Position numbers and translations under genes: made by a program. Under the pieces are notes generated by a model. The model was not told the origin of the DNA and made no database searches. It saw nothing but the letters and a program-made list of their open reading frames with translations. Below, piece by piece: positions 1 through 64,000 of a stretch of DNA of 64,000 nucleotides (position 1 is the stretch's first letter; each line of letters starts with the position of its first letter). The DNA comes from Hydrocarboniphaga daqingensis (GTDB lineage: Bacteria > Pseudomonadota > Gammaproteobacteria > Nevskiales > Nevskiaceae), in assembly GCF_900129825.1 (NCBI RefSeq), contig NZ_FQWZ01000003.1, forward strand, positions 240,353 through 304,352. The letters are read 5' to 3'.

Positions 1-584
1 AGAAAGCCTTCATCGACCGCTTCCTGATCGGCATCGTCGAGCGCTTCCCCGGCCTGCGCGTCGTCTTTGAGCACATCACGACACGCGATGCCGCGCAGTT
101 CGTCGAGGCGGCGCCGGCTCGCGTCGGCGCGACGATCACCGCCCACCATCTGCTGCTGAATCGCAACGCGCTGTTCGTCGGCGGCGTGCGTCCGCATCAC
201 TACTGTCTGCCGGTGCTCAAGCGCGAAGTGCACCGCCAGGCGCTGGTGGCGGCCGCCACCGGCGGCAGCACCAAGTTCTTCCTCGGCACCGACAGCGCGC
301 CGCATGCGCGCCACACCAAGGAAGCGGCCTGCGGCTGTGCGGGCATCTACACCGCGCACGCGGCCATCGAGCTGTATGCCGAGGCGTTCGAGCAAGCCGG
401 CGCGCTCGACCGGCTCGAAGCGTTCGCCAGCTTCCATGGCCCGGACTTCTACCGACTGCCGCGCAACACCAGCACGATCACGCTCGAAAAGCAGCCGTGG
501 ACGGTGCCGGCCTCGCAGCCGGCTGCCGGACACGAGCTGGTGCCGTTCCGCGCCGGCGAGACGATCGCCTGGCGCTTGGTCTGA
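1..584 (+). CDS. pyrC: Dihydroorotase, 3' part (start outside window)
   Basis: This is the C-terminal 193 or so residues of a class II dihydroorotase, which cyclises carbamoyl-aspartate to dihydroorotate in cytosolic pyrimidine synthesis. The open frame begins at base 3 without an in-frame start. It carries the family landmarks VFEHITT, the AHH metal-site region, LKR-x-HRQAL and the [15 protein letters not shown] segment with the catalytic Asp, followed by the CGCAG motif. It ends in [14 protein letters not shown], as E. coli-type PyrC does. The N-terminal metal-binding HxH lies upstream of the window. Identification is by recalled family sequence; no search was run. Confidence 0.95.
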
Positions 585-742
585 CCCGCCGCCGCCACTG
601 ACCGTCACGGGCGGGACACGATCCCGGATCGACCGGGCGTGTGTGCTGGCGACGGGTCGGCGCTCGCCCCGTCACATCGCTGGCGACGCGAGCTGCCGGC
701 GGTTCAGGCCGGGGCGGGCGTTGGCTGGCTAGGCTGCGGCCG

Positions 743-2050
743 ATGGACGCTGCCAGCTGGTATCTGATCATTGGGTTGTTGTTGCTGCTGATCGCCCTAA
801 TCGGCGTGCGCGTGGCGCGCTGGCCGCTGACGACGGCGGTGATCTATCTGGTCATCGGCGTCGCGATGGGCCGGCTCGGCTGGATTTCGCTCGACGTGAT
901 CGCCGATGCCCGCTGGCTCGAAATCGCCAGCGAAATCGCGGTCACGGTGTCGCTGTTCAGTGTCGGCCTCAAGCTGCGGCTGCCGTTCAACGCGCCGCGC
1001 TGGCGCCTGCCGCTGGCCTTGGCGACGGTGTCGATGACGCTGACCGTCGCGATGATCGCCGTGCTCGGAGTCTATTGGCTGGGCCTTCCGCTCGGCGCGG
1101 CCGTCGTGTTGGGCGCCGTGCTGGCGCCGACCGATCCGGTGCTCGCATCCGACCTGCAAGTGACGCACACCCGCGATACCGACCCGGTGCGCACGACGCT
1201 GACCGGCGAGGCCGGCATGAACGACGGCACGGCGTTCCCGCTGCTGATGCTCGGACTCGGCCTGCTCGGCCAGCACGCGCTGGGCGACCAGGGGCTGCGC
1301 TGGCTGGCCGTGGACATCGTGTGGATGGTGCCGGCCGGCGCCGCGATCGGCGTCGTCGTCGGCAGCAGCGTTGCGCATCTGGTGCTGTATCTGCGGCGGC
1401 GCTATCAAGAGGCGCTGGGTTTCGATGACTTTCTGGCCCTGGGATTGATTGCGACCGCTTACGGCGCCGCCCATCTGATCCACGCCTATGGCTTCGTCGC
1501 CGTGTTCGCCGCGGGCTGGGCCGTGCGCGCGGTCGAGCGTCGGCAGACCCAAGCAGCGCCAAGGACGACGATCTCGCCGTCGGCGTCGCCGGCCCGCAAT
1601 CACGCCACCGATCCGCGGCGGGCGCCGGCCGTGCTGGCCGAAGGCGTGCTGCGCTTCAACGATCACATGGATCGCATCGGGGAACTGGCGCTGGTGCTGC
1701 TGGTGGGCGCCTTGCTGGCGACGATGTCGCCCGACGCACGTGCGATGGCCTTCGCTGCCGTGCTGTTGCTGGCGATCCGGCCGTTGGCGGTCGCTCCGAT
1801 CTGCGCGATCGCCGGCTACCGCCCGCTGCGGACCGCGCTGGTGTCGTGGTTCGGAATACGCGGCATCGGCTCGATCTACTACCTGGCCTACGCGATCACG
1901 CACGGCTTGTCGCCGACCGATGCGCTGCCGATCGCGACGCTGACGCTGACGGCGATTGCCGCGTCGACCCTGCTGCACGGCATCAGCAGTACGCCGCTGA
2001 TGCGTGCCTACGCCGCGCAGTACCCGACGCCGCCGTCGCGCCGCACCTGA
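743..2050 (+). CDS. CPA1-type sodium/proton antiporter
   Basis: A 435-residue membrane protein with about a dozen hydrophobic segments, of the NhaP/CPA1 cation:proton antiporter family, expected to exchange Na+ or K+ for H+ at the inner membrane. The paired motifs APTDPVLASD (Thr130-Asp131) and GEAGMNDG (Asn160-Asp161) match the unwound helix and the ND ion-binding site of electroneutral CPA1 exchangers. A hydrophilic Arg/Pro/Ala-rich stretch at about residues 275-315 is an inserted cytoplasmic loop. I chose ATG 743 because the open frame upstream to 641 is Arg/Gly-rich and not membrane-like. It follows pyrC by 158 bases and is probably a separate unit. Confidence 0.88.
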   Translation: MDAASWYLIIGLLLLLIALIGVRVARWPLTTAVIYLVIGVAMGRLGWISLDVIADARWLEIASEIAVTVSLFSVGLKLRLPFNAPRWRLPLALATVSMTLTVAMIAVLGVYWLGLPLGAAVVLGAVLAPTDPVLASDLQVTHTRDTDPVRTTLTGEAGMNDGTAFPLLMLGLGLLGQHALGDQGLRWLAVDIVWMVPAGAAIGVVVGSSVAHLVLYLRRRYQEALGFDDFLALGLIATAYGAAHLIHAYGFVAVFAAGWAVRAVERRQTQAAPRTTISPSASPARNHATDPRRAPAVLAEGVLRFNDHMDRIGELALVLLVGALLATMSPDARAMAFAAVLLLAIRPLAVAPICAIAGYRPLRTALVSWFGIRGIGSIYYLAYAITHGLSPTDALPIATLTLTAIAASTLLHGISSTPLMRAYAAQYPTPPSRRT

Positions 2051-2065
2051 AGTGCGGGCGCCGGG

Positions 2066-2602
2066 CTAGTGCAGCAGCACGTAGCCCTGGGGCCAGATCG
2101 CGTCGACCGGATCGACGCCGTCGTCGCCGTTGCAGTCCGGGCTGTCGTCGAGGTCGAGGAAGCTGAGGCAGTCCTCGAAGCCCGGCACCCGGTTGAACGC
2201 GTCGAAGTCGCAGATCGCGAAAAAGATCCAGTAGCGCTCGTGCACATCGACATGGTCGCCACGGAACCAGGCGTGGCCGGTGTTGAGCAGCGATGCGAGG
2301 TTTCGAGCCAGAAAGCGCAGGCCCATCATCCAGCGACGTAGCGCCGTCAGCGGGTCGACCTCGGCGTCGAGCAGGCTGACGAACAGCCGCAGCCCGTCGT
2401 CGCCACTGAGCTGGCCGGTGCCGACGGCGCGGCTCAGCGCCGGGCTGAGTACCATCGACAGAGCGGTTTGCGGCAGGGCCGGAATCGGCGCGCGCGGCGG
2501 CGGCAGGCGAAGCACCGAGTTGCCGGCCAGTGCCCGGACCGCGTTACGCAACCGCTCGCGATGCTGTGGCAGGTCAGTGGTGTACAACTCGTCGTTCATC
2601 AT
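2066..2602 (-). CDS. Hypothetical protein, 178 aa
   Basis: An unrecognised 178-residue protein convergent with the antiporter gene (15-base gap). The N-terminal half is rich in Arg, Leu and Pro and looks helical. The C-terminal half holds the aromatic-rich stretch HERYWIFFAICDFDAFN and an acidic run around residues 147-165 (FLDLDDSPDCNGDDGVDP). There is no signal peptide or clear membrane segment. Codon use matches its neighbours and the opposite strand has no better candidate, so I believe it is coding. No function can be given. Confidence 0.6.
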   Translation of the reverse strand: MMNDELYTTDLPQHRERLRNAVRALAGNSVLRLPPPRAPIPALPQTALSMVLSPALSRAVGTGQLSGDDGLRLFVSLLDAEVDPLTALRRWMMGLRFLARNLASLLNTGHAWFRGDHVDVHERYWIFFAICDFDAFNRVPGFEDCLSFLDLDDSPDCNGDDGVDPVDAIWPQGYVLLH

Positions 2603-2753
2603 CAGCAGGGTCGGCGGGCAGAGCTTCGCTGATTATGACCAGCCCTGCATGGTCGCCGCCTGCCGCAAAATCGCCAGCGCCTGTAGGTTCCGACGTACAA
2701 ATCATGAACTTAACCTCAGATGCCGACCGGATCGTGTCGGCGGCTGGGCCGGT

Positions 2754-4277
2754 TCAGGCCGCCATCCGGGCCGCCGTCGCGCTTCCGGTCCGCGCCGGTT
2801 CGAACTCCAGCAGGCCGTCTTCGATCGGCTCGTCGCGCAGCATCACCGTGTCCCGCTCGAAGTGATGCAGCACGCGCCAGGGCACGTCGTGGCCCTGCTT
2901 GGGCAGCACGGCCTGGGCGCGCTTGACGTAGCCGGAGCCCAGGGCGCCGAAGATGGTCTCCTCAACCGGCTGCTCGCCGTGCGGCCGCGGTGTGGCCACA
3001 GCCAGGCCGCGGGAATCCATGTGCTTGAGCAGGCGACAGATGTATTCCGACGCCAGGTCGGCCTTCAGCGTCCACGGGGCGTTCGTGTAGCCGAAGATCA
3101 CCGCCATGTTCGGAACGTCCTGCACCAGCACGCTCTTGTAGGTCATCAGCTGGTTCAGCGGCTGCGGCTTGCCGCCGACGACCAACTCAGCGCCGCCGAG
3201 CATCTGCACTTGCAGCCCGGTGGCGGTGACGATGATGTCGGCGTCGAGCACGGCGCCCGACTTGAGCTGGATGCCGGTCTCGGTGAACGTCTCGATCTGG
3301 TCGGTGACGACCCGCGCCTTACCGCTGCGGATCGCCTTGAACAAGTCGGCGTCCGGTACCGCGCACAGCCGCTCTTCCCACGGGTTGTAGCGCGGCGTGA
3401 AGTGGCTCATGTCGGCATTGGGCCCGAGCTGCCGGCGCACGCCCGACAGCAGCCAGCGCCGCACTTGCGCCGGCCAACGCTGGGACGCCAGGTAGATCCA
3501 GCGCTGCACGACGATGTTGCGCTGGCGCGCCAGCGAGAACACCCACTGCCGCGGCAGCAGCTTGAGCAGCACCGCCGACAGCTGGTCGTAGCCGGGCACC
3601 GAGAACACATAGCTAGGCGAGCGCTGCAGCATCGTCACGCTGGCCGCCTGGTCGGCCATGGCCGGTACCAGCGTCACCGCAGTGGCGCCGCTGCCGATGA
3701 CCACAATGCGCTTGCCGCGATAGTCCAGCGACTCGGGCCAATGCTGCGGATGGATCACCTGGCCCTGGAAGCGCTCGCGGCCCGGGAAGGCAGGCTCGTA
3801 GCCGCGGTCGTAGTTGTAGTAGCCGGTGGCGCCGACCAGATAGCGGGCCCGGTACTGCTGGGTCTGCCCGCTGGCCTCATCGAGCGCGGTGACGGTCCAC
3901 AGTCGCTGCGCGTCGCTCCATTCCATCCGCGTCGTCTTCAGGCCGAAGCGAATCATCCGGTCGATGCCGTACTCGCGCGCGGTGTCGTTGACGTACTGGC
4001 GGATCGACGGGCCGTCGGCCAGCACCTTGAGTTCGTTCCACGGACGGAACTTGAAGCCGAACGTGAACATGTCCGAATCGGAGCGGATGCCGGGGTAGCG
4101 GAACAGATCCCAAGTGCCGCCGATGGTCTTGCGGCGCTCCAGAATCAGCAGGCTTTTGTCCGGGCATTCGCGCTTGAGGTGGCAGGCCATGCCGACGCCC
4201 GACAGGCCGGCACCGATGATCAGCACGTCGACGATCGGTGAGGTGGGGCTGGACGGGGAAGCAGTCGCTTGGGTCAT
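2754..4277 (-). CDS. almA: AlmA-like flavin-binding monooxygenase
   Basis: A 507-residue FAD/NADPH monooxygenase of the Baeyer-Villiger/FMO group. It has an N-terminal FAD-binding GAGLSG (residues 22-27), the Baeyer-Villiger fingerprint FxGxxxHxxxW (170-180) and a second Rossmann motif GSGATA (195-200). The segments GGTWDLFRYPGIRSDSDM and YTNAPWTLKADL closely match AlmA proteins, which are implicated in long-chain alkane use in Acinetobacter and Alcanivorax. The real substrate here is unknown; steroids, ketones or alkanes are all possible. It is divergent from an AraC regulator that is its likely controller. The gene symbol reflects the family, not proven function. Confidence 0.85.
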   Translation of the reverse strand: MTQATASPSSPTSPIVDVLIIGAGLSGVGMACHLKRECPDKSLLILERRKTIGGTWDLFRYPGIRSDSDMFTFGFKFRPWNELKVLADGPSIRQYVNDTAREYGIDRMIRFGLKTTRMEWSDAQRLWTVTALDEASGQTQQYRARYLVGATGYYNYDRGYEPAFPGRERFQGQVIHPQHWPESLDYRGKRIVVIGSGATAVTLVPAMADQAASVTMLQRSPSYVFSVPGYDQLSAVLLKLLPRQWVFSLARQRNIVVQRWIYLASQRWPAQVRRWLLSGVRRQLGPNADMSHFTPRYNPWEERLCAVPDADLFKAIRSGKARVVTDQIETFTETGIQLKSGAVLDADIIVTATGLQVQMLGGAELVVGGKPQPLNQLMTYKSVLVQDVPNMAVIFGYTNAPWTLKADLASEYICRLLKHMDSRGLAVATPRPHGEQPVEETIFGALGSGYVKRAQAVLPKQGHDVPWRVLHHFERDTVMLRDEPIEDGLLEFEPARTGSATAARMAA

Positions 4278-4355
4278 CGGGGCTCCTGATATCGCACGGT
4301 CAGGTGCCGGTCATGGCCGGCACAGCATCAGGCTGATTCTGCGGTGGCGGGCGCC

Positions 4356-4376
4356 CTCCAAACTTGACCTTTGGAG
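4356..4376. promoter_or_regulatory. Inverted repeat over the araC-type promoter
   Basis: Perfect 7-base arms CTCCAAA and TTTGGAG are separated by CTTGACC. The spacer contains a -35-like TTGACC (4364-4369), and a TCTAAT -10-like hexamer lies at 4389-4394 (spacing 19). The ATG of the AraC-type gene at 4400 sits where transcription would begin, so that mRNA may be nearly leaderless. A regulator bound here would cover the promoter. The repeat is seen directly; its function is inferred. Confidence 0.45.
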
Positions 4377-4399
4377 ACAAACATTTGATCTAATGAGAC

Positions 4400-5443
4400 A
4401 TGACGATCACGGTACGCGCCGGCGGTTTGTACGGCTACAGGACGCTGATGCAGCAGCTGGGCGTCGATCCGCTGCCGCTGTTGCAGCGCTACCGGATCGT
4501 GCCGCAGGCGCTCGACGACGGTGAGGCGCCGCTGCCGCTGCGGTCGGTGGTGCAGCTTCTGGAAGCCAGTGCCGAGATCACTGCTTGCGCCGACTTCGGT
4601 CTGCGGCTGTCGGCGGTGCAGGACATCAGTGTGCTCGGCCATCTGGCGATCGCGATGCGAAACGCGCAGACGATGGCCGAGGCGCTGCAGATCATCTCGC
4701 GCTACTTGTTCGTCCACAGCACCGGCATGTCGGTCAGCGTGCAGCGCGAGCGCGGCGCACTGCGCCATGGCGCAGAAGTCCGCTTCGAACTCGATGTGCC
4801 CGGTGCGCGCGTGCTGCGCCAAGCGATCGATGTCTGCCTCGGCGACGTGCATCGCATCCTGCAGCTGCTTGCGGGCGATGCCTACGAACTGCAGGCGGTT
4901 GCATTGCCGCACCAGCCGCTGGCGCCGCTGATCACGTACAGCCGCTTCTTTGGCGCGCCGGTGCTGGCCGCGCAGCCTCATGCGGCCTTGCTGATATCCG
5001 AGCGGACCTACCAACTGCGCTTTGCCGACACCAATCCGGCGCTCCAGCAATTGGCCATGGATTACCTGCGTGAGCAGGTCGCCGACCCGACACAGTCGAT
5101 GGCCATGCGCGTACGGCGCCTGCTGCGGCGCACGATCGGCACCGGGCCGAACGACAAAGTCGCGATCGCCGCGCTGCTGGCGATGCACCCGCGCACGCTG
5201 CAGCGCCATCTGGCCGCCGAGGGCACGCAGTTCGAGCGTGTGCGCGACGAGGTACAGCGCGAACTGGCGCACCGCTATCTCTGCGAAACCCGAATTCCGC
5301 TGACGCGCTTGGCCAGCTTGCTCGGCTATGCCGAACAAGCGGTGCTGAGTCGCGCCTGCCAGCGTTGGTTTGGCCAGCCGCCGAGTGTGCTGCGCAAGAC
5401 CGCACTGGCCACGGCCGGGGTGGCGCCGCCGGCGCTGCGGTGA
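4400..5443 (+). CDS. AraC family transcriptional regulator (Arabinose_bd type)
   Basis: A 347-residue cytosolic activator of the OruR/ArgR-like AraC subgroup. The N-terminal two thirds (about 1-215) is the Arabinose_bd-like ligand domain, with the characteristic segment ISVLGHLAIAMRNAQTMAEAL. The C-terminal third is an HTH_18 domain with MHPRTLQRHLAAEGTQFERVRDEVQRELAHRYL as first helix-turn-helix and LLGYAEQAVLSRACQRWFGQPPS as the second. It is divergent from the AlmA-like gene at 122 bases, with an inverted repeat at its own promoter. The likely role is control of the monooxygenase and perhaps of the amine oxidase downstream, in response to an unknown substrate. Confidence 0.88.
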   Translation: MTITVRAGGLYGYRTLMQQLGVDPLPLLQRYRIVPQALDDGEAPLPLRSVVQLLEASAEITACADFGLRLSAVQDISVLGHLAIAMRNAQTMAEALQIISRYLFVHSTGMSVSVQRERGALRHGAEVRFELDVPGARVLRQAIDVCLGDVHRILQLLAGDAYELQAVALPHQPLAPLITYSRFFGAPVLAAQPHAALLISERTYQLRFADTNPALQQLAMDYLREQVADPTQSMAMRVRRLLRRTIGTGPNDKVAIAALLAMHPRTLQRHLAAEGTQFERVRDEVQRELAHRYLCETRIPLTRLASLLGYAEQAVLSRACQRWFGQPPSVLRKTALATAGVAPPALR

Positions 5444-5468
5444 ACGATGATCGCGATTGGATTCTTCC

Positions 5469-6893
5469 ATGCCGCAGTCCACGAATGCGCAGCCAATGAC
5501 GCTTGAGCAAAGTCCCGCCGCGATGGTGCCGCTCTGCGGTCGGGATACGACCGACGGCTACGACGTGGTGATCGTCGGTGCCGGATTTTCCGGCTTGCGC
5601 GCGGCTTGCGAGCTGCAGCAACGCGGCTTGCGCGTGCAGGTGGTCGAGGCACGGGAACGAGTCGGTGGGCGCTCGTGCGCCGCCATGCTCAACGGCCGTG
5701 TGGTCGACGTTGGCGGTCAGTGGCTCGGCGTCGATCATCAGCGCTTGCGCGCGCTGGCCGATCAGGCTGGCGCGACGATTCGCGCGCAGTACACCACCGG
5801 CGACAAGCTGATCGCCGATGCGGGCGTGGTGCGGCGCTATCGCGGCTTGATTCCCCCGGTGTCACCGCTGGGGCTGCTCGAGTTTTCGGCGGCGCTGGCC
5901 CGGCTGCGCCGTCTGCAGTCGCTGGTGCCGGCTGATTCGCCGTGGCAGGCCCACGATGCGGCGACGCTGGACGCCGTCACCGTGCAGCAATGGCAGGCGC
6001 GCTGGATACGCACCGCGGGCGGTCGCCGGCTGTTCGACGCCGCGCTGCGCGCGGTGCTGTGCACGGAGGCTTCGAAGCTGTCGATGCTGGGCTTCCTGCA
6101 CTACCTGTCGTCGAACCGCAGCTTCGAATATCTGGTGTCGGCCGACGACGGCGCACAAGCGCATGTGATCGAAGGCGGCATGCATGCATTGTCGCGGCAC
6201 CTCGCCTCGCAGTTACATCACGGCGTGTCGTACGAGACACCGGTGCTGGCGATCGAACAGCACGCCAACCAAGCGACGCTGCGCTTGGCTGGCGGCCGCC
6301 TACTGTCGGAGAGGCGCGTGATCGTCGCGATGTCGCCGCTGCTGGCCTCGAGGATCGACATGCCCGGCATCAGCGTCGAGCGCCATGCACTGGGTCAGCG
6401 GATGCCGATGGGCTCGGTGATCAAGTGCCTGGTGGCGTACCGCAGCCCGTTCTGGCGCGCTTCGGGCTTGTCGGGCGAGTTCGTCGGCAGCGACAGCCTG
6501 CTGTCGCCGGTGTTCGACGCTTCGCCGGCCGATGCCTCGCACGGCGTGCTGGTCGGCTTCATCGACGGTGCCCGCGCGCTGCGCTGGAGTGCCGACGCTG
6601 CGGCGCGGCGGCGTGCGGTGATCGAGTCGCTGGTGCACAGTCACGGGCCGCAAGCCGCAGACCCGATCGACTATGTCGACCAGGACTGGACCGCCGAGCG
6701 CTACAGCCTCGGCTGCTACGTTGGCGTGCCGACGCCGGGCACGCTCAGCAGCCTGGGCACGGCGCTGCGCGCGCCGTCCGGGCTCATTCACTGGGCTGGC
6801 ACCGAAACGGCGGAGGCCTGGTGTGGCTACATCGAAGGCGCGCTGCAGGCCGGCGAACGCGTCGCACGTGAAGTCGCGGCCGCAATGGCCTGA
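5469..6893 (+). CDS. Flavin monoamine oxidase family protein
   Basis: A 474-residue FAD-dependent amine oxidase. It has the N-terminal dinucleotide motif VVIVGAGFSGLRAA, then EARERVGGRS and the VDVGGQWLG flavin contacts. It ends with the family signature IHWAGTETAEAWCGYIEGAL. The segment SLGCYVGVPTPG aligns with the region of mammalian MAO that carries the flavin-linking Cys, so covalent FAD is possible but unproven. Amines would be oxidised to aldehydes with peroxide release. ATG 5469 is preferred; TTG 5457 in frame is an alternative. It follows the AraC gene by 25 bases and may share its transcript. Confidence 0.88.
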   Translation: MPQSTNAQPMTLEQSPAAMVPLCGRDTTDGYDVVIVGAGFSGLRAACELQQRGLRVQVVEARERVGGRSCAAMLNGRVVDVGGQWLGVDHQRLRALADQAGATIRAQYTTGDKLIADAGVVRRYRGLIPPVSPLGLLEFSAALARLRRLQSLVPADSPWQAHDAATLDAVTVQQWQARWIRTAGGRRLFDAALRAVLCTEASKLSMLGFLHYLSSNRSFEYLVSADDGAQAHVIEGGMHALSRHLASQLHHGVSYETPVLAIEQHANQATLRLAGGRLLSERRVIVAMSPLLASRIDMPGISVERHALGQRMPMGSVIKCLVAYRSPFWRASGLSGEFVGSDSLLSPVFDASPADASHGVLVGFIDGARALRWSADAAARRRAVIESLVHSHGPQAADPIDYVDQDWTAERYSLGCYVGVPTPGTLSSLGTALRAPSGLIHWAGTETAEAWCGYIEGALQAGERVAREVAAAMA

Positions 6894-6913
6894 ACGGCGC
6901 GCGGCGCCCACGT

Positions 6914-10053
<3,140 letters not shown>

Positions 10054-10057
<4 letters not shown>

Positions 10058-11325
10058 GGCGCATCACCATGAGCATGCGCGGTGCCGAGCCGGTCCAGTG
10101 CGCCTTGCAGATTCGACTCTGCGTCGATCAGGAACTGCCCGCTGACGACGACGCGCTGGCCGGCCTCGAGGCCCGACCGAATCTCGATCTGATCGTGCTG
10201 CTCGGCGCCGATCTGCACCTCGGTCGGCTGATAGTGGCCCTGGCCCTGATCGATGATGACCAGGTCGCGGGTCCCGGTGCGGATCACGGCCGTCGCCGGC
10301 ACTCGTAGCATCGCGCTGCTGCGTCGATCGTCATGGCGCACGCCGATCTGCACTTGCGCATACATGCCCGGTCGCAGGCGTCCGCCGACATTTTCCAGGC
10401 TGATTCGGGCGCGCAGCGTGCGCGTACCGGCGTCCAGTTCGGGATAGACATAGTCGATCTGCCCGTCAAACACGGTGTCGGGCACGCCTGGCAGCCGTGC
10501 TTGCGCGGTCGCGCCGACGACCACGCCAGCGGCACGCGATTCCGGTACGTCGACGATGATCCACACGCGCGACAGATCCGCCAGCTTCAGCAGCGGCATG
10601 CCGGGGCTGATCTGCATGCCTTCGCGGGCCAGCAACTCGGTGACGATGCCGGCCTGGGGCGAGCGCAATGCGATCCGTGGTGTCGTGTTGCCGTTGCCTG
10701 CATCGACGCCGAGCAGTCGCAGCCGCGTGCGTGCCGCGTCGATCAGCGCGGCATCGCCGGTCTGCTGCGCCAGCGTCAGCTCCTGACGTGCGGCAAGCAG
10801 ATCCGGCGAGTAGATCGCCGCCAGCGTTTGCCCGGCAGTCACCGTGTCACCGACTGCGCGCACCGCCAATTGCTCGACCCAACCTGCGGCGCGCGATTCG
10901 ACGGCGACGATGCGACGCTCGTCGATCTGCACGCTGCCGGTGGCCTCGATGCTCGCCGTGTTGCCGGCCTGCGCTGCGCCATCGGCGCTGCCGACAACGA
11001 TGCTGCGCATGCCGAGGTTTTGCACCATGCGCGGATCGATCGATACGCCGGCCGGACGGCTTGCCGCGTCGGGCCGCGCCGCGTCGACCTGTGCTGCTTC
11101 GCGCTTCTCGATCAGCTTCATGCCGCAGATCGGGCACTGGCCGGGTGCGTCCTGATGCACCTGCGGGTGCATCGCGCAGGTGTAGTACAGCGTGCCGGCT
11201 GCGTCCCGACGGGGTGTCGGTACGTGCTGATGCGCCGGGTCCGATGCACGCTGCGCCAGGACCACACCGATGCCGCCAGCGCTGGCCACCATGAGCGCGC
11301 CGATGATCAAGATGGGCTTATTCAT
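10054..11325 (-). CDS. cusB: CusB-type RND periplasmic adaptor with heavy-metal-binding domain
   Basis: A 423-residue membrane fusion protein linking the RND pump to the outer-membrane channel. An N-terminal membrane anchor (residues 4-24) is followed by a heavy-metal-binding domain with YTCAMHP (Cys50) and CPICGM (64-69), the usual metal-loading module of these adaptors. The barrel-sandwich/hairpin region follows ([19 protein letters not shown] and onward). I chose ATG 11325 because GGAG lies 7 bases upstream and the anchor begins immediately. A further in-frame start at 11364 has no such support. Its start overlaps the end of the TolC gene by 8 bases. Confidence 0.92.
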
Positions 11326-12616
11326 AGGGATTCTCCACGCCGTCGCCGGCGCTGTCGTAGGCACCCAGGTACTGCAACTGGATCGCGTGCTGGCTGAAGT
11401 CGTACTGCAGATCGACGCGGGTCATCTGCAGCTCCAAGGCCGCACGACGTGCGTCGAGCAAGGTCGTCAACGCGGACTGGCCGGCGCTCCATGCCGCGAG
11501 CGCCGCGTCGATCCGCTGCTGCGCTTGCGGCAGTAGCGTCTCGTCGTAGTCACGCAAGCGTTGCTGCAGTCGCAGCCAGTCGTGGTGGTTGAGTCGTGCC
11601 TCGGCTTCGAGCTGACGCCGGCTGTCATCGATCGCATGCTCGGCTGCTTCGGCTTGCGCTTGCGCCGCAGCCAGCGTGCGGTCCTGGCGCTGGTGCGTGA
11701 ACACCGGCAGATCGACGCCGAACTGCAGCGTGGCCATCTCGGAGAAGTCGGGGCGGTGTGCATAGCCGACCTGAACGCGCCAGTCCGGCGCATAGCTGGC
11801 TCGCGCCAGTTCGGCCTGACGCTGCGCGGTCTCCAACTGGTTGCGCCGCTCCGTCAGCAACGGATGCGATTGAACCCGCGACACGGTTTGCTCCATCGAC
11901 GGTGGCTCGACAGCAGCGGGCAGGACTTCGCTGATGGGCCCGAATGCCAAATCGCCGATCCAGCGTGACAACAGGAAGCGCGCGTGATCGACGCTCTGCT
12001 CGGCAGCGGCGACCGCGTCGCGCATGCGTCCCGCTTCGATCCGAGCCGCCAAGAGCTCGGCCTGGGTCGCGCGATTGGATTCGAGCGCGATCTGCACGGC
12101 GGCCGCCTGGGTCTGCGCTTGTACGTGGTTCGCTTGCGCCAACTCGACGATGCGCAGGTTGCGCCACAGCGCCAGCCAAGCCAGCGCGGCATCGCGGCGC
12201 ACGCTGCGCTCGGTCGCGCGGCGCTCGATCGCATAGCCCGCTGCGCGGGCATCGCCGACGTCGCCACGCAGCGCGCGCTTGCGGCCGCGCGTCAGCTCCT
12301 GGTTCAGGCCGATCTGCAGCTGCGTGTCGCTGTCGCGCCGCAGCGAGTACGCATCGGCGGTGTCGACCGGCAGGTTGGATACGCCGGCCATCAGGCTCGG
12401 GTCGGGCAGCTGCCGTGCGGCGATCGCGCTCTCACGCTCGGCACGAGCGCGGGCGTCGAGTTCGTCCAGCAAGGGTTGATGCTGCACGGCCTGCTGTGCC
12501 GCGTCTTGCATCGTCAGTCCGGCGGCAGCAGCCGGTGCACGGCCGTCGTCGGCGGCCGTCGCGGTGCCGGCGATCAGCCAGGCGGCCGCGAGCACGCTTC
12601 GATAATTCGGTTTCAC
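11318..12616 (-). CDS. cusC: TolC-family outer-membrane channel of the metal pump
   Basis: A 432-residue outer-membrane efflux protein, third part of the tripartite pump. It has a signal peptide ending near AAAWLIAGTATAA, then long alpha-helical stretches rich in Ala, Gln, Arg and Leu in the two-fold repeat of TolC/CusC proteins (AARQLPDPSLMAGVSN is a typical CzcC/CusC segment). GTG 12616 is preferred because it starts the signal peptide and has a purine-rich GAGAG about 8 bases upstream. The longer frame to 12709 has no signal peptide. The gene order is C-B-A and no two-component regulator is seen nearby. Confidence 0.88.
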   Translation of the reverse strand: MKPNYRSVLAAAWLIAGTATAADDGRAPAAAAGLTMQDAAQQAVQHQPLLDELDARARAERESAIAARQLPDPSLMAGVSNLPVDTADAYSLRRDSDTQLQIGLNQELTRGRKRALRGDVGDARAAGYAIERRATERSVRRDAALAWLALWRNLRIVELAQANHVQAQTQAAAVQIALESNRATQAELLAARIEAGRMRDAVAAAEQSVDHARFLLSRWIGDLAFGPISEVLPAAVEPPSMEQTVSRVQSHPLLTERRNQLETAQRQAELARASYAPDWRVQVGYAHRPDFSEMATLQFGVDLPVFTHQRQDRTLAAAQAQAEAAEHAIDDSRRQLEAEARLNHHDWLRLQQRLRDYDETLLPQAQQRIDAALAAWSAGQSALTTLLDARRAALELQMTRVDLQYDFSQHAIQLQYLGAYDSAGDGVENPYE

Positions 12617-12741
12617 GTTTCGATCTCTCGCATCGAGGGGATTCGATGCGTCGCCACGGCGGGGTCGATGACGACAGAACCCCGGCGGCGGGCGACGCAG
12701 GGCATCCACCGCCCGCAGGCGGCGCAGCCCTTAGCGCAACA

Positions 12742-13161
12742 TCAGGCTTGCTGCGAGAGAATCGGAGGTCGGAACGTGGCCTTGCCGCGGGTCTGCGCAC
12801 TCAGTTGCGCCGGTTCGGCGCCGAGCAGCGGCGGCAAGTGGTGATGAAGCCGCAGCGCGCCATGCGCCGGCATCGCCAGCGAGGCCATCGCGCAGCTGAG
12901 CATGTCAGGGCAGGCGGCGTTGCAGCACGAGGCCTTGGCCGACATGACCGGTGCGGCGATCGCGGCCGGCGGCGACTTGGCCGCGGCCTGCATCCGCTGG
13001 CAGTGATCCATCGGCATGGCCGCTGCCGCTGCCGCTGCCACCACCGCATTGGCGGGCGTCGAGCGCTCGATGCCGCGGCCGCTGGCGGCCGCACTGACGC
13101 CTTGTGCAAACAGCACCAGGGCCAGCAACAGGTTCAGCAGCGGTCGGACGGATCGGTTCAC
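12742..13161 (-). CDS. Small Cys/His/Met-rich exported protein, CopL-like
   Basis: About 139 residues from GTG 13161: a hydrophobic export segment (PLLNLLLALVLFAQGVSAAA), then a region with MPMDHCQRM, KASCCNAACPDMLSCAM, MPAHG and LHHH. Cys, His and Met clusters suggest periplasmic copper binding. Small proteins of this layout (CopL/DUF2946-like) often precede copper operons, where they affect regulation or metal handling. It lies 125 bases upstream of the channel gene on the same strand, so it is probably the first gene of the efflux operon. The start codon is uncertain and the family assignment rests on composition and context. Confidence 0.62.
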   Translation of the reverse strand: MNRSVRPLLNLLLALVLFAQGVSAAASGRGIERSTPANAVVAAAAAAAMPMDHCQRMQAAAKSPPAAIAAPVMSAKASCCNAACPDMLSCAMASLAMPAHGALRLHHHLPPLLGAEPAQLSAQTRGKATFRPPILSQQA

Positions 13162-13246
13162 CCGGACACGATAGGCCAGTGCCGGTCTTGCGTACAACAC
13201 ACGGCGCTTCGGCACTCGGTGAGAGCGCCGAAGCCCGGTGCGGCTC

Positions 13247-14308
13247 TTAGGGCGACCCGCCCAGCACCGCGCGAATCGCCTGCCACGGCACCAGCTTGAA
13301 GTTCTGCAGGTCCGGTGCGTTGTCGCCGTCCTGTGCAACGAACAGACCGTCCGGGAACTGCGGACCGAAGTCGCCGAGCATCAGCTCGATACCGTCGGTC
13401 TCGCGGGTGCCGTCGACGGCACCGTCGACGATCTGGAAACGGCCCACCGGCCGGCCGTCATCGAGCCGGTAGGCGACGTAGCTGCTGTCGCCCTGGCTCG
13501 ACGCGATCAGCCAGCCACCACGCTCGCCTTGCGGCGCCAGCGCCAGGCCTTCGACGTCGGCCACCAGGTTGCGATCATCGACGCGGGCAAACGCGACCGG
13601 GCGCGGGTCAGCGCCGGCATTGAGATCGATGCGCCAGATGCCGACATCTTCCTCGCCGACATACAGCAAGCCGGTGCGATCATCGACGACGCAGCCTTCG
13701 GACTGGCTGCCGAGCTTGAAGCGACGGCCCGCTTTGGCTTGCGGCACGCGGCCGCTCAAGTCCAGCGCCAACTCGACGATGTTGCCGTCCTTGTCGACGA
13801 CAAACGCGAACAGCGCAGCGTCCGCTGCACGCCGATACAGGCAGCTGCCGTAAGCCTCGCCATTACCGACCGGCACCGTCGCCAGTGGGCGCAGCTCGCC
13901 GCTGGCCGGCGCGAGCAGGAACAGCGCTAACTGGGCCCGATCGATCTGACTGCGGTCGCTGGCGGCGACGATCACGGCCGGCTCACCGCCCAACTGCAGG
14001 TCGGCGCGCAAGTCCACGTTGTTCAAACGCGCTGCGGGTAAGAACTGGCGCTGGCGGCCATCAAGCTCATAGACGTGCAAGCCCGCCTTCTTGTCGGTGG
14101 CGACGATCAGCGAGCGCGCCGGGTCGGCAGCGTTGCGCCAGATCGCCGGGTCGTCCGCCGCATCGTTGCCGGTGGCCACCGGCGTCGTCTCAACCGTGGC
14201 GCGGACCTGACGCGTGCCGTCGATCGGCTGTCGCGGTGTCGTGGCGCAGGCTGTGGTCAGCAGTGCCAGCGCGGTCAGCGCCGGCATCGCGACCGGAGTG
14301 CGCCGCAT
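13247..14308 (-). CDS. Beta-propeller phytase (3-phytase)
   Basis: A 353-residue secreted or lipid-anchored phytase that releases phosphate from phytate using Ca2+. Family motifs are present: NDAADDPAIW (49-57), a central YGSCLYR, and SEGCVVDDRTGLLYVGEEDVGIWRID, which carries acidic Ca2+ ligands of the six-bladed propeller. The N-terminus is hydrophobic and ends in LLTTAC, a near-lipobox, so lipoprotein export is possible. ATG 14308 overlaps the receptor gene's TGA by one base (TGATG), showing translational coupling. Beta-propeller phytases are known to sit beside TonB-dependent receptors in environmental bacteria; here the receptor would import the phytate or the hydrolysis product. Confidence 0.9.
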   Translation of the reverse strand: MRRTPVAMPALTALALLTTACATTPRQPIDGTRQVRATVETTPVATGNDAADDPAIWRNAADPARSLIVATDKKAGLHVYELDGRQRQFLPAARLNNVDLRADLQLGGEPAVIVAASDRSQIDRAQLALFLLAPASGELRPLATVPVGNGEAYGSCLYRRAADAALFAFVVDKDGNIVELALDLSGRVPQAKAGRRFKLGSQSEGCVVDDRTGLLYVGEEDVGIWRIDLNAGADPRPVAFARVDDRNLVADVEGLALAPQGERGGWLIASSQGDSSYVAYRLDDGRPVGRFQIVDGAVDGTRETDGIELMLGDFGPQFPDGLFVAQDGDNAPDLQNFKLVPWQAIRAVLGGSP

Positions 14309-17163
14309 CAGATGCCACCCTCGGCGAACGTGAAGCGCAAGCCCAGCTTGGCCGTCCATGAGTATTCCTCAAACTGCGACAGGCGGTCTCCGCCGGCTTC
14401 GGTGCCGCGAAACACGGCGCGCAGCGGTTGATCGGCGAGGTTGATGCCTTCGGCAAACACCTGCAGCCGCGGCGTGATCCGGTAGCGCGCCGTCAGATCG
14501 TACTGCAGGTGGCTGAGCACCCAGCGATCGCCCTCGCCATCCTCGGTCACTTCGTCGAGATACTCGCTGCGACGCGCCGCCGCCAGACGCAGGCTCACTG
14601 GACCGCGCTCGTAGCCGAGCACCAGATTGCCGACATGACGCGACGTCGCCGGCAGCATGATCTCCCGACCGTTGTAGTCAGTCTGCGTGTCCGCATACGT
14701 GTAGTTGACGCCCACCAGCAGGCCGTTGAACGGCGCCGGCAGAAAGTCCATCGACTGCTGGTAGTTCAGCTCGACGCCGAGCAGCGTGGCGTGCGCGCCG
14801 TTGACGGGCAGTACCGCTTCGTCAACCGCAATACCGTTGAACGTCGTATCTTCGATGCGGGTCTGTAGGATCACATCGTCGATGCGCTTGGCGAAAGGCC
14901 CGACTTGAACAACCGCGTTGGGCGCGAAGTACCACTCGGCGCTGAGGTCGTAGTTCCATGCCGTGTACGGCTTCAGATCCGGATTGCCGAACTCGCCTTC
15001 GCGTCCGCCGTTGTCGGCTTCTTCGATCAGGAAGCGTGGTGCCAGATCGGCGATGTCGGGCCGCACCAGGCTCCGGTAGGCGGCCGCGCGCAGCACCAGA
15101 TCGTCACCGGCTTCGTAGCGCAGATTCAGGCTCGGCAGCACCGTGGTGTAGCTGCGCGAACGGCTGCGCGGCGTGACGAACACCGTGTCTTCGTCCAACT
15201 GCACGCCGTCGCGCGTGCCGCCTTCTTCAACCAGATCGACCTGCTGTCCACGGATGTCGTTGTCGGTGCGCTCGACGCGAACGCCACCGATGATGCGCCA
15301 GGGGCGTGCATCGTAACGGCCCATCACATAGCCGGCCGTGATGTCTTCGGACACGTCGTAGTCGGCCGCATTGGATTCGAGCGCCGTATCAGCCGTGCTC
15401 AGCTCCAGCGTGTCGCGGTTGGCATTGAAGAACTGCCGCGCGGCCGCGGCTGATACCGTCGGATTGATCAGGCCCGGCGCGTAGGGTACGCCGGTGCTGA
15501 AGCCGGCCAGCGTGGGCCGGTCGCCGCTGCTGACGTCGTCGTAGACGTCGAGTTGCAAGTCGTACTGCTTGTCGCGCTGGCGATATTTGCCGCCGAACTT
15601 GATCTCGGCCGTGCCACGCTCCAGCGAGAATGCGCGCGCGATGTCGACGCGCAGCGCCTGCTCTTCATCGGTGCTGCGGCCGTTGGTCAGCTCGAACTTG
15701 TCGAACTCGTATTCGGCCGGATTGACGAACAACACTTGATCCGAAACCGCGAAGCGCGGACGCAGGCTCGCCGTACCGTCGACGGTCAACTGCAGTTCGC
15801 CCGGGTCTTCAAAAGACCGCTCGAAATTGGTGTCGAGACGGCCGGTTTCCTTTTCACTGGCACGCGACTGGCTCAGGGCATAGTCGAACGTCCACGCTTG
15901 GTGGTAGGTCTTGCCGCCTGCGACCAGCGAATGCACGTCCTGCGTCTCGGTGCGGTCCTTCATCTCGCGCTCGGCCTGGATCTCGCCGTCGTCCGACGCG
16001 AACGTGGCGCTTTGTGCGTCACCGACGCGCGGTGCTTCGTTGAAGCCCAGCACCAGTCGCGAACGCTCTTCCTGATCGCGGAACGAGCTGAGCAAGCCGC
16101 GCAGGTACAGCGCTGTGTCCTGGCTTGCCTGGTAGTCGAGCGTCAGCGAGCCGCTGATGCGACGGCGCTCGACATCGTAGTTGCGATAGTCCAGCTCCTC
16201 GGCGTAAGCAACATCGTCGTCGCTGATCGTCCAGTCCGACGCTTCGACGCCTTCGGAGCCAAAGCGACGGTCGTAGTACGAAACACCACCGGCGACACCC
16301 AGCTTGCCGTCAGCGTAGATATCCGAAAAGTTCAGCGATCCCTTCGGTGAATGACGCCCGGTCTGGTCGTTGTAGGCGCCTTCGACGGTGCCGCCGACGA
16401 ACGCACCGGTTCGATCGAATGCGCTGGCGGTCTTGATTTCCACCGAGCCGCCGAGCGTGTCGCCGTCCATGTCCGGCGTCAGCGTCTTTTTGACCTCGAT
16501 CGACTCGATCTGATCCGACGAGATCGTGTCCAGCGGCAGCGCGCGACTGTCGGATTCCGGTGACGGCACGCGTGCGCCGTTGACCGACACGGCATTGAGC
16601 CGCGGGTCGAGACCACGCAATACGATGAAGCGTCCTTCGCCTTGGTCGTTCTGCACCGACAGGCCCGGCACGCGCCGCAGTGACTCGGCGACGTTCTGAT
16701 CCGGAAACTGACCGATCGCATCACGCGTCAGCACGCTTTCGACGCCGTCGGCCGCGCGCTGCCGTGACAGCGCGCTGGCTTGGTTGGCGCGCTGGCCGAC
16801 GACCAGAATCGTCGCCATGTCGTCGCCATCGCGGCTGCTGCCGAGTTTGATGTCGAGCCGGGTGACGCCATCGGCGTCCACCGTCACCGGAAGTTCCACG
16901 GTGTCGGCACCGCTGTATCGCGCCTTCAGCGTGAAGCGCCCTGCTGGAATATCACTAAAGCGGAAGCTGCCGTCGGCGCCCGAGAGCGTACGCCGGCCCA
17001 GCGGCAGCAGTTCGATTTCCGCGCTCTGCAACGACTTGACGCCGCTGACGTCGCTGACCCGGCCGCTGAGTTCCGCCGCTTTGGCAGGCAATGCAAGACT
17101 GCCGCCCAGCAACAAGCCAGTGGCGATCGCCTTGTGGCGATGCCGGCGTGATTCGCGCTTCAT
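14308..17163 (-). CDS. TonB-dependent receptor coupled to phytase
   Basis: A 951-residue outer-membrane receptor. The signal peptide (1-30) is followed by a carboxypeptidase-regulatory-like fold (about 31-105: LSGRVSDVSGVKSLQSAEIELLPLGRRTL). The plug domain follows, with DAIGQFPDQNVAESLRRVPGLSVQNDQGEGRFIVLRGLDPRLNAVSVNGARV, then a large beta-barrel ending in an aromatic-rich C-terminus. FPDQNVAESLRR is typical of the TonB-TBDR family that imports plant-derived or complex substrates. Its stop overlaps the phytase start, so the pair is one transcript and the likely ligand is an inositol phosphate. Energy would come from TonB-ExbBD, not encoded here. Confidence 0.9.
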   Translation of the reverse strand: MKRESRRHRHKAIATGLLLGGSLALPAKAAELSGRVSDVSGVKSLQSAEIELLPLGRRTLSGADGSFRFSDIPAGRFTLKARYSGADTVELPVTVDADGVTRLDIKLGSSRDGDDMATILVVGQRANQASALSRQRAADGVESVLTRDAIGQFPDQNVAESLRRVPGLSVQNDQGEGRFIVLRGLDPRLNAVSVNGARVPSPESDSRALPLDTISSDQIESIEVKKTLTPDMDGDTLGGSVEIKTASAFDRTGAFVGGTVEGAYNDQTGRHSPKGSLNFSDIYADGKLGVAGGVSYYDRRFGSEGVEASDWTISDDDVAYAEELDYRNYDVERRRISGSLTLDYQASQDTALYLRGLLSSFRDQEERSRLVLGFNEAPRVGDAQSATFASDDGEIQAEREMKDRTETQDVHSLVAGGKTYHQAWTFDYALSQSRASEKETGRLDTNFERSFEDPGELQLTVDGTASLRPRFAVSDQVLFVNPAEYEFDKFELTNGRSTDEEQALRVDIARAFSLERGTAEIKFGGKYRQRDKQYDLQLDVYDDVSSGDRPTLAGFSTGVPYAPGLINPTVSAAAARQFFNANRDTLELSTADTALESNAADYDVSEDITAGYVMGRYDARPWRIIGGVRVERTDNDIRGQQVDLVEEGGTRDGVQLDEDTVFVTPRSRSRSYTTVLPSLNLRYEAGDDLVLRAAAYRSLVRPDIADLAPRFLIEEADNGGREGEFGNPDLKPYTAWNYDLSAEWYFAPNAVVQVGPFAKRIDDVILQTRIEDTTFNGIAVDEAVLPVNGAHATLLGVELNYQQSMDFLPAPFNGLLVGVNYTYADTQTDYNGREIMLPATSRHVGNLVLGYERGPVSLRLAAARRSEYLDEVTEDGEGDRWVLSHLQYDLTARYRITPRLQVFAEGINLADQPLRAVFRGTEAGGDRLSQFEEYSWTAKLGLRFTFAEGGI

Positions 17164-17292
17164 GATGATCCCCGTGATCTACTTTTTTTGATCGTTGGGA
17201 AAGTAGCGGCACGATGTTGCCGCTGCGTGAAGCATGGGTGACGGCTTGTACGCGATGTCGGCCGGCTCGCGCCGCCATGCGGTGCTGCAATC
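17164..17292. other. Gap upstream of receptor/phytase operon; weak Pho-box-like repeat
   Basis: No gene is seen. On the minus strand, at 17244-17226, CGTCAC and CTTCAC half-sites recur at an 11-base step, loosely resembling the direct repeat of a PHO box, about 65-80 bases before the receptor ATG. The match is weak and would need a motif score. A run of seven T lies at 17183-17189 on the plus strand. Confidence 0.25.
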
Positions 17293-17346
17293 AAAAAGCC
17301 CCTGGTGGCGACCGCTCCGCAAGGGATGCAGGTCGCCACCAGGGGC
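17293..17346 (-). terminator. Strong Rho-independent terminator for the DUF5666 gene
   Basis: Perfect 16-base arms lie at 17298-17313 and 17331-17346 with a 17-base loop. Five A on the plus strand immediately left (17293-17297) give a U-tract on minus-strand RNA. It lies 41 bases beyond the stop of the DUF5666 gene at 17387 and would also insulate the phytase operon. Confidence 0.88.
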
Positions 17347-17386
17347 CGACGAATCGCGTATGCGTCACGCCGTGCAGTGCGCGCTA

Positions 17387-18937
17387 TCAGCCGCCTTTGC
17401 CATCGCCACCCTTGTCGTCGTCGCTGTCATCGCCGCTGTCATCGTCACCATCATCACCGTTGTCGTCGTCGCCATCATCGCCGTCGTCATTGATTTCGAG
17501 TTCGACTTCGGTGGCCTTCAGCGTGGTGGGCGAATAGCTGCCCTTGGCCTTGACCTCGGCACCGGCCGTCAGCGCAGCGTAGAACTCGTCCTGCGTGATC
17601 ACGGCTTCGCCGCGCTGGTAGCGGGCGCTGCTGGCGTCGACCGCGACGCCGATGATGACCAGCTGCTCGGTGACGGCATCGAAGCTGGACACCGGGCCGC
17701 GCACTTCGCTGCGGGTTTCCGCATCGTCACGCTCGACGCGGGTGGCCAACACATCACTGCCCGCGATCACGAAGCCGATCTCGACGTAGTCACCCACGCT
17801 CAAGCCGGCAAACTGGAAGGTCTTGATCTTGTCGCGATCGTCTTCGTAGATCGTCGAGGTGTTGGTCTTGACCGTGGTGTTGAGCAGCTTGATCGTGCCG
17901 GCCGTGGCGTCGACCGCTTCGATCGTGCCGTAGATGCGGCCGTCGCGTCCGCCCCCGTTGCCGCCGTTGACCTTGAACTCGATCTTGCTGGCGACGACCG
18001 AGCCATCGGCCTGCACGGCGCCTTCTGCTTCCAGTCGCGCGCCGACGACGATGTCGGCTGCGGTGCCGCGCTCGTAGACGGTGCTGTTGCTGATCGTCAC
18101 GGTGACACCGTTGACGACGAAGCGGCTGCCATCAACGGAGGACACCAGACCTTCGACTTCGGCCTTGCCGTTGCGGCGGTCGTCACTGACATCGAAGCCC
18201 TTGCGGCTCTTGATGCGGCTGGCGCGCAACACGGCATCGGCGCCGACACTGCCGCGCACCTCGACCGACAGGCCGTCGGCCAGCGTCAGGCTCGACGGGT
18301 CGAGCGTGGCGTTGGCGTAGTCGACCGTGGTCGTGCCGATCGTGAAGCGCTTCTGCGCCGTATCGAGTGCGGCGACGCTACCGCGCAGACGGGCTTGCGA
18401 CGTGTTGTCTTCCTTTTCGACGTAGCTGGCTTCCAGCGTGCCATTGGACGCATTCGGATAGCCGCTGACCTCGACGAAGTTGCCGACGGCCAGTGCGTCG
18501 AGTCCGGTCAGGTTGCGGAAGATCGTGGCGTCGCTGACGACGACGGTGACACCCAGCGCAACGAAGCGCCGGTTGGCCAGATCGATGCTCTGCACCGGGC
18601 CCTTGATTTCGGAGCCGTAGACGACTTCGCTGGCGCTGCGGTTGCCGCGATCATCCAGTGTGCCGGCGATGGTCACGATCTGGCCGACCGACAAGTCGTC
18701 CTGGCCGCCGCTGGAGTCGTCGATCTTGAAGGCAGCACTCGACACATCGAAGCGCACGCCGTTGACGATCACGCTGCCGAAGCCGGTGATCGGGCCTGAC
18801 ATCACCACCGGCGTGGTCGTACCGCTCGGCGTCGTTGGCGTACTGCTGGAATCGCTGCCGCCACCGCCGCCGCACGCGGCGATGAAGGCACTGATGCTGG
18901 CGGCCGCCAGGCGGGCGCTTTTGCTGATCTGGATCAT
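17387..18937 (-). CDS. DUF5666 multi-repeat lipoprotein with Asp/Gly-rich tail
   Basis: A 516-residue exported lipoprotein. The signal peptide ends in AFIAAC followed by a Gly run and a Ser/Thr/Pro linker. Then come about six degenerate repeats of roughly 70 residues, each opening with a G-x-(I/V)-x-x-(F/I/V)-D/G turn (GPITGFG, GPVQSID, GSVAALD, GLVSSVD, GTIEAVD, GPVSSFD). These are small beta-barrel DUF5666 units. The last 35 or so residues are almost all Asp and Gly, a likely Ca2+-binding or polyanionic tail. ATG 18937 is chosen because the signal peptide begins there. It has an ECF-type promoter matching that of the nearby sigma gene. Molecular function is unknown. Confidence 0.82.
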   Translation of the reverse strand: MIQISKSARLAAASISAFIAACGGGGGSDSSSTPTTPSGTTTPVVMSGPITGFGSVIVNGVRFDVSSAAFKIDDSSGGQDDLSVGQIVTIAGTLDDRGNRSASEVVYGSEIKGPVQSIDLANRRFVALGVTVVVSDATIFRNLTGLDALAVGNFVEVSGYPNASNGTLEASYVEKEDNTSQARLRGSVAALDTAQKRFTIGTTTVDYANATLDPSSLTLADGLSVEVRGSVGADAVLRASRIKSRKGFDVSDDRRNGKAEVEGLVSSVDGSRFVVNGVTVTISNSTVYERGTAADIVVGARLEAEGAVQADGSVVASKIEFKVNGGNGGGRDGRIYGTIEAVDATAGTIKLLNTTVKTNTSTIYEDDRDKIKTFQFAGLSVGDYVEIGFVIAGSDVLATRVERDDAETRSEVRGPVSSFDAVTEQLVIIGVAVDASSARYQRGEAVITQDEFYAALTAGAEVKAKGSYSPTTLKATEVELEINDDGDDGDDDNGDDGDDDSGDDSDDDKGGDGKGG

Positions 18938-19007
18938 GGGGTTCTCGGTTGACTGCGCTGTTGCTGCCGGTGCAATCGACGTTCGATCAGCCCGGCTCCT
19001 ATCCCGA

Positions 19008-19033
19008 CAACGATCCATCCAGCGGTTTATTCC
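19008..19033 (-). promoter_or_regulatory. ECF-sigma-type promoter of the DUF5666 gene
   Basis: On the minus strand GGAATAA (19033-19027) is followed after exactly 14 bases by CGTTG (19012-19008). The same two blocks with the same spacing precede the ECF sigma gene at 21.47 kb, and a variant precedes the receptor at 22.95 kb. The expected start is near 19001, giving a leader of about 64 bases. Confidence 0.65.
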
Positions 19034-19153
19034 ACGCCCGGTACGATTTTCGAAAATAAATAAACTTTCAGCGCGGTCGCGGCGAGCCGCCCGCGGCTGC
19101 GTATGATCGGCGCCGCGTCATGACGACAAGACCAATAAAGCGATGGGGGTAGC

Positions 19154-20095
19154 GTGACAATCGACATCAAGCGTCTGCTGCGATGCGGCATTTGCGGCCT
19201 GGCCGCGTCCGGCAGCGCTGTCGGCACCGCGTCGGCTGCGACGGCGCTGCAGCTGACGGCCGGATCGGAGTATTCCAGTGGTCGTTATGGCGGCAGCACG
19301 CGCACCGACACGCTGGTCACGCCGATTACCGCGCGGCTGCGCTGGAATCACTGGTCGCTGCGCGCCTCGCTGCCGATCGTCAATCTCAGTGGTCCTGCCG
19401 ACGTCACGGTGCTGGTCGGCGATGACGGCGGCGGTGACAGTTCCAGCAGTGGTGAGGAGAGCAGCAACAGCGGCTCCGGCTCCAGCGGCAGTGGCAGCGG
19501 CAGTGATCCCGATGATGGCGATGACACCGCAGAAGAGATCGAAGAGGAGCTCGAAGACGAGGCCGAGGATATCGAGCGCTTCGACGCCAATCGCAACGTG
19601 ACCGGGATCGGCGACGCGAGCCTGGCGCTGACCTATTCGTTCAACGACATCGCTGGCAGTGCGTTCTACGTCGACGCCACCGGAAGGGTGAAGTTCGCCA
19701 CCGGCAGCGAGCGCAAGGGTCTGGGCGTCGGTGCCACCGACTACGCCGCCACCGGTGAGCTGGGCTGGGACTCGGGCCTTTATGGTGCTTATGTCGGAGG
19801 GGGCCGCCGATTTCTCGGTGACAACCAGTTGCTCGACCGCGTCGACGGTTGGCAGGCCGGTGGCGGGGCTTGGGTCAACGTGACGCCAGCGGTCGAATTG
19901 GGCGCCAATGTCCAGTGGCGCTCGGCTTCGGTACAAGGCGATACCCATCCGGCCTCGGCGGATGGCACGGTGACCGTGCGACTCAGCGATCGCTGGCGCG
20001 TGTCCATCGCCGGTGGCGCCGGCCTGTCGGACGGCAGTGCGGATTACTTCGGCGGCCTGACGCTGCTGTGGAACGTGGCCAGCACGCGGCGCTGA
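19154..20095 (+). CDS. Outer-membrane beta-barrel protein with Ser/Gly and acidic insert
   Basis: A 313-residue exported protein. GTG 19154 is preceded by GGGGG and starts a signal peptide ending near GTASA. The mature part has alternating strand patterns with aromatic girdles (TPITARLRWNHWSLRASLPIV; GLYGAYVGGGRRFLG; VELGANVQWRSASV) and a terminal beta-strand LLWNVASTRR, as in transporter-like barrels. Residues about 91-145 are a low-complexity insert of Ser, Gly, Asp and Glu, probably an extracellular loop. It is divergent from the DUF5666 gene, which has its own acidic tail. No family was recognised; a porin-like or structural role is possible. Confidence 0.68.
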   Translation: MTIDIKRLLRCGICGLAASGSAVGTASAATALQLTAGSEYSSGRYGGSTRTDTLVTPITARLRWNHWSLRASLPIVNLSGPADVTVLVGDDGGGDSSSSGEESSNSGSGSSGSGSGSDPDDGDDTAEEIEEELEDEAEDIERFDANRNVTGIGDASLALTYSFNDIAGSAFYVDATGRVKFATGSERKGLGVGATDYAATGELGWDSGLYGAYVGGGRRFLGDNQLLDRVDGWQAGGGAWVNVTPAVELGANVQWRSASVQGDTHPASADGTVTVRLSDRWRVSIAGGAGLSDGSADYFGGLTLLWNVASTRR

Positions 20096-20150
20096 GCTGA
20101 CGGCTTGTGTTGACCGCAGCGGCCGCTGCGGTGCGTCACGGTGCTGCCGA

Positions 20151-20870
20151 TCAGCGCCATTGCCGTTCGATCAGCTGGCGCTCCTGCTCGGGCGCCAGCG
20201 CGTCGCCGCCGCCCAGACGATTCATCGCCGAGTCCAGCGCCGCGCTCGCGCCGGCGGGCTGATAGCCGTCGCTGGCGCCGGCCTGCGGTGCCGTTGCGTC
20301 CCAGGCGACCACCTGCCAGCCCGTGTCGGTCGCGGCGCGGCAGGCCAGGCCTTCGCCGCCGGCTTGCGCGAACAGCCGGCAATGGCGGCCATCGGCTGCC
20401 GCGAAGCTCAACTCGATCCGTGTGGCCCCGGCCACGCCGCTGGGCTGCCGGTCGAGCGCGGCCTGCCAGCCGCTGTCGGCCTGTAGCCAGGGCGCGGTCG
20501 CTCCGGCATCACCGCTGTCGTGACGCGTCAGCAGCGCTTGACCGAGCACGATCGCGCCCAGTCCTGCCGCCATCGCCATCACGCTGGCGAGGCGCCGTCG
20601 CCGACGCAGCGCCGGACGCGGCATGGTCATGACCGGCGCTGGCGCGCGCCGTGCCGACGCAGTACCGCCCAGAATCAGCGCCGCGAGCGGATCGGCCTCG
20701 GCGCTACCCAGCGGCATCGCGGCGCGCAGTCGCGCATCGCTGTCGCTCAGTGCCTGCAGCCGCTCGCGTGCGGCGGCATCGCGCGCCAGTAGCGATTCCA
20801 GAGCAGCACGCGCGTCGGCGTCGAGCTCATCGTCCAGGTAGGCACTCAGCGTTTCGTCGGTCGGGTTCAT
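20151..20870 (-). CDS. Membrane anti-sigma factor
   Basis: About 239 residues from ATG 20870 (an alternative start lies at 20912). The cytosolic N-terminus MNPTDETLSAYLDDELDADAR is the standard start of anti-sigma domains, followed by helices that would clamp the sigma factor. One membrane segment (RRLASVMAMAAGLGAIVLGQALL) leads to a periplasmic C-terminal domain with two cysteines (RHCRLF, GLACRA). The HxxxCxxC zinc motif is absent. It lies directly downstream of the ECF sigma gene on the same strand, the usual sigma/anti-sigma order. The periplasmic Cys pair could sense redox state; this is speculation. Confidence 0.82.
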   Translation of the reverse strand: MNPTDETLSAYLDDELDADARAALESLLARDAAARERLQALSDSDARLRAAMPLGSAEADPLAALILGGTASARRAPAPVMTMPRPALRRRRRLASVMAMAAGLGAIVLGQALLTRHDSGDAGATAPWLQADSGWQAALDRQPSGVAGATRIELSFAAADGRHCRLFAQAGGEGLACRAATDTGWQVVAWDATAPQAGASDGYQPAGASAALDSAMNRLGGGDALAPEQERQLIERQWR

Positions 20871-20939
20871 CGGCTTGTCGTCATCCTGAAGTTCATCGTC
20901 GTCCAGTCGCAAAAGGCGGTCAGCGCCGGCGGTTGCGAA

Positions 20940-21443
20940 TCAACCGGCGCCGACGCCGACGGCGCGGCCGCCCAAGGCCTCGGCCATCCGGCTGCGCGCC
21001 CGTGCCAGCCGGCTCATCACCGTGCCGATCGGTACGCCGATGACGTCGGCGGCTTGCTGGTAGGACAGGCCGTCAAGCACCACCAGCGCCAGCACCGCAC
21101 GCTGCTCATCGGGCAATGCGCGCATCGCGCGCCGTGCCTCGTCGATCTGCAACTGCTGCAGCGTCACGTCGCGCCCGTCCTCACCGACGACCTGCTCCGC
21201 TTCGTCCAGCGGCTCGGCGCGGCGCCGATGGGCGCGCAATTCGTCGCGCCACAGGTTCTGCGCGATCTTGTACAGCCAGCTGTCCATCCGCGTGCCCGGC
21301 TGCCATTGGGCGGCGTACAGCAGCGCGCGCTCGACGCTGGCTTGCACCAGATCGTCGGCGTCCGCCGGCGAGCCGCACAGGGCCAGCGCAAACCGTCGCA
21401 ACCTCGGTAGCAGTTCTACCAGCTCACGCCTGAAATCCGGCAT
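20940..21443 (-). CDS. ECF RNA polymerase sigma factor
   Basis: A 167-residue sigma factor with region 2 (LPRLRRFALALCGSPADADDLVQASVERAL, then YKIAQNLWRDELRAHRRR) and region 4 (LPDEQRAVLALVVLDGLSYQQAADVIGVPIGTVMSRLARARSRM). It lacks regions 1 and 3, as ECF factors do. AAGGTGA precedes ATG 21443. The promoter on its own strand carries GGAATAA-N14-CGTTG, the same motif found before the DUF5666 lipoprotein, which suggests autoregulation and a small local regulon. It is divergent from the subtilisin-like protease. Confidence 0.92.
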   Translation of the reverse strand: MPDFRRELVELLPRLRRFALALCGSPADADDLVQASVERALLYAAQWQPGTRMDSWLYKIAQNLWRDELRAHRRRAEPLDEAEQVVGEDGRDVTLQQLQIDEARRAMRALPDEQRAVLALVVLDGLSYQQAADVIGVPIGTVMSRLARARSRMAEALGGRAVGVGAG

Positions 21444-21467
21444 CCGTCTTCACCTTCTTGCATTGCA

Positions 21468-21493
21468 CAACGAACCAGCGGCGGGATTATTCC
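21468..21493 (-). promoter_or_regulatory. ECF-sigma-type autoregulatory promoter
   Basis: On the minus strand GGAATAA (21493-21487) and CGTTG (21472-21468) are separated by 14 bases. The start would fall about 15-20 bases before the sigma ATG at 21443. The site also overlaps the upstream region of the divergent protease gene (ATG 21527). Confidence 0.65.
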
Positions 21494-21526
21494 CCTCGCG
21501 GTCCGGTTTATGTAGTGTCGGCGCCG

Positions 21527-22894
21527 ATGACCCGTCCTAGACGCCTTGTTCCCTTGCAGGCCTGCCTGCTGATGGCGCTGCTCGCGCTGCCGGTTTCGGC
21601 ACGCGACGAGCCGCGCGAAGTCCGTGACAGTCGCGAGTCGCACGAGGTCCGCGACGATCGCGGCGATCGCGACGACCGTTCGGGACGCGATGCCGATCGG
21701 GAGCGCGATCGCGATCGCGAGCCGCGCGATGATGACCGCGACGACCGCGATGACCGTGATGACGACCGCAGCGACGACCGCGGGGGTGATTCGGATCGCG
21801 GGCGCGGCGAGGACGACGATGCGCTGTCGCGCGACCCGCTGGTCCCGCGCGCCGACGATGTGATCGCCTTCGAGCGAGGCGGCGATGGCCATGAGCATCG
21901 CCAGGGCGAAGTGCTGATGGTCGGTGAGGCGGCGGATCTGCTTGGCGTGCAGCAGGGCGGCTACCGCGTGTTCGACCTCCGACCACTGGAGGCACTCGGA
22001 CTGGTCCAGGCACGCGTTCGGCTTGCTCCGGGCGAGTCGGTGGCCGCTGCGGTCGAGCGGGTACAAGCCTTGGCCCCGCAGGCGGCAGTCGCGCCGAATC
22101 ATCTGTTTTCCGCGTCGGCGCCCGCGCCAGTCTCGGCCCCATCACCGGCCGGGTCCGCGCCGCGCCGCACCGTGGTGGGCGGGCGCATCGGCATCATCGA
22201 CACCGGCGCCGAGTTCGCGACCGGTCCGCTGTCTGCCGTGGTGGACGAGGCACGCAGCTTTACCGGTCAGTCTTACTCACCGCGAGAGCACGGCAGCGTC
22301 GTGGCGGCCATTGCGGCGGCGCAGGGCTTGAGACTGGGCGTGGCCGACGTGTTCGCGATCGACACGGCGCAGCGCTTGGTTGCACCGACCGACGCGATCG
22401 CCAGCGCGGTCGACTGGCTGGTCGGTCGCCGCTACCCGGTCATCAACATCAGCATCGAAGGCCCCGACAACGCGGTGCTGGCGCAAGTCGTGCGGCGCGC
22501 CGCCGCTCGCGGTGTCGTGGTGGTGGCAGCGGCCGGCAATGGCGGGCCGGCGGCCGCGCCGGTGTATCCGGCCGCCTACCCCGACGTGGTCGCAGTGACC
22601 GCCGTCGACGGCGATGGCCGTGGTTATCGGCGCGCCAACCGCGGACGCTACATCGGGTTTGCAGCGCTCGGCGTCGATGTGCTGAACCCGTTTGATCCAG
22701 CGGCGCGGTCGACGGTGTCGGGTACGTCGTTTGCCGCGCCTCGTGTTGCCGCGGAGATCGCGTTGCGGTTATCCGACCAACCGCCGGGCTCGGCGACGGC
22801 GGTGTTGGCTGCGTTGAGATCCGAGGCACGCGATCTGGGTGAGCCTGGGCACGACCCGGTGTACGGCTGGGGATGGATCGGCGCCGCCCGCTGA
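21527..22894 (+). CDS. Subtilisin-like (S8) serine peptidase with Asp/Arg repeat region
   Basis: A 455-residue exported protease. After the signal peptide (to about residue 25) comes a 73-residue run composed almost only of Asp, Arg, Glu and Gly (26-98). A linker and the catalytic domain follow, with Asp225 in GIIDTGAE, His255 in REHGSVVAAIA, the oxyanion Asn338 in AAAGNGGP and nucleophile Ser401 in SGTSFAAPRVA. All catalytic residues are present, although the domain is short. ATG 21527 starts the signal peptide. It is divergent from the ECF sigma operon by 83 bases, which suggests a role in the same surface response, such as maturation or cleavage of envelope proteins. No autotransporter domain is present. 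Confidence 0.85.
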   Translation: MTRPRRLVPLQACLLMALLALPVSARDEPREVRDSRESHEVRDDRGDRDDRSGRDADRERDRDREPRDDDRDDRDDRDDDRSDDRGGDSDRGRGEDDDALSRDPLVPRADDVIAFERGGDGHEHRQGEVLMVGEAADLLGVQQGGYRVFDLRPLEALGLVQARVRLAPGESVAAAVERVQALAPQAAVAPNHLFSASAPAPVSAPSPAGSAPRRTVVGGRIGIIDTGAEFATGPLSAVVDEARSFTGQSYSPREHGSVVAAIAAAQGLRLGVADVFAIDTAQRLVAPTDAIASAVDWLVGRRYPVINISIEGPDNAVLAQVVRRAAARGVVVVAAAGNGGPAAAPVYPAAYPDVVAVTAVDGDGRGYRRANRGRYIGFAALGVDVLNPFDPAARSTVSGTSFAAPRVAAEIALRLSDQPPGSATAVLAALRSEARDLGEPGHDPVYGWGWIGAAR

Positions 22895-22952
22895 CGGCGG
22901 TGACCGTACGTCGGCGCGCGCGTCGCGGTGCTCCCCAGCCTGACGCCGTTCG

Positions 22953-22979
22953 GGAATAATGCCGCGCCCCGACGCGTAG
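22953..22979 (+). promoter_or_regulatory. ECF-sigma-type promoter of the TonB receptor gene
   Basis: GGAATAA (22953-22959) is followed by 15 bases and CGTAG (22975-22979), a one-base-longer variant of the sigma and DUF5666 promoters. The expected start is 10-15 bases before ATG 22997, so the leader would be very short. Confidence 0.55.
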
Positions 22980-22996
22980 CCTAAAAGACGTCATTG

Positions 22997-25444
22997 ATGA
23001 CGCTTGACTGGTGTGCTCTCCAGAATGCGATCGCCCGTTATGGCCGGGTTCTGATCGCGGCTGCCTGCTGGCTGCCCTGTGATAGCGGGGCGCAGACGAC
23101 GGCGGACGAGCTTGATCCTGTCGCGACCGTCGTCGAACTGCCGACCGTGATCGTCACATCGCGTCACAGCCAGGAGCGAGCGCTCGACGTGCCGATCTCG
23201 CTGGTGACGCTGTCGGGTGACGACCTGGCGGCCGCCGGATTGAGCTCGGTCACCGATCTGCCGCAGCGGGTGCCGGGCCTGACCGTGGTCTCGGTCAATC
23301 CGCGGCTGACGACGTTCTCGATCCGCGGCTTGGGCAGCAGCAGCCAGAACGACGGCATCGAAAGCAGCGTTGGCTTGTTCGTCGACGGCATCTACGCCGG
23401 ACGTGCCGGCAACTCGGTGTTCGACTTGATCGACCTCGAGCGAATCGAGGTACTGCGCGGCCCGCAGGGCACGCTCTATGGCAAGAACACGACCGCCGGT
23501 GCCATTCACGTGGTCACGCGCCTGCCGACGCAATCGTTTGAAGTCCAGGGTGAGTCGCGATTGTCGGAATACGGCGGCGAGCAGTTTCGCGGCACCGTCA
23601 GCGGGCCGCTGGTCGACGACGAACTGGCCGCTCGGCTGACCGGCTACAGCACGCGCCGCGACGGCTTGATCGAAAACCGCTTCGACGGTCAAACCTTGAA
23701 CAACCGTGACAAGGCCGGCGCGCGCGGTCAGTTGCTGTGGACGCCATCAGGGCGGGACCTGGTGGCCAGACTGATCACCGAATACGGTCGCGGCGACGAA
23801 AGCTGCTGTGCCTATCCGCTGGTGGCGCCGATTCGTCCCAACGTGACCGTGCGCGACGACTACATGGAATACACCCGCGCCTCATCTGATCCTTTCGATC
23901 GCGAGGCCGATTCCGATTTGCCGACGCGGGCCTTCGTCGAGCTCAGCGCCGCCTCGCTGGAGCTGGTGCTGCCGCTGGGCTCGCAGCAGACGCTGACCAG
24001 CCTCAGTGGTTGGCGCGACTGGCACTCGGTGCCGCTGAGCGACGACGGTACGTCGCTGCGATTGGCCGCATTCGGCACGGCCAACGGCCAGCAGCAATTC
24101 AGCCAGGAGCTGCGGCTGAATCGCGACGACGGCGCGTTCAAGAGCGTGGCAGGCCTCTACTACCTGCACCAGCAGCTGGAAGGTCGCGATCGTGCGGTGC
24201 TCGGTGACGAGTTGGTGCAGTGGACGCTCGGCGGTTTGATCCGCGAACGCGTACCGGGCGCAACGCGCCGCGACGTCGGCCTGGCGCTCGACCTGTTGAT
24301 CCCGCCACGGACGCTCGACGGCATGGTCGTACAGGCGCCCTACTGGCAACACACCGACAGCGTCGCGGGGTTCGCCTCCACGCACTGGCAGGCGCTGGAT
24401 TCGCTGATCGTCGACCTGGGCTTGCGCTATACGCATGAGTGGAAACTGGCCAACGTCAGCCGCTCGCGCTCCGGCGGCGATGTCGACGCCAGCCCGCTGG
24501 CGCTGACCAACAATCTCGACGTGCTCGGCAACTTGATCGGCGTCGATCTGAGCGGTGCCACGTTCAACGGCCTGATCGATGGCTTGGTCGGCGGCGAGTT
24601 CAGCCGTCGTGACCGTTACTCGGAAGGCAACGTGTCGGGCAATGTCGCGCTGAATTACACGCTGACGCCACATGCCAGTGTCTACGGGTCGGTGGCACGC
24701 GGCTACAAGAGCGGTGGCATCAATCTCGGGGTCACCGGCGAGACGGTCAAGCCGACGTTCAAACCCGAGACGGTCAACGCCTACGAGCTCGGCGCCAAGG
24801 CCGACCTGCTGCAACGCCGTCTGTCGCTGTCGGGCGCGCTCTATTACTCGCAGGTCCGCAACTATCAGGCGCTGACGTTCAATGAAGACAAGGCACTGAT
24901 CCCCGATCCGCGCCAGACCAATCTGCTCAACGTCGGCCGTGTGCGCTTGCGCGGTGTCGAGTTGCAGGCCGACGCCTTGCTTCCGGCCGATCTACGCTTG
25001 CGCGCTGCGCTGGCGTACAACGACGCCGTGACGGTCGACTTTCGCAATGCGCCCGACGAAGACACGCGCCGCAACGACCGCGACCTCAGCGGTCGCCAGC
25101 TGTACAACGCGCCGCGCTGGAGCGGCAATGTCGGCTTGAGCCACAGCCTGTCGCTGGGGCACTCGCTGGTGCTGGAGTCGGGTGTCGATACGTCGTACCG
25201 CAGCGATACATTCGGCAGCGTCGAGCGCGGCCGCTCCAGTCGCATCGAGGGCTACACGCTGACCGATCTGCGCGTCGACGTGCGCAGCGAACGGCAAGGC
25301 TGGGTCGTAGGAGCCTGGGTGCGCAACGTGTTCGACGAGCAGTATCTGGCAGCGACGCAGGCGCTGTACGGCGTCGGCGATTACGGCGGTTTTGCCGGTG
25401 ACCCGCGCATCATCGGCCTGCGTTTCGGCTGGACGCTGCCGTGA
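22997..25444 (+). CDS. TonB-dependent receptor, iron-complex type
   Basis: An 815-residue outer-membrane receptor. It has a signal peptide to about residue 33, then a TonB-box-like VELPTVIVTS. The plug domain follows with SIRGLGSSSQNDGIESSVGLFVDGIYAGR and LERIEVLRGPQGTLYGKNTTAGAIHVVTR. The barrel ends with YGGFAGDPRIIGLRFGWTLP. It lacks an N-terminal STN signalling domain, so it is not a FecA-type transducer for the sigma factor. ATG 22997 is preferred over TTG 22994. Its stop overlaps the GTG of a diguanylate cyclase by 4 bases. It carries the ECF-type promoter of the local regulon. The substrate is unknown; the NTTAGAIHVVT class takes many ligands besides siderophores. Confidence 0.9.
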   Translation: MTLDWCALQNAIARYGRVLIAAACWLPCDSGAQTTADELDPVATVVELPTVIVTSRHSQERALDVPISLVTLSGDDLAAAGLSSVTDLPQRVPGLTVVSVNPRLTTFSIRGLGSSSQNDGIESSVGLFVDGIYAGRAGNSVFDLIDLERIEVLRGPQGTLYGKNTTAGAIHVVTRLPTQSFEVQGESRLSEYGGEQFRGTVSGPLVDDELAARLTGYSTRRDGLIENRFDGQTLNNRDKAGARGQLLWTPSGRDLVARLITEYGRGDESCCAYPLVAPIRPNVTVRDDYMEYTRASSDPFDREADSDLPTRAFVELSAASLELVLPLGSQQTLTSLSGWRDWHSVPLSDDGTSLRLAAFGTANGQQQFSQELRLNRDDGAFKSVAGLYYLHQQLEGRDRAVLGDELVQWTLGGLIRERVPGATRRDVGLALDLLIPPRTLDGMVVQAPYWQHTDSVAGFASTHWQALDSLIVDLGLRYTHEWKLANVSRSRSGGDVDASPLALTNNLDVLGNLIGVDLSGATFNGLIDGLVGGEFSRRDRYSEGNVSGNVALNYTLTPHASVYGSVARGYKSGGINLGVTGETVKPTFKPETVNAYELGAKADLLQRRLSLSGALYYSQVRNYQALTFNEDKALIPDPRQTNLLNVGRVRLRGVELQADALLPADLRLRAALAYNDAVTVDFRNAPDEDTRRNDRDLSGRQLYNAPRWSGNVGLSHSLSLGHSLVLESGVDTSYRSDTFGSVERGRSSRIEGYTLTDLRVDVRSERQGWVVGAWVRNVFDEQYLAATQALYGVGDYGGFAGDPRIIGLRFGWTLP

Positions 25445-26616
25445 ATCCGCCGCTCGATCAGCATTTCGACGTGCGCACGGCGCTGGTGATCTGGCTGCTG
25501 GTGCAGTTCTCGTTCGGCGTACTGGAGCTGATCATGGCCAGCACCCGGCGCGATACGCCGCTGCTGTTGATGACCAGCCTGTCCGCCTTGATCACCGGCG
25601 TCAGCACGCTGCTGCTTGCATTGCGCGGGCTGATTCCCGATGCGCTGAGCATCGGTGTGGCAAACGGCTTGTACTGGCTCGGCCTGTCGATGCTGTGGAC
25701 TGGCATGCGCTTGTTTTCGCGGCGCCCGGTCCATCTTTGGCTGATCTGGCTGCCGGCGCTGGCCATTGCGCTGGCCTTTACCTTCGTGCCGGCGATCGCC
25801 GGCGACTTTCGCATTCGGGTGCAGATCAGCTGCTATTCGCTGGCTTTGATCACCGGCGTGACCGCGTTGGATCTGATCGGTGATCAGCGCCGCGAGCCGC
25901 TGGTGGCGCGCCACATCGTGCTGCTGGCGGTGCTGGTGTCGACCTTCGCGCTGCTCGGACAAGGCGTGCTGGCCAGTGTCGTCGGTCCGTCGGCAACCTC
26001 GCTGCGAGGCGTGCCCCGGGTGCAGCAGGCATCGGCGATTCTGCTGGTCGTGGTGACGATGCTCTGGCACATCGGCCTGCTGCTGATGATCAGCGAACGC
26101 TTGCAAAACCGGCTGTTGCTGTTGGCCGAGCGCGATGGCCTGACCGGAGTGCTCAATCGGGCCGGTTTCGAGCGGCTGGGCCAGCGCCAGGTCGAGCGCT
26201 GCCACCGCTCGGGGTCGGCTTCGACCGTGCTGATGATGGATCTGGACTACTTCAAGCAGGTCAATGATCGCTACGGCCACGACATCGGCGATCAAATGCT
26301 GCGGCTGTTCGTGCAGACCGTCCGTGGCCTGCTGCGTCCCGGCGACTTGTTCGGCCGTTACGGCGGCGAAGAGTTTTGCGTGCTACTGCCAGCGACCGTT
26401 GCCGCCGATGCGGTGGTGATCGGCGAGCGCCTGCGCGAATGCTTCGAGCGCGTCAGCCTGCCGGTCGATCAAGAACGCTCGTTGTCGACGACGGTGACGA
26501 TCGGTGTCTACACGGTGCCCGGTCACGACCGGTCACTGGCGTCGGCGATGAAGATCGCGGACGCGGCGCTTTACGTCGGCAAGCGCCGCGGCCGCAACTG
26601 CGTGGTGCTGGCCTAG
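25441..26616 (+). CDS. Membrane diguanylate cyclase (GGDEF)
   Basis: A 391-residue inner-membrane enzyme that makes cyclic di-GMP. About six or seven hydrophobic segments span residues 13-217. The GGDEF domain follows, with RDGLTGVLNRAGF (231-243), LMMDLDYFKQVNDRYGHDIGD and an intact GGEEF (308-312). RPGD at 299-302 is the RxxD inhibitory site in its standard place, so product feedback is expected. GTG 25441 overlaps the TonB-receptor stop (GTGA), so receptor and cyclase are translationally coupled. The last codon shares a CTAG with the convergent lipoprotein gene. The N-terminal sensor is not a recognised domain. Confidence 0.9.
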   Translation: MNPPLDQHFDVRTALVIWLLVQFSFGVLELIMASTRRDTPLLLMTSLSALITGVSTLLLALRGLIPDALSIGVANGLYWLGLSMLWTGMRLFSRRPVHLWLIWLPALAIALAFTFVPAIAGDFRIRVQISCYSLALITGVTALDLIGDQRREPLVARHIVLLAVLVSTFALLGQGVLASVVGPSATSLRGVPRVQQASAILLVVVTMLWHIGLLLMISERLQNRLLLLAERDGLTGVLNRAGFERLGQRQVERCHRSGSASTVLMMDLDYFKQVNDRYGHDIGDQMLRLFVQTVRGLLRPGDLFGRYGGEEFCVLLPATVAADAVVIGERLRECFERVSLPVDQERSLSTTVTIGVYTVPGHDRSLASAMKIADAALYVGKRRGRNCVVLA

Positions 26617-28061
26617 CGGCGCAGCTGCGCCGTCTGCATCGTCCGCAGCGGCTGCTGCGGTACCGGCACGAACACCGCTTCGAGCACGTAGGGGTCGTCC
26701 AGATGCAGCGGCGTCACGTCGGCCGGTGCGTGGTGCCCCGTTTGGCGCGGCACTTCGGGTCGCGCTGCACGGGCCGTCGTCGCCAGCGTGCCGTCCGGTC
26801 CGAACAAGCTGCGCGTATTGCCGTCAGCCAGCGGCAGTGCGTACAGATCCTCGTAGGCCCGCAGTTCGTATTCACCGGTCTTGGCCGACGCGGCTTGCGC
26901 GGCGGGCACAACGCGACGCAGCTGGTGGTCGCCGCTGGCCACGCGCAGCGTGGCGCCGGTGGCCGGCGCCAGTTCCGGCGCGACGTACAGTTGGCCGCTG
27001 GCGAGCCGATCGGGTTGCGGGCTCAGCGGCTGTACCGGATACCAGCGATGGTCCTGGCCCGACGCACGCAAGCTGTCGTAGCTGAGCACCTTCATCGCCG
27101 CGTCCAGCGTCACCCGCCAGATCAGTCCTTCCAGCGGCGCGGGCGCCGACGCAGCGGCCTTGAACCAGGCCACGTAGGTGATCTGCACCAGCGTGGCGCC
27201 GCCAAAGCGCGTGTAGCCGATCTGGTAATAGACCGGCGATTGACCCGTGTCGGCGCCCAAGCCCTGAGGCAGATAGGCCGGTGCCGCCGGCAGATCCTGT
27301 TCGCTGGCGGTTTCGATCCACAGTCGCGGTGCATGGCGCTCGGCCAGCGCCCGCCACGCCGAATTGGTCATCGACGGATACTGCAGCACGTTCAGTTCGA
27401 CGGCCTGCGGGAGCTGGTCGAGCAGACGCAGATCTTCGACGGGCTTGGGCGCCCACAGGCGCATCGATGTACCGGCCGGTAAAGCCTGCAACGGTGCCAG
27501 ATAGTCGCGCTGCCACTGGGCTGGATCGAACGCGGCTTCGGTGACGGCCGCAGGTTGGTCGGCGGGCTTGACCGCCGCTTGCAGCTTGGCCCAGTTGGCA
27601 TCGTCCGCCAGTTCGATCGCGGCCAGCACCCGGCCGCAGTCGGCCAACCGCGCGCGCAGGTCGGCGCGCTGCGGATTGGGGATGCCCAGATTCATCAGTT
27701 CGTAGTCGCGCGCCTCTTCTTCCAGTTCGCGCATGCGCCGCGTCCATTCCCAAACGTCATCGACGCCGCTCACTTGGTCGCGGAACGACGCCAGCATCCG
27801 GTCGGTGCGCAGATACGCAAAGCCGGGCACGACGTGAAACGACGCTTCGCGCACGCCGGCCTCTGCAATCCGCGCTTCGATCGCGTCGAACTCGCTGCGG
27901 CAGGTGCTGAAGTTTTTGAAGAAGCCGGTGAACGGCGACGCAGGTGCCGGCGATGGCGATGGTGCCGTTGTCGTGGCGACCGTGCTGCAGGCGCTGACCA
28001 GCAACGCGGCCGACAGGCTGAAGACGCGACGCACTGCCGCACCGCTCACACACTGGAACAT
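26613..28061 (-). CDS. Hypothetical large lipoprotein
   Basis: An exported protein of about 482 residues starting at ATG 28061, with a signal peptide ending LSAALLVSACS (lipobox VSAC) and a Thr/Pro/Ser/Ala linker. A charged helical part follows (DDVWEWTRRMRELEEEARDYELMNLGIPNPQRADLRARL), then Gln/Trp/Tyr-containing segments such as SPVYYQIGYTRFGGATLVQITYVAWF. I do not recognise a family. It is convergent with the cyclase gene, sharing the bases CTAG at the two stops. It appears monocistronic. Confidence 0.62.
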   Translation of the reverse strand: MFQCVSGAAVRRVFSLSAALLVSACSTVATTTAPSPSPAPASPFTGFFKNFSTCRSEFDAIEARIAEAGVREASFHVVPGFAYLRTDRMLASFRDQVSGVDDVWEWTRRMRELEEEARDYELMNLGIPNPQRADLRARLADCGRVLAAIELADDANWAKLQAAVKPADQPAAVTEAAFDPAQWQRDYLAPLQALPAGTSMRLWAPKPVEDLRLLDQLPQAVELNVLQYPSMTNSAWRALAERHAPRLWIETASEQDLPAAPAYLPQGLGADTGQSPVYYQIGYTRFGGATLVQITYVAWFKAAASAPAPLEGLIWRVTLDAAMKVLSYDSLRASGQDHRWYPVQPLSPQPDRLASGQLYVAPELAPATGATLRVASGDHQLRRVVPAAQAASAKTGEYELRAYEDLYALPLADGNTRSLFGPDGTLATTARAARPEVPRQTGHHAPADVTPLHLDDPYVLEAVFVPVPQQPLRTMQTAQLRR

Positions 28062-28659
28062 GGATCTCCCCCGCAACGATCGAAGTTGCACGCTAGCGGT
28101 TCACAGCCCGAGCCGGCCCCACCCGTTGGTATGGTCTGCGGCGCAAGATTTCGTGCTGCGCTGCGGCATTACCGGCGGTATTGCTGCGGTTCGTGTGCCA
28201 CTGGTCAGCGGGCTCGGCCATCGCGCGTGACGGCAGATATCGCGGGCTGATGCTGCCAAGAAGCTGCCACAGCGCCGCCATAGTGCTGCCACGTGGCAGA
28301 ATCGGCGCGCCCTGACGGGCGCCGATGTCATCACCGCGGTTGCCCATGCCGTCAAAACCTGTTTAGAAACGCTAGCTTGTTCTGAATGTGACGATCTGAT
28401 CGCCTTGGCATGCGGTTTGACTGCAAAGCATGCCCCCTTCGTGATGCAAGACCGCGATGCCACTTGCCGGGCTGGCCGAACCGGTCTGCGTTGTCTCTGA
28501 GCGGCGTCCCGAGCGCGTCGATTTCGCCGGTCGAGGCGTCCTCAGGGCTCGCTTCGATGGCCGCAGGCCGACGCACTGCAATTGGTGGCTGAAGAAGCCG
28601 ACGCCCAAGCCCGAGTGGGTCGGCTGATTACCGCTGGTTTTTCTGCTGGATACCTCACG
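28062..28659. other. Long intergenic region with phased repeats, no gene seen
   Basis: Nearly 600 bases separate the divergent lipoprotein and persulfide dioxygenase genes. It holds four 11-base-phased GCYGCCA repeats ending in a 14-base palindrome (28252-28299), an imperfect GC hairpin (28302-28325) and a possible sigma-70 promoter for the downstream operon (TTGCCC at 28340-28345, TAGAAA near 28364). Short open frames here have no ribosome site or recognisable product. If that promoter is used, the operon has a leader near 285 bases. Confidence 0.5.
28252..28299. repeat. Four 11-bp direct repeats GCYGCCA-N4 ending in a palindrome
   Basis: GCTGCCA starts at 28252, 28263 and 28285, and GCCGCCA starts at 28274, so four copies recur at exactly 11 bases, about one helical turn. 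The last copy forms part of the perfect 14-base palindrome CTGCCACGTGGCAG (28286-28299). The period is not a multiple of three, so this is not coding repetition. It looks like a regulator array on one face of the DNA. Confidence 0.6.
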
Positions 28660-29544
28660 ATGAATTCGAACCCGAAGATGCAGATTGAAGCCTATTTCGA
28701 CGAGGCGACCTCCACGGTCAGCTACATCGTCGTGGACTCGCAGACGATGCAGTGCGCTGTCATCGACAGCGTGCTCGACTACGACCCCAAATCAGGCCGC
28801 ACGTCGACGACGTCGGCCGATCGACTGATGGCGCGCGTCAAGGCGCTGGGCGCCACGGTGTCGTGGCACCTGGAGACGCATGTGCACGCCGACCATCTGT
28901 CGGCCGCCTCGTACCTGCGCCAACATCTCGGTGGCCATATCGCGATCGGCGCTCAGATCCGGACCGTGCAGAAAGTATTCGGCACGCTGTTCAATGCCGG
29001 TGAGGAATTCGCCCGCGACGGTCGTCAATTCAACCGGTTGTTCGATGACGGCGATACGTTCGCGATCGGCTCGCTGCAAGGCCGCGTGATTCACACGCCC
29101 GGGCACACGCCGGCCTGCCTGACCTACGTGATCGGTGATGGGCGCGAGCAGGCCGCGTTCGTCGGCGATACCTTGTTCATGCCCGATTACGGCACCGCAC
29201 GCTGCGACTTTCCCGGTGGTGATGCGCGAACGCTGTATCGGTCGATCAATCGAGTGCTGAGTCTGCCGCCGGAGACGCCGTTGTACTTGTGTCATGACTA
29301 TCGTCCCGGTGGCCGCGAGCTGCGTTATGTGACGACCGTGGCCGAGCAACGCGCGCACAACATCCATGTTCGCGACGGCATCAGCGAAGACGCCTTCGTG
29401 ACGATGCGCACGACTCGCGACGCGACGCTCGACATGCCGACGCTGATCCTGCCGTCGGTGCAGATCAACATGCGGGCGGGCGAACTGCCGCCGGCCGAAG
29501 ACAACGGCATGCGGTACCTGAAGATTCCGTTGAACGCGCTGTGA
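28660..29544 (+). CDS. blh: MBL-fold persulfide dioxygenase (ETHE1/Blh type)
   Basis: A 294-residue metallo-beta-lactamase-fold enzyme expected to oxidise glutathione persulfide to sulfite. Iron and zinc ligand motifs are present: THVHADHL (His74, His76, Asp78, His79), HTPGHTPACL, GDTLFMPDYGTARCDFPGG and LCHDY, all characteristic of ETHE1-like dioxygenases. ATG 28660 begins the conserved domain. The stop overlaps the GTG of a TauE/SafE exporter, and two YeeE/YedE transporter genes follow, as in BigR-Blh sulfide-detoxification operons. Neither a BigR regulator nor a rhodanese domain is present. It acts in the cytosol. Confidence 0.88.
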   Translation: MNSNPKMQIEAYFDEATSTVSYIVVDSQTMQCAVIDSVLDYDPKSGRTSTTSADRLMARVKALGATVSWHLETHVHADHLSAASYLRQHLGGHIAIGAQIRTVQKVFGTLFNAGEEFARDGRQFNRLFDDGDTFAIGSLQGRVIHTPGHTPACLTYVIGDGREQAAFVGDTLFMPDYGTARCDFPGGDARTLYRSINRVLSLPPETPLYLCHDYRPGGRELRYVTTVAEQRAHNIHVRDGISEDAFVTMRTTRDATLDMPTLILPSVQINMRAGELPPAEDNGMRYLKIPLNAL

Positions 29545-30380
29545 TCGCCGCGCTGCTGTCTGCCGACGCGCTGCCGCTGATGCTCGGCGCCATCATCGGC
29601 TTGATCTTGGCGCTGACCGGCGCCGGCGGCGGCATTCTGGCGGTTCCTCTGCTGGTGTTCGCGCTGCACTTGCCGCTGCAGCAGGCCGCGCCGACCGCAT
29701 TGCTCGCGGTCGGCCTGTCGGCGCTGCTGGGCGCCGGCCTGGCCCATCGCGACGGGCTTTTGCGCTACCGCGCAGCCGCGATGATCGGTGTCGCTGGTGT
29801 GCTGACGGCGCCGCTGGGCGTGGCGCTGGCGCATCGGCTGCCAGACCGCCCGCTGCTGGCCGCATTCGCTCTGGTGCTGGGTTATGCCTCGCTGCGCACC
29901 TGGCGCAGTGCAGCGCCTCGCGCCGCTGATGTCGCGCGTGTCGAGCTGCCGCCGCTGCCGTGCGTGATCAATCCCGGCGAGGGGCGTCTACGCTGGACCT
30001 TGCCGTGTGCACGCGCGTTGGCCGGCATCGGCGCGCTCGCGGGCGTGCTCAGCGGACTGCTTGGCGTCGGCGGCGGCTTTGTGATCGTGCCGGCGCTGCG
30101 CCGCTACACCGACATCGCGCAGCACAGCGTCGTCGCCACGTCCTTGGGGGTCATCGCGCTGGTGTCGGCGGGCGGTGTCGTGTCGGCGACCGTGGTGGGC
30201 AGCCTGCCATGGGCGCTGGCGCTGCCGTTTGCCATTGGGGCCTTGCTGGGTTTGCTGCTGGGCCGGCGGCTCGCCTCACGGTTGCCGGGGCCGCGTTTGC
30301 AGCAGGCGTTTGCCATTGTCGGTGGCCTGGTGATGATGTTGCTGCTGGCTCGCGCCGGCGGCATCTTGCCGACGACTTGA
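29541..30380 (+). CDS. TauE/SafE (TSUP) family sulfite or organosulfonate exporter
   Basis: A 279-residue inner-membrane protein with about eight hydrophobic segments and the two-fold TSUP repeat: LTGAGGGILAVPLLVFAL in the first half and LGVGGGFVIVPALRRY in the second. Members export sulfite or sulfoacetate. Here it would remove sulfite made by the adjacent persulfide dioxygenase. It begins with GTG at 29541, overlapping the upstream stop by 4 bases, so synthesis of the two is coupled. It ends 71 bases before the first YeeE/YedE gene. Confidence 0.87.
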   Translation: MIAALLSADALPLMLGAIIGLILALTGAGGGILAVPLLVFALHLPLQQAAPTALLAVGLSALLGAGLAHRDGLLRYRAAAMIGVAGVLTAPLGVALAHRLPDRPLLAAFALVLGYASLRTWRSAAPRAADVARVELPPLPCVINPGEGRLRWTLPCARALAGIGALAGVLSGLLGVGGGFVIVPALRRYTDIAQHSVVATSLGVIALVSAGGVVSATVVGSLPWALALPFAIGALLGLLLGRRLASRLPGPRLQQAFAIVGGLVMMLLLARAGGILPTT

Positions 30381-30451
30381 CGCCCTTGGCGCGCTGCCGC
30401 GCGCCGGGGTCGTCGGATCGATTTCTAATTACAACGGGAGAAGTAAACACG

Positions 30452-30895
30452 ATGACCATCGACTGGGTGTCGTTCACGCCATGGGCTGCGCTGTCGGGAG
30501 GGCTGCTGATCGGCTCGGCGGCTGCGGTGTTTCTGCTGTTCAACGGCCGCATCGCCGGCATCAGCGGCGTCATTGGCGGCTTGTTGAAACCATCCGCTGG
30601 TGGCATCGGCTGGCGCATCGCATTTGCGGCGGGCTTGCTCGCGGCGCCGCTGCTGTATCGGGCTAGCGTCGGCATGCCCGATATACGGATCGATGCCGGC
30701 ACGCCGCTGCTGATCGCGGCCGGCCTGATCGTCGGCATCGGCACACGCTACGGTTCGGGTTGCACCAGCGGTCATGGCGTCTGCGGTCTGTCGCGGCTGT
30801 CGACGCGTTCGATGGTCGCGGTGCCGGTGTTCATGATGGCCGGCTTCGCGACCGTGTACGTCGTACGCCATCTGCTGCCGCTGTCCGGAGCTTGA
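30452..30895 (+). CDS. YeeE/YedE family sulfur transporter, N-half protein
   Basis: A 147-residue membrane protein of the YeeE/YedE (sulf_transp, DUF395) family, taking up thiosulfate or related sulfur compounds. The signature YGSGCTSGHGVCGLSRLSTRS carries the two conserved Cys of the transport path. A ribosome site GGGAGAAG precedes ATG 30452. The next gene encodes the partner half after a single base, so the two short proteins together correspond to one full-length YeeE. Confidence 0.87.
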   Translation: MTIDWVSFTPWAALSGGLLIGSAAAVFLLFNGRIAGISGVIGGLLKPSAGGIGWRIAFAAGLLAAPLLYRASVGMPDIRIDAGTPLLIAAGLIVGIGTRYGSGCTSGHGVCGLSRLSTRSMVAVPVFMMAGFATVYVVRHLLPLSGA

Positions 30896-30896
30896 A

Positions 30897-31334
30897 ATGG
30901 GCGCTCTGATCAGTTCATTCATCGCGGGCCTGATATTCGGTGTCGGGCTGTTGGTGTCGGGCATGGCCAACCCGGCCAAAGTGCTCGGCTTTCTCGATCT
31001 CGCCGGCGCTTGGGACCCTTCGCTGGCGCTGGTCATGGGCGGTGCCATCTGCGTGGCCAGCGTCGCATTCGCGTTCATCATTCGGCGTGGTCGCACGCTA
31101 TCCGGCGCACCGTTGCAGTTGCCGACGGCGACGCAGATCGATCGCCGTCTGGTGGTGGGCAGCCTGATGTTCGGCGTGGGTTGGGGCTTGGCGGGCTTCT
31201 GCCCAGGGCCGGCGATCGTTGCCGTCGGCTTGATGCAGACCAAGGCGGTGATCTTCACGCTGGCGATGCTGGCCGGCATGGCGATCTTCGAATGGCTCGA
31301 CGCGCGCCGCGCGGCCGCCATCCGCGGGCGCTGA
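30897..31334 (+). CDS. YeeE/YedE family sulfur transporter, C-half protein
   Basis: A 145-residue partner of the preceding gene with four predicted membrane segments. FGVGLLVSGMANPAKVLGFLDL and GVGWGLAGFCPGPAIVAVG are the conserved blocks of the second YeeE/YedE half, including the conserved Cys in GFCPGP. ATG 30897 lies one base after the upstream stop. Split two-gene versions are common in proteobacteria next to persulfide dioxygenases. The 'half' arrangement is thus normal rather than a frameshift. Confidence 0.87.
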   Translation: MGALISSFIAGLIFGVGLLVSGMANPAKVLGFLDLAGAWDPSLALVMGGAICVASVAFAFIIRRGRTLSGAPLQLPTATQIDRRLVVGSLMFGVGWGLAGFCPGPAIVAVGLMQTKAVIFTLAMLAGMAIFEWLDARRAAAIRGR

Positions 31335-31337
31335 CCG

Positions 31338-31730
31338 ATGCCCGGTCCCGCGCGCGCTGGCGCGCTGATCTACGCCCATGATCTGCAGCGGATGTCGGTG
31401 TTCTACCAGGCCGTGCTCGGCTTGCAGGTGCTGACCGCCGACGATCAGCATCAGGTGCTGGAATCCGCCGATACTCAGCTGATCCTGCATGCGATCCCCG
31501 CTGCGATTGCGGCCACCTTTACGATCGATCGGCCGCCAGCGATACGCGAGGAGCAGGCGATCAAACTGTTCTTCTCGGTGGATTCGCTGGCCGATGCCGG
31601 CAAGACGGCGGACCGGCTCGGTGGCGGCTTGATCGGTCCCGAGTACGCCGGGCCGGGCTTTGTCCTTCGCAATGCTTACGACCCCGAAGGCAATGTGCTG
31701 CAATTGCGGCAATGGGGCGGAGGCCCCTGA
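31338..31730 (+). CDS. VOC/glyoxalase family protein
   Basis: A 130-residue single-domain vicinal-oxygen-chelate protein with the beta-alpha-beta-beta-beta pattern: LIYAHDLQRMSVFYQAVLGLQVL at the start and NAYDPEGNVLQLRQW at the end, the usual DPxGN turn. The metal-ligand positions are not clearly complete, so it could be an enzyme or a binding protein. It starts 3 bases after the sulfur transporter gene and is probably cotranscribed. A role in thiol or aldehyde detoxification is only suggested by the neighbours. Confidence 0.72.
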   Translation: MPGPARAGALIYAHDLQRMSVFYQAVLGLQVLTADDQHQVLESADTQLILHAIPAAIAATFTIDRPPAIREEQAIKLFFSVDSLADAGKTADRLGGGLIGPEYAGPGFVLRNAYDPEGNVLQLRQWGGGP

Positions 31731-31745
31731 CGGGACGGGGGTCCA

Positions 31746-32135
31746 ATGACGTATCTGACGCTGGCCTATCTGCATCTGGCGACCGTGCTACCGGCATTCG
31801 TCATCGGAACTTGGCAGTTGCTGCGTCCCAAGGGCACACCCGTGCATCGTGTCGTTGGCCACGTCTACTTGCTGCTGATGCTGGCCACGGCGCTGATCGC
31901 GCTGCTGATGCCGGCGCAAGTGGGCCCGCGGTGGCTCGGCCACTTTGGATTTATTCACTTGTTCTCGCTGATGGTGTTCATCAGCGTGCCGCGTTCATAC
32001 CGTGCCGCGCGACGCGGCGACATTCGCCGCCACCGCGACAGCATGATCGGCGTCTATGTCGGTGGTTTGCTGATCGCCGGTGGCTTCGCGCTGATGCCGG
32101 GCCGCTTGCTGCATCAGTGGCTGTTCGGCGGCTGA
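31746..32135 (+). CDS. DUF2306 small membrane protein
   Basis: A 129-residue protein with four hydrophobic segments. It fits the DUF2306 pattern: YLHLATVLPAFVIGTWQLLRPKGTPVHRVVGHVYLLLML near the start, HLFSLMV in the middle, and RRGDIRRHRDSMIGVYVGGLLIAGGFAL near the end. The conserved His and Arg residues on the inner face hint at a heme or lipid function, but no activity is known to me. It is the last gene of the plus-strand group and is convergent with S-formylglutathione hydrolase. Confidence 0.75.
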   Translation: MTYLTLAYLHLATVLPAFVIGTWQLLRPKGTPVHRVVGHVYLLLMLATALIALLMPAQVGPRWLGHFGFIHLFSLMVFISVPRSYRAARRGDIRRHRDSMIGVYVGGLLIAGGFALMPGRLLHQWLFGG

Positions 32136-32150
32136 CTCGCGATCGGCGGG

Positions 32151-32990
32151 TCAGCGCGCCAGCAGAATCGATGCGTGATGACGCAAGTGATCGTCGATGA
32201 AGCTCTGAATGAACCAGTAGCTGTGGTCGTAGCCCGCATGCTGGCGCAGCGTCAGCGCTTGGCCTGAGGCATCCGCGGCCGCTTGCAGCGCATCGGGATG
32301 CAGTTGGCTGGCGAGAAACTGATCCGCCAAGCCTTGGTCGACCAGGATCGGTCCCGGATACGGCTGCTGCCGCATCAGCTCGCAAGCATCCCACTGCACC
32401 CATGCGCTGCGGTCTTCGCCCAAGTAGCGGCTGAACGCTTTCTCGCCCCACGGCACGGCCACCGGATTGGCGATCGGCGCGAACGCCGACACCGACTGCC
32501 AGCGCTGCGGATGGCGCAAGGCATTGACCAGCGCGCCATGGCCGCCCATCGAATGACCGAACAAGCCTCGGCGGTCACCGCGCGCCGGAAACTGCGATTC
32601 GATCAGCGCTGGCAGTTCGACGTTGATGTACTGGCTCATCCGGTAGTGCGCCGCCCAGGGCGCTTGCGTGGCGTCGAGATAGAAGCCGGCGCCGACGCCG
32701 AAATCCCAGGATTCCGCATCGCCGGGCAGATTCAATCCGCGCGGGCTGGTGTCGCAGGCCACCAGCATCAGGCCCAGTTCGGCTGCAAGGCGCTGCGCAC
32801 CGGCCTTGATGACGAAGGTTTCTTCGGTGCAGGTCAGGCCGGCGAGGAAGTACAGCGCCGGAACCGGCGCCTGCGCCGCTTGAGGCGGCACGAACACGGC
32901 GAAGCCCATCTCGGTGCCGGTGCTGCTGGAGGCGTGGCGGTAGTAGCCGAGCTGGCCACCATGACAAAGCGACACACTGCGGGTTTGCAT
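32151..32990 (-). CDS. fghA: S-formylglutathione hydrolase
   Basis: A 279-residue serine hydrolase of the esterase D fold that splits S-formylglutathione to formate and glutathione in formaldehyde detoxification. The nucleophile is in GLFGHSMGGHGAL, the oxyanion region is YFLAGLTCTEETF, and the terminal HAGYDHSYWFIQSFIDDHLRHHA carries the catalytic His. The length is standard. ATG 32990 is chosen as the start of the conserved domain (MQTRSVSLCHGGQ). The usual partner, glutathione-dependent formaldehyde dehydrogenase, is not adjacent. Confidence 0.92.
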   Translation of the reverse strand: MQTRSVSLCHGGQLGYYRHASSSTGTEMGFAVFVPPQAAQAPVPALYFLAGLTCTEETFVIKAGAQRLAAELGLMLVACDTSPRGLNLPGDAESWDFGVGAGFYLDATQAPWAAHYRMSQYINVELPALIESQFPARGDRRGLFGHSMGGHGALVNALRHPQRWQSVSAFAPIANPVAVPWGEKAFSRYLGEDRSAWVQWDACELMRQQPYPGPILVDQGLADQFLASQLHPDALQAAADASGQALTLRQHAGYDHSYWFIQSFIDDHLRHHASILLAR

Positions 32991-33054
32991 GCGGCGAGAC
33001 TCGTTCGAAGCGTCAGGCCGCTTACGGTATCGACGCCGCAGCGCAGCGACAAGC

Positions 33055-33091
33055 AAAAAAAACCGCCGTCGCGAGGCATCGGCAACGGCGG
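33055..33091 (-). terminator. Rho-independent terminator of the HPF-like gene pair
   Basis: On the minus strand a CCGCCGT/ACGGCGG stem (33091-33085 with 33069-33063), 15-base loop, is followed by eight U (A-run at 33055-33062 on plus). It lies about 45 bases after the stop of the second HPF-like gene and before the independent fghA gene. Confidence 0.85.
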
Positions 33092-33135
33092 GTGGGAGGA
33101 ATAAAAGGGACGCCAGTGCAGCAGCGTCAATACCG

Positions 33136-33510
33136 TCACGCGGGCAGCGTGATTGGAGGGAAGGGGTGGCGTCGCCGCGCAGCGCGGCAGTGCTGCCGGA
33201 CGTCGCGGCGCAAGCGGACGAAAGCCGCACGCAGCGCTTGATATGCGTCGGCGCCCAGCCCTGAGCGCATGACGACGGCGCCGGACGGCCCGCGCATCGC
33301 GATCAGGCAGCAGAGGCTCAGGCCGCCGTGCAAGGCGCTGTCGACCTCGAACAAGCGAATGCGAGCGTTGCGCAGCAGGTGGCCGTAGTCGGCCTCGAAC
33401 GCTGCCGCCTCGCGCCGCGCCAGTGCGGTCAGGCTTGGGTCGACGCTCAAGCCGCGGGCCTGCAGGTCAATCGACATCGTGGAAGGGGTCTGGTCGTGGA
33501 GCCAGCTCAT
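33136..33510 (-). CDS. HPF/RaiA-like small protein A
   Basis: About 124 residues (ATG 33510; later ATG 33477 is also possible). The segment from DLQARGLSVDPSLTALARREAAAFEADYG to AYQALRAAFVRLRRDV follows the beta-alpha-beta-beta-beta-alpha outline of the ribosome hibernation factor fold, with a basic C-terminal tail rich in Arg and His. It is clearly paralogous to the gene just upstream (DLQxRxL, LxRRE, DYG, CC, ALRxAFxxLR shared). By family analogy it might bind ribosomes in stress, but the resemblance is at fold level and a different role is possible. Confidence 0.58.
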   Translation of the reverse strand: MSWLHDQTPSTMSIDLQARGLSVDPSLTALARREAAAFEADYGHLLRNARIRLFEVDSALHGGLSLCCLIAMRGPSGAVVMRSGLGADAYQALRAAFVRLRRDVRQHCRAARRRHPFPPITLPA

Positions 33511-33593
33511 CGTGTCCGAGTCCTGATGCAAGGCAAAGCAGATAAATGCGCAGTTGGAATCAGGCGTTTCCTGAAAAGCGAATCGGCACGGTT

Positions 33594-33947
33594 TCAGTGG
33601 ATTGCAAGCCCGATACGCGCCGGCGCCGAGCCGTCGTCATTGCGCCTCGCCATCATGTCGCGCAGATTGGCGAATGCGATCCGCAAGGCGATCCGCAAGT
33701 CGTGGCTGATCGCCGATGCGATCAGAGGGCCGATCCCGGGTTGATGGATCGTCAGCATGCAGCACCGATTCGGTTGATCGGGATGCGCGCCGGGCACGTT
33801 GAGCAGACGGACTTGGAGTCGCGCTGCAAGCGCGCCATAGTCATGTTCCAGAGCACGAGTTTCACGCCGCAGCATGGTCTCGACTTCGGAGCTGATCTGC
33901 AGGCTCCGGGTTTGCAGGTCGTTCTGGATCATCTGGTGCGGATTCAT
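33594..33947 (-). CDS. HPF/RaiA-like small protein B
   Basis: A 117-residue paralogue of the downstream gene, with the same skeleton: DLQTRSLQISSEVETMLRRETRALEHDYG, a Cys-Cys pair in the middle strand and HDLRIALRIAFANLRDMM near the end. AGGAG lies directly before an ATG at 33953 but 6 bases before ATG 33947, so the second ATG is the better start. It is separated by 83 bases from protein A and probably cotranscribed, with a terminator after protein A. It is divergent from an NhaR-type LysR gene, the likely regulator. Confidence 0.6.
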   Translation of the reverse strand: MNPHQMIQNDLQTRSLQISSEVETMLRRETRALEHDYGALAARLQVRLLNVPGAHPDQPNRCCMLTIHQPGIGPLIASAISHDLRIALRIAFANLRDMMARRNDDGSAPARIGLAIH

Positions 33948-34048
33948 CGTCATCTCCTGATCACGTCGCGTTGTGAGCTTGATGATCGGCCGCTTCGCTA
34001 TCGCAATAAAGCAGAAATAAAAGCAGGTTTAATCAGGTAAAACGGGAT

Positions 34049-34984
34049 ATGAGCGAACAAGCACTGCGCCGCCTCAACTTTCGCCACCTGCGCTATTTCA
34101 TGGTCGTTGCCAGTACCGGCTCGGTGACGGCGGCGGCCGCGCGTCTGCATGTGGCGCCGCAGACCGTCAGCGCGCAGGTGCTGGCACTGGAGCAGGCTTT
34201 CGGGCGTCCGCTGTTTGCGCGGGTGGGCAAACGTCTTGCGCTGAACGTCGATGGAGAGGCCGCGCTCGAGTATGCGCAAGCGATTTTTTCGCTCGGCGAG
34301 GAGCTGGGCGACCTGCTCAGCGGCCGCGGTGAGCCACGGCGCCAGCGCTTGCGCGTCGGACTGACCGACAGCATCCCGAAGATGATGGCGCTCAAGCTGC
34401 TGGAACCGGCGGTGTTCCGCAAAAGTCCGGCATTGGAGCTCAGCTGTGTCGAAGGCGGATTGAACGAACTGGTCGGACGCGCGCTCGATCACCAACTCGA
34501 CGCCGTACTGGCCGACCAGCCGCTGCCGCCTGAGCTGTCGCGCTCGCTGCGCGACTACGAGCTGGCGCGGCCGGGCTTGAGTTTCGTTGCCACGCCCGAG
34601 CTGGTGGATCGCCATCGCGGCCGCTTCCCTCAGCGGCTCGATGGCATGCCGTTTCTGTCATGGTCGTCGGACTCGTCGATCAACCTGTCGTTGCAGCAAT
34701 GGTTCGCGCGCCACGAGGTGCGCCCCGAGATCGTCGGTCGCTTCGACGACAGCGCCTTGATGAAGGCGTTCGCCGGTCGCGGACTGGGCGCGATCGCGGT
34801 GCCGACACTGGTCGAGCGCGATGCCTGCCGTCAGTACGGGCTCAAGCCGCTGGGCCGCACCGAGGAACTGCATCACCCGGTCTATCTGCTGGTGCCGACG
34901 CGGCTGCGCTTGCATCCGCTGGTCGAACTGCTGATCGCCGGCAAGAGCGGCGCGCCCTCAAGCGGTTCGCGGCGCAAGACTTAG
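34049..34984 (+). CDS. NhaR-like LysR family regulator
   Basis: A 311-residue LysR-type regulator resembling NhaR. The HTH spans about residues 10-70: LNFRHLRYFMVVASTGSVTAAAARLHVAPQTVSAQVLALEQAFGRPLFARVGKRLALNVDGEAALEYA. The effector domain starts at QRLRVGLTDSIPKMMALKLL, the DALSK-like hinge of the NhaR group. E. coli NhaR responds to sodium and stress. Here the gene is divergent from two HPF-like genes across a 101-base A-rich region containing repeated AATAAAGCAG/AATAAAAGCAG (34005-34026). The spacing suggests joint control of the pair and itself. Confidence 0.85.
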   Translation: MSEQALRRLNFRHLRYFMVVASTGSVTAAAARLHVAPQTVSAQVLALEQAFGRPLFARVGKRLALNVDGEAALEYAQAIFSLGEELGDLLSGRGEPRRQRLRVGLTDSIPKMMALKLLEPAVFRKSPALELSCVEGGLNELVGRALDHQLDAVLADQPLPPELSRSLRDYELARPGLSFVATPELVDRHRGRFPQRLDGMPFLSWSSDSSINLSLQQWFARHEVRPEIVGRFDDSALMKAFAGRGLGAIAVPTLVERDACRQYGLKPLGRTEELHHPVYLLVPTRLRLHPLVELLIAGKSGAPSSGSRRKT

Positions 34985-35030
34985 CCGAGCGGCGTCGGGC
35001 CCGCTACGATGGGGGCGCCATTTCACACCA

Positions 35031-35327
35031 GTGACGACGATGAGCGCAGCCGACGACGCCCGGGTCGAAGCCTTGCAGCAGGAAGTCGCGAGGCTGATGC
35101 AGCGCATTGACGAGTTGGAGCGGGCCGCCGGCTTGGGCGCGCCGACGCATCGACACCTGAAGCGCGGCAGCGTCTATGCGCAGCTCGGGCTGGGCCAGGT
35201 GCAATCGAGTCGACCGATCGTCGAAGGCGACGTGCTGACGATCTATCGTGCTGAGAACGGCAGCTTGTGGGCTCGGCCTGAGCAGGAATTCAACGACGGC
35301 CGGTTCAAGCCGCTGGAACCGAGCTGA
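35031..35327 (+). CDS. Small DUF1653-like protein
   Basis: A 98-residue protein (GTG 35031; ATG 35040 possible). The N-terminal helix of about 25 residues (ALQQEVARLMQRIDELERAAG) is a short coiled coil. The C-terminal half (HRHLKRGSVYAQLGLGQVQ ... LTIYRAENGSLWARPEQEFNDGRFKPL) resembles the roughly 60-residue DUF1653 domain found in many bacteria and phages, whose function is unknown. It lies 46 bases after the LysR gene and 73 before an enoyl-CoA hydratase. The family match is by pattern only. Confidence 0.55.
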   Translation: MTTMSAADDARVEALQQEVARLMQRIDELERAAGLGAPTHRHLKRGSVYAQLGLGQVQSSRPIVEGDVLTIYRAENGSLWARPEQEFNDGRFKPLEPS

Positions 35328-35400
35328 TTGCTCCGCCGGTGGTGGTGCTGCCGGTCGCTCGCTGGCAGCATCGCGTGATGGCCGGCCCTGCGTACCCGAT

Positions 35401-36210
35401 ATGAGCTCTCCCTGTTTTGTTCACTACCAGCGTCACGGTGCGATTGCGCAGTTGACGCTCGATCGCCCTGATACGCACAACGCGATCGCGACCCGGCAGG
35501 ACTGCGCCGACCTGATCGCCGCCGTCCAGCGTGCTCAGGACGAGCCTGGCGTGTCCTGTCTACTGCTGACCGGCCGTGGTCGTTCGTTTTGCGCGGGCGG
35601 CAATCTGAAGGCGATGAAAGATCGCAACGGCATTGGGCCGCTCGATTCGGTGGCGGCGACGCGGCGCAACTACAAAGACGGCGTGCAGGCGGTGATTCGC
35701 GCACTGTGGGACTGCGAGTTGCCGATGGTCGCCGCCATCAACGGGCATGCGATCGGCCTGGGCTTGGATCTCGCCTGCCTGTGCGACATCCGCGTCGCGG
35801 CCGACACGGCGACGTTCGCATCGAGCTTCATCAAGCTCGGCATCATTCCGGGCGATGGCGGCGCATGGATCCTGCCGCGCATCGTCGGCTTGTCGAAAGC
35901 CTCCGAGATGATCCTGACCGGGCAGACGCTGGACGCGACCGAGGCACTGGCCTGCGGCATCGTGTCGCGCGTGGTTGCACCGGATGCGCTGTTGCCGACG
36001 GCCATCGCGCTGGCCGAGGCCGTCACCGCCAATCCGGCCAAGGCTCTGCGCTTGGCCAAGCGACTGCTGCGCGAGGGACAGCAGCAAGGACTGCGCGAGG
36101 TGTTGGAGTTATCGGCCGCGTTTCAGGCGCTGGCCCACGAAAGCGCCGATCACGCCGAAGCGGTCGATGCGTTTCTGCAAAAGCGGCCGCCGCGCTTCAC
36201 CGGCGACTGA
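35401..36210 (+). CDS. Enoyl-CoA hydratase/isomerase family protein
   Basis: A 269-residue crotonase-fold enzyme. The oxyanion-hole blocks are GRGRSFCAGGNLKAMKD and INGHAIGLGLDLACLCDIRVAAD. The position of the first catalytic Glu is taken by Asp/Leu in GLGLDLACLCD, while FIKLGIIPGDGGAWILPRIVG carries the PGDGGAW variant typical of acyl-CoA hydratases with one general acid. Substrate specificity cannot be read. ATG 35401 begins the conserved domain. It is convergent with the PLD nuclease and has no pathway neighbours. Confidence 0.85.
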   Translation: MSSPCFVHYQRHGAIAQLTLDRPDTHNAIATRQDCADLIAAVQRAQDEPGVSCLLLTGRGRSFCAGGNLKAMKDRNGIGPLDSVAATRRNYKDGVQAVIRALWDCELPMVAAINGHAIGLGLDLACLCDIRVAADTATFASSFIKLGIIPGDGGAWILPRIVGLSKASEMILTGQTLDATEALACGIVSRVVAPDALLPTAIALAEAVTANPAKALRLAKRLLREGQQQGLREVLELSAAFQALAHESADHAEAVDAFLQKRPPRFTGD

Positions 36211-36236
36211 TCAGCGGCTGAACGCGGCCAGCGGCG

Positions 36237-36797
36237 CTAGTTGCGGCGAGGAAGCGGCTCGGATTCACGCCACAAGCGCTGCCATTCGGATTCGTATTCC
36301 TGCGCGAACGGCGCGTGATTGCGCACGACGATCACATTTTCGGCGTTGGCCCGCGATGCGGCTTCGGTGTAGTTGAACGAGCCGGTCTGCACCGTCTGCG
36401 AGTCCACCACCATGAACTTGTTGTGCATCGTCGAGTACTCGCTGTCGATGCGGACCGCGATGTCGGAATTGGCCAGATACTGCGCGCTGCCGGCGCTGCG
36501 ATTGAGCGTGTCCTTGTCGAGCACGGCCTTGACGTCAACGCCGCGACGACGGGCGTCGACCAAGGCCTGCGCGATCGGCCGCGACGTCAGGTAGTACGCC
36601 GCCAGCCGGATGCTCTGCCGCGCCGAGTCGATCGTCTCGATCACCAGCGCTTCGGCCGTGGTGCCGGCGATGCCCGGCGAGAACGCGGCTGCGACTTCGG
36701 CAGCCTGTGCACTGCCGGGCTGGGCCATCACGGCGGCAGCGACCAGCCAGATCGGGGCAAACGGAGCGGACAACAACTTCGAGCGCTTGGATTTCAT
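36237..36797 (-). CDS. Secreted PLD-type nuclease (Nuc family)
   Basis: A 186-residue exported phospholipase-D-superfamily protein with one HKD motif: HNKFMVVDSQTVQTGSFNYTEAA (His, Lys and Asp in register). This is the size of the Nuc endonuclease of plasmid pKM101, which works as a dimer of single-HKD subunits on DNA. The signal peptide ends near GSAQA, so it acts in the periplasm or outside. It is divergent from lexA with a shared inverted-repeat region, so DNA damage may control it. It could equally be a nutritional nuclease. Confidence 0.83.
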   Translation of the reverse strand: MKSKRSKLLSAPFAPIWLVAAAVMAQPGSAQAAEVAAAFSPGIAGTTAEALVIETIDSARQSIRLAAYYLTSRPIAQALVDARRRGVDVKAVLDKDTLNRSAGSAQYLANSDIAVRIDSEYSTMHNKFMVVDSQTVQTGSFNYTEAASRANAENVIVVRNHAPFAQEYESEWQRLWRESEPLPRRN

Positions 36798-36853
36798 CGT
36801 CGGGGCTTTCGGGTCGTGCGGTAGGGAGGCGTTTGCAACGGCGCCTGATGGAA

Positions 36854-36886
36854 CTTACATTAATGTAACCCCGCCCATAATGTAAG
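36854..36886. promoter_or_regulatory. Symmetric TTACATTA operator/promoter between lexA and the nuclease gene
   Basis: Perfect outer arms CTTACATTA (36854-36862) and TAATGTAAG (36878-36886) enclose an inner palindrome TTACATTAATGTAA (36855-36868). Read either way it gives TTACAT-N17-TAATGT, a possible -35/-10 pair in both directions. For lexA the start would fall only a few bases before ATG 36893. The classic CTGT-N8-ACAG SOS box is absent here. The likely binder is LexA itself, but this is inference. Confidence 0.6.
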
Positions 36887-36892
36887 CCCCCT

Positions 36893-37552
36893 ATGAGCTT
36901 GCCGCCGCTGACCGAGCAACAGACCAAGGTGCTGGCTTTTCTGCAGCGTCATATCGAGCAGAACGGTCGTCCGCCGACGCAAAGCGAGATCGCGGACCGC
37001 TTCAAGTTCAGCCGCATCGCCGCGCGCGATCACCTGCTGGCGCTGATCGACAAGGGCTATGTGCAGAGCGAAGAGGGCACCGCGCGCGGCTTGCGCATCG
37101 TCCACGAAACGCTGGCGGCGCTGCCGGCGAACCGGCTGCCGGTCATCGGCCGCATCGCCGCCGGCACGCCGGTGATGAGCGACGAAAACGTCGAGGAATT
37201 CCTGACCGTCGAGCCGACGCTGTTTCGGCCGCGTGCGCAGTTCCTGCGCCGCGTCGAAGGCTGGTCGATGCAAAACGCCAACATCTTCGACGGCGATCTG
37301 GTCGGCATCCATCAGACCCACGAAGCTCACAGCCGACAGATCGTCGCCGTGCGCATCGTCGATCCGGTCACCGGCGATCTGACGATGACGCTGAAGCGCT
37401 ATACCAAGCAGGGCAAGTACGTGGTGCTGCTGTCCGAGAACGACGACCAGGATCGCTATGCGCCGATCCGTATCGATCCCGAGCAGACCGAGTTTGCGAT
37501 CGAGGGCTTGTATGCCGGCCTGATCCGGCCGGCCGGCGGCGTCATGCCGTAA
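36893..37552 (+). CDS. lexA: LexA repressor
   Basis: A 219-residue SOS repressor. The winged HTH domain (1-72) has TQSEIADRFKFSRIAARDHLLALIDKGYV, whose recognition helix differs from the E. coli SPNAAEEHLKAL. The S24 peptidase domain has the Ala90-Gly91 self-cleavage site (RIAAGTPV), Ser125 in GWSMQNANIFDGDLV and Lys168 in MTLKRY. All catalytic parts are intact, so RecA-stimulated autocleavage is expected. The upstream region has TTACATTA half-sites, a probable autoregulatory operator. The gene end overlaps the convergent HAD gene by 11 bases. Confidence 0.92.
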   Translation: MSLPPLTEQQTKVLAFLQRHIEQNGRPPTQSEIADRFKFSRIAARDHLLALIDKGYVQSEEGTARGLRIVHETLAALPANRLPVIGRIAAGTPVMSDENVEEFLTVEPTLFRPRAQFLRRVEGWSMQNANIFDGDLVGIHQTHEAHSRQIVAVRIVDPVTGDLTMTLKRYTKQGKYVVLLSENDDQDRYAPIRIDPEQTEFAIEGLYAGLIRPAGGVMP

Positions 37553-38378
37553 GCGGGGGTACGCGGTCGGTACGGCTTGCGCCGCCGGCAGCGTCCACGC
37601 GCTCTGCCAGATCGGCCAGCGAGGCGATCACGGCCTCGGGCTGGTGCGGATGGCGCGGCGTATTCGGGAAGATTTTCTGCAGCCAGGCATCATCCCAGCC
37701 CACGCCGTTGTAGAACACCGGCGTGACGCCGGCTGTTGCGCCGGCGACGATATCCGACACGCTGTCGCCAACATACCAACAGTGCGCGTCGGTCGGTTCA
37801 CCGAGTTGCTGCAACGCGCTGAGAATCAGGTCGGGGAACGGCTTGCGCCGCGGTACCTCATCGCCGCAAACCATCACGTCGAACAGGTCGTGCCAGCCGG
37901 TGGCATCCACCGTGTAGATTTCGTGGGCCATGAAGCGACGGGCGCGGTTGGACAGCACGCCGAGCTTGATGCCACGAGCGCGCAACCCAAGCAGCTGCTG
38001 GCGCGCGTCGGGCTCGAGCACGCGAACGGCGCCGAAATGCCGCTCGTACAGCGCGTCGAACTCGCGATGCGCGATCTGCTTGGCTTCTTCGTCGGCTCCG
38101 AACAGCAGTTCGAAGATATCGGTACGCGAGATGCGCCGCTCCGTTTTGATCTTGGGGTGCAGGCTGGTGTGCTGCCGCACGTACTGCACGAGGCGCTCAT
38201 CTTCGGCCGTCTTGGATTCGCCTGGCGGTACCAGGCGATTCAGCAGGCCGAGCGGCCCCAGGCGTGGCAACACATCGTCGAGGGCGTAGTACATCGCGTC
38301 CATCGTATCGACCAGCGTTGCATGCCAGTCGAACAGCAGCACACGGGGTCGTGGCAACCGTATCGGCATCGGTCTCAT
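37542..38378 (-). CDS. HAD-superfamily hydrolase with DxH motif I
   Basis: A 278-residue HAD hydrolase with a C1 cap. Motif I reads LLFDWHATLVDT, so the usual second Asp of DxD is His. Motif II is LGVLSNRA, motif III the Lys in RRKPFPD, and motif IV YVGDSVSDIVAGATAG. The nucleophile Asp and the Mg2+-binding end are intact. The helical cap is larger than in phosphoglycolate phosphatase. ATG 38378 has GGAG 8 bases upstream (AAGGAGAACGCCG). It is phosphatase-like, but the altered acid/base position makes the reaction uncertain. Confidence 0.8.
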   Translation of the reverse strand: MRPMPIRLPRPRVLLFDWHATLVDTMDAMYYALDDVLPRLGPLGLLNRLVPPGESKTAEDERLVQYVRQHTSLHPKIKTERRISRTDIFELLFGADEEAKQIAHREFDALYERHFGAVRVLEPDARQQLLGLRARGIKLGVLSNRARRFMAHEIYTVDATGWHDLFDVMVCGDEVPRRKPFPDLILSALQQLGEPTDAHCWYVGDSVSDIVAGATAGVTPVFYNGVGWDDAWLQKIFPNTPRHPHQPEAVIASLADLAERVDAAGGASRTDRVPPLTA

Positions 38379-38476
38379 CGGCGTTCTCCTTCCAGCGGCG
38401 CCTGTCGTCGTTCGTGCTCGAACTGGATATCGCGGCGATGCGCCGCCATGCAAGAGCCGGCACGGACGGCGAACCC

Positions 38477-38519
38477 AAAAAGAAATGCCCCGTGAGCCAG
38501 GGGTGGGACTCACGGGGCA
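38477..38519 (-). terminator. Rho-independent terminator of the candidate sRNA
   Basis: TGCCCCGTGAG/CTCACGGGGCA arms (38486-38496 and 38509-38519) with a 12-base loop, then UUUCUUUUU on minus-strand RNA (38485-38477). It ends about 100 bases before the HAD gene start at 38378, so it cannot belong to that gene and implies a transcript from further right. Confidence 0.82.
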
Positions 38520-38620
38520 CAGGTTCCGGCTCGGGGGAAGCCGGACCCGCCCAGGGAGAGAGGCGGGGAATGTGGAAAGGGAGAAACCACATTCACGGTG
38601 TTGGAGGCCGGTCGGCTCGA
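38477..38620 (-). ncRNA. Candidate small RNA with four C/U-rich hairpin loops
   Basis: On the minus strand four hairpins follow one another: arms 38593-38587/38575-38569, 38567-38562/38551-38546, 38545-38539/38531-38525 and 38519-38509/38496-38486. The last is an 11-base perfect stem followed by UUUCUUUUU, a Rho-independent terminator. All four loops contain UCCC or CCCC on the RNA (UUUCUCCCUUU, UCUCUCCCUG, UCCCCCG, UCCCACCCCUGG), sequences able to pair with Shine-Dalgarno regions. The architecture recalls sX13-type C-rich-loop sRNAs of Xanthomonas. The 5' end is not defined. A 51-codon open frame overlaps but seems incidental. Confidence 0.6.
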
Positions 38621-38884
38621 ATAGTTCAGTGGCATCGTCAGAAACTTTTTGCCGACCTTGGCCATGCGTTCGACAGACGTCGTTTATCCCAGTGGAAACA
38701 AACGATTGCGCGGCTATGGCCGAAAGCCCGCCAGAGTTGAAAGCGGGCACGCCGTTGCGGGCACGGCCCGATCACATTTGCCGATCGCGATCGCAGCGGT
38801 CTGATGTCGCGGGGTATTGCCGGCCGCGGTCGCGTGGCCGATGCTCGCGCCCGGCCATCAACGCGCCGTCGCTCGACTCCTCGC

Positions 38885-39622
38885 ATGCCTTCCGCCAAGT
38901 CCACGCCGTACTTCACGCCGCAATCGCTGCGATTTCTGACCGAGCTGTCGCGCAACAACAACCGCGAGTGGTTCACCGAACACAAGGCGCAGTACGAGGC
39001 CTCGCTGCGCGAGCCCAGCCTGCGGCTGATCGCCGACATGGCCGAACCGCTGGCGACGATTTCGCCGCAGCTACGGGCCGAGCCGAAGCGGGTTGGCGGC
39101 TCGCTATTCCGCATTCACCGCGACGTGCGCTTTTCGGGCGACAAGAGTCCTTACAAGCGCCACGTCGGCATTACCTTCTTTCATGCGGCAACGCGCGCCG
39201 TGGCACGCTCGGAAGGCAGCAATGCGTCGATGGGGCGGCTCGATGCCCCGGTGTTGTACTTGCACATCCAGCCAGGCGCCAGCTTCGTTGGCGGTGGCAT
39301 CTGGCATCCCCAGCCCGACACACTGAAGCTGATCCGCGACTACCTGCTGAACAATCCGCGCAGCTGGAAGGACGCCACTCGCAAGCCAGGCCTGCCCGAT
39401 CCCTGGCATTTGGACGGCGAGGCACTGACGCGGCCGCCGCGCGGCTACGACCCGGCGCATGAACTGATCGACGATCTGAAGCGCAAGGACTTCATTGCCA
39501 GCCGCGCGCTGAGCGATGACGAGGTGATGGCGCCGGATCTGGTCAAGCGCCTGACGCGGCACTACGAGCAGATCGCGCCGTTGTACGACTGGCTGTGCGG
39601 CGCGCTCGATCTGGACTTCTAG
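38885..39622 (+). CDS. DUF2461 family protein
   Basis: A 245-residue cytosolic protein of the DUF2461 (TIGR02453) family. Landmarks are FTPQSLRFLTELSRNNNREWFTEHKAQYE at the N-terminus, RVGGSLFRIHRDVRFSGDKSPYKRHVG, YLHIQPGASFVGGGIWHPQPDTL and a C-terminal HYEQIAPLYDWLCGAL. Function is unknown in the family. ATG 38885 starts the conserved part; upstream in-frame sequence to 38804 is Arg-rich and not part of the family. It stands alone between the candidate sRNA and the HU gene. Confidence 0.85.
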   Translation: MPSAKSTPYFTPQSLRFLTELSRNNNREWFTEHKAQYEASLREPSLRLIADMAEPLATISPQLRAEPKRVGGSLFRIHRDVRFSGDKSPYKRHVGITFFHAATRAVARSEGSNASMGRLDAPVLYLHIQPGASFVGGGIWHPQPDTLKLIRDYLLNNPRSWKDATRKPGLPDPWHLDGEALTRPPRGYDPAHELIDDLKRKDFIASRALSDDEVMAPDLVKRLTRHYEQIAPLYDWLCGALDLDF

Positions 39623-39679
39623 GCGGCAATACGAGGGTGCGCTGCCGTTGCTTCGTGCGCGGCACGGATGCCGAGCACT

Positions 39680-39726
39680 GAAAACACAGAGGGCATGGCG
39701 AAGTCCGTAGACCCGGCCATGCCCTC
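39680..39726 (-). terminator. Hairpin terminator of the HU-like gene
   Basis: Perfect 11-base arms GAGGGCATGGC (39689-39699) and GCCATGCCCTC (39716-39726), 16-base loop, followed on the minus strand by a modest U-tract (UGUGUUUUC). It lies 50 bases after the HU-like stop codon. Confidence 0.68.
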
Positions 39727-39775
39727 ATCGTGGATGCTGCGATGGCAGCATCCAGTCAAGGCTTTTGCGGCGCGA

Positions 39776-40165
39776 TTAGAGCGCAGCGTCCTTGAGCTTC
39801 TTCAGCGGCCGCACCTTGACCTTCACCGAGGCGGGCTTGGCGGCGAACACCTGCTCTTCCTTGGTGAACGGGTTGATGCCCTTGCGCTTGGGCTTGGCCG
39901 GCACCGAAACGGCGGTGATCTTCAGCAGGCCCGGCAGCGTGAACGAGCGCGCGCCCTTCTTGCTGATCGACGAATGCACGGCGGTTTCCAGCGCGGCCAG
40001 CACCGAGCGCACTTCCTTGCCGGCGAGGCCGGTGGCTTCGGCCAGATGCGCGACCAGGCCGGTCTTGCTCATCGTTTCCTTGATCGGCTTGGCGGCGGCC
40101 GGCTTGGCAGCCGACTTGGCGGCCTTGGCAGGAGCCTTCTTCTTCACGGCTTTCTTCGTGCTCAT
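39776..40165 (-). CDS. HU-family DNA-binding protein with Lys/Ala-rich N-terminal arm
   Basis: A 129-residue nucleoid protein. The first 30 residues (KKAVKKKAPAKAAKSAAKPAAAK) are Lys/Ala/Pro-rich like a histone H1 tail. The rest is an HU/IHF fold: MSKTGLVAHLAEATGLAGKEVRSVLAALETAVHSSISKKGARSFTLPGLLKITAV, then the arm PAKPKRKGINPFTKEEQVFAAKPA with the intercalating-loop Pro. HU would bend and coat DNA, and the basic arm should raise affinity and may be modified. ATG 40165 starts the arm. A hairpin terminator follows. Confidence 0.88.
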   Translation of the reverse strand: MSTKKAVKKKAPAKAAKSAAKPAAAKPIKETMSKTGLVAHLAEATGLAGKEVRSVLAALETAVHSSISKKGARSFTLPGLLKITAVSVPAKPKRKGINPFTKEEQVFAAKPASVKVKVRPLKKLKDAAL

Positions 40166-40380
40166 GGGGTGATGTCGTCCTCGATGCGTGGGTTTATATG
40201 CCGATCTGAGCCGCGTTTTGGCGTCGGCAGCGTGGAATGTAGGGCAAGCGCGAGCGCGCGCCAAGCCCGCCGAGCGAAAATCAGGCGGTTTTTAGCGGGT
40301 TTTTGTAAAAACTCCGGCATTCCGATCAGGCATAATCTGTCACGCCGGTCGATGCGCCGTGTCACTTTCGGGAGAACAGC

Positions 40381-41307
40381 TTGCAGTCGATCATCTCCGT
40401 CCAGGCGCTGACCAAGGCCTATGCGTCCGGTCACCAGGCGCTTAAGGGCATCGACCTCGACATTCGTCGCGGCGAAATCTTCGCGCTACTGGGCCCCAAC
40501 GGCGCTGGAAAAACGACGCTGATCAGCATCATCTGCGGCATCGTCAACCCCAGCAGCGGAGTCGTCCTCGCCGACGGTCACGATATCGTCCGTGACTATC
40601 GTGCGGCGCGCAGCAAGATCGGCCTGGTGCCGCAGGAGTTGTCGACCGACTCGTTCGAGACCGTCTGGGCTACGGTCAATTTCAGCCGTGGTTTGTTCGG
40701 CAAGCCGGCCAATCCGGCGCTGGTCGAAAAGCTGCTGCGCGAGCTGTCGCTATGGGACAAGCGTGACTCACGGATCATGGCCCTGTCGGGTGGCATGAAG
40801 CGCCGCGTGATGATCGCCAAGGCGCTGTCCCATGAACCGCAGATTCTGTTTCTCGACGAGCCGACGGCCGGTGTCGATGTCGAACTACGACGCGACATGT
40901 GGGAGATGGTCCATCGTCTGCGCGCCAGCGGCGTGACGATCATCCTGACCACGCACTACATCGAAGAAGCCGAGCAGATGGCCGACCGGATCGGCGTCAT
41001 CAGCCAGGGCCGCATCATCCTGGTCGAGGAGAAAGCGCGCTTGATGGCACAGCTTGGCAAGAAGCAGCTGAGCCTGCAGTTGCAGTCGCCGCTGGCGGCG
41101 ATTCCGGAAGAGTTCGCGCAGTACCCGCTGGAGCTGTCGGCCGACGGCCAGACGCTGGTCTATACATTCGATGCGCAAGGCGAGCAGACCGGCATTGCGC
41201 CGCTACTGCGCCGGCTCGGTGACCATGGCATCGACTTCAAGAGCCTGTCGTCGAGCGAGAGTTCGCTGGAGGACATTTTCGTCAGTCTGGTGAGGCAGCC
41301 CCGATGA
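40381..41307 (+). CDS. yadG: ABC exporter ATP-binding protein (YadG-like)
   Basis: A 308-residue ATPase, equal in length to E. coli YadG. It has Walker [10 protein letters not shown], the Q-loop region [15 protein letters not shown], signature LSGGMKRR, Walker [13 protein letters not shown] and the H-loop TTHY. It powers an ABC-2 exporter of unknown substrate. The start is TTG 40381, with GGGAG 6 bases upstream (CGGGAGAACAGC), and a CATAAT -10-like hexamer lies at 40331-40336. It overlaps the permease gene by 4 bases (ATGA). Confidence 0.9.
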
Positions 41308-42077
41308 CATCGCTGGTCAATCTCTACGCGATCCGCGCGATCTATCGCTTCGAAATGGCGCGCACGTTCCGCACCCTGATGCAGAGTATTGCCTCACCGG
41401 TGTTGTCGACGTCGCTGTATTTCATCGTATTCGGCGCTGCGATCGGCTCTCGCGTCGGCGCCATCGACGGCATCAGCTACGCCGCCTTCATCATCCCCGG
41501 CTTGATCATGCTGTCGCTGCTCAACGAAAGCATCTCCAATGCCTCGTTCGGCATCTACATGCCGCGCTTCAGCGGCACGATCTACGAGGTGCTATCGGCG
41601 CCGGTGTCGTACTTCGAGGTGGTTTGCGGCTACGTCGGCGCGGCAGCGTCCAAGTCGCTGATCCTCGGTGTGCTGATCCTGATCACGGCGCGCTTGTTCG
41701 TCGATTACAGCGTGATGCATCCGGTCTGGATGCTCGGCTTCCTGCTGCTGACGTCGGTCACCTTCAGCCTGTTCGGCTTCATCATCGGCATCTGGGCTGA
41801 CGGCTTTGAAAAGCTGCAAGTCGTACCGATGATGATCATCACACCGCTGACCTTCCTCGGCGGCAGCTTCTACTCGATCGGCATGTTGCCGCCGTTTTGG
41901 CAGAAGCTGGCGTTGTTCAACCCGGTGGTCTATCTGATCAGCGGGTTCCGCTGGAGCTTTTATGGCGTCGCCGATGTCAGCGTCGGCGTCAGCCTCGGCA
42001 TGACGCTGCTGTTCATGCTGATCTGCATCGTCGGTATCGCGTGGATCTTCCGCACCGGCTACCGCCTCAAGACTTGA
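41304..42077 (+). CDS. yadH: ABC-2 type permease (YadH-like)
   Basis: A 257-residue inner-membrane permease with six hydrophobic segments and ABC-2 features: an N-terminal amphipathic coupling region ([32 protein letters not shown]), [16 protein letters not shown], and the conserved [12 protein letters not shown]-x-LPPFWQK before the last helices. Length and order match YadGH. It forms a dimer with the preceding ATPase. It is translationally coupled to that gene and followed after 11 bases by a small unknown gene. Confidence 0.9.
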
Positions 42078-42088
42078 TTGGACCCCAG

Positions 42089-42475
42089 ATGATCGAACAC
42101 AGCCATATCCAGAAGTTCGCCGCGGTCATTGCCGAGGCGGTGTTGACCTACCTCGACTCCGGCGAGCCGCAATGGGTGACCTGGGACGGCTATTCGCACC
42201 GCTTCGACTTCACCGTGTTCGCACTCGACGCCGGTGATACGCCGGCGATGCTGATGATCGACGAGAACTGGCCCAAGGCCGTTGGCGATGTTGCCGAGAT
42301 CATCGACCCGGAGCATCCCGAGTTCGACATCGACGCGCTGCGCAACGCGATCGAGGCGCAGATCATGGACGAGGGTTACGGCGAGCGCCTGCTGAAAGTG
42401 TTCCAGGAGCGTCTGGAGCGAATCCGTTCGGGCGAGATCGAAGACGACCAGCCGGACGAGCCCGACGAAACCTGA
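42089..42475 (+). CDS. Hypothetical acidic protein after YadGH
   Basis: A 128-residue cytosolic protein rich in Asp and Glu (the terminus is SGEIEDDQPDEPDET). It has Trp-containing strands (PQWVTWDGYSHRFDFTVFALD, MLMIDENWPKAVGDVAEIIDPEHPEFD) and then a helical part. No family is recognised. ATG 42089 lies 11 bases after yadH, so it is probably the third gene of that operon; a supporting or quality-control role for the exporter is conceivable but unsupported. Confidence 0.62.
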   Translation: MIEHSHIQKFAAVIAEAVLTYLDSGEPQWVTWDGYSHRFDFTVFALDAGDTPAMLMIDENWPKAVGDVAEIIDPEHPEFDIDALRNAIEAQIMDEGYGERLLKVFQERLERIRSGEIEDDQPDEPDET

Positions 42476-42499
42476 GCCTGCCGGCCGCCGTACCGGCCG

Positions 42500-42994
42500 C
42501 TACACGACGTAGATGCCCGGCTCGCGCTTCTCGCACTTGAGCACGAAGCTCGACCGCACATCCTTGATGCCGGGCAGCGCCAGCAGATTGCGCGACATCA
42601 GCTCGGCATAGGCGTCGAGGTCGCTGGTGACGATATGCAGCAGGTAGTCGACGCTGCCGGTCATCAAGTAGCAGGCGCGCACTTCGGGCAGGCCGCGAAT
42701 CGCGTCGTGCAGGCGGTCGACGTTGTCCGGTGTCTGCCGTTCCAGGCTGATCTGGACGAAAGCTTCCACGTTCAAGCCCAGCGCCTTGCGCTGCACCATC
42801 GTCGTGTAGCCGCCGAGCACACCGCGCTCCTCCAATTGCTTGACGCGACGCAGGCAGGCCGCCGGCGACAGGCCGACCTGCTCGGCCAACGCCAGATTGG
42901 AGATCCGCGCGTCGCGTGCCAGCCCGGCCAGGATGCGGTGATCGAGGCGGTCCAGCGTGCTCGCAACAATATTGCTTGTATCGGGCATCGGCAT
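42500..42994 (-). CDS. Lrp/AsnC family regulator of the tyrosine-degradation operon
   Basis: A 164-residue feast/famine regulator with an N-terminal HTH (LDRLDHRILAGLARDARISNLALAEQVGLSPAACLRRVKQLEERGVLGGY) and a C-terminal RAM ligand domain (AFVQISLERQTPDNV ... VRACYLMTGSVDYLLHIVTSDL). Such proteins form octamers and sense amino acids. It is divergent from the Phe/Tyr catabolic operon by 98 bases. AATATTGC occurs twice, 31 bases apart, at its own start (42968 and 42999). ATG 42994 or 42988 could be used. Confidence 0.87.
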   Translation of the reverse strand: MPMPDTSNIVASTLDRLDHRILAGLARDARISNLALAEQVGLSPAACLRRVKQLEERGVLGGYTTMVQRKALGLNVEAFVQISLERQTPDNVDRLHDAIRGLPEVRACYLMTGSVDYLLHIVTSDLDAYAELMSRNLLALPGIKDVRSSFVLKCEKREPGIYVV

Positions 42995-43006
42995 CTTGAA
43001 TATTGC
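42968..43006. promoter_or_regulatory. Phased AATATTGC repeats, candidate Lrp-type binding sites
   Basis: AATATTGC lies at 42968-42975 and again at 42999-43006, same orientation, 31 bases start to start (about three helical turns). One copy lies inside the 5' end of the Lrp-type gene and the other just upstream. This suits a wrapped Lrp octamer controlling itself and the divergent operon. Confidence 0.42.
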
Positions 43007-43092
43007 GTAATCAAGGCGTATCACTGCTGATATAGATAGCACATTGATCGAAGCGCTCCCTAACATTGTCTGCAACAGACAGGAGCTTCGCC

Positions 43093-44163
<1,071 letters not shown>

Positions 44164-44167
44164 CGCC

Positions 44168-45103
44168 ATGGACGCACACGGCGCTCGCGGCAACCCGTTC
44201 GAAGTCGCCGGCAGCTGCCAGCTGCGTGGCGACTATCAGCACTGCGGCGCGGACTATCGCGTTGAGCAGGACTACGCCCGGTACACAGCGGCCGATCACG
44301 CATTGTGGCGGCGCTTGTATGCGCGCCAAGCGCAGTTGATCGAGCGTTATGCGGCGCCGGCCTTCATCGACGGCGTACGCGCCTTGGACATGGCCGACGC
44401 GATTCCGCGTTTTGATCGCGTCAATACGCTGCTGCATCGTGCCACCGGCTGGCAGCTGGTCGCCGTGCCGGGCCTGATTCCGAACGATGTGTTCTTTGGC
44501 TATCTGTCGCGGCGTGAGTTTCCGGTCAGCGTCTGGCTGCGCCGCGAAGACGAGTTCGACTACTTGGTCGAGCCCGATATCTTTCACGACTTCTTCGGCC
44601 ATGTGCCGCTGCTGAGCAACCCGGTGTTTGCCGATTACCTGCAGGCCTACGGCGCGCAGGGACGCATCGCCGTGGACCTGGATGCGGTTGAACCGATGTC
44701 GCGCCTGTACTGGTACATGGTCGAGTTCGGCTTGATCCGCACGCCACAGGGCCTGCGCGCATTCGGCGCCGGCATCTTGTCGTCGGGCAGCGAAACGGCT
44801 TACTGCATCGAATCGCCTCAGCCGCACCGGATCGCGTTCAATCTGGAGCGTGTGATGCAAACGGCCTACCGGATCGATACGTTTCAGCAGACCTACTTCG
44901 TACTCGATCGCTTTGACCAGCTGTTTGAATCGACTCGCGGCGATCTGCGCGAGCGCCTGCTGCGCATCAGTGCCCAGGCACCGATTGCCGCCACACAGGT
45001 GCAGGCCGACGATCAGGTGATCAGCCGAGGACAATGGCCGGTCGTAGTCAGTAGTCTCGATTCAGGTCCCATGGTCACTGATCTTCAGGGAGCGCCGCAA
45101 TGA
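44168..45103 (+). CDS. phhA: Phenylalanine 4-monooxygenase
   Basis: A 311-residue bacterial phenylalanine hydroxylase making tyrosine with tetrahydropterin and O2. Iron ligands are His140 and His145 in DIFHDFFGHVPLL and Glu186 in YWYMVEFGL. EYFPV-like REFPVSVWLRREDEFDYLVEPD and ILSSGSETAY are further family blocks. ATG 44168 lies 4 bases after hpd; the gene ends in an ATGA overlap with hmgA. The pterin dehydratase PhhB, often adjacent in pseudomonads, is missing here. Confidence 0.94.
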   Translation: MDAHGARGNPFEVAGSCQLRGDYQHCGADYRVEQDYARYTAADHALWRRLYARQAQLIERYAAPAFIDGVRALDMADAIPRFDRVNTLLHRATGWQLVAVPGLIPNDVFFGYLSRREFPVSVWLRREDEFDYLVEPDIFHDFFGHVPLLSNPVFADYLQAYGAQGRIAVDLDAVEPMSRLYWYMVEFGLIRTPQGLRAFGAGILSSGSETAYCIESPQPHRIAFNLERVMQTAYRIDTFQQTYFVLDRFDQLFESTRGDLRERLLRISAQAPIAATQVQADDQVISRGQWPVVVSSLDSGPMVTDLQGAPQ

Positions 45104-46248
45104 GCGACCGCAAGTGGATCTACCGTCCGCCCAGCGAGGGCCGCACATCACGCCAGGCGCATGCCGATCTGCCCGACGGATGCTACGAGCGCGAGCTCGG
45201 CAAGAACGGCTTCTTCGGCCCGTCGACGCAGATGATGCACACGCATCCGCCGACCGGCTGGACGTCCTGGGAAGGCCCGCTGCGGCCGCGTGCGTTTGAT
45301 CTGACGCAGTTGCCGGTGCAAGGCGCATCGCCATGGGACGCGGCCAGCGTGCTGCTCAACGCTGCGGTGCAAATGCGTTACTGGCGTTGCACGGCGAGCA
45401 TGGATCATCTGGTGCGCAATGGCGATGGCGATGAGTTGCTGTTCGTACACGACGGGCAGGCCGAGCTGTTCTGTGACTACGGCCATCTGAGCGTGGTCAG
45501 CGGCGACTACGTGGTGCTGCCGCGCGGCACGATGTGGCGCATCGAGTGCGCCGCGCCGATTACGCTGCTGCTGATCGAAGCCACTGGCAGCAGCTATCAG
45601 CTGCCCGGCAAGGGCCTGGTCGGCGAGCAGGCGATCTTCGACCCGGCGATGTTCGACTTACCGGCGATCGACGATGCTTTCTGTCGGCAGCGCGCGCTCG
45701 TCGGCGACTGGCGGGTGCGGATCAAGCGCCGCAACCAGTTGTCGACCGTGTTGTATCCGTTCAATCCGCTCGATGCCGAAGGCTGGCACGGGACGCTGCA
45801 CCCGGTGCGGATCAACGTGCGCGACTTGCGGCCGCTGATGTCGCACCGCTATCACTTGCCGCCGTCGGCACACACCACGTTCGTCGCCGACCGCTTCGTT
45901 GTCTGCACGTTCGTACCGCGGCCGTTCGAGACCGATCCGGGTGCGCTGAAGGTGCCGTTCTTCCACAACAACGACGACTACGACGAAGTGATCTTCTATC
46001 ACGCCGGTGACTTCTTCTCGCGCGATGGCATCCATCCCGGCATGGTCACGCTGCATCCCTGTGGCTTCACGCATGGCCCGCATCCGAAGGCCTTGAGCCG
46101 GATGTTCCATCAGACCAAGCCTGGCACCGACGAGTATGCGGTGATGATCGACACGCGCGATGCGCTCGACATCGGCGAGCTGGCGATGCAGGTCGAGCGC
46201 GCCGACTACCACCAAAGCTGGCGCATGCCGGCGCCGGGTGCGCCGTGA
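45100..46248 (+). CDS. hmgA: Homogentisate 1,2-dioxygenase (short form)
   Basis: A 382-residue cupin-type ring-opening dioxygenase, shorter than the usual 430-440-residue enzyme. It opens homogentisate to maleylacetoacetate. The iron region is FFHNNDDYDEVIFYHAGDFFSRDGIHPGMVTLHPCGFTHGPHPKA, carrying the His, Glu, His set near the C-terminus. The central strand LFVHDGQAELFCDYGHLSVVSGDYVVLPRGTMWR is a cupin core. Position between phhA and fahA with 4-base overlaps on both sides supports the role. Confidence 0.9.
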   Translation: MSDRKWIYRPPSEGRTSRQAHADLPDGCYERELGKNGFFGPSTQMMHTHPPTGWTSWEGPLRPRAFDLTQLPVQGASPWDAASVLLNAAVQMRYWRCTASMDHLVRNGDGDELLFVHDGQAELFCDYGHLSVVSGDYVVLPRGTMWRIECAAPITLLLIEATGSSYQLPGKGLVGEQAIFDPAMFDLPAIDDAFCRQRALVGDWRVRIKRRNQLSTVLYPFNPLDAEGWHGTLHPVRINVRDLRPLMSHRYHLPPSAHTTFVADRFVVCTFVPRPFETDPGALKVPFFHNNDDYDEVIFYHAGDFFSRDGIHPGMVTLHPCGFTHGPHPKALSRMFHQTKPGTDEYAVMIDTRDALDIGELAMQVERADYHQSWRMPAPGAP

Positions 46249-47261
46249 AGCTCGCGACGCTGCGTGACGGCACGCGCGACGGCCGCCTGGTCGTGGTATC
46301 GCGTGACTTGAGCGTGTGCATGCCGGCCGCCGTCACCACGTTGCAGCAGGCGCTCGATCAATGGGATCAAGCCGAGCCGCTGCTGCAGCAGCAGTATCAG
46401 CGGGTCAATGCCGGCGGCGCGACGTTGGCCGCGTTCGATCCGTGCGCTTGCTTGTCGCCGCTGCCGCGTGCGTATCAGTGGATTGATGGCTCGGCCTACG
46501 TCAATCATGTGGAACTGGTGCGCAAGGCGCGCGGCGCCGACATGCCGGCGAGCTTCTGGACCGACCCGCTGATGTACCAGGGCGGCAGCGATGCCTTTCT
46601 GGCGCCCCGCGAGCCGATCCCGCTGGCCGATGTCGAGTGGGGCGCCGATTTCGAGGCTGAGATCGCCGTTGTCACAACGGATGTCGCGGCCGGTGCCGAC
46701 CGTGCGACGGCCCAGCGCAGCATTCGTTTGCTGATGCTGGTCAACGACGTGTCGCTGCGCGGCTTGATCCCGGGTGAGCTGGCCAAGGGCTTTGGATTCT
46801 TCCAGTCCAAGCCTTCCTCGGCATTCTCGCCGGTGGCGGTCACGCCCGATGAACTGGGCGCCGCATGGGACGGCGCGCGTCTGCATCGTCCGCTGCTGAG
46901 CACGCTCAACGGCCTTGCATTCGGATGCCCAAATGCCGGCGTCGACATGACGTTCGACTTCCCGACATTGATCGCGCACGCGGCACGCACGCGACCCTTG
47001 AGCGCCGGCAGCATCGTCGGCAGCGGCACGGTCAGCAATCGCGACGCCGATGGCGGGCCGGGCCGTCCGGTCGCACAGGGCGGTGTTGGCTACAGCTGCA
47101 TCGCCGAGTTGCGCACCGTCGAGACCTTGCAGACCGGTAAGCCGCAAACGCCGTTTCTGCAGATCGGCGATCGCGTCCGCATCGAGATGGTCGACGAGGA
47201 CGGCTGCAGCGTATTCGGCGCGATCGACCAATGCGTCGCCGCGCCAGTCGCGTCGTCATGA
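46245..47261 (+). CDS. fahA: Fumarylacetoacetate hydrolase
   Basis: A 338-residue FAH-family hydrolase that splits fumarylacetoacetate to fumarate and acetoacetate. The Mg2+/Ca2+-site block is VEWGADFEAEIAVVT, then NDVSLRGLIPGELAKGFGFFQSKPSSAFSPV and a terminal GSGTVSNRD followed by LQIGDRVRIEM. The N-terminal domain is shorter than in the mammalian enzyme. GTG 46245 overlaps hmgA by 4 bases and the stop overlaps the next ATG. It completes the carbon-carbon cleavage step of the pathway. Confidence 0.9.
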   Translation: MKLATLRDGTRDGRLVVVSRDLSVCMPAAVTTLQQALDQWDQAEPLLQQQYQRVNAGGATLAAFDPCACLSPLPRAYQWIDGSAYVNHVELVRKARGADMPASFWTDPLMYQGGSDAFLAPREPIPLADVEWGADFEAEIAVVTTDVAAGADRATAQRSIRLLMLVNDVSLRGLIPGELAKGFGFFQSKPSSAFSPVAVTPDELGAAWDGARLHRPLLSTLNGLAFGCPNAGVDMTFDFPTLIAHAARTRPLSAGSIVGSGTVSNRDADGGPGRPVAQGGVGYSCIAELRTVETLQTGKPQTPFLQIGDRVRIEMVDEDGCSVFGAIDQCVAAPVASS

Positions 47262-47929
47262 GCGCCGCCAACGACGCAGCGGATCGGCTGCTGTACGACT
47301 ACTGGCGTAGCTCGGCCGCATTTCGAGTGCGCATCGCGCTGCGGCTCAAGGGCTTGGACTACGAGCCGCATGCAGTCCATCTGCTGCGCGACGGCGGACA
47401 GCAACACGCCGACGCCTATCGAGTGATCAACCCGCAGGGATTGATCCCGGCGCTAAAGATCGATGGTGCGCTGCTGACCCAATCGCTGGCGATCATTGAG
47501 TATCTCGACGAGGCCTATCCGCAGCCGCCGCTGTTGCCGGGCAACGCAATGCAGCGCGCGGCGATCCGCTCGCTGTCGCTGCAGATCGCCTGTGATATCC
47601 ATCCGCTGAACAATCTGCGGGTGCTGAACCGGCTCAAGGCGCAGTTTGGTGCCGCCGAGACGCAGCGGACCGCGTGGATGCAGCACTGGATGCAGCTCGG
47701 CTTCGCCGCGCTCGAGCCGCGCCTGTCGGCGATGTCGGACGGTCGCCGCCACTGTGTCGGCGATCAGATCACGATGGCCGATGTCGTGCTAGTGCCGCAG
47801 GTGTTCAATGCAAGACGTTTCGATCTGCCGATGGACGCATACCCGACGATCTGCCGCTTGAGCGACGCGGCGATGCAGCTCGACGCGTTCCAGCGCGCTG
47901 CGCCGCAGCAGCAGCCCGACGCGGAGTAG
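47258..47929 (+). CDS. maiA: Maleylacetoacetate isomerase (zeta-class GST)
   Basis: A 223-residue glutathione-dependent isomerase. The zeta-class signature RSSAAFRVRIALRLKGLDYE (SSxxxRVRIAL) lies near residue 17, and the glutathione-contact block ALLTQSLAIIEYLDEAYP follows. A C-terminal helical domain contains NNLRVLNRL and VGDQITMADVVLVPQV. It converts maleylacetoacetate to fumarylacetoacetate, the substrate of the previous gene. ATG 47258 overlaps fahA; it is the last gene of the operon. Confidence 0.92.
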   Translation: MSAANDAADRLLYDYWRSSAAFRVRIALRLKGLDYEPHAVHLLRDGGQQHADAYRVINPQGLIPALKIDGALLTQSLAIIEYLDEAYPQPPLLPGNAMQRAAIRSLSLQIACDIHPLNNLRVLNRLKAQFGAAETQRTAWMQHWMQLGFAALEPRLSAMSDGRRHCVGDQITMADVVLVPQVFNARRFDLPMDAYPTICRLSDAAMQLDAFQRAAPQQQPDAE

Positions 47930-47950
47930 CGCGTCGATCGCCACTGGGCG

Positions 47951-48631
47951 TCAACGTCGCCGATTCGGCAAGGCCATCAAGCGATCCCCGGCGATGCCGA
48001 TCACGCGATCGCCATCAACAGCCTCGATCGGATGGCCGCCGGTAAATCCGCCGAACGACGGCAGCACCGCATGATCCTGCCGCAGCCAGAAAACCGGCAG
48101 CCGCAGCCGGTCGCGGGTGCTCGTCAGGTTCAATACCGGGTGTAGGTGCCCGCCAAGCGCGTAGCCCGTCGTGATCGAACGCGGCGCGGTTGCGTCATGC
48201 ATCAGCACGAACGGTGGTTCGTCGGCTGGTTCCTCGCGCCAGTTCAGTTGCCATGCGGCGGGCACGCCGTCGATGCGGTCATGGTTGCCGCGCACCACGT
48301 CGATCCGCAGTGATGCGTGTTGTCTCCGAAAGCGGTCCATGTCGGCGAACCAAGGCTCGTCGGCGACCAAGCGTGCATGGAACAAGTCGCCGAGCACCAG
48401 CAGCCGCTCGGCGCCGTGGTCCAGCAGCAGCGCCGCAAGACGAGCCAGGTCGTCGCCCGTGCTGCCGCTGGGTACGGCGACGCCGGCACGGCGGAACACG
48501 CTGTCCTTGCCCAGGTGCACGTCGGCGACGATCAGCGTGCGGCGTCGCGGCCAGTACAGCGCGCGTCGTGCATCGAGCCGTACCGATTCGCCGGCCAGCG
48601 CCACGTCCAGCGTCTGCGTTGGATCAAGCAC
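47951..48631 (-). CDS. pdeM: Ligase-associated DNA-damage metallophosphoesterase
   Basis: A 226-residue calcineurin-like phosphoesterase of the PdeM type. The metal-binding blocks are IVADVHLGKD, VLGDLFHARL, VRGNHDR, a His in VLMHDA and GHLHPVLNL, all in standard order. Family members sit in a DNA-repair cluster with an ATP-dependent ligase, an exonuclease and a DEXH helicase. Here only the helicase is adjacent; it overlaps this gene by 8 bases and lies upstream on the same strand. The start is GTG 48631. An endo- or exonuclease function in repair is inferred from the family. Confidence 0.87.
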   Translation of the reverse strand: MLDPTQTLDVALAGESVRLDARRALYWPRRRTLIVADVHLGKDSVFRRAGVAVPSGSTGDDLARLAALLLDHGAERLLVLGDLFHARLVADEPWFADMDRFRRQHASLRIDVVRGNHDRIDGVPAAWQLNWREEPADEPPFVLMHDATAPRSITTGYALGGHLHPVLNLTSTRDRLRLPVFWLRQDHAVLPSFGGFTGGHPIEAVDGDRVIGIAGDRLMALPNRRR

Positions 48632-51110
48632 GACTGCTTACGCGGCGGCGGCGCGTCGTCGATGTCGCTGCCGGCTCGGACTGGGCCGCGGCTTCGAGTT
48701 CTTCGAGCATCCGCGCGACGCGCTCGCTGACGCCCTCGCTCGATACGCGATGCTGATTGAGTCGGTCGGCCCATAGCGGAAAGCCAAGTGGTGTCAAGCG
48801 GTCGACGTCGATCAACCTGATTTGTTCCGACTGCATCTGCTGCAGGCTGTCGCGCAGGCGCTGGTAGTCGAGTTGCTGTTCCAGTGCCTCACGCAGTGCT
48901 TGCGCTGTCAGCCGATTGTCCGGGTCGTAGCGCGCCAGCACATCGTAGATCAGGCCGCTCGAGGCCTGGATCTGTTTGACGGTCTTGCCGCCGCTGCCCG
49001 GATAGCCGTCAAACACCAGGCCGGCGATCCGTGCGATCTCGCGGAAGCGACGCTTGGCCATCTCGGAAGCGTTGATGCTGGCCGGCAGGTCGTGCTCCAG
49101 GCGGTCGGTGCTCAGCAGCGCGCGCAGGCCGTCGGCGTCGAGGTCGGGCAGGGTCCGCGCCAACAGTTCGAAACCGTAGTCGTTGACTGAAAAACTGCAG
49201 GTCAGCGGCGCGCGTTGCGCCAGGCGATAGGCCAGCAGCGCCGATAGACCTTCGTGTACATGACGCCCGGCCATCGGATAGACGAACCAATGATGGCCCT
49301 CACGCGAACGCATGCGCTCCACCAGCAGCAGGCCCGGTTCCGGCAATGCCGACCAGCGTCGTTGCACGCTCAGCAGCGGCTGCAGCGCGGTAAGTTCAGG
49401 CGACGCCGCATCGGTGTGATCGCCCTCGGCCAGCAGTTCGCGGACCACGCCGGCCAGTTCCGACGATAACGGCATGCGTCCGCCCATCCATCGCGGAATC
49501 ACGCTGCTGCCGGTCGCCGGTTTGACGTAGGCGACCATGTCGCGGACGCGCACCAGCGCAACGCGACGCCCGGCAAAGAAGAACCCATCGCCCGGCTTGA
49601 GTCGTGCGACGAAGCTTTCTTCGACGCTGCCCAGTGATGCGCCGCGCTGGTAGCTGACGCGCATCATCGAGTCGGACACGATCGTACCGACCGCCATTCG
49701 GTGTCGTCGTGCCAGCGTCGCATCATCCACGTGCAACAGGCCGTCGCGCTCGACCACTTTGCGATATTGCGGATAGGCGGCCAGTGCGCTGCCGCCGCGC
49801 ATCACGAAGTCCAGCACCCAGGCCCATTCGGCGTCGCCGAGGCCGTGATAGGCATGCGTGCCGTTGATCTCAGCGCGTAGCTGATCGGCGCTCAGGCTCG
49901 ACGTCAGCGCCAGCGTCACGACATGCTGGGCCAGCACATCCAGGCAGTGCCGCAGCGGCGTTCGGGCTTCGATCAGCCCGGCGCCAGCGGCGCGGCGCGC
50001 GGCAGCGAACTCGGCCAGCTCCAGCGCCATCGTCGGGACACAGACGATGCGGCTGGTTTGGCCCGGCTGATGGCCGCTGCGGCCGGCACGTTGTAGCAGA
50101 CGCGCCACGCCCTTGGGCCCGCCGATCTGGATCACCTGATCCACCGGCGTGAAGTCCACGCCCAGATCGAGGCTCGATGTCGCAACCACCGCGCGCAGCG
50201 CTCCGGTCTTGATGCCGGCTTCGACGTCGCGGCGCATTCCGGCGTCCAGCGACCCGTGATGCAAGCCGATCGGCCAGTCTGGCAACGCAGCGCCGATTGC
50301 GTCGAACCAGCGCTCGGCTTGTGCGCGCGTGTTGGTGAACACCAGCGAGCTGCACGCCGCATTCAGCGCCTCGATCACCTGCGGTAGTTGCGGCAGGCCC
50401 AGATGTCCGGCCCACGGAAAGCGCTGTATCGCCGGTGGCAGCAGCGTTTCGATCACGGTGTGCTTGGGCGAGACACCGGCCACAATCTGGGCCGTTCGAT
50501 CGACGCCGACCAACACGCGCGCGGCTTGCTCGAGATTGCCGAGCGTTGCCGACAATCCCCAGGTTCGCAATGACGGCGCCAGTGCCCGCAAGCGCGATAG
50601 GCACAGTTCCGTCTGCACGCCGCGCTTGCTGCCGAGCAGCTCATGCCATTCATCGATGATCACCGCGTGCAGGCCGGTAAACTGTGGGATCAGGTCGGCG
50701 TACGACAGCAGCAGCGATAGCGATTCGGGCGTCGTCACCAGCGCCTGCGGCATCTGCCGGCGCTGCCTGGCGCGGGCGGCGCTGCCGGTGTCGCCGGTAC
50801 GCAGCTCGACGCTCCAGCCCGCGCCGAGCGCATCACTGGCCTGCTGCAAGCCGGCCGCGGTATCGGCCGCCAGTGCGCGCATCGGCGTGATCCACAGTAC
50901 CCGCAGCGGCTCGTCGGCACCGCGGGACTGCAACAGTGCGGCGATCCACGCGGCCAGCGTTTTGCCGGCGCCGGTGGGGGCGTGGATCAGGCCCGACTGC
51001 CCGGCCGCATAGGCCGCCCAGCACTGACGCTGGAACTCGAATACGCGCCAATTGCGCGCGGCATACCAGGTTTCGACATCGGCGATCGTGGGCATCGCCA
51101 AAGTATGCAT
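48624..51110 (-). CDS. Ligase-associated DEXH-box helicase (Lhr family)
   Basis: An 828-residue Lhr-type helicase. The helicase core has Walker A APTGAGKT (44-51), the DEWH motif in AVIIDEWHELLGSKRG, SATLGN, and motif VI QRAGRSGH. A winged-helix and a large C-terminal domain follow (GDGFFFAGRRVALVRVRDMVAYVKPA). These remodel DNA during repair. ATG 51110 has AAGGA just upstream; an in-frame ATG at 51095 is an alternative. The open frame continues 1.5 kb further upstream but is there only an antisense shadow of the cyclase gene. Confidence 0.9.
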   Translation of the reverse strand: MHTLAMPTIADVETWYAARNWRVFEFQRQCWAAYAAGQSGLIHAPTGAGKTLAAWIAALLQSRGADEPLRVLWITPMRALAADTAAGLQQASDALGAGWSVELRTGDTGSAARARQRRQMPQALVTTPESLSLLLSYADLIPQFTGLHAVIIDEWHELLGSKRGVQTELCLSRLRALAPSLRTWGLSATLGNLEQAARVLVGVDRTAQIVAGVSPKHTVIETLLPPAIQRFPWAGHLGLPQLPQVIEALNAACSSLVFTNTRAQAERWFDAIGAALPDWPIGLHHGSLDAGMRRDVEAGIKTGALRAVVATSSLDLGVDFTPVDQVIQIGGPKGVARLLQRAGRSGHQPGQTSRIVCVPTMALELAEFAAARRAAGAGLIEARTPLRHCLDVLAQHVVTLALTSSLSADQLRAEINGTHAYHGLGDAEWAWVLDFVMRGGSALAAYPQYRKVVERDGLLHVDDATLARRHRMAVGTIVSDSMMRVSYQRGASLGSVEESFVARLKPGDGFFFAGRRVALVRVRDMVAYVKPATGSSVIPRWMGGRMPLSSELAGVVRELLAEGDHTDAASPELTALQPLLSVQRRWSALPEPGLLLVERMRSREGHHWFVYPMAGRHVHEGLSALLAYRLAQRAPLTCSFSVNDYGFELLARTLPDLDADGLRALLSTDRLEHDLPASINASEMAKRRFREIARIAGLVFDGYPGSGGKTVKQIQASSGLIYDVLARYDPDNRLTAQALREALEQQLDYQRLRDSLQQMQSEQIRLIDVDRLTPLGFPLWADRLNQHRVSSEGVSERVARMLEELEAAAQSEPAATSTTRRRRVSSRA

Positions 51111-51200
51111 TGATCCTTCGCACCGCCGCGCTTGCCGCACGGGAGCGCTGGGCTCAACATCGCGCGGTTCTCCACCGACTCTTGCGACGATCCGACGACG

Positions 51201-52487
51201 ATGACGGGCAGTGCCTTTTGGGTTGCCGCGCTGCTGGCCGTTGGCCTGGGTGCGATCTTCGTCTGGGCCGACCGGCGCAGCCCGTCGAGCCGCGCCCTGG
51301 CGCTGTGCCTGATCGTGATCGGGGTGCGCCTGGCGCTGGTGCCACTCGAGCACGCGATGGGCCCGAACAGCTTCTGGATCTACCAGATCGGCAGCCGCAG
51401 CCTGGAGACGCTGTCGATTCTGGCCGGCATCGAATGGGCACGGCGTGTCGCCGCCGACGCCAGTGCCACGCTCAAGCGGACCGTTGGCGTGCTGTTTCGC
51501 GTCTCCCAGGGCATCGCGCTGCTGTACGGCTTGCTGGTGATCGGCTACGTGGTCCTCGCACCCGACCAGGCGGCGGGCGAGGGTACCGGCTGGCTGCGGA
51601 TGCGCGGTTTGGCTTGGGCGCTGGTGCCGGTGTTGGCGACGGCGATTCTGCTGTCGACGATTGCGCTGGTGATTGTGCGCTTCACGCGCAAGGACCCGGC
51701 CGAGTCGGTGCGGCTGCGCGCGCTGATGGTCGCCGCGCCATTTCTGCTGACCGGCTTGGTGGTCAGCCGCGACTGGGTGCCGCTGCTGATCTCGTTCGGC
51801 TTGCTGATCTTCCTGTCCGGCGCGGTGCAATACCTGATCATCCAGGGCCAGCGCGGCGCGTCGATGCGGCAGTTCCTGTCGCCGGAGATCGCGCGTCTGC
51901 TGTCGACGCAGGGCATGGAGCAAGCGATGCGCCGCGAGCGGCGCCAGATCAGCATCGTCATCTGCGACTTGCGCGGCTTTACCGCCTATGCCCGAGAACA
52001 CGATTCCGATGGCGTCGTCGGCCTGCTGGAGCGCTATTACCGCGTCGTCGGCGCCGTCAGCCTGCAACATCGCGGCACCGTCAAAGACCATGCCGGTGAC
52101 GGCGTGCTGATCCTGGTCGGCGCGCCGCTGCCGGATCGCCGCCACGCACTGCATGCAGTGCGGCTCGCAGCCGAGCTGCGCGAGCGCGTCGGTCAGTTTC
52201 TGAAGGAAGCCGGAGTCGATCTGGGCATCGGCATCGGCGTGGCCACCGGCGATACGACGATCGGCGCTTTGCGCGGTGCGGGGCGGCTGGAGTATGCCGC
52301 CGTCGGCACGGCGGTGAACCTCGCAGCGCGGCTGTGCCAGCGTGCCGCCGACGGCGAGGTGCTGATCGACCAGACCACGTGCACGGCCGTCGCCGACGAC
52401 CCGCGCTATGCCGTCGACGCACGTGCTCCCGAGGTGATGAAGGGATTCAGCGATGCGGTACCGGTGTTTGCGCTGGCGACCGGCTGA
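51201..52487 (+). CDS. Membrane-bound class III adenylate/guanylate cyclase
   Basis: A 428-residue protein with an N-terminal membrane domain of about six helices (1-220), a short linker (RQFLSPEIARLLSTQGMEQAMRRE) and a class III cyclase domain. Metal-binding Asp residues lie in VICDLRGFTAYA and DHAGDGVLILVG. TVKDHAGD supplies the base-selecting Lys, and LEYAAVGTAVNLAARLCQRA the transition-state Asn/Arg. This suggests an active ATP cyclase. It is divergent from the helicase gene (90 bases). Confidence 0.87.
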   Translation: MTGSAFWVAALLAVGLGAIFVWADRRSPSSRALALCLIVIGVRLALVPLEHAMGPNSFWIYQIGSRSLETLSILAGIEWARRVAADASATLKRTVGVLFRVSQGIALLYGLLVIGYVVLAPDQAAGEGTGWLRMRGLAWALVPVLATAILLSTIALVIVRFTRKDPAESVRLRALMVAAPFLLTGLVVSRDWVPLLISFGLLIFLSGAVQYLIIQGQRGASMRQFLSPEIARLLSTQGMEQAMRRERRQISIVICDLRGFTAYAREHDSDGVVGLLERYYRVVGAVSLQHRGTVKDHAGDGVLILVGAPLPDRRHALHAVRLAAELRERVGQFLKEAGVDLGIGIGVATGDTTIGALRGAGRLEYAAVGTAVNLAARLCQRAADGEVLIDQTTCTAVADDPRYAVDARAPEVMKGFSDAVPVFALATG

Positions 52488-52677
52488 TGTTGTTGCATCG
52501 CCAGTACAGCCGCACCTGACAATCGGGTCAAGGGACGTTGGCCTGTAGCGGCGACGAACGTATTGCGCACCCGGCGGGAAATCGATCGTTATCTGACGCC
52601 GGAATCGACCGTCCGTGCCGATGCGGGCGCGATCGGCGACCGGCCATCGTTGCGCTCCGTCCGTCTGTCTGAAACTG

Positions 52678-54705
52678 ATGAACGTCATCGCGGTTGGCGT
52701 TCGGGTTTCCTACGCTAGCGATGTGAACATCACGCTCAATCCCCCGATCGGCGGGCTGCTGATACTGCTCGGTGCGGCTGCGCTGCTGATCGTGCTGGTG
52801 ATTGTGCTGATGTGGCGAGTCGAGGTTGCGATGCTTCGACGGCGCGTCGCCTACGGCGAGCGTCACCGTCGCGTGCAGGCCGATGCGCTGATCGACAGTG
52901 AGGTGATGTTGAGCAGTGTGTTCGATCAGGCACCGCAAGCGATTCTGGTGATCGACCGCAGCGGTCACATCGTCAGAGCCAATGACCACGCGGCCACGAT
53001 TTTCGCGATACCGCGACCGGCGTTGATCGGCAGCCCGGTCGACAACCTGATACCGGGCCACGCGCTGAGGTCGAGCATCGACCCATCCCTGGCTCAACGC
53101 GAAGTGGCGGCGGAGCGTGACCTTCCGGAACGACCGATCTATGCGATGCGCTCGGGCCAGACGTTTCCGATCGAGATTTTCAGCAACTGGATCGAGGTTG
53201 GCGGTGAACATCTGCAAGTGATGATGGCAACCGATATCTCGCGCCGCAGCAGCGCCGAACAGGCGCTGCGGGAGAGTGAGCAGCGCTTTCGGACGATCAT
53301 GGCCAATGCGCCGATCGGCATGGCGCTGATGTCGATCGAGGGCCGTTGGCTGGAGGTCAATCAGGCGATCTGCGACATCACCGGCTATAGCCGCGACGAG
53401 TTGTCACAGATGCGTTATCAGGACGGCGCCCATCCCGACGAGCTGGCACTCGATTTGAAGATGCTGGACCGTCTGATGGCAGGTGAAGCGCCCAGCTACC
53501 AGAGCGATCGTCGCGTCGTACGCAAGAACGGTGGCTATCTGTGGGTCGTGCTGGCGGTTTCGCTGGTGCGCAGCAACCAGGGCGAGCCGCGCTATTTCAT
53601 CGTCCAGATGAAAAACGCCGAGGAGCGTCGCAAGGCTGAAATGGCGCTGCGCGATGCGCTGGCGCTGCAGTCGAGCATCGTCAGTTCGGCGCCGACGAGC
53701 ATCATCACCACCGACGCCAGCGGATTGATCACCAGCATCAACCGCAACGCGCAGCGGCTGCTGCAGTATCGCGAGGCCGAATGCGTCGGTCAGATGAGCC
53801 AGGTCGCGTTGCACGATCAGACCGAGTTGTTGCTGCGCTCTCGCTTATTGATGGAGGAAGAAGACATTGAAGTGCTGGGTGACTTCGAAGCGGTCGTCGC
53901 CTATGCCAGTCGAGGACGCCAGGACCAGCGTCCTTGGACGTTCATCCGCAAAGACGGTCGCGGCGTGCCGGTGCTGATGTCGATATCGGCGCTGCGAGAC
54001 GACGTCGGCATCATCACCGGCTACTTGAGCATTGCCACCGATATCTCGGTGCAGAAGCGCCACGAAGTCGAGATGCGGGCCGCGCTGACCGAAAAGGAGA
54101 CGTTGCTGCGCGAGGTCTACCACCGGGTCAAGAACAATCTGCAGGTGGTCACCAGCCTGTTCAATCTGCAGCTGCGGACCTTGCCGGACAGTCCGGCACG
54201 TTCAGCGCTGGCCGATGCGGCCGGACGCGTCCGCGCAATGGCCCTGGTGCACGAAAAGCTCTACCAGTCGCGCAGCTTGGCGGCGATCGATCTGGGCGCG
54301 TACCTGTCCGACCTGGTCCAGCGTCTGGCGGTCTCCTCCGGCAGTGTGCAGCGGGGTATCGAGGTCGTCTGCAACAGCCCGCCGATGCCGATCGGCCTGG
54401 ACACCGCGGTGCCACTGGGTTTGATCGTCAACGAGCTGTTCAGCAATGCGTCCAAGCATGCGTTCGCCAACGGACGCAGCGGGCGCATCGACATCACGGT
54501 CGGTGTAACTGACGGTGGCGTCAGGATCGATGTCGTCGACGACGGCATCGGACTGCCGGACGATATCGGCAACCTGGCATCGACATCCCTAGGTTTGAAA
54601 CTGGTGCGCTCACTGTCGTCTCAGCTGGATGCCAGCTTCGATCTGCAGTCTGGCAGCGGCACCCGCGCCACGCTGGTGCTGCCGGTATCGCGCGTCGTTT
54701 CTTGA
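52678..54705 (+). CDS. PAS-domain sensor histidine kinase (HisKA_2 type)
   Basis: A 675-residue kinase with one membrane helix near the N-terminus (GGLLILLGAAALLIVLVIVLMW). Three PAS domains follow (about 75-205, 210-335, 340-470; note VFDQAPQAILVIDRSGHIVRAND, MANAPIGMALMSIEGRWLEVNQAI and VSSAPTSIITTDASGLITSINRNAQRLL). The phosphoacceptor block is LLREVYHRVKNNLQVVTSLF, and the ATPase has NELFSNASKHAF and DDGIGLPDD. This is the HisKA_2/HATPase group that commonly pairs with a stand-alone receiver. GTG 52723 is an alternative start. The response-regulator gene follows 73 bases on. Confidence 0.87.
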   Translation: MNVIAVGVRVSYASDVNITLNPPIGGLLILLGAAALLIVLVIVLMWRVEVAMLRRRVAYGERHRRVQADALIDSEVMLSSVFDQAPQAILVIDRSGHIVRANDHAATIFAIPRPALIGSPVDNLIPGHALRSSIDPSLAQREVAAERDLPERPIYAMRSGQTFPIEIFSNWIEVGGEHLQVMMATDISRRSSAEQALRESEQRFRTIMANAPIGMALMSIEGRWLEVNQAICDITGYSRDELSQMRYQDGAHPDELALDLKMLDRLMAGEAPSYQSDRRVVRKNGGYLWVVLAVSLVRSNQGEPRYFIVQMKNAEERRKAEMALRDALALQSSIVSSAPTSIITTDASGLITSINRNAQRLLQYREAECVGQMSQVALHDQTELLLRSRLLMEEEDIEVLGDFEAVVAYASRGRQDQRPWTFIRKDGRGVPVLMSISALRDDVGIITGYLSIATDISVQKRHEVEMRAALTEKETLLREVYHRVKNNLQVVTSLFNLQLRTLPDSPARSALADAAGRVRAMALVHEKLYQSRSLAAIDLGAYLSDLVQRLAVSSGSVQRGIEVVCNSPPMPIGLDTAVPLGLIVNELFSNASKHAFANGRSGRIDITVGVTDGGVRIDVVDDGIGLPDDIGNLASTSLGLKLVRSLSSQLDASFDLQSGSGTRATLVLPVSRVVS

Positions 54706-54778
54706 TCCCAGTACGCTGCCGTACTGATAATCTGGACCGTAGACTTCTCCAACCCACCGCAGCGACGGAAGCGCACCT

Positions 54779-55486
54779 ATGGCGGCATTGCTGATAGTCG
54801 AGGACGAGGCGATTGTTGCGCTTGATCTCGCGGCGCAGATCCAGGATTTAGGACACAAGGTGCTCGGCATTGCCGACAACGCCGAGGACGCGATCCGCCT
54901 CGCGCGCGAAAAACAGCCGGATCTGGTGTTGATGGACGTCGTCATCAAAGGGCCGCGTGACGGCGTCGAAGCGGCACAAGTCATTCAGCGCGACTTGGCG
55001 ATTCCGGTGGTCTTCCTGACCGCATACAGCGACACGCTGACGGTGGACCGGCTTACCCAGGTCGGACCGTTCGGCTATCTGACCAAGCCGTTCCTGGGTC
55101 GCGATCTGAAGGCCGCGATCCAGCTCGCGTCATTCAAGGGTCAGGCCGAAGCGCATCTGCGCGAGGCACACCACTGGCTGGCATCGGCGCTGGGCAGCGT
55201 CACTGACGGCATCATCGCCATCGATCCCGATGGACGAGTGCGCTTCGTCAATGCAGCCGCCGAGCAGATCATCGGCTGGCTCAACGACGACGCCGAAGGT
55301 CGGCCCTTGTCGCAGGTGCTGCAATTGAAGGAAGCGCTTGAGCCAGGCCCCGAGCGGACCATCGCAACGCTGGTCGACCGCGACGGGGCCTCCCGCCGCA
55401 TCGAAGTCAGCCGCGCGCCGATTGCCAGCAGCGCCGGACCGGCGCTGGGCACGATGGTGATGCTGCGCGCCTTGGGCAACGACTGA
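54779..55486 (+). CDS. Response regulator with C-terminal PAS domain
   Basis: A 235-residue REC-PAS protein. The receiver domain has the acidic pair in IVEDEAIVALD, phosphoacceptor Asp53 in LVLMDVVIKG, the Thr in VVFLTAYSD and Lys in YLTKPF. A PAS domain follows (ASALGSVTDGIIAIDPDGRVRFVNAAAEQIIGW). There is no DNA-binding or enzyme output domain, so it may act through protein partners or a phosphorelay, or the PAS domain may bind a ligand. It is the probable partner of the kinase directly upstream. Confidence 0.87.
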   Translation: MAALLIVEDEAIVALDLAAQIQDLGHKVLGIADNAEDAIRLAREKQPDLVLMDVVIKGPRDGVEAAQVIQRDLAIPVVFLTAYSDTLTVDRLTQVGPFGYLTKPFLGRDLKAAIQLASFKGQAEAHLREAHHWLASALGSVTDGIIAIDPDGRVRFVNAAAEQIIGWLNDDAEGRPLSQVLQLKEALEPGPERTIATLVDRDGASRRIEVSRAPIASSAGPALGTMVMLRALGND

Positions 55487-55497
55487 CCGCGCGGGAT

Positions 55498-57477
55498 TCA
55501 GTCCGGCGTCGACGCCTGCAAGTCCACCAGTTCGACGCCCTCGCGCACCTGTTCACCGACGGCGCAGCGATAGGCGGCAACCACGCCGGCGCGCGGTGCG
55601 CAGACGGTCATCTCCATCTTCATCGCTTCCATCACCAGCAAGGCTTGGCCTTGCGTGACGGTTGCGCCCGGCTCGACCAGCAAGCTGATGATCTTGCCGG
55701 GCATCGGCGCCAACAGACTGCCGCCCGCTTCGTCGCTGGCAGCGTCGTGCGCCAAGGGATCGTCGTAGCGCAGCCGATACTGGAGGCCGTCGATAAACAC
55801 GTCGCGCTGCAGACCCTCCGCAACGACGGTCGCAACGCAGGCTCGCTCGCCGAGCCGCAGATTCAGACGGCCATCCGGCTGGCGCGAAACGGTGGCGTCG
55901 ATGTCATCGATCCGGTAGCGACCGGGCCCGACATAGTCGATCGCGCATGGCACGACCTGCTCGCCGCAGCGGTACGTGAACGACCGGCGCAACGCCCCGT
56001 TGAGTCGCCAGCCATCGGCGGCCCAGGGCGTGTCGGTAGTGGCCGCGTGCTCGTCGTCCAGTTGCGCAAGTGCCGCCGCTGCGACGGCGTTCCATGGCAC
56101 GCGAGCCGGCGCCGCCAGCAGAATCTCGGATTCGCGTTCGATCAAGCCAGTGTCGATCTCGCCACGCCGGAACGCCGGGTGGCCGATCAGCCGCGACAGA
56201 AACGCCACGTTATGACCGACCCCGGCGATCTGGGTCTGCGCCAGCGCGGCCAGCATCCGTTGTACGGCCGCGTCGCGCGTCGTATCCCAGACGATTAGCT
56301 TGGCCAGCATCGGGTCGTAATGCGGCGTCACCTCGTCGCCGGCTTCGACGCCGCTGTCGAGGCGCAGATGCGGCGACGGCGCCCCGGTTCTAAACCATGA
56401 CAGCTTGCCGATCGACGGCAGGAAGCCCTTTTCGGGCTCTTCGGCGTACAGCCGCACTTCGATCGCATGGCCGCGCAGCGGTACTTGTGCCTGCGTCAGC
56501 GGCAAGGGTTCGCCGGCTGCGATACGCAGTTGCCATTCCACCAAGTCCAGCCCGGTGATCATCTCGGTGACCGGATGCTCGACCTGCAGCCGCGTGTTCA
56601 TCTCCATGAAGTAGAAGCGGCTGCTGTCGCGACCGTCGGCGATGAACTCGACGGTGCCGGCGCCAACATAGCCGACCGCGCGTGCCGCATCACAAGCCGC
56701 TTGGCCCATCGCGCTGCGCTGCGCGTCGCTAATGCCCGGCGCTGGTGCTTCTTCGACGACTTTCTGGTGCCGCCGCTGCGCCGAGCAATCACGCTCGTGC
56801 AGGCTGATCGTCTGACCCTGCTGGTCGGCGAACACCTGGATTTCGATGTGTCGCGGCTGCTGCAGATAGCGCTCGATCAGCACGCGCTCGTCACCGAAGC
56901 TCGATGCGGCTTCGCGCTGGCAGCTTTGCAGCGCGGCAATGAAGTCGGCAGCGGCGTGGACCACGCGCATGCCCTTGCCACCACCACCGGCCGAGGCCTT
57001 GATCAGCACCGGATACCCGATGTGATCGGCTTCGGCCTGCAAGCGCGACGGCTGCTGGTCGTCGCCGTGATAACCCGGCACCAGCGGCACGCCGGCGGCT
57101 TGCATCCGCGTCTTGGCGGCCGACTTGCTGCCCATCGCCCGGATCGCGTCCACCGGCGGCCCGATGAACACGATGCCGGCATCGGCGCAGGCCTGCGCGA
57201 ATGCGGCGTTTTCGCTGAGGAATCCATAGCCGGGGTGGATCGCCTGCGCGCCACTGCGCTGTGCCGCGTCCAGAATACGGTCGATGCGCAGATAACTGTC
57301 ACGCGCGGCTGCCGGCCCGACGCAATAAGCCTCATCGGCGAGGCGCACGTGGCGCGCCTGCGCATCGGCTTCGGAATACACCGCGACCGTCGCAATGCCA
57401 AGGCGGCGACAGGTGGCGATCACGCGGCAGGCGATCTCGCCACGGTTGGCGATCAAAACTTTGTCGAACGGAATCAT
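55498..57477 (-). CDS. Acyl-CoA carboxylase biotin-carboxylase/carrier subunit
   Basis: A 659-residue alpha subunit of a methylcrotonyl-CoA-type (or geranyl-CoA-type) carboxylase. It has an N-terminal biotin carboxylase (FDKVLIANRGEIACRVIATCRRLG), ATP-grasp GGGGKGMRVV (about residue 163), HERDCSAQRRHQKVVEEAP, MNTRLQVEHPVTEMITG, and the C-terminal carrier with MEAMKMEMTV (biotin-Lys). Initial ATG 57477 lies 10 bases after the carboxyltransferase gene. With the next genes it forms a leucine/isovalerate or terpene branch enzyme; the substrate cannot be read from sequence alone. Confidence 0.9.
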   Translation of the reverse strand: MIPFDKVLIANRGEIACRVIATCRRLGIATVAVYSEADAQARHVRLADEAYCVGPAAARDSYLRIDRILDAAQRSGAQAIHPGYGFLSENAAFAQACADAGIVFIGPPVDAIRAMGSKSAAKTRMQAAGVPLVPGYHGDDQQPSRLQAEADHIGYPVLIKASAGGGGKGMRVVHAAADFIAALQSCQREAASSFGDERVLIERYLQQPRHIEIQVFADQQGQTISLHERDCSAQRRHQKVVEEAPAPGISDAQRSAMGQAACDAARAVGYVGAGTVEFIADGRDSSRFYFMEMNTRLQVEHPVTEMITGLDLVEWQLRIAAGEPLPLTQAQVPLRGHAIEVRLYAEEPEKGFLPSIGKLSWFRTGAPSPHLRLDSGVEAGDEVTPHYDPMLAKLIVWDTTRDAAVQRMLAALAQTQIAGVGHNVAFLSRLIGHPAFRRGEIDTGLIERESEILLAAPARVPWNAVAAAALAQLDDEHAATTDTPWAADGWRLNGALRRSFTYRCGEQVVPCAIDYVGPGRYRIDDIDATVSRQPDGRLNLRLGERACVATVVAEGLQRDVFIDGLQYRLRYDDPLAHDAASDEAGGSLLAPMPGKIISLLVEPGATVTQGQALLVMEAMKMEMTVCAPRAGVVAAYRCAVGEQVREGVELVDLQASTPD

Positions 57478-57487
57478 CGCGGCAGCC

Positions 57488-59092
57488 TCACATGCGGAAC
57501 ACGCCGAAGCGTGTTGCCTCGATCGGGGCATTGGCAGCGGCGGCCAGCCCCATGCCCAGCATCCGGCGGGTCTGCGCCGGATCCACGATGCCATCGTCCC
57601 AGAGCCGCGCGGTCGCGTAATACGGGCTGCCTTGCTGCTCGAACTGCTCGCGCGTCGGCGCCTTGAATGCGGCTTCTTCTTCGGCGCTCCAGGCCTTGCC
57701 TTGCGCTTCGAGCGCGTCGCGCCGCACGGTCGCCAGCACGCTGGCGGCTTGTTCTCCACCCATCACCGATATCTTCGAGTTGGGCCAAGCCCATAGGAAC
57801 CGCGGCCCGTAGGCGCGCCCGCACATGCCGTAGTTGCCGGCACCGTAGGAGCCGCCGATCAGCACCGTGAACTTGGGAACCTGCGCAGTCGCCACCGCGG
57901 TGACCATCTTGGCGCCGTGGCGCGCAATGCCCTCGTTTTCGTATTTGCGGCCGACCATGAAGCCGGTGATGTTCTGCAAAAACACCAGCGGAATGCTGCG
58001 CTGCGCACACAGCTCGATGAAGTGCGCGGCCTTCTGCGCCGACTCCGAAAACAGCACGCCGTTGTTGGCGACGATGCCGACCGGATAGCCGTAGACCTGG
58101 GCAAAGCCGGTCACCAGCGTGGCGCCGAAGCGCGCCTTGAATTCGTCGAAACGCGAGCCGTCGACGATACGGGCGATCACCTCGCGCACGTCATAGGGCT
58201 TGCGCGTATCGGCCGGGATCACGCCGTACAACTCGGCAGGGTCGTAGCGCGGCGCTTCAACGCTGCTGGCGATCAGGTGACGTTGTGGTGCACCGAGCCG
58301 GCTGATGATGCGACGCACCCGCGCCAGCGCGTGCGCATCGTCGTCGGCCAGGTGATCGGCGACGCCCGACAAGCGCGTATGCACGTCGCCGCCGCCAAGG
58401 TCTTCGGCACTGACGATCTCGCCGGTCGCCGCTTTGACCAGCGGCGGCCCGCCCAGAAAGATCGTGCCCTGATCACGGACGATCACGGTCTCGTCCGACA
58501 TCGCCGGCACATAAGCACCGCCGGCCGTGCACGAGCCCATCACGCAGGCGATCTGCGCGATGCCTTGCGCTGACAGGTTGGCCTGGTTGTAGAAGATGCG
58601 GCCGAAGTGATCGCGGTCGGGAAACACCTCGTCCTGCATCGGCAGGAACGCGCCGCCGGAGTCCACCAGATATACGCAAGGCAGCCCGTTTTCGCGTGCG
58701 ATCTCCTGGGCGCGCAGGTGCTTCTTGACCGTCATCGGGTAGTAGCTGCCGCCTTTGACGGTGGCGTCGTTGCCGACGACCACGCACTCGCGTCCGTGTA
58801 TGCGGCCGATGCCAGCAACGACGCCGGCACAGGGCACATCACCGCCGTACATGCCGTTGGCAGCCAGTGCCGACAGCTCCATGAACGGCGTGCCGGGGTC
58901 GAGCAGCAAGTCGATGCGGTCGCGCACCAGCAGCTTGCCGCGCGCGGTGTGCTTGGCGCGCGCCGCCGCGCTGCCGCCTTGTGCCGCTTCGGCCGTGCGC
59001 TGGCGCAGTTCGTCGACCTGCGCCTGCAGCGCCGCGTGATTGAGCCGGTACTCGTCGCTGTTGGTGCGCAGCTTGGACGCGATGACGTCCAT
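57488..59092 (-). CDS. Acyl-CoA carboxylase carboxyltransferase subunit
   Basis: A 534-residue carboxyltransferase beta subunit. N-terminal and C-terminal crotonase-like halves: [57 protein letters not shown], then [34 protein letters not shown] and [40 protein letters not shown]. These blocks match methylcrotonyl-CoA carboxylase beta more than propionyl-CoA carboxylase. ATG 59092 overlaps the stop of the dehydrogenase gene by one base (TGATG). Confidence 0.9.
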
Positions 59093-60255
59093 CAGCCGAG
59101 CTCGTTGTGCAGCTCGCGGCCGATCAGCATGCGGCGGATCTCCGACGTGCCGGCACCGATCTCGTAGAGCTTGGCGTCGCGCCACAAGCGGCCGGTGGCG
59201 TAATCGTTGATGTAGCCGTTGCCGCCGAGCGCCTGGATCGCCTGGCCGGCCATCCACGTCGCTTTTTCGGCGCTGTACAGGATCGCGCCAGCGGCATCCT
59301 TGCGCGTGGTTTCACCACGATCACAGGCGCGCGCCACCGCGTACACGTACGCGCGGCAGGCGTTGAAGCCGACGTACATGTCGGCCAGCTTGCCCTGCAT
59401 CAGCTGGAACTCGCCGATCGCCTGGCCGAACTGGCGGCGCTCGCGGGTGTATGGCGCAACGATGTCCATGCAGGCGGCCATTATGCCCAGCGGGCCGCCC
59501 GACAGTACGACGCGCTCGTAGTCGAGACCGGACATCAGCACATTGACGCCGCGCCCGACGCTGCCGAGCACGTTCTCGGCGGGCACCTCGCAGTCCTGGA
59601 ACACCAGCTCGCAGGTGTTGGAGCCGCGCATGCCGAGCTTGTCGAGCTTCTGCGCCGTGCTGAAGCCCTTGAAGCCTTTTTCAATGATGAACGCGGTGAT
59701 GCCGCGCGGGCCGGCTTCCGGGTCGGTCTTGGCGTAGACGATCAAGGTGTCGGCGTCGGGCCCGTTGGTGATCCACATCTTGTTGCCGTTGAGCCGGTAG
59801 TGATCGCCGCGCCGCTCGGCGCGCAGCTTCATGCTGACCACGTCGGAGCCGGCACCCGGCTCGCTCATCGCCAGCGCGCCGACGTGCTCGCCGCTGATCA
59901 GCTTGGGCAGATAGCGCTGCTTTTGCTCCGGGCTGCCGTTCTTGTCGAGCTGGTTGACGCACAGGTTGGAGTGCGCGCCGTATGACAGGCCAATCGATGC
60001 CGACGCGCGCGAGATTTCTTCCATCGCCACGACATGGGCCAGATAGCCCATCGGCGTGCCGCCGTAGGTTTCGCTCGCGGTCAGGCCGAGCACGCCCAGT
60101 TCGCCGAGCTTGCGCCATAGCGGCATCGGGAACGCGTTGTCGCGATCGGTCTGCGCGGCCAGCGGCGCGATCTCGCGCTCGGCAAACTGGCGCACGGCCT
60201 CGCGCAGATCGTCGACGTCGCGGCCCAGGTCGAAGTTGAAGGCGCTGCTGAACAT
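59092..60255 (-). CDS. Isovaleryl-CoA dehydrogenase family protein
   Basis: A 387-residue acyl-CoA dehydrogenase with [49 protein letters not shown] and the C-terminal [43 protein letters not shown], a pattern matching isovaleryl-CoA dehydrogenase. It oxidises isovaleryl-CoA to methylcrotonyl-CoA. GAGGAGA precedes ATG 60255. It is the first gene of the minus-strand operon with the carboxylase subunits, divergent from a TetR regulator. Confidence 0.88.
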
Positions 60256-60402
60256 GCGGACATCTCCTCGGGTCGGTTCGGCGCGGTCATGGCCGGCGCC
60301 ATCGAAAGTGAGCCGGCGACTTCGGGTCGCCGCATGGCGGGATGATAGGCGTGGCAACAAAGAAATGAAATAAGATTCACAAAAGGGAAGCGGATTCATT
60401 CC

Positions 60403-61017
60403 ATGGCCTACAAACGATCCACGCTGATGCAGGAGCGCCTCGCCGACAACCGCGAGCGCATCCTCAAAGCCGCCCGCGCGCTGGTTGCCGAAGGCGGCTT
60501 CCGTCAGGCCTCGGTCACCGCCGTCGCGCAGAGCGCCGGGCTGTCGACCGGCGCGCTGTATCGCTACTTTCCGTCCAAGGCCGAGCTGTTCGTCGAAGTA
60601 CTCGGCGCCGCCGTAGCGCACGAGGTCGCAATCCTGGGTGACATCGCCCGTGGCGATGGCAGTGCCACCCAGCGGCTGCGCGCTGCGGTCGAGTCGTTCG
60701 CGCGGCGCGCGCTGCAGGGCCCGTATCTGGCGTATGCCTTCATCGCCGAGCCAGCCGACCCCGAAGTCGAGGCCGCACGCCTGATCGCGCGTGCGCAGAT
60801 CGGCGATGTGTTCAAGAAGCTGCTGAAAGACGGCATCGCCAGCGGCGAATTCCCGAAACAGTCGGTCGACATCGGCGCGGCGTGCATCGTCGGCGCGTTC
60901 ACCGAGGCCTTGGTCCGGCCGGTCGCACCGACTGCCAAGCGCGTCACCGAAGACAAGCTCGTCGAAGGCATCGCCGATTTCTGCTTGCGCGCGGTCGGTG
61001 CACGCGTCGGCGGCTGA
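60403..61017 (+). CDS. TetR family repressor of the isovalerate operon
   Basis: A 204-residue TetR protein. [52 protein letters not shown]. The C-terminal ligand domain holds [18 protein letters not shown]. Divergent from the isovaleryl-CoA dehydrogenase gene with a 147-base A-rich spacer (near 60358-60386), its likely operator region. Position suggests control by a leucine or terpene CoA intermediate. In some betaproteobacteria a TetR repressor named LiuQ governs leucine catabolism; that is only an analogy. Confidence 0.87.
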
Positions 61018-61080
61018 GCCGTGGGCCTCCGCAGCGCCTGCGTCAATAATGGCGGCACGCCGCTACCGCCCTCGACACCG

Positions 61081-61452
61081 ATGATGACGCCGACCCAGAT
61101 CGTCCAAGCCCAGCTCGACGCCTACAACGCCAAGGACGTCGACGCCTTGCTGGCCACCTATGCGGAGGAGGCCGAGCACTACGAACTGCACGGTGCCTTG
61201 CTGGCGCGGGGTCATGCACAGCTGCGGCAGCGCTTTACGCTGCGTTTCGCTGAACCGGATCTGCATGCCGAGCTGCTGTCGCGCCAAGTGCTCGGTGATG
61301 TCGTCGTCGACTTGGAGCGGATCACGCGCAACTTTCCCGATGGACGCGGATCGCTCGACATGCTGTGCATCTACCAGATCGCCAACGGGCGCATCGGCAA
61401 GGCCTCGTTCGTTGCAGGAATCCCGCAGATTCCGTCTCCATCGCCGCGCTGA
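61081..61452 (+). CDS. SnoaL/NTF2-like small protein
   Basis: A 123-residue protein of the NTF2-like alpha+beta barrel type. It begins with the helix PTQIVQAQLDAYNAKDVDALLATYAEEAEHYEL. Strands follow such as DVVVDLERITRNF and SLDMLCIYQIANGRIGKASFVAG. ATG 61081 or 61084. No catalytic residues stand out and the substrate is unknown. It follows the TetR gene by 63 bases on the same strand and may be cotranscribed. Confidence 0.72.
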   Translation: MMTPTQIVQAQLDAYNAKDVDALLATYAEEAEHYELHGALLARGHAQLRQRFTLRFAEPDLHAELLSRQVLGDVVVDLERITRNFPDGRGSLDMLCIYQIANGRIGKASFVAGIPQIPSPSPR

Positions 61453-61512
61453 ACCGATCCCCACCCTCCGATCGAACCCAGGCTCCATCGTTCCGACTCT
61501 TTCGGCACTCGC

Positions 61513-61953
61513 ATGTACGAACTCGCACAACTGAACATCGCCTCGATGAAGGCACCGCTGGAATCGCCGCTGCTGGCCGACTTCGTCGCCAACCTTGACC
61601 GTATCAACCAGTTGGCCGAACGCTCGCCGGGCTACGTCTGGCGACTGCAGACCGACGACGGCGACGCCACGGCGCTGCGCCCTTTTGGCGACAGCGTGCT
61701 GGTCAACCTGTCGGTGTGGCGCGATCTGGAAGCGCTGAAGGCGTTCGTCTACGACTCCGACCATGTGGCGATCATGCGTCGTCGCCGCGAATGGTTCGAC
61801 CGGATGCCGCAGGCGTTCCTGGTGCTGTGGTGGGTGCCGCAAGGTCATCGGCCCGATGTCGCCGAGGCGCAAGCGCGCCTGTTGCACTTGCAGCAGCACG
61901 GCGCAACGCCGGCTGCGTTTACCTTCCGCGATCCGTTCCTGCCGCCTGCCTGA
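61513..61953 (+). CDS. DUF3291 family protein
   Basis: A 146-residue cytosolic protein of DUF3291, with an antibiotic-monooxygenase-like dimeric ferredoxin fold: the N-terminal strand YELAQLNIASMKAPL, PGYVWRLQTDDGDATALRPFGDSVLVNLSVWRDLEALKAFVYDSDHVAIMRRRREWFDRM, and VLWWVPQGHRPDVAEAQARLLHL. Function is unknown. It lies 60 bases after the NTF2-like gene and convergent with the NYN-domain gene. Confidence 0.82.
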   Translation: MYELAQLNIASMKAPLESPLLADFVANLDRINQLAERSPGYVWRLQTDDGDATALRPFGDSVLVNLSVWRDLEALKAFVYDSDHVAIMRRRREWFDRMPQAFLVLWWVPQGHRPDVAEAQARLLHLQQHGATPAAFTFRDPFLPPA

Positions 61954-61975
61954 CATCGAGGCGGCGCCGTTGCCA

Positions 61976-62524
61976 TCAGCCGGCGGTGTCGGCGAGCGTG
62001 GCGCCATGCGCCAGTTGCTGCCAGGCCGCTGCGGCGGTTTCAGCCAGTGGCGCGTGCAGATCCAGCGCGGCGACGTGAATCTGGTCGGCTGCGACATGGC
62101 CTGACAGCAGGCGTGTCGGGTCGTCTATCAGCTTGCGATAGCGGCGCCGATGGTCGCGGTAGCGGTCGCGGCTGATGATGCAGGCGCCGCTGCGGCGTGC
62201 ATCGCGCAGCATCACGCCGTCGGCACTGCGGCCGGACGGAACTGCGCCGGCCCGGCCCGCGTGTTCATGCAACAGCCGGCCATACAGGTCGCGCTCGTCG
62301 ACCGGCAGCCGGTGCACCGCACTGGCGTCGAAGTACAGACGGGCATCGATACCAGCGCCGACGCAGTACGCGAGCAAGCTCAGCGGCACACGCAAACTCG
62401 GCGGCGCACCACACCAGTAGGCGAGGTTCATCGCATCGATCAGCAGGCCAGCGGCAGCCGGCGCCGTGGCACCCGGCCTGGGTGCGTCGGCATCGGGATC
62501 GAGGTCGTTGGGGGGCTGCGGCAT
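61976..62524 (-). CDS. NYN/PIN-like ribonuclease-domain protein
   Basis: A 182-residue protein with a Zc3h12a-like NYN nuclease outline: GLLIDAMNLAYWCGA at the first metal-binding Asp, then DARLYFDASAVHRLPVDE, SADGVMLRDARRSGACIISRDRYRDHRRRYRKLI, where Asp and Arg residues fit the active-site region and the common SxDxYRD turn. ATG 62524 has GGAG 8 bases upstream. The N-terminal 25 residues are Pro/Ala/Asp-rich and disordered. An RNA-cleaving role is inferred from the fold only. Confidence 0.68.
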   Translation of the reverse strand: MPQPPNDLDPDADAPRPGATAPAAAGLLIDAMNLAYWCGAPPSLRVPLSLLAYCVGAGIDARLYFDASAVHRLPVDERDLYGRLLHEHAGRAGAVPSGRSADGVMLRDARRSGACIISRDRYRDHRRRYRKLIDDPTRLLSGHVAADQIHVAALDLHAPLAETAAAAWQQLAHGATLADTAG

Positions 62525-62651
62525 CGGGCGTTCTCCAGGCGTGCAGCGTACCCGAGCGACGCCGCCGGACCCGACTCCCACATACGGGTGAGGCAGACTC
62601 ACCAGCGCGACAACAGACTGCCGTCCATTCCTGAAATGGGTGTGCAAACGC

Positions 62652-63470
62652 ATGTCGGATCAAGATCTGGTGAAGCTCGAACGGCGCGCCGTCGCTGGGG
62701 CCGGTGATGGGGCTGCGGCCAATGTCCTGTGGATCACGATCAACCGCGAAGAGCGCCGCAACTCGCTCAACGAGCAGGTGGTTCGCACGATGATCCGGGG
62801 CATCGAGCAGGCGATGGCCAGCGGCGATGTTCGCGCGATCGTGCTGACCGGTGCCGGCGACAAGGCGTTCTGCGCTGGCGCCGATCTGGCCAAGAATGCA
62901 CAGGGCGCGGTGTTTGCCGTCGACTACTCGCAGCCGCGCAGCTATATCGTCGAGCTGTTCAACTGCATGGAAGCCTGCACCTTGCCGATCATCGCGCGCG
63001 TCAATGGCGCGGCAATGGCGGGCGGTTTCGGCATCCTGTGTGCCTGCGACATGGCGGTGGCGGCCGACGACATCCGCTTCGGTACCACCGAACCGAAGAT
63101 CGGCATGACGCCGATGATGATCCTGCCGTACATGCAGCGCTTGCTGCCGCCGCGCCAGCTGCAGGAGATGTGCATCACCGGTGAGGTGTTCGCTGCGCCG
63201 CTGCTGCTGGAATGGGGCATCGTCAACTATCTGGTGCCGCGCAGCGAACTGGACAGCAAGCTCGACTGGCTGCTGTCGCGCGTCGTCGACAAGAGTCCGA
63301 CCGCGCTGCGAATCGGCAAGCAGGCCTTCCACTCGATGCGCGACATGAATCTGCGCCAGGCGCTGGAATACGCACAAGTGATGATCCCGGTGATGGCCAG
63401 CACCGAAGACGCTCGCGAAGGCATGGCCTCGTTCCAGCAGAAGCGTTCACCGGTGTGGACGGGTCGCTGA
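62652..63470 (+). CDS. Enoyl-CoA hydratase family protein (Liu/Atu type)
   Basis: A 272-residue crotonase-fold hydratase. Oxyanion blocks GDKAFCAGADLAKN and VNGAAMAGGFGILCACDMAVAADD are present; the first catalytic Glu position is Gly in AGGFGI, and FGTTEPKIGMTPMMI carries the second Glu. The segment TPTAL-like SPTALRIGKQAFHSMRDM ends the domain. ATG 62652. It is followed one base later by the AtuA-like gene, so it is likely methylglutaconyl-CoA or isohexenyl-glutaconyl-CoA hydratase. Confidence 0.85.
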   Translation: MSDQDLVKLERRAVAGAGDGAAANVLWITINREERRNSLNEQVVRTMIRGIEQAMASGDVRAIVLTGAGDKAFCAGADLAKNAQGAVFAVDYSQPRSYIVELFNCMEACTLPIIARVNGAAMAGGFGILCACDMAVAADDIRFGTTEPKIGMTPMMILPYMQRLLPPRQLQEMCITGEVFAAPLLLEWGIVNYLVPRSELDSKLDWLLSRVVDKSPTALRIGKQAFHSMRDMNLRQALEYAQVMIPVMASTEDAREGMASFQQKRSPVWTGR

Positions 63471-63471
63471 C

Positions 63472-64000
63472 ATGAGCCAGCCCGAAACGCGCAAGAGTCT
63501 GGTCCGTATCGGCTGTGGCGCTGGCTTTTGGGGCGATAGCGCCGAAGGCCCCAAGCAGCTGGTCGATTCCGGCGCGATCGATTATCTGATCCTCGACTAT
63601 CTGGCCGAGATTACGATGTCCTTGCTGGCGCGCGCGCGTGCCAAGGATGCGGCGCTGGGCTATGCCACCGATCTGCCCGGCGTCGTCGCCCGGCTCGCGC
63701 CGCAGCTCAAGGCGCAGGGCATCAAGCTGGTCACTAATGCCGGTGGCGTCAATCCGCAAGCCTGCAAAGCGGCGATCGAAGCGCGGCTGCAAGCGCTGAA
63801 CATCGATCTGAAAGTCAGCATCGTCACCGGCGATGACTTGATGCCGCAGGTCGAGGCGCTGCGCAGCCGTGATGTGCGCGAGATGTTCAGCGGTGACGCC
63901 TTCCCGGCGCAGCCGTGGAGCGCCAATGCGTATCTGGGTGCGTTCCCGATTGCGGCCGCGCTCGATGCCGGTGCCGACATCGTGCTGACCGGACGCTGCG
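63472..64000 (+). CDS. atuA: AtuA-like acyclic terpene utilisation protein, 5' part
   Basis: The first 176 residues of an AtuA family protein, cut by the window edge. RIGCGAGFWGDSAEGPKQLVDSGAIDYLILDYLAEITMSLLARA and KLVTNAGGVNPQACKAAI and DAGADIVLTGRC are the diagnostic blocks. The family occurs in citronellol/geraniol and leucine degradation clusters, where its exact reaction is unclear. ATG 63472 lies one base after the hydratase gene, so both are in one operon. Confidence 0.88.
   Translation, partial: MSQPETRKSLVRIGCGAGFWGDSAEGPKQLVDSGAIDYLILDYLAEITMSLLARARAKDAALGYATDLPGVVARLAPQLKAQGIKLVTNAGGVNPQACKAAIEARLQALNIDLKVSIVTGDDLMPQVEALRSRDVREMFSGDAFPAQPWSANAYLGAFPIAAALDAGADIVLTGRC

Follow-up and report, generated by a model that had tools for sequence, protein, structure and literature searches.

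The locus analysed here in Hydrocarboniphaga daqingensis raises the question of what reads a two-block element, GGAATAA-N14/15-CGT(T/A)G, which precedes three neighbouring transcription units: the operon of an ECF sigma factor, the gene of a DUF5666 lipoprotein, and an operon encoding a TonB-dependent receptor and a GGDEF protein. The stretch of DNA analysed, hereafter the window, comprises 64,000 nucleotides (contig NZ_FQWZ01000003.1, positions 240,353 to 304,352). From its letters, an earlier note had proposed that a single sigma factor drives all three units. Our analysis indicates that the promoter shared by the three genes is almost certainly read by the sigma factor encoded between them.

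Results

Reading the window sequence located all three sites at the coordinates and on the strands given in the earlier note. The predicted promoters of the sigma/anti-sigma operon (21468..21493, minus strand; GGAATAATCCCGCCGCTGGTTCGTTG) and of the DUF5666 lipoprotein gene (19008..19033, minus strand; GGAATAAACCGCTGGATGGATCGTTG) both have the form GGAATAA-N14-CGTTG, read from 21493 to 21468 and from 19033 to 19008, respectively, and the one predicted for the TonB receptor-GGDEF operon (22953..22979, plus strand; GGAATAATGCCGCGCCCCGACGCGTAG) is GGAATAA-N15-CGTAG. As had been claimed, each site is aimed at its own gene at a plausible distance, the -10 block ending 24 nt before the start codon of the sigma gene (ATG at 21443), 70 nt before that of the DUF5666 gene (ATG at 18937), and 17 nt before that of the TonB receptor gene (ATG at 22997). 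The spacers of the two N14 sites are identical at 7 of 14 bases and the sites are unlike outside the blocks, so they do not represent a copied DNA stretch. A scan of 18900-23100 for sigma-70 promoters and terminators found none.

The element is rare. In the window, the pattern GGAATAAN{13,16}CGT has three matches, just the three sites, against 0.11 expected, and none of 100 shuffles reached three. The genome-wide scan that the earlier note had called for, carried out with exact patterns over 3.79 Mb, found GGAATAAN{13,16}CGTWG at exactly these three sites and nowhere for the reversed-pattern control. With the last two bases dropped, so that the pattern ends in CGT, there were 9 matches and 3 for the reversed control; six of the looser matches were set aside as lying within coding sequence or facing no nearby gene start. 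One looser match, GGAATAA-N14-CGT at G000:C5:120941-120964 (L005), lies inside an apparent rluD and faces a divergent apparent bamD lipoprotein gene about 200 nt away, and is probably due to chance.

The sigma factor (20940..21443, minus strand; 167 aa) has the composition of an ECF factor, with just regions 2 and 4 and both Pfam domains (Sigma70_r2 and Sigma70_r4_2) above cut-off. In the tree it falls into one clade with RpoE6 of Sinorhizobium meliloti, an ECF26 factor already studied, and further factors linked to S8 genes; this clade leaves out RpoE1/3/4 and has a support of 88/97, below the starred level. RpoE6 has been assigned to group ECF26, for which the consensus GGAATA/GT was obtained from promoters with mapped starts, including RpoE6 targets, and across which a divergent protease is widely conserved (Lang et al., PMC6180224). 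An S. meliloti strain devoid of ECF factors has served for work on ECF26 (PMC10880074). Upstream of the sigma gene studied here are found both a -35 GGAATA and a -10 GT, and the divergent serine protease gene expected of the RpoE6 branch is the S8 gene at 21527-22894. The anti-sigma factor has the gene order and the single span of ECF26 systems, with a weak match of the N-terminal domain. Since tree, gene order, and promoter agree, we place the factor in ECF26; judged by sequence, it is a further member of this known family of bacterial envelope-response switches.

The predicted anti-sigma factor (20151..20870, minus strand, ATG at 20870; 239 aa) is encoded downstream of the sigma factor, as at relatives' loci, and consists of an N-terminal anti-sigma-like part, one transmembrane stretch, and a periplasmic end. 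It has a weak NCBIfam antisigma match (5.3e-7) and a sub-threshold zf-HC2 match, and the hydrophobic stretch VMAMAAGLGAIVLGQALLT follows RRRRR. Divergent from the sigma gene is the gene for a secreted S8 (subtilase) protease (21527..22894, plus strand; Pfam Peptidase_S8, 8.6e-21), which contains the Asp, His, and Ser motifs (DTG/HGS/SGTS) and is the divergent neighbour of the sigma factor in many relatives. A matrix search upstream of this gene gave nothing above 9 bits; being without a site, the gene may use another promoter. It is conceivable that the protease cuts the anti-sigma factor. An outer-membrane-barrel-like protein (19154..20095, plus strand) is also conserved at the locus, with 44-48% identical neighbours in L137-L140. 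No matching promoter was found for its gene here, and the motif is located 140 nt upstream of its relative in L137 (G018).

Conservation was assessed at 36 related loci with this sigma type, some belonging to named genomes and others to members of the same family; one cultured relative has a sigma factor 70% identical to this one. GGAATA-N14-17-CGT occurs within 170 bp upstream of the sigma gene in 27 of the 36, compared with 1.6% of random 180-bp pieces from the same loci, which supports the proposed autoregulation. Among these 27 loci, 21 have the motif oriented toward the sigma gene and 13 divergently, toward the S8 gene. In a pattern-free count of words upstream of related sigma genes, GGAATAA came out on top. 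A matrix was built from 38 relatives' sites, window excluded. Its training sites were picked by GGAAT and CGT, so that those positions are fixed by choice; the unbiased tests are the pattern-free count of words and the comparison with random pieces. Applied to the 64-kb window, the matrix placed the DUF5666 site (27.2 bits), the sigma site (24.5), and the TonB site (20.9) first to third, with the next at 15.5; in simulation, one site in 1.28 Mb attained 20.9 bits. The spacing in relatives' sites is 14 or 15 only (38/38, with N15 in 11), which is a description rather than an independent probability because related sequences are not independent. The ranking of the three sites, and a form equal to that of mapped S. 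meliloti ECF26 promoters, uphold the earlier view of the element as an ECF-type two-block promoter.

In G037 and G039 (L145 10424-10488 and L146 10455-10589), a related sigma gene is accompanied by divergent N14-CGTCT sites of the GGAATAAA type; the gene they face encodes a membrane-anchored protein, about 365 aa long, that appears catalase-like by eye. In G013 (L142 2562-2587), GGAATAA-N14-CGTTT lies upstream of a gene for a long secreted protein whose beginning contains CANASCH, a cytochrome-like stretch; a further sigma locus of this type is close by.

The DUF5666 lipoprotein (17387..18937, minus strand; 516 aa) has five DUF5666 repeats (Pfam PF18914, 7.9e-63), an acidic tail, and a lipobox AAC. 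A genome search found no DUF5666 gene besides this one, and among solved structures none resembling the protein was found. The motif precedes the DUF5666 gene in all five genomes with both the sigma factor and a full DUF5666 gene, versus one of nine related genomes in which DUF5666 genes occur in the absence of a close sigma relative (Fisher p 0.003, relatedness uncorrected). In G036 the DUF5666 gene is at the sigma locus and has its own GGAATAA-N14-CGTT site. In three of the five genomes (G015, G018, and G019) the two genes are on different contigs, and the site is kept 116-139 nt before the lipobox. G012, whose genome is 88% complete, has the DUF5666 site and no close sigma relative was found in it; the second DUF5666 gene of G036 has no site, and no perfect site was found in the sigma-bearing genomes G035 and G055. 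Across the family, GGAATAA-N14/15-CGTT sites number 23 against 4 for the control in 9 genomes with the sigma factor, and 25 against 30 in the 49 others. Furthermore, G015 and G018 contain two additional unlinked sites, located before genes for secreted proteins that are related to each other and have DUF5666-like ends, one match being above the Pfam cut-off (1.7e-7) and the other weak (0.012). These DUF5666 data argue most strongly that the motif is explained by the sigma factor rather than by mere neighbourhood. Because the motif is kept before sigma genes and before unlinked DUF5666 genes, there is good support for both the sigma operon and the lipoprotein gene as predicted outputs of the sigma factor.

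The same promoter is also seen in G018 and G015 (L250 2399, minus strand, and L251 726, plus strand) before the gene of a small, Asp- and Arg-rich secreted protein; at these loci the S8 proteases and the DUF5666 tails are likewise strongly charged and of low complexity.

The third unit encodes a TonB-dependent receptor (22997..25444, plus strand; 815 aa) with Pfam plug and beta-barrel domains and a membrane GGDEF protein resembling diguanylate cyclases (25441..26616, plus strand; Pfam GGDEF, 1e-41), whose start codon overlaps the receptor stop by 4 bases (junction GTGA). The leader of the receptor transcript would be very short and would lack a clear ribosome-binding site; some related sigma genes, judged by presumed start codons, are preceded by gaps of similar length.

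Discussion

Our results argue for a model in which an ECF26-type sigma factor with a one-span anti-sigma factor serves GGAATAA-N14/15-CGT(T/A) promoters at its own operon, at the lipoprotein gene, and most likely at the receptor-cyclase operon; we put the probability of this model as a whole at roughly 0.86. The RpoE6-like sigma factor would be held at the membrane by the anti-sigma factor until a signal from the envelope or from outside frees it, and RNA polymerase carrying it would then read these promoters. By raising its own operon the sigma factor would create positive feedback, and the anti-sigma factor made along with it would act as a brake that ends the response. The freed sigma factor would also switch on the DUF5666 lipoprotein gene, and the operon of the TonB receptor and the diguanylate cyclase would most likely respond as well.

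The proposal that one sigma factor drives three units thus holds up well for the sigma operon and the lipoprotein gene, through conservation in relatives and the unlinked sites, and less firmly for the receptor-cyclase operon, which has one unconserved N15/CGTAG site. The real targets might be just the first two, with the TonB site a chance match or the promoter of another factor. This site deviates in both its spacing of 15 and its -10 block CGTAG, sites ending in CGTA are not enriched in the sigma-bearing genomes of the family, the TonB/GGDEF pair is missing from relatives' sigma loci, and in G049 and G050 no site precedes the gene of a receptor that is 50% identical and likewise neighbours a GGDEF gene. 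Because CGTA-ending sites are not enriched, the receptor arm hangs on the one site here together with the same rarer form, N15-CGTAG, upstream of the S8 gene in L037. Against a restricted regulon, however, the site stands more than five bits above the next in the window, N15 is the spacing of 11 of the 38 relatives' sites, and the site points at a gene 17 nt away, where about 0.0005 matches would be expected over six promoter-sized stretches. We therefore consider the two-target alternative rather unlikely, and the receptor-GGDEF operon a plausible, if unconserved, regulon member with odds of about three in four.

Two other explanations are far less probable. Since sequence by itself cannot demonstrate transcription, the repeated element could in principle be a transcription-factor site or a mobile repeat instead of a sigma promoter. 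However, its two blocks keep to spacings of 14 or 15, each copy here is aimed at a gene start, its form is that of mapped S. meliloti ECF26 promoters, and the differing spacers and flanks disfavour a mobile repeat, which together make this reading very improbable. The presence of a TonB receptor gene at a distance of two genes from the ECF sigma gene brings to mind iron-uptake switches of the FecI/FecR type, with the receptor signalling to the sigma factor. This reading is slightly less probable still: no FecR or STN domain was found in the anti-sigma factor or the receptor (P0002, P0005), the sigma factor clusters with RpoE6, the promoter is of the GGAATA/CGT kind, and relatives possess the sigma factor without the receptor at the locus.

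Returning to the ECF26 model, we lean towards the view that the core output of an ECF26 sigma factor in this bacterial family is the DUF5666 secreted lipoproteins, wherever they are encoded, and that here an operon for a TonB receptor and a diguanylate cyclase has come under the same control. That DUF5666 genes are a recurrent target, unlinked ones included, would be new, as a search of the open-access literature found nothing connecting DUF5666 with ECF factors; the other addition is the probable capture of the receptor-cyclase operon. These uncharacterised lipoproteins would thereby be tied to an envelope-response sigma factor even where they are encoded elsewhere in the genome, a first point of entry to their regulation, and the promoter definition is precise enough for the complete regulon to be read from any related genome. 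If the capture is real, it would link an envelope signal to c-di-GMP.

Among known ECF26 systems, RpoE1 and RpoE4 of S. meliloti resemble the present one in the kind of promoter, the anti-sigma layout, and the small regulon (PMC3511301, PMC6180224). They differ in responding to sulfite and driving sorT, whereas sulfite oxidation genes were not seen at the locus here; according to preliminary data, rpoE6 is not induced by sulfite (PMC3511301). The RpoE6-EcfR6 system on pSymA shares the divergent S8 protease, the sigma factor, and the downstream membrane anti-sigma factor, as well as the GGAATA-type -35 and CGT -10 blocks, autoregulation, and the location of its strongest targets close by (PMC6180224). 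RpoE6 directly drives SMa0142, its S8 protease gene, and also a second promoter for the anti-sigma factor, located within the sigma gene; no such sites were found at the present locus. The predicted targets are also unlike those of RpoE6, being here the DUF5666 lipoprotein and, probably, the TonB receptor-GGDEF operon.
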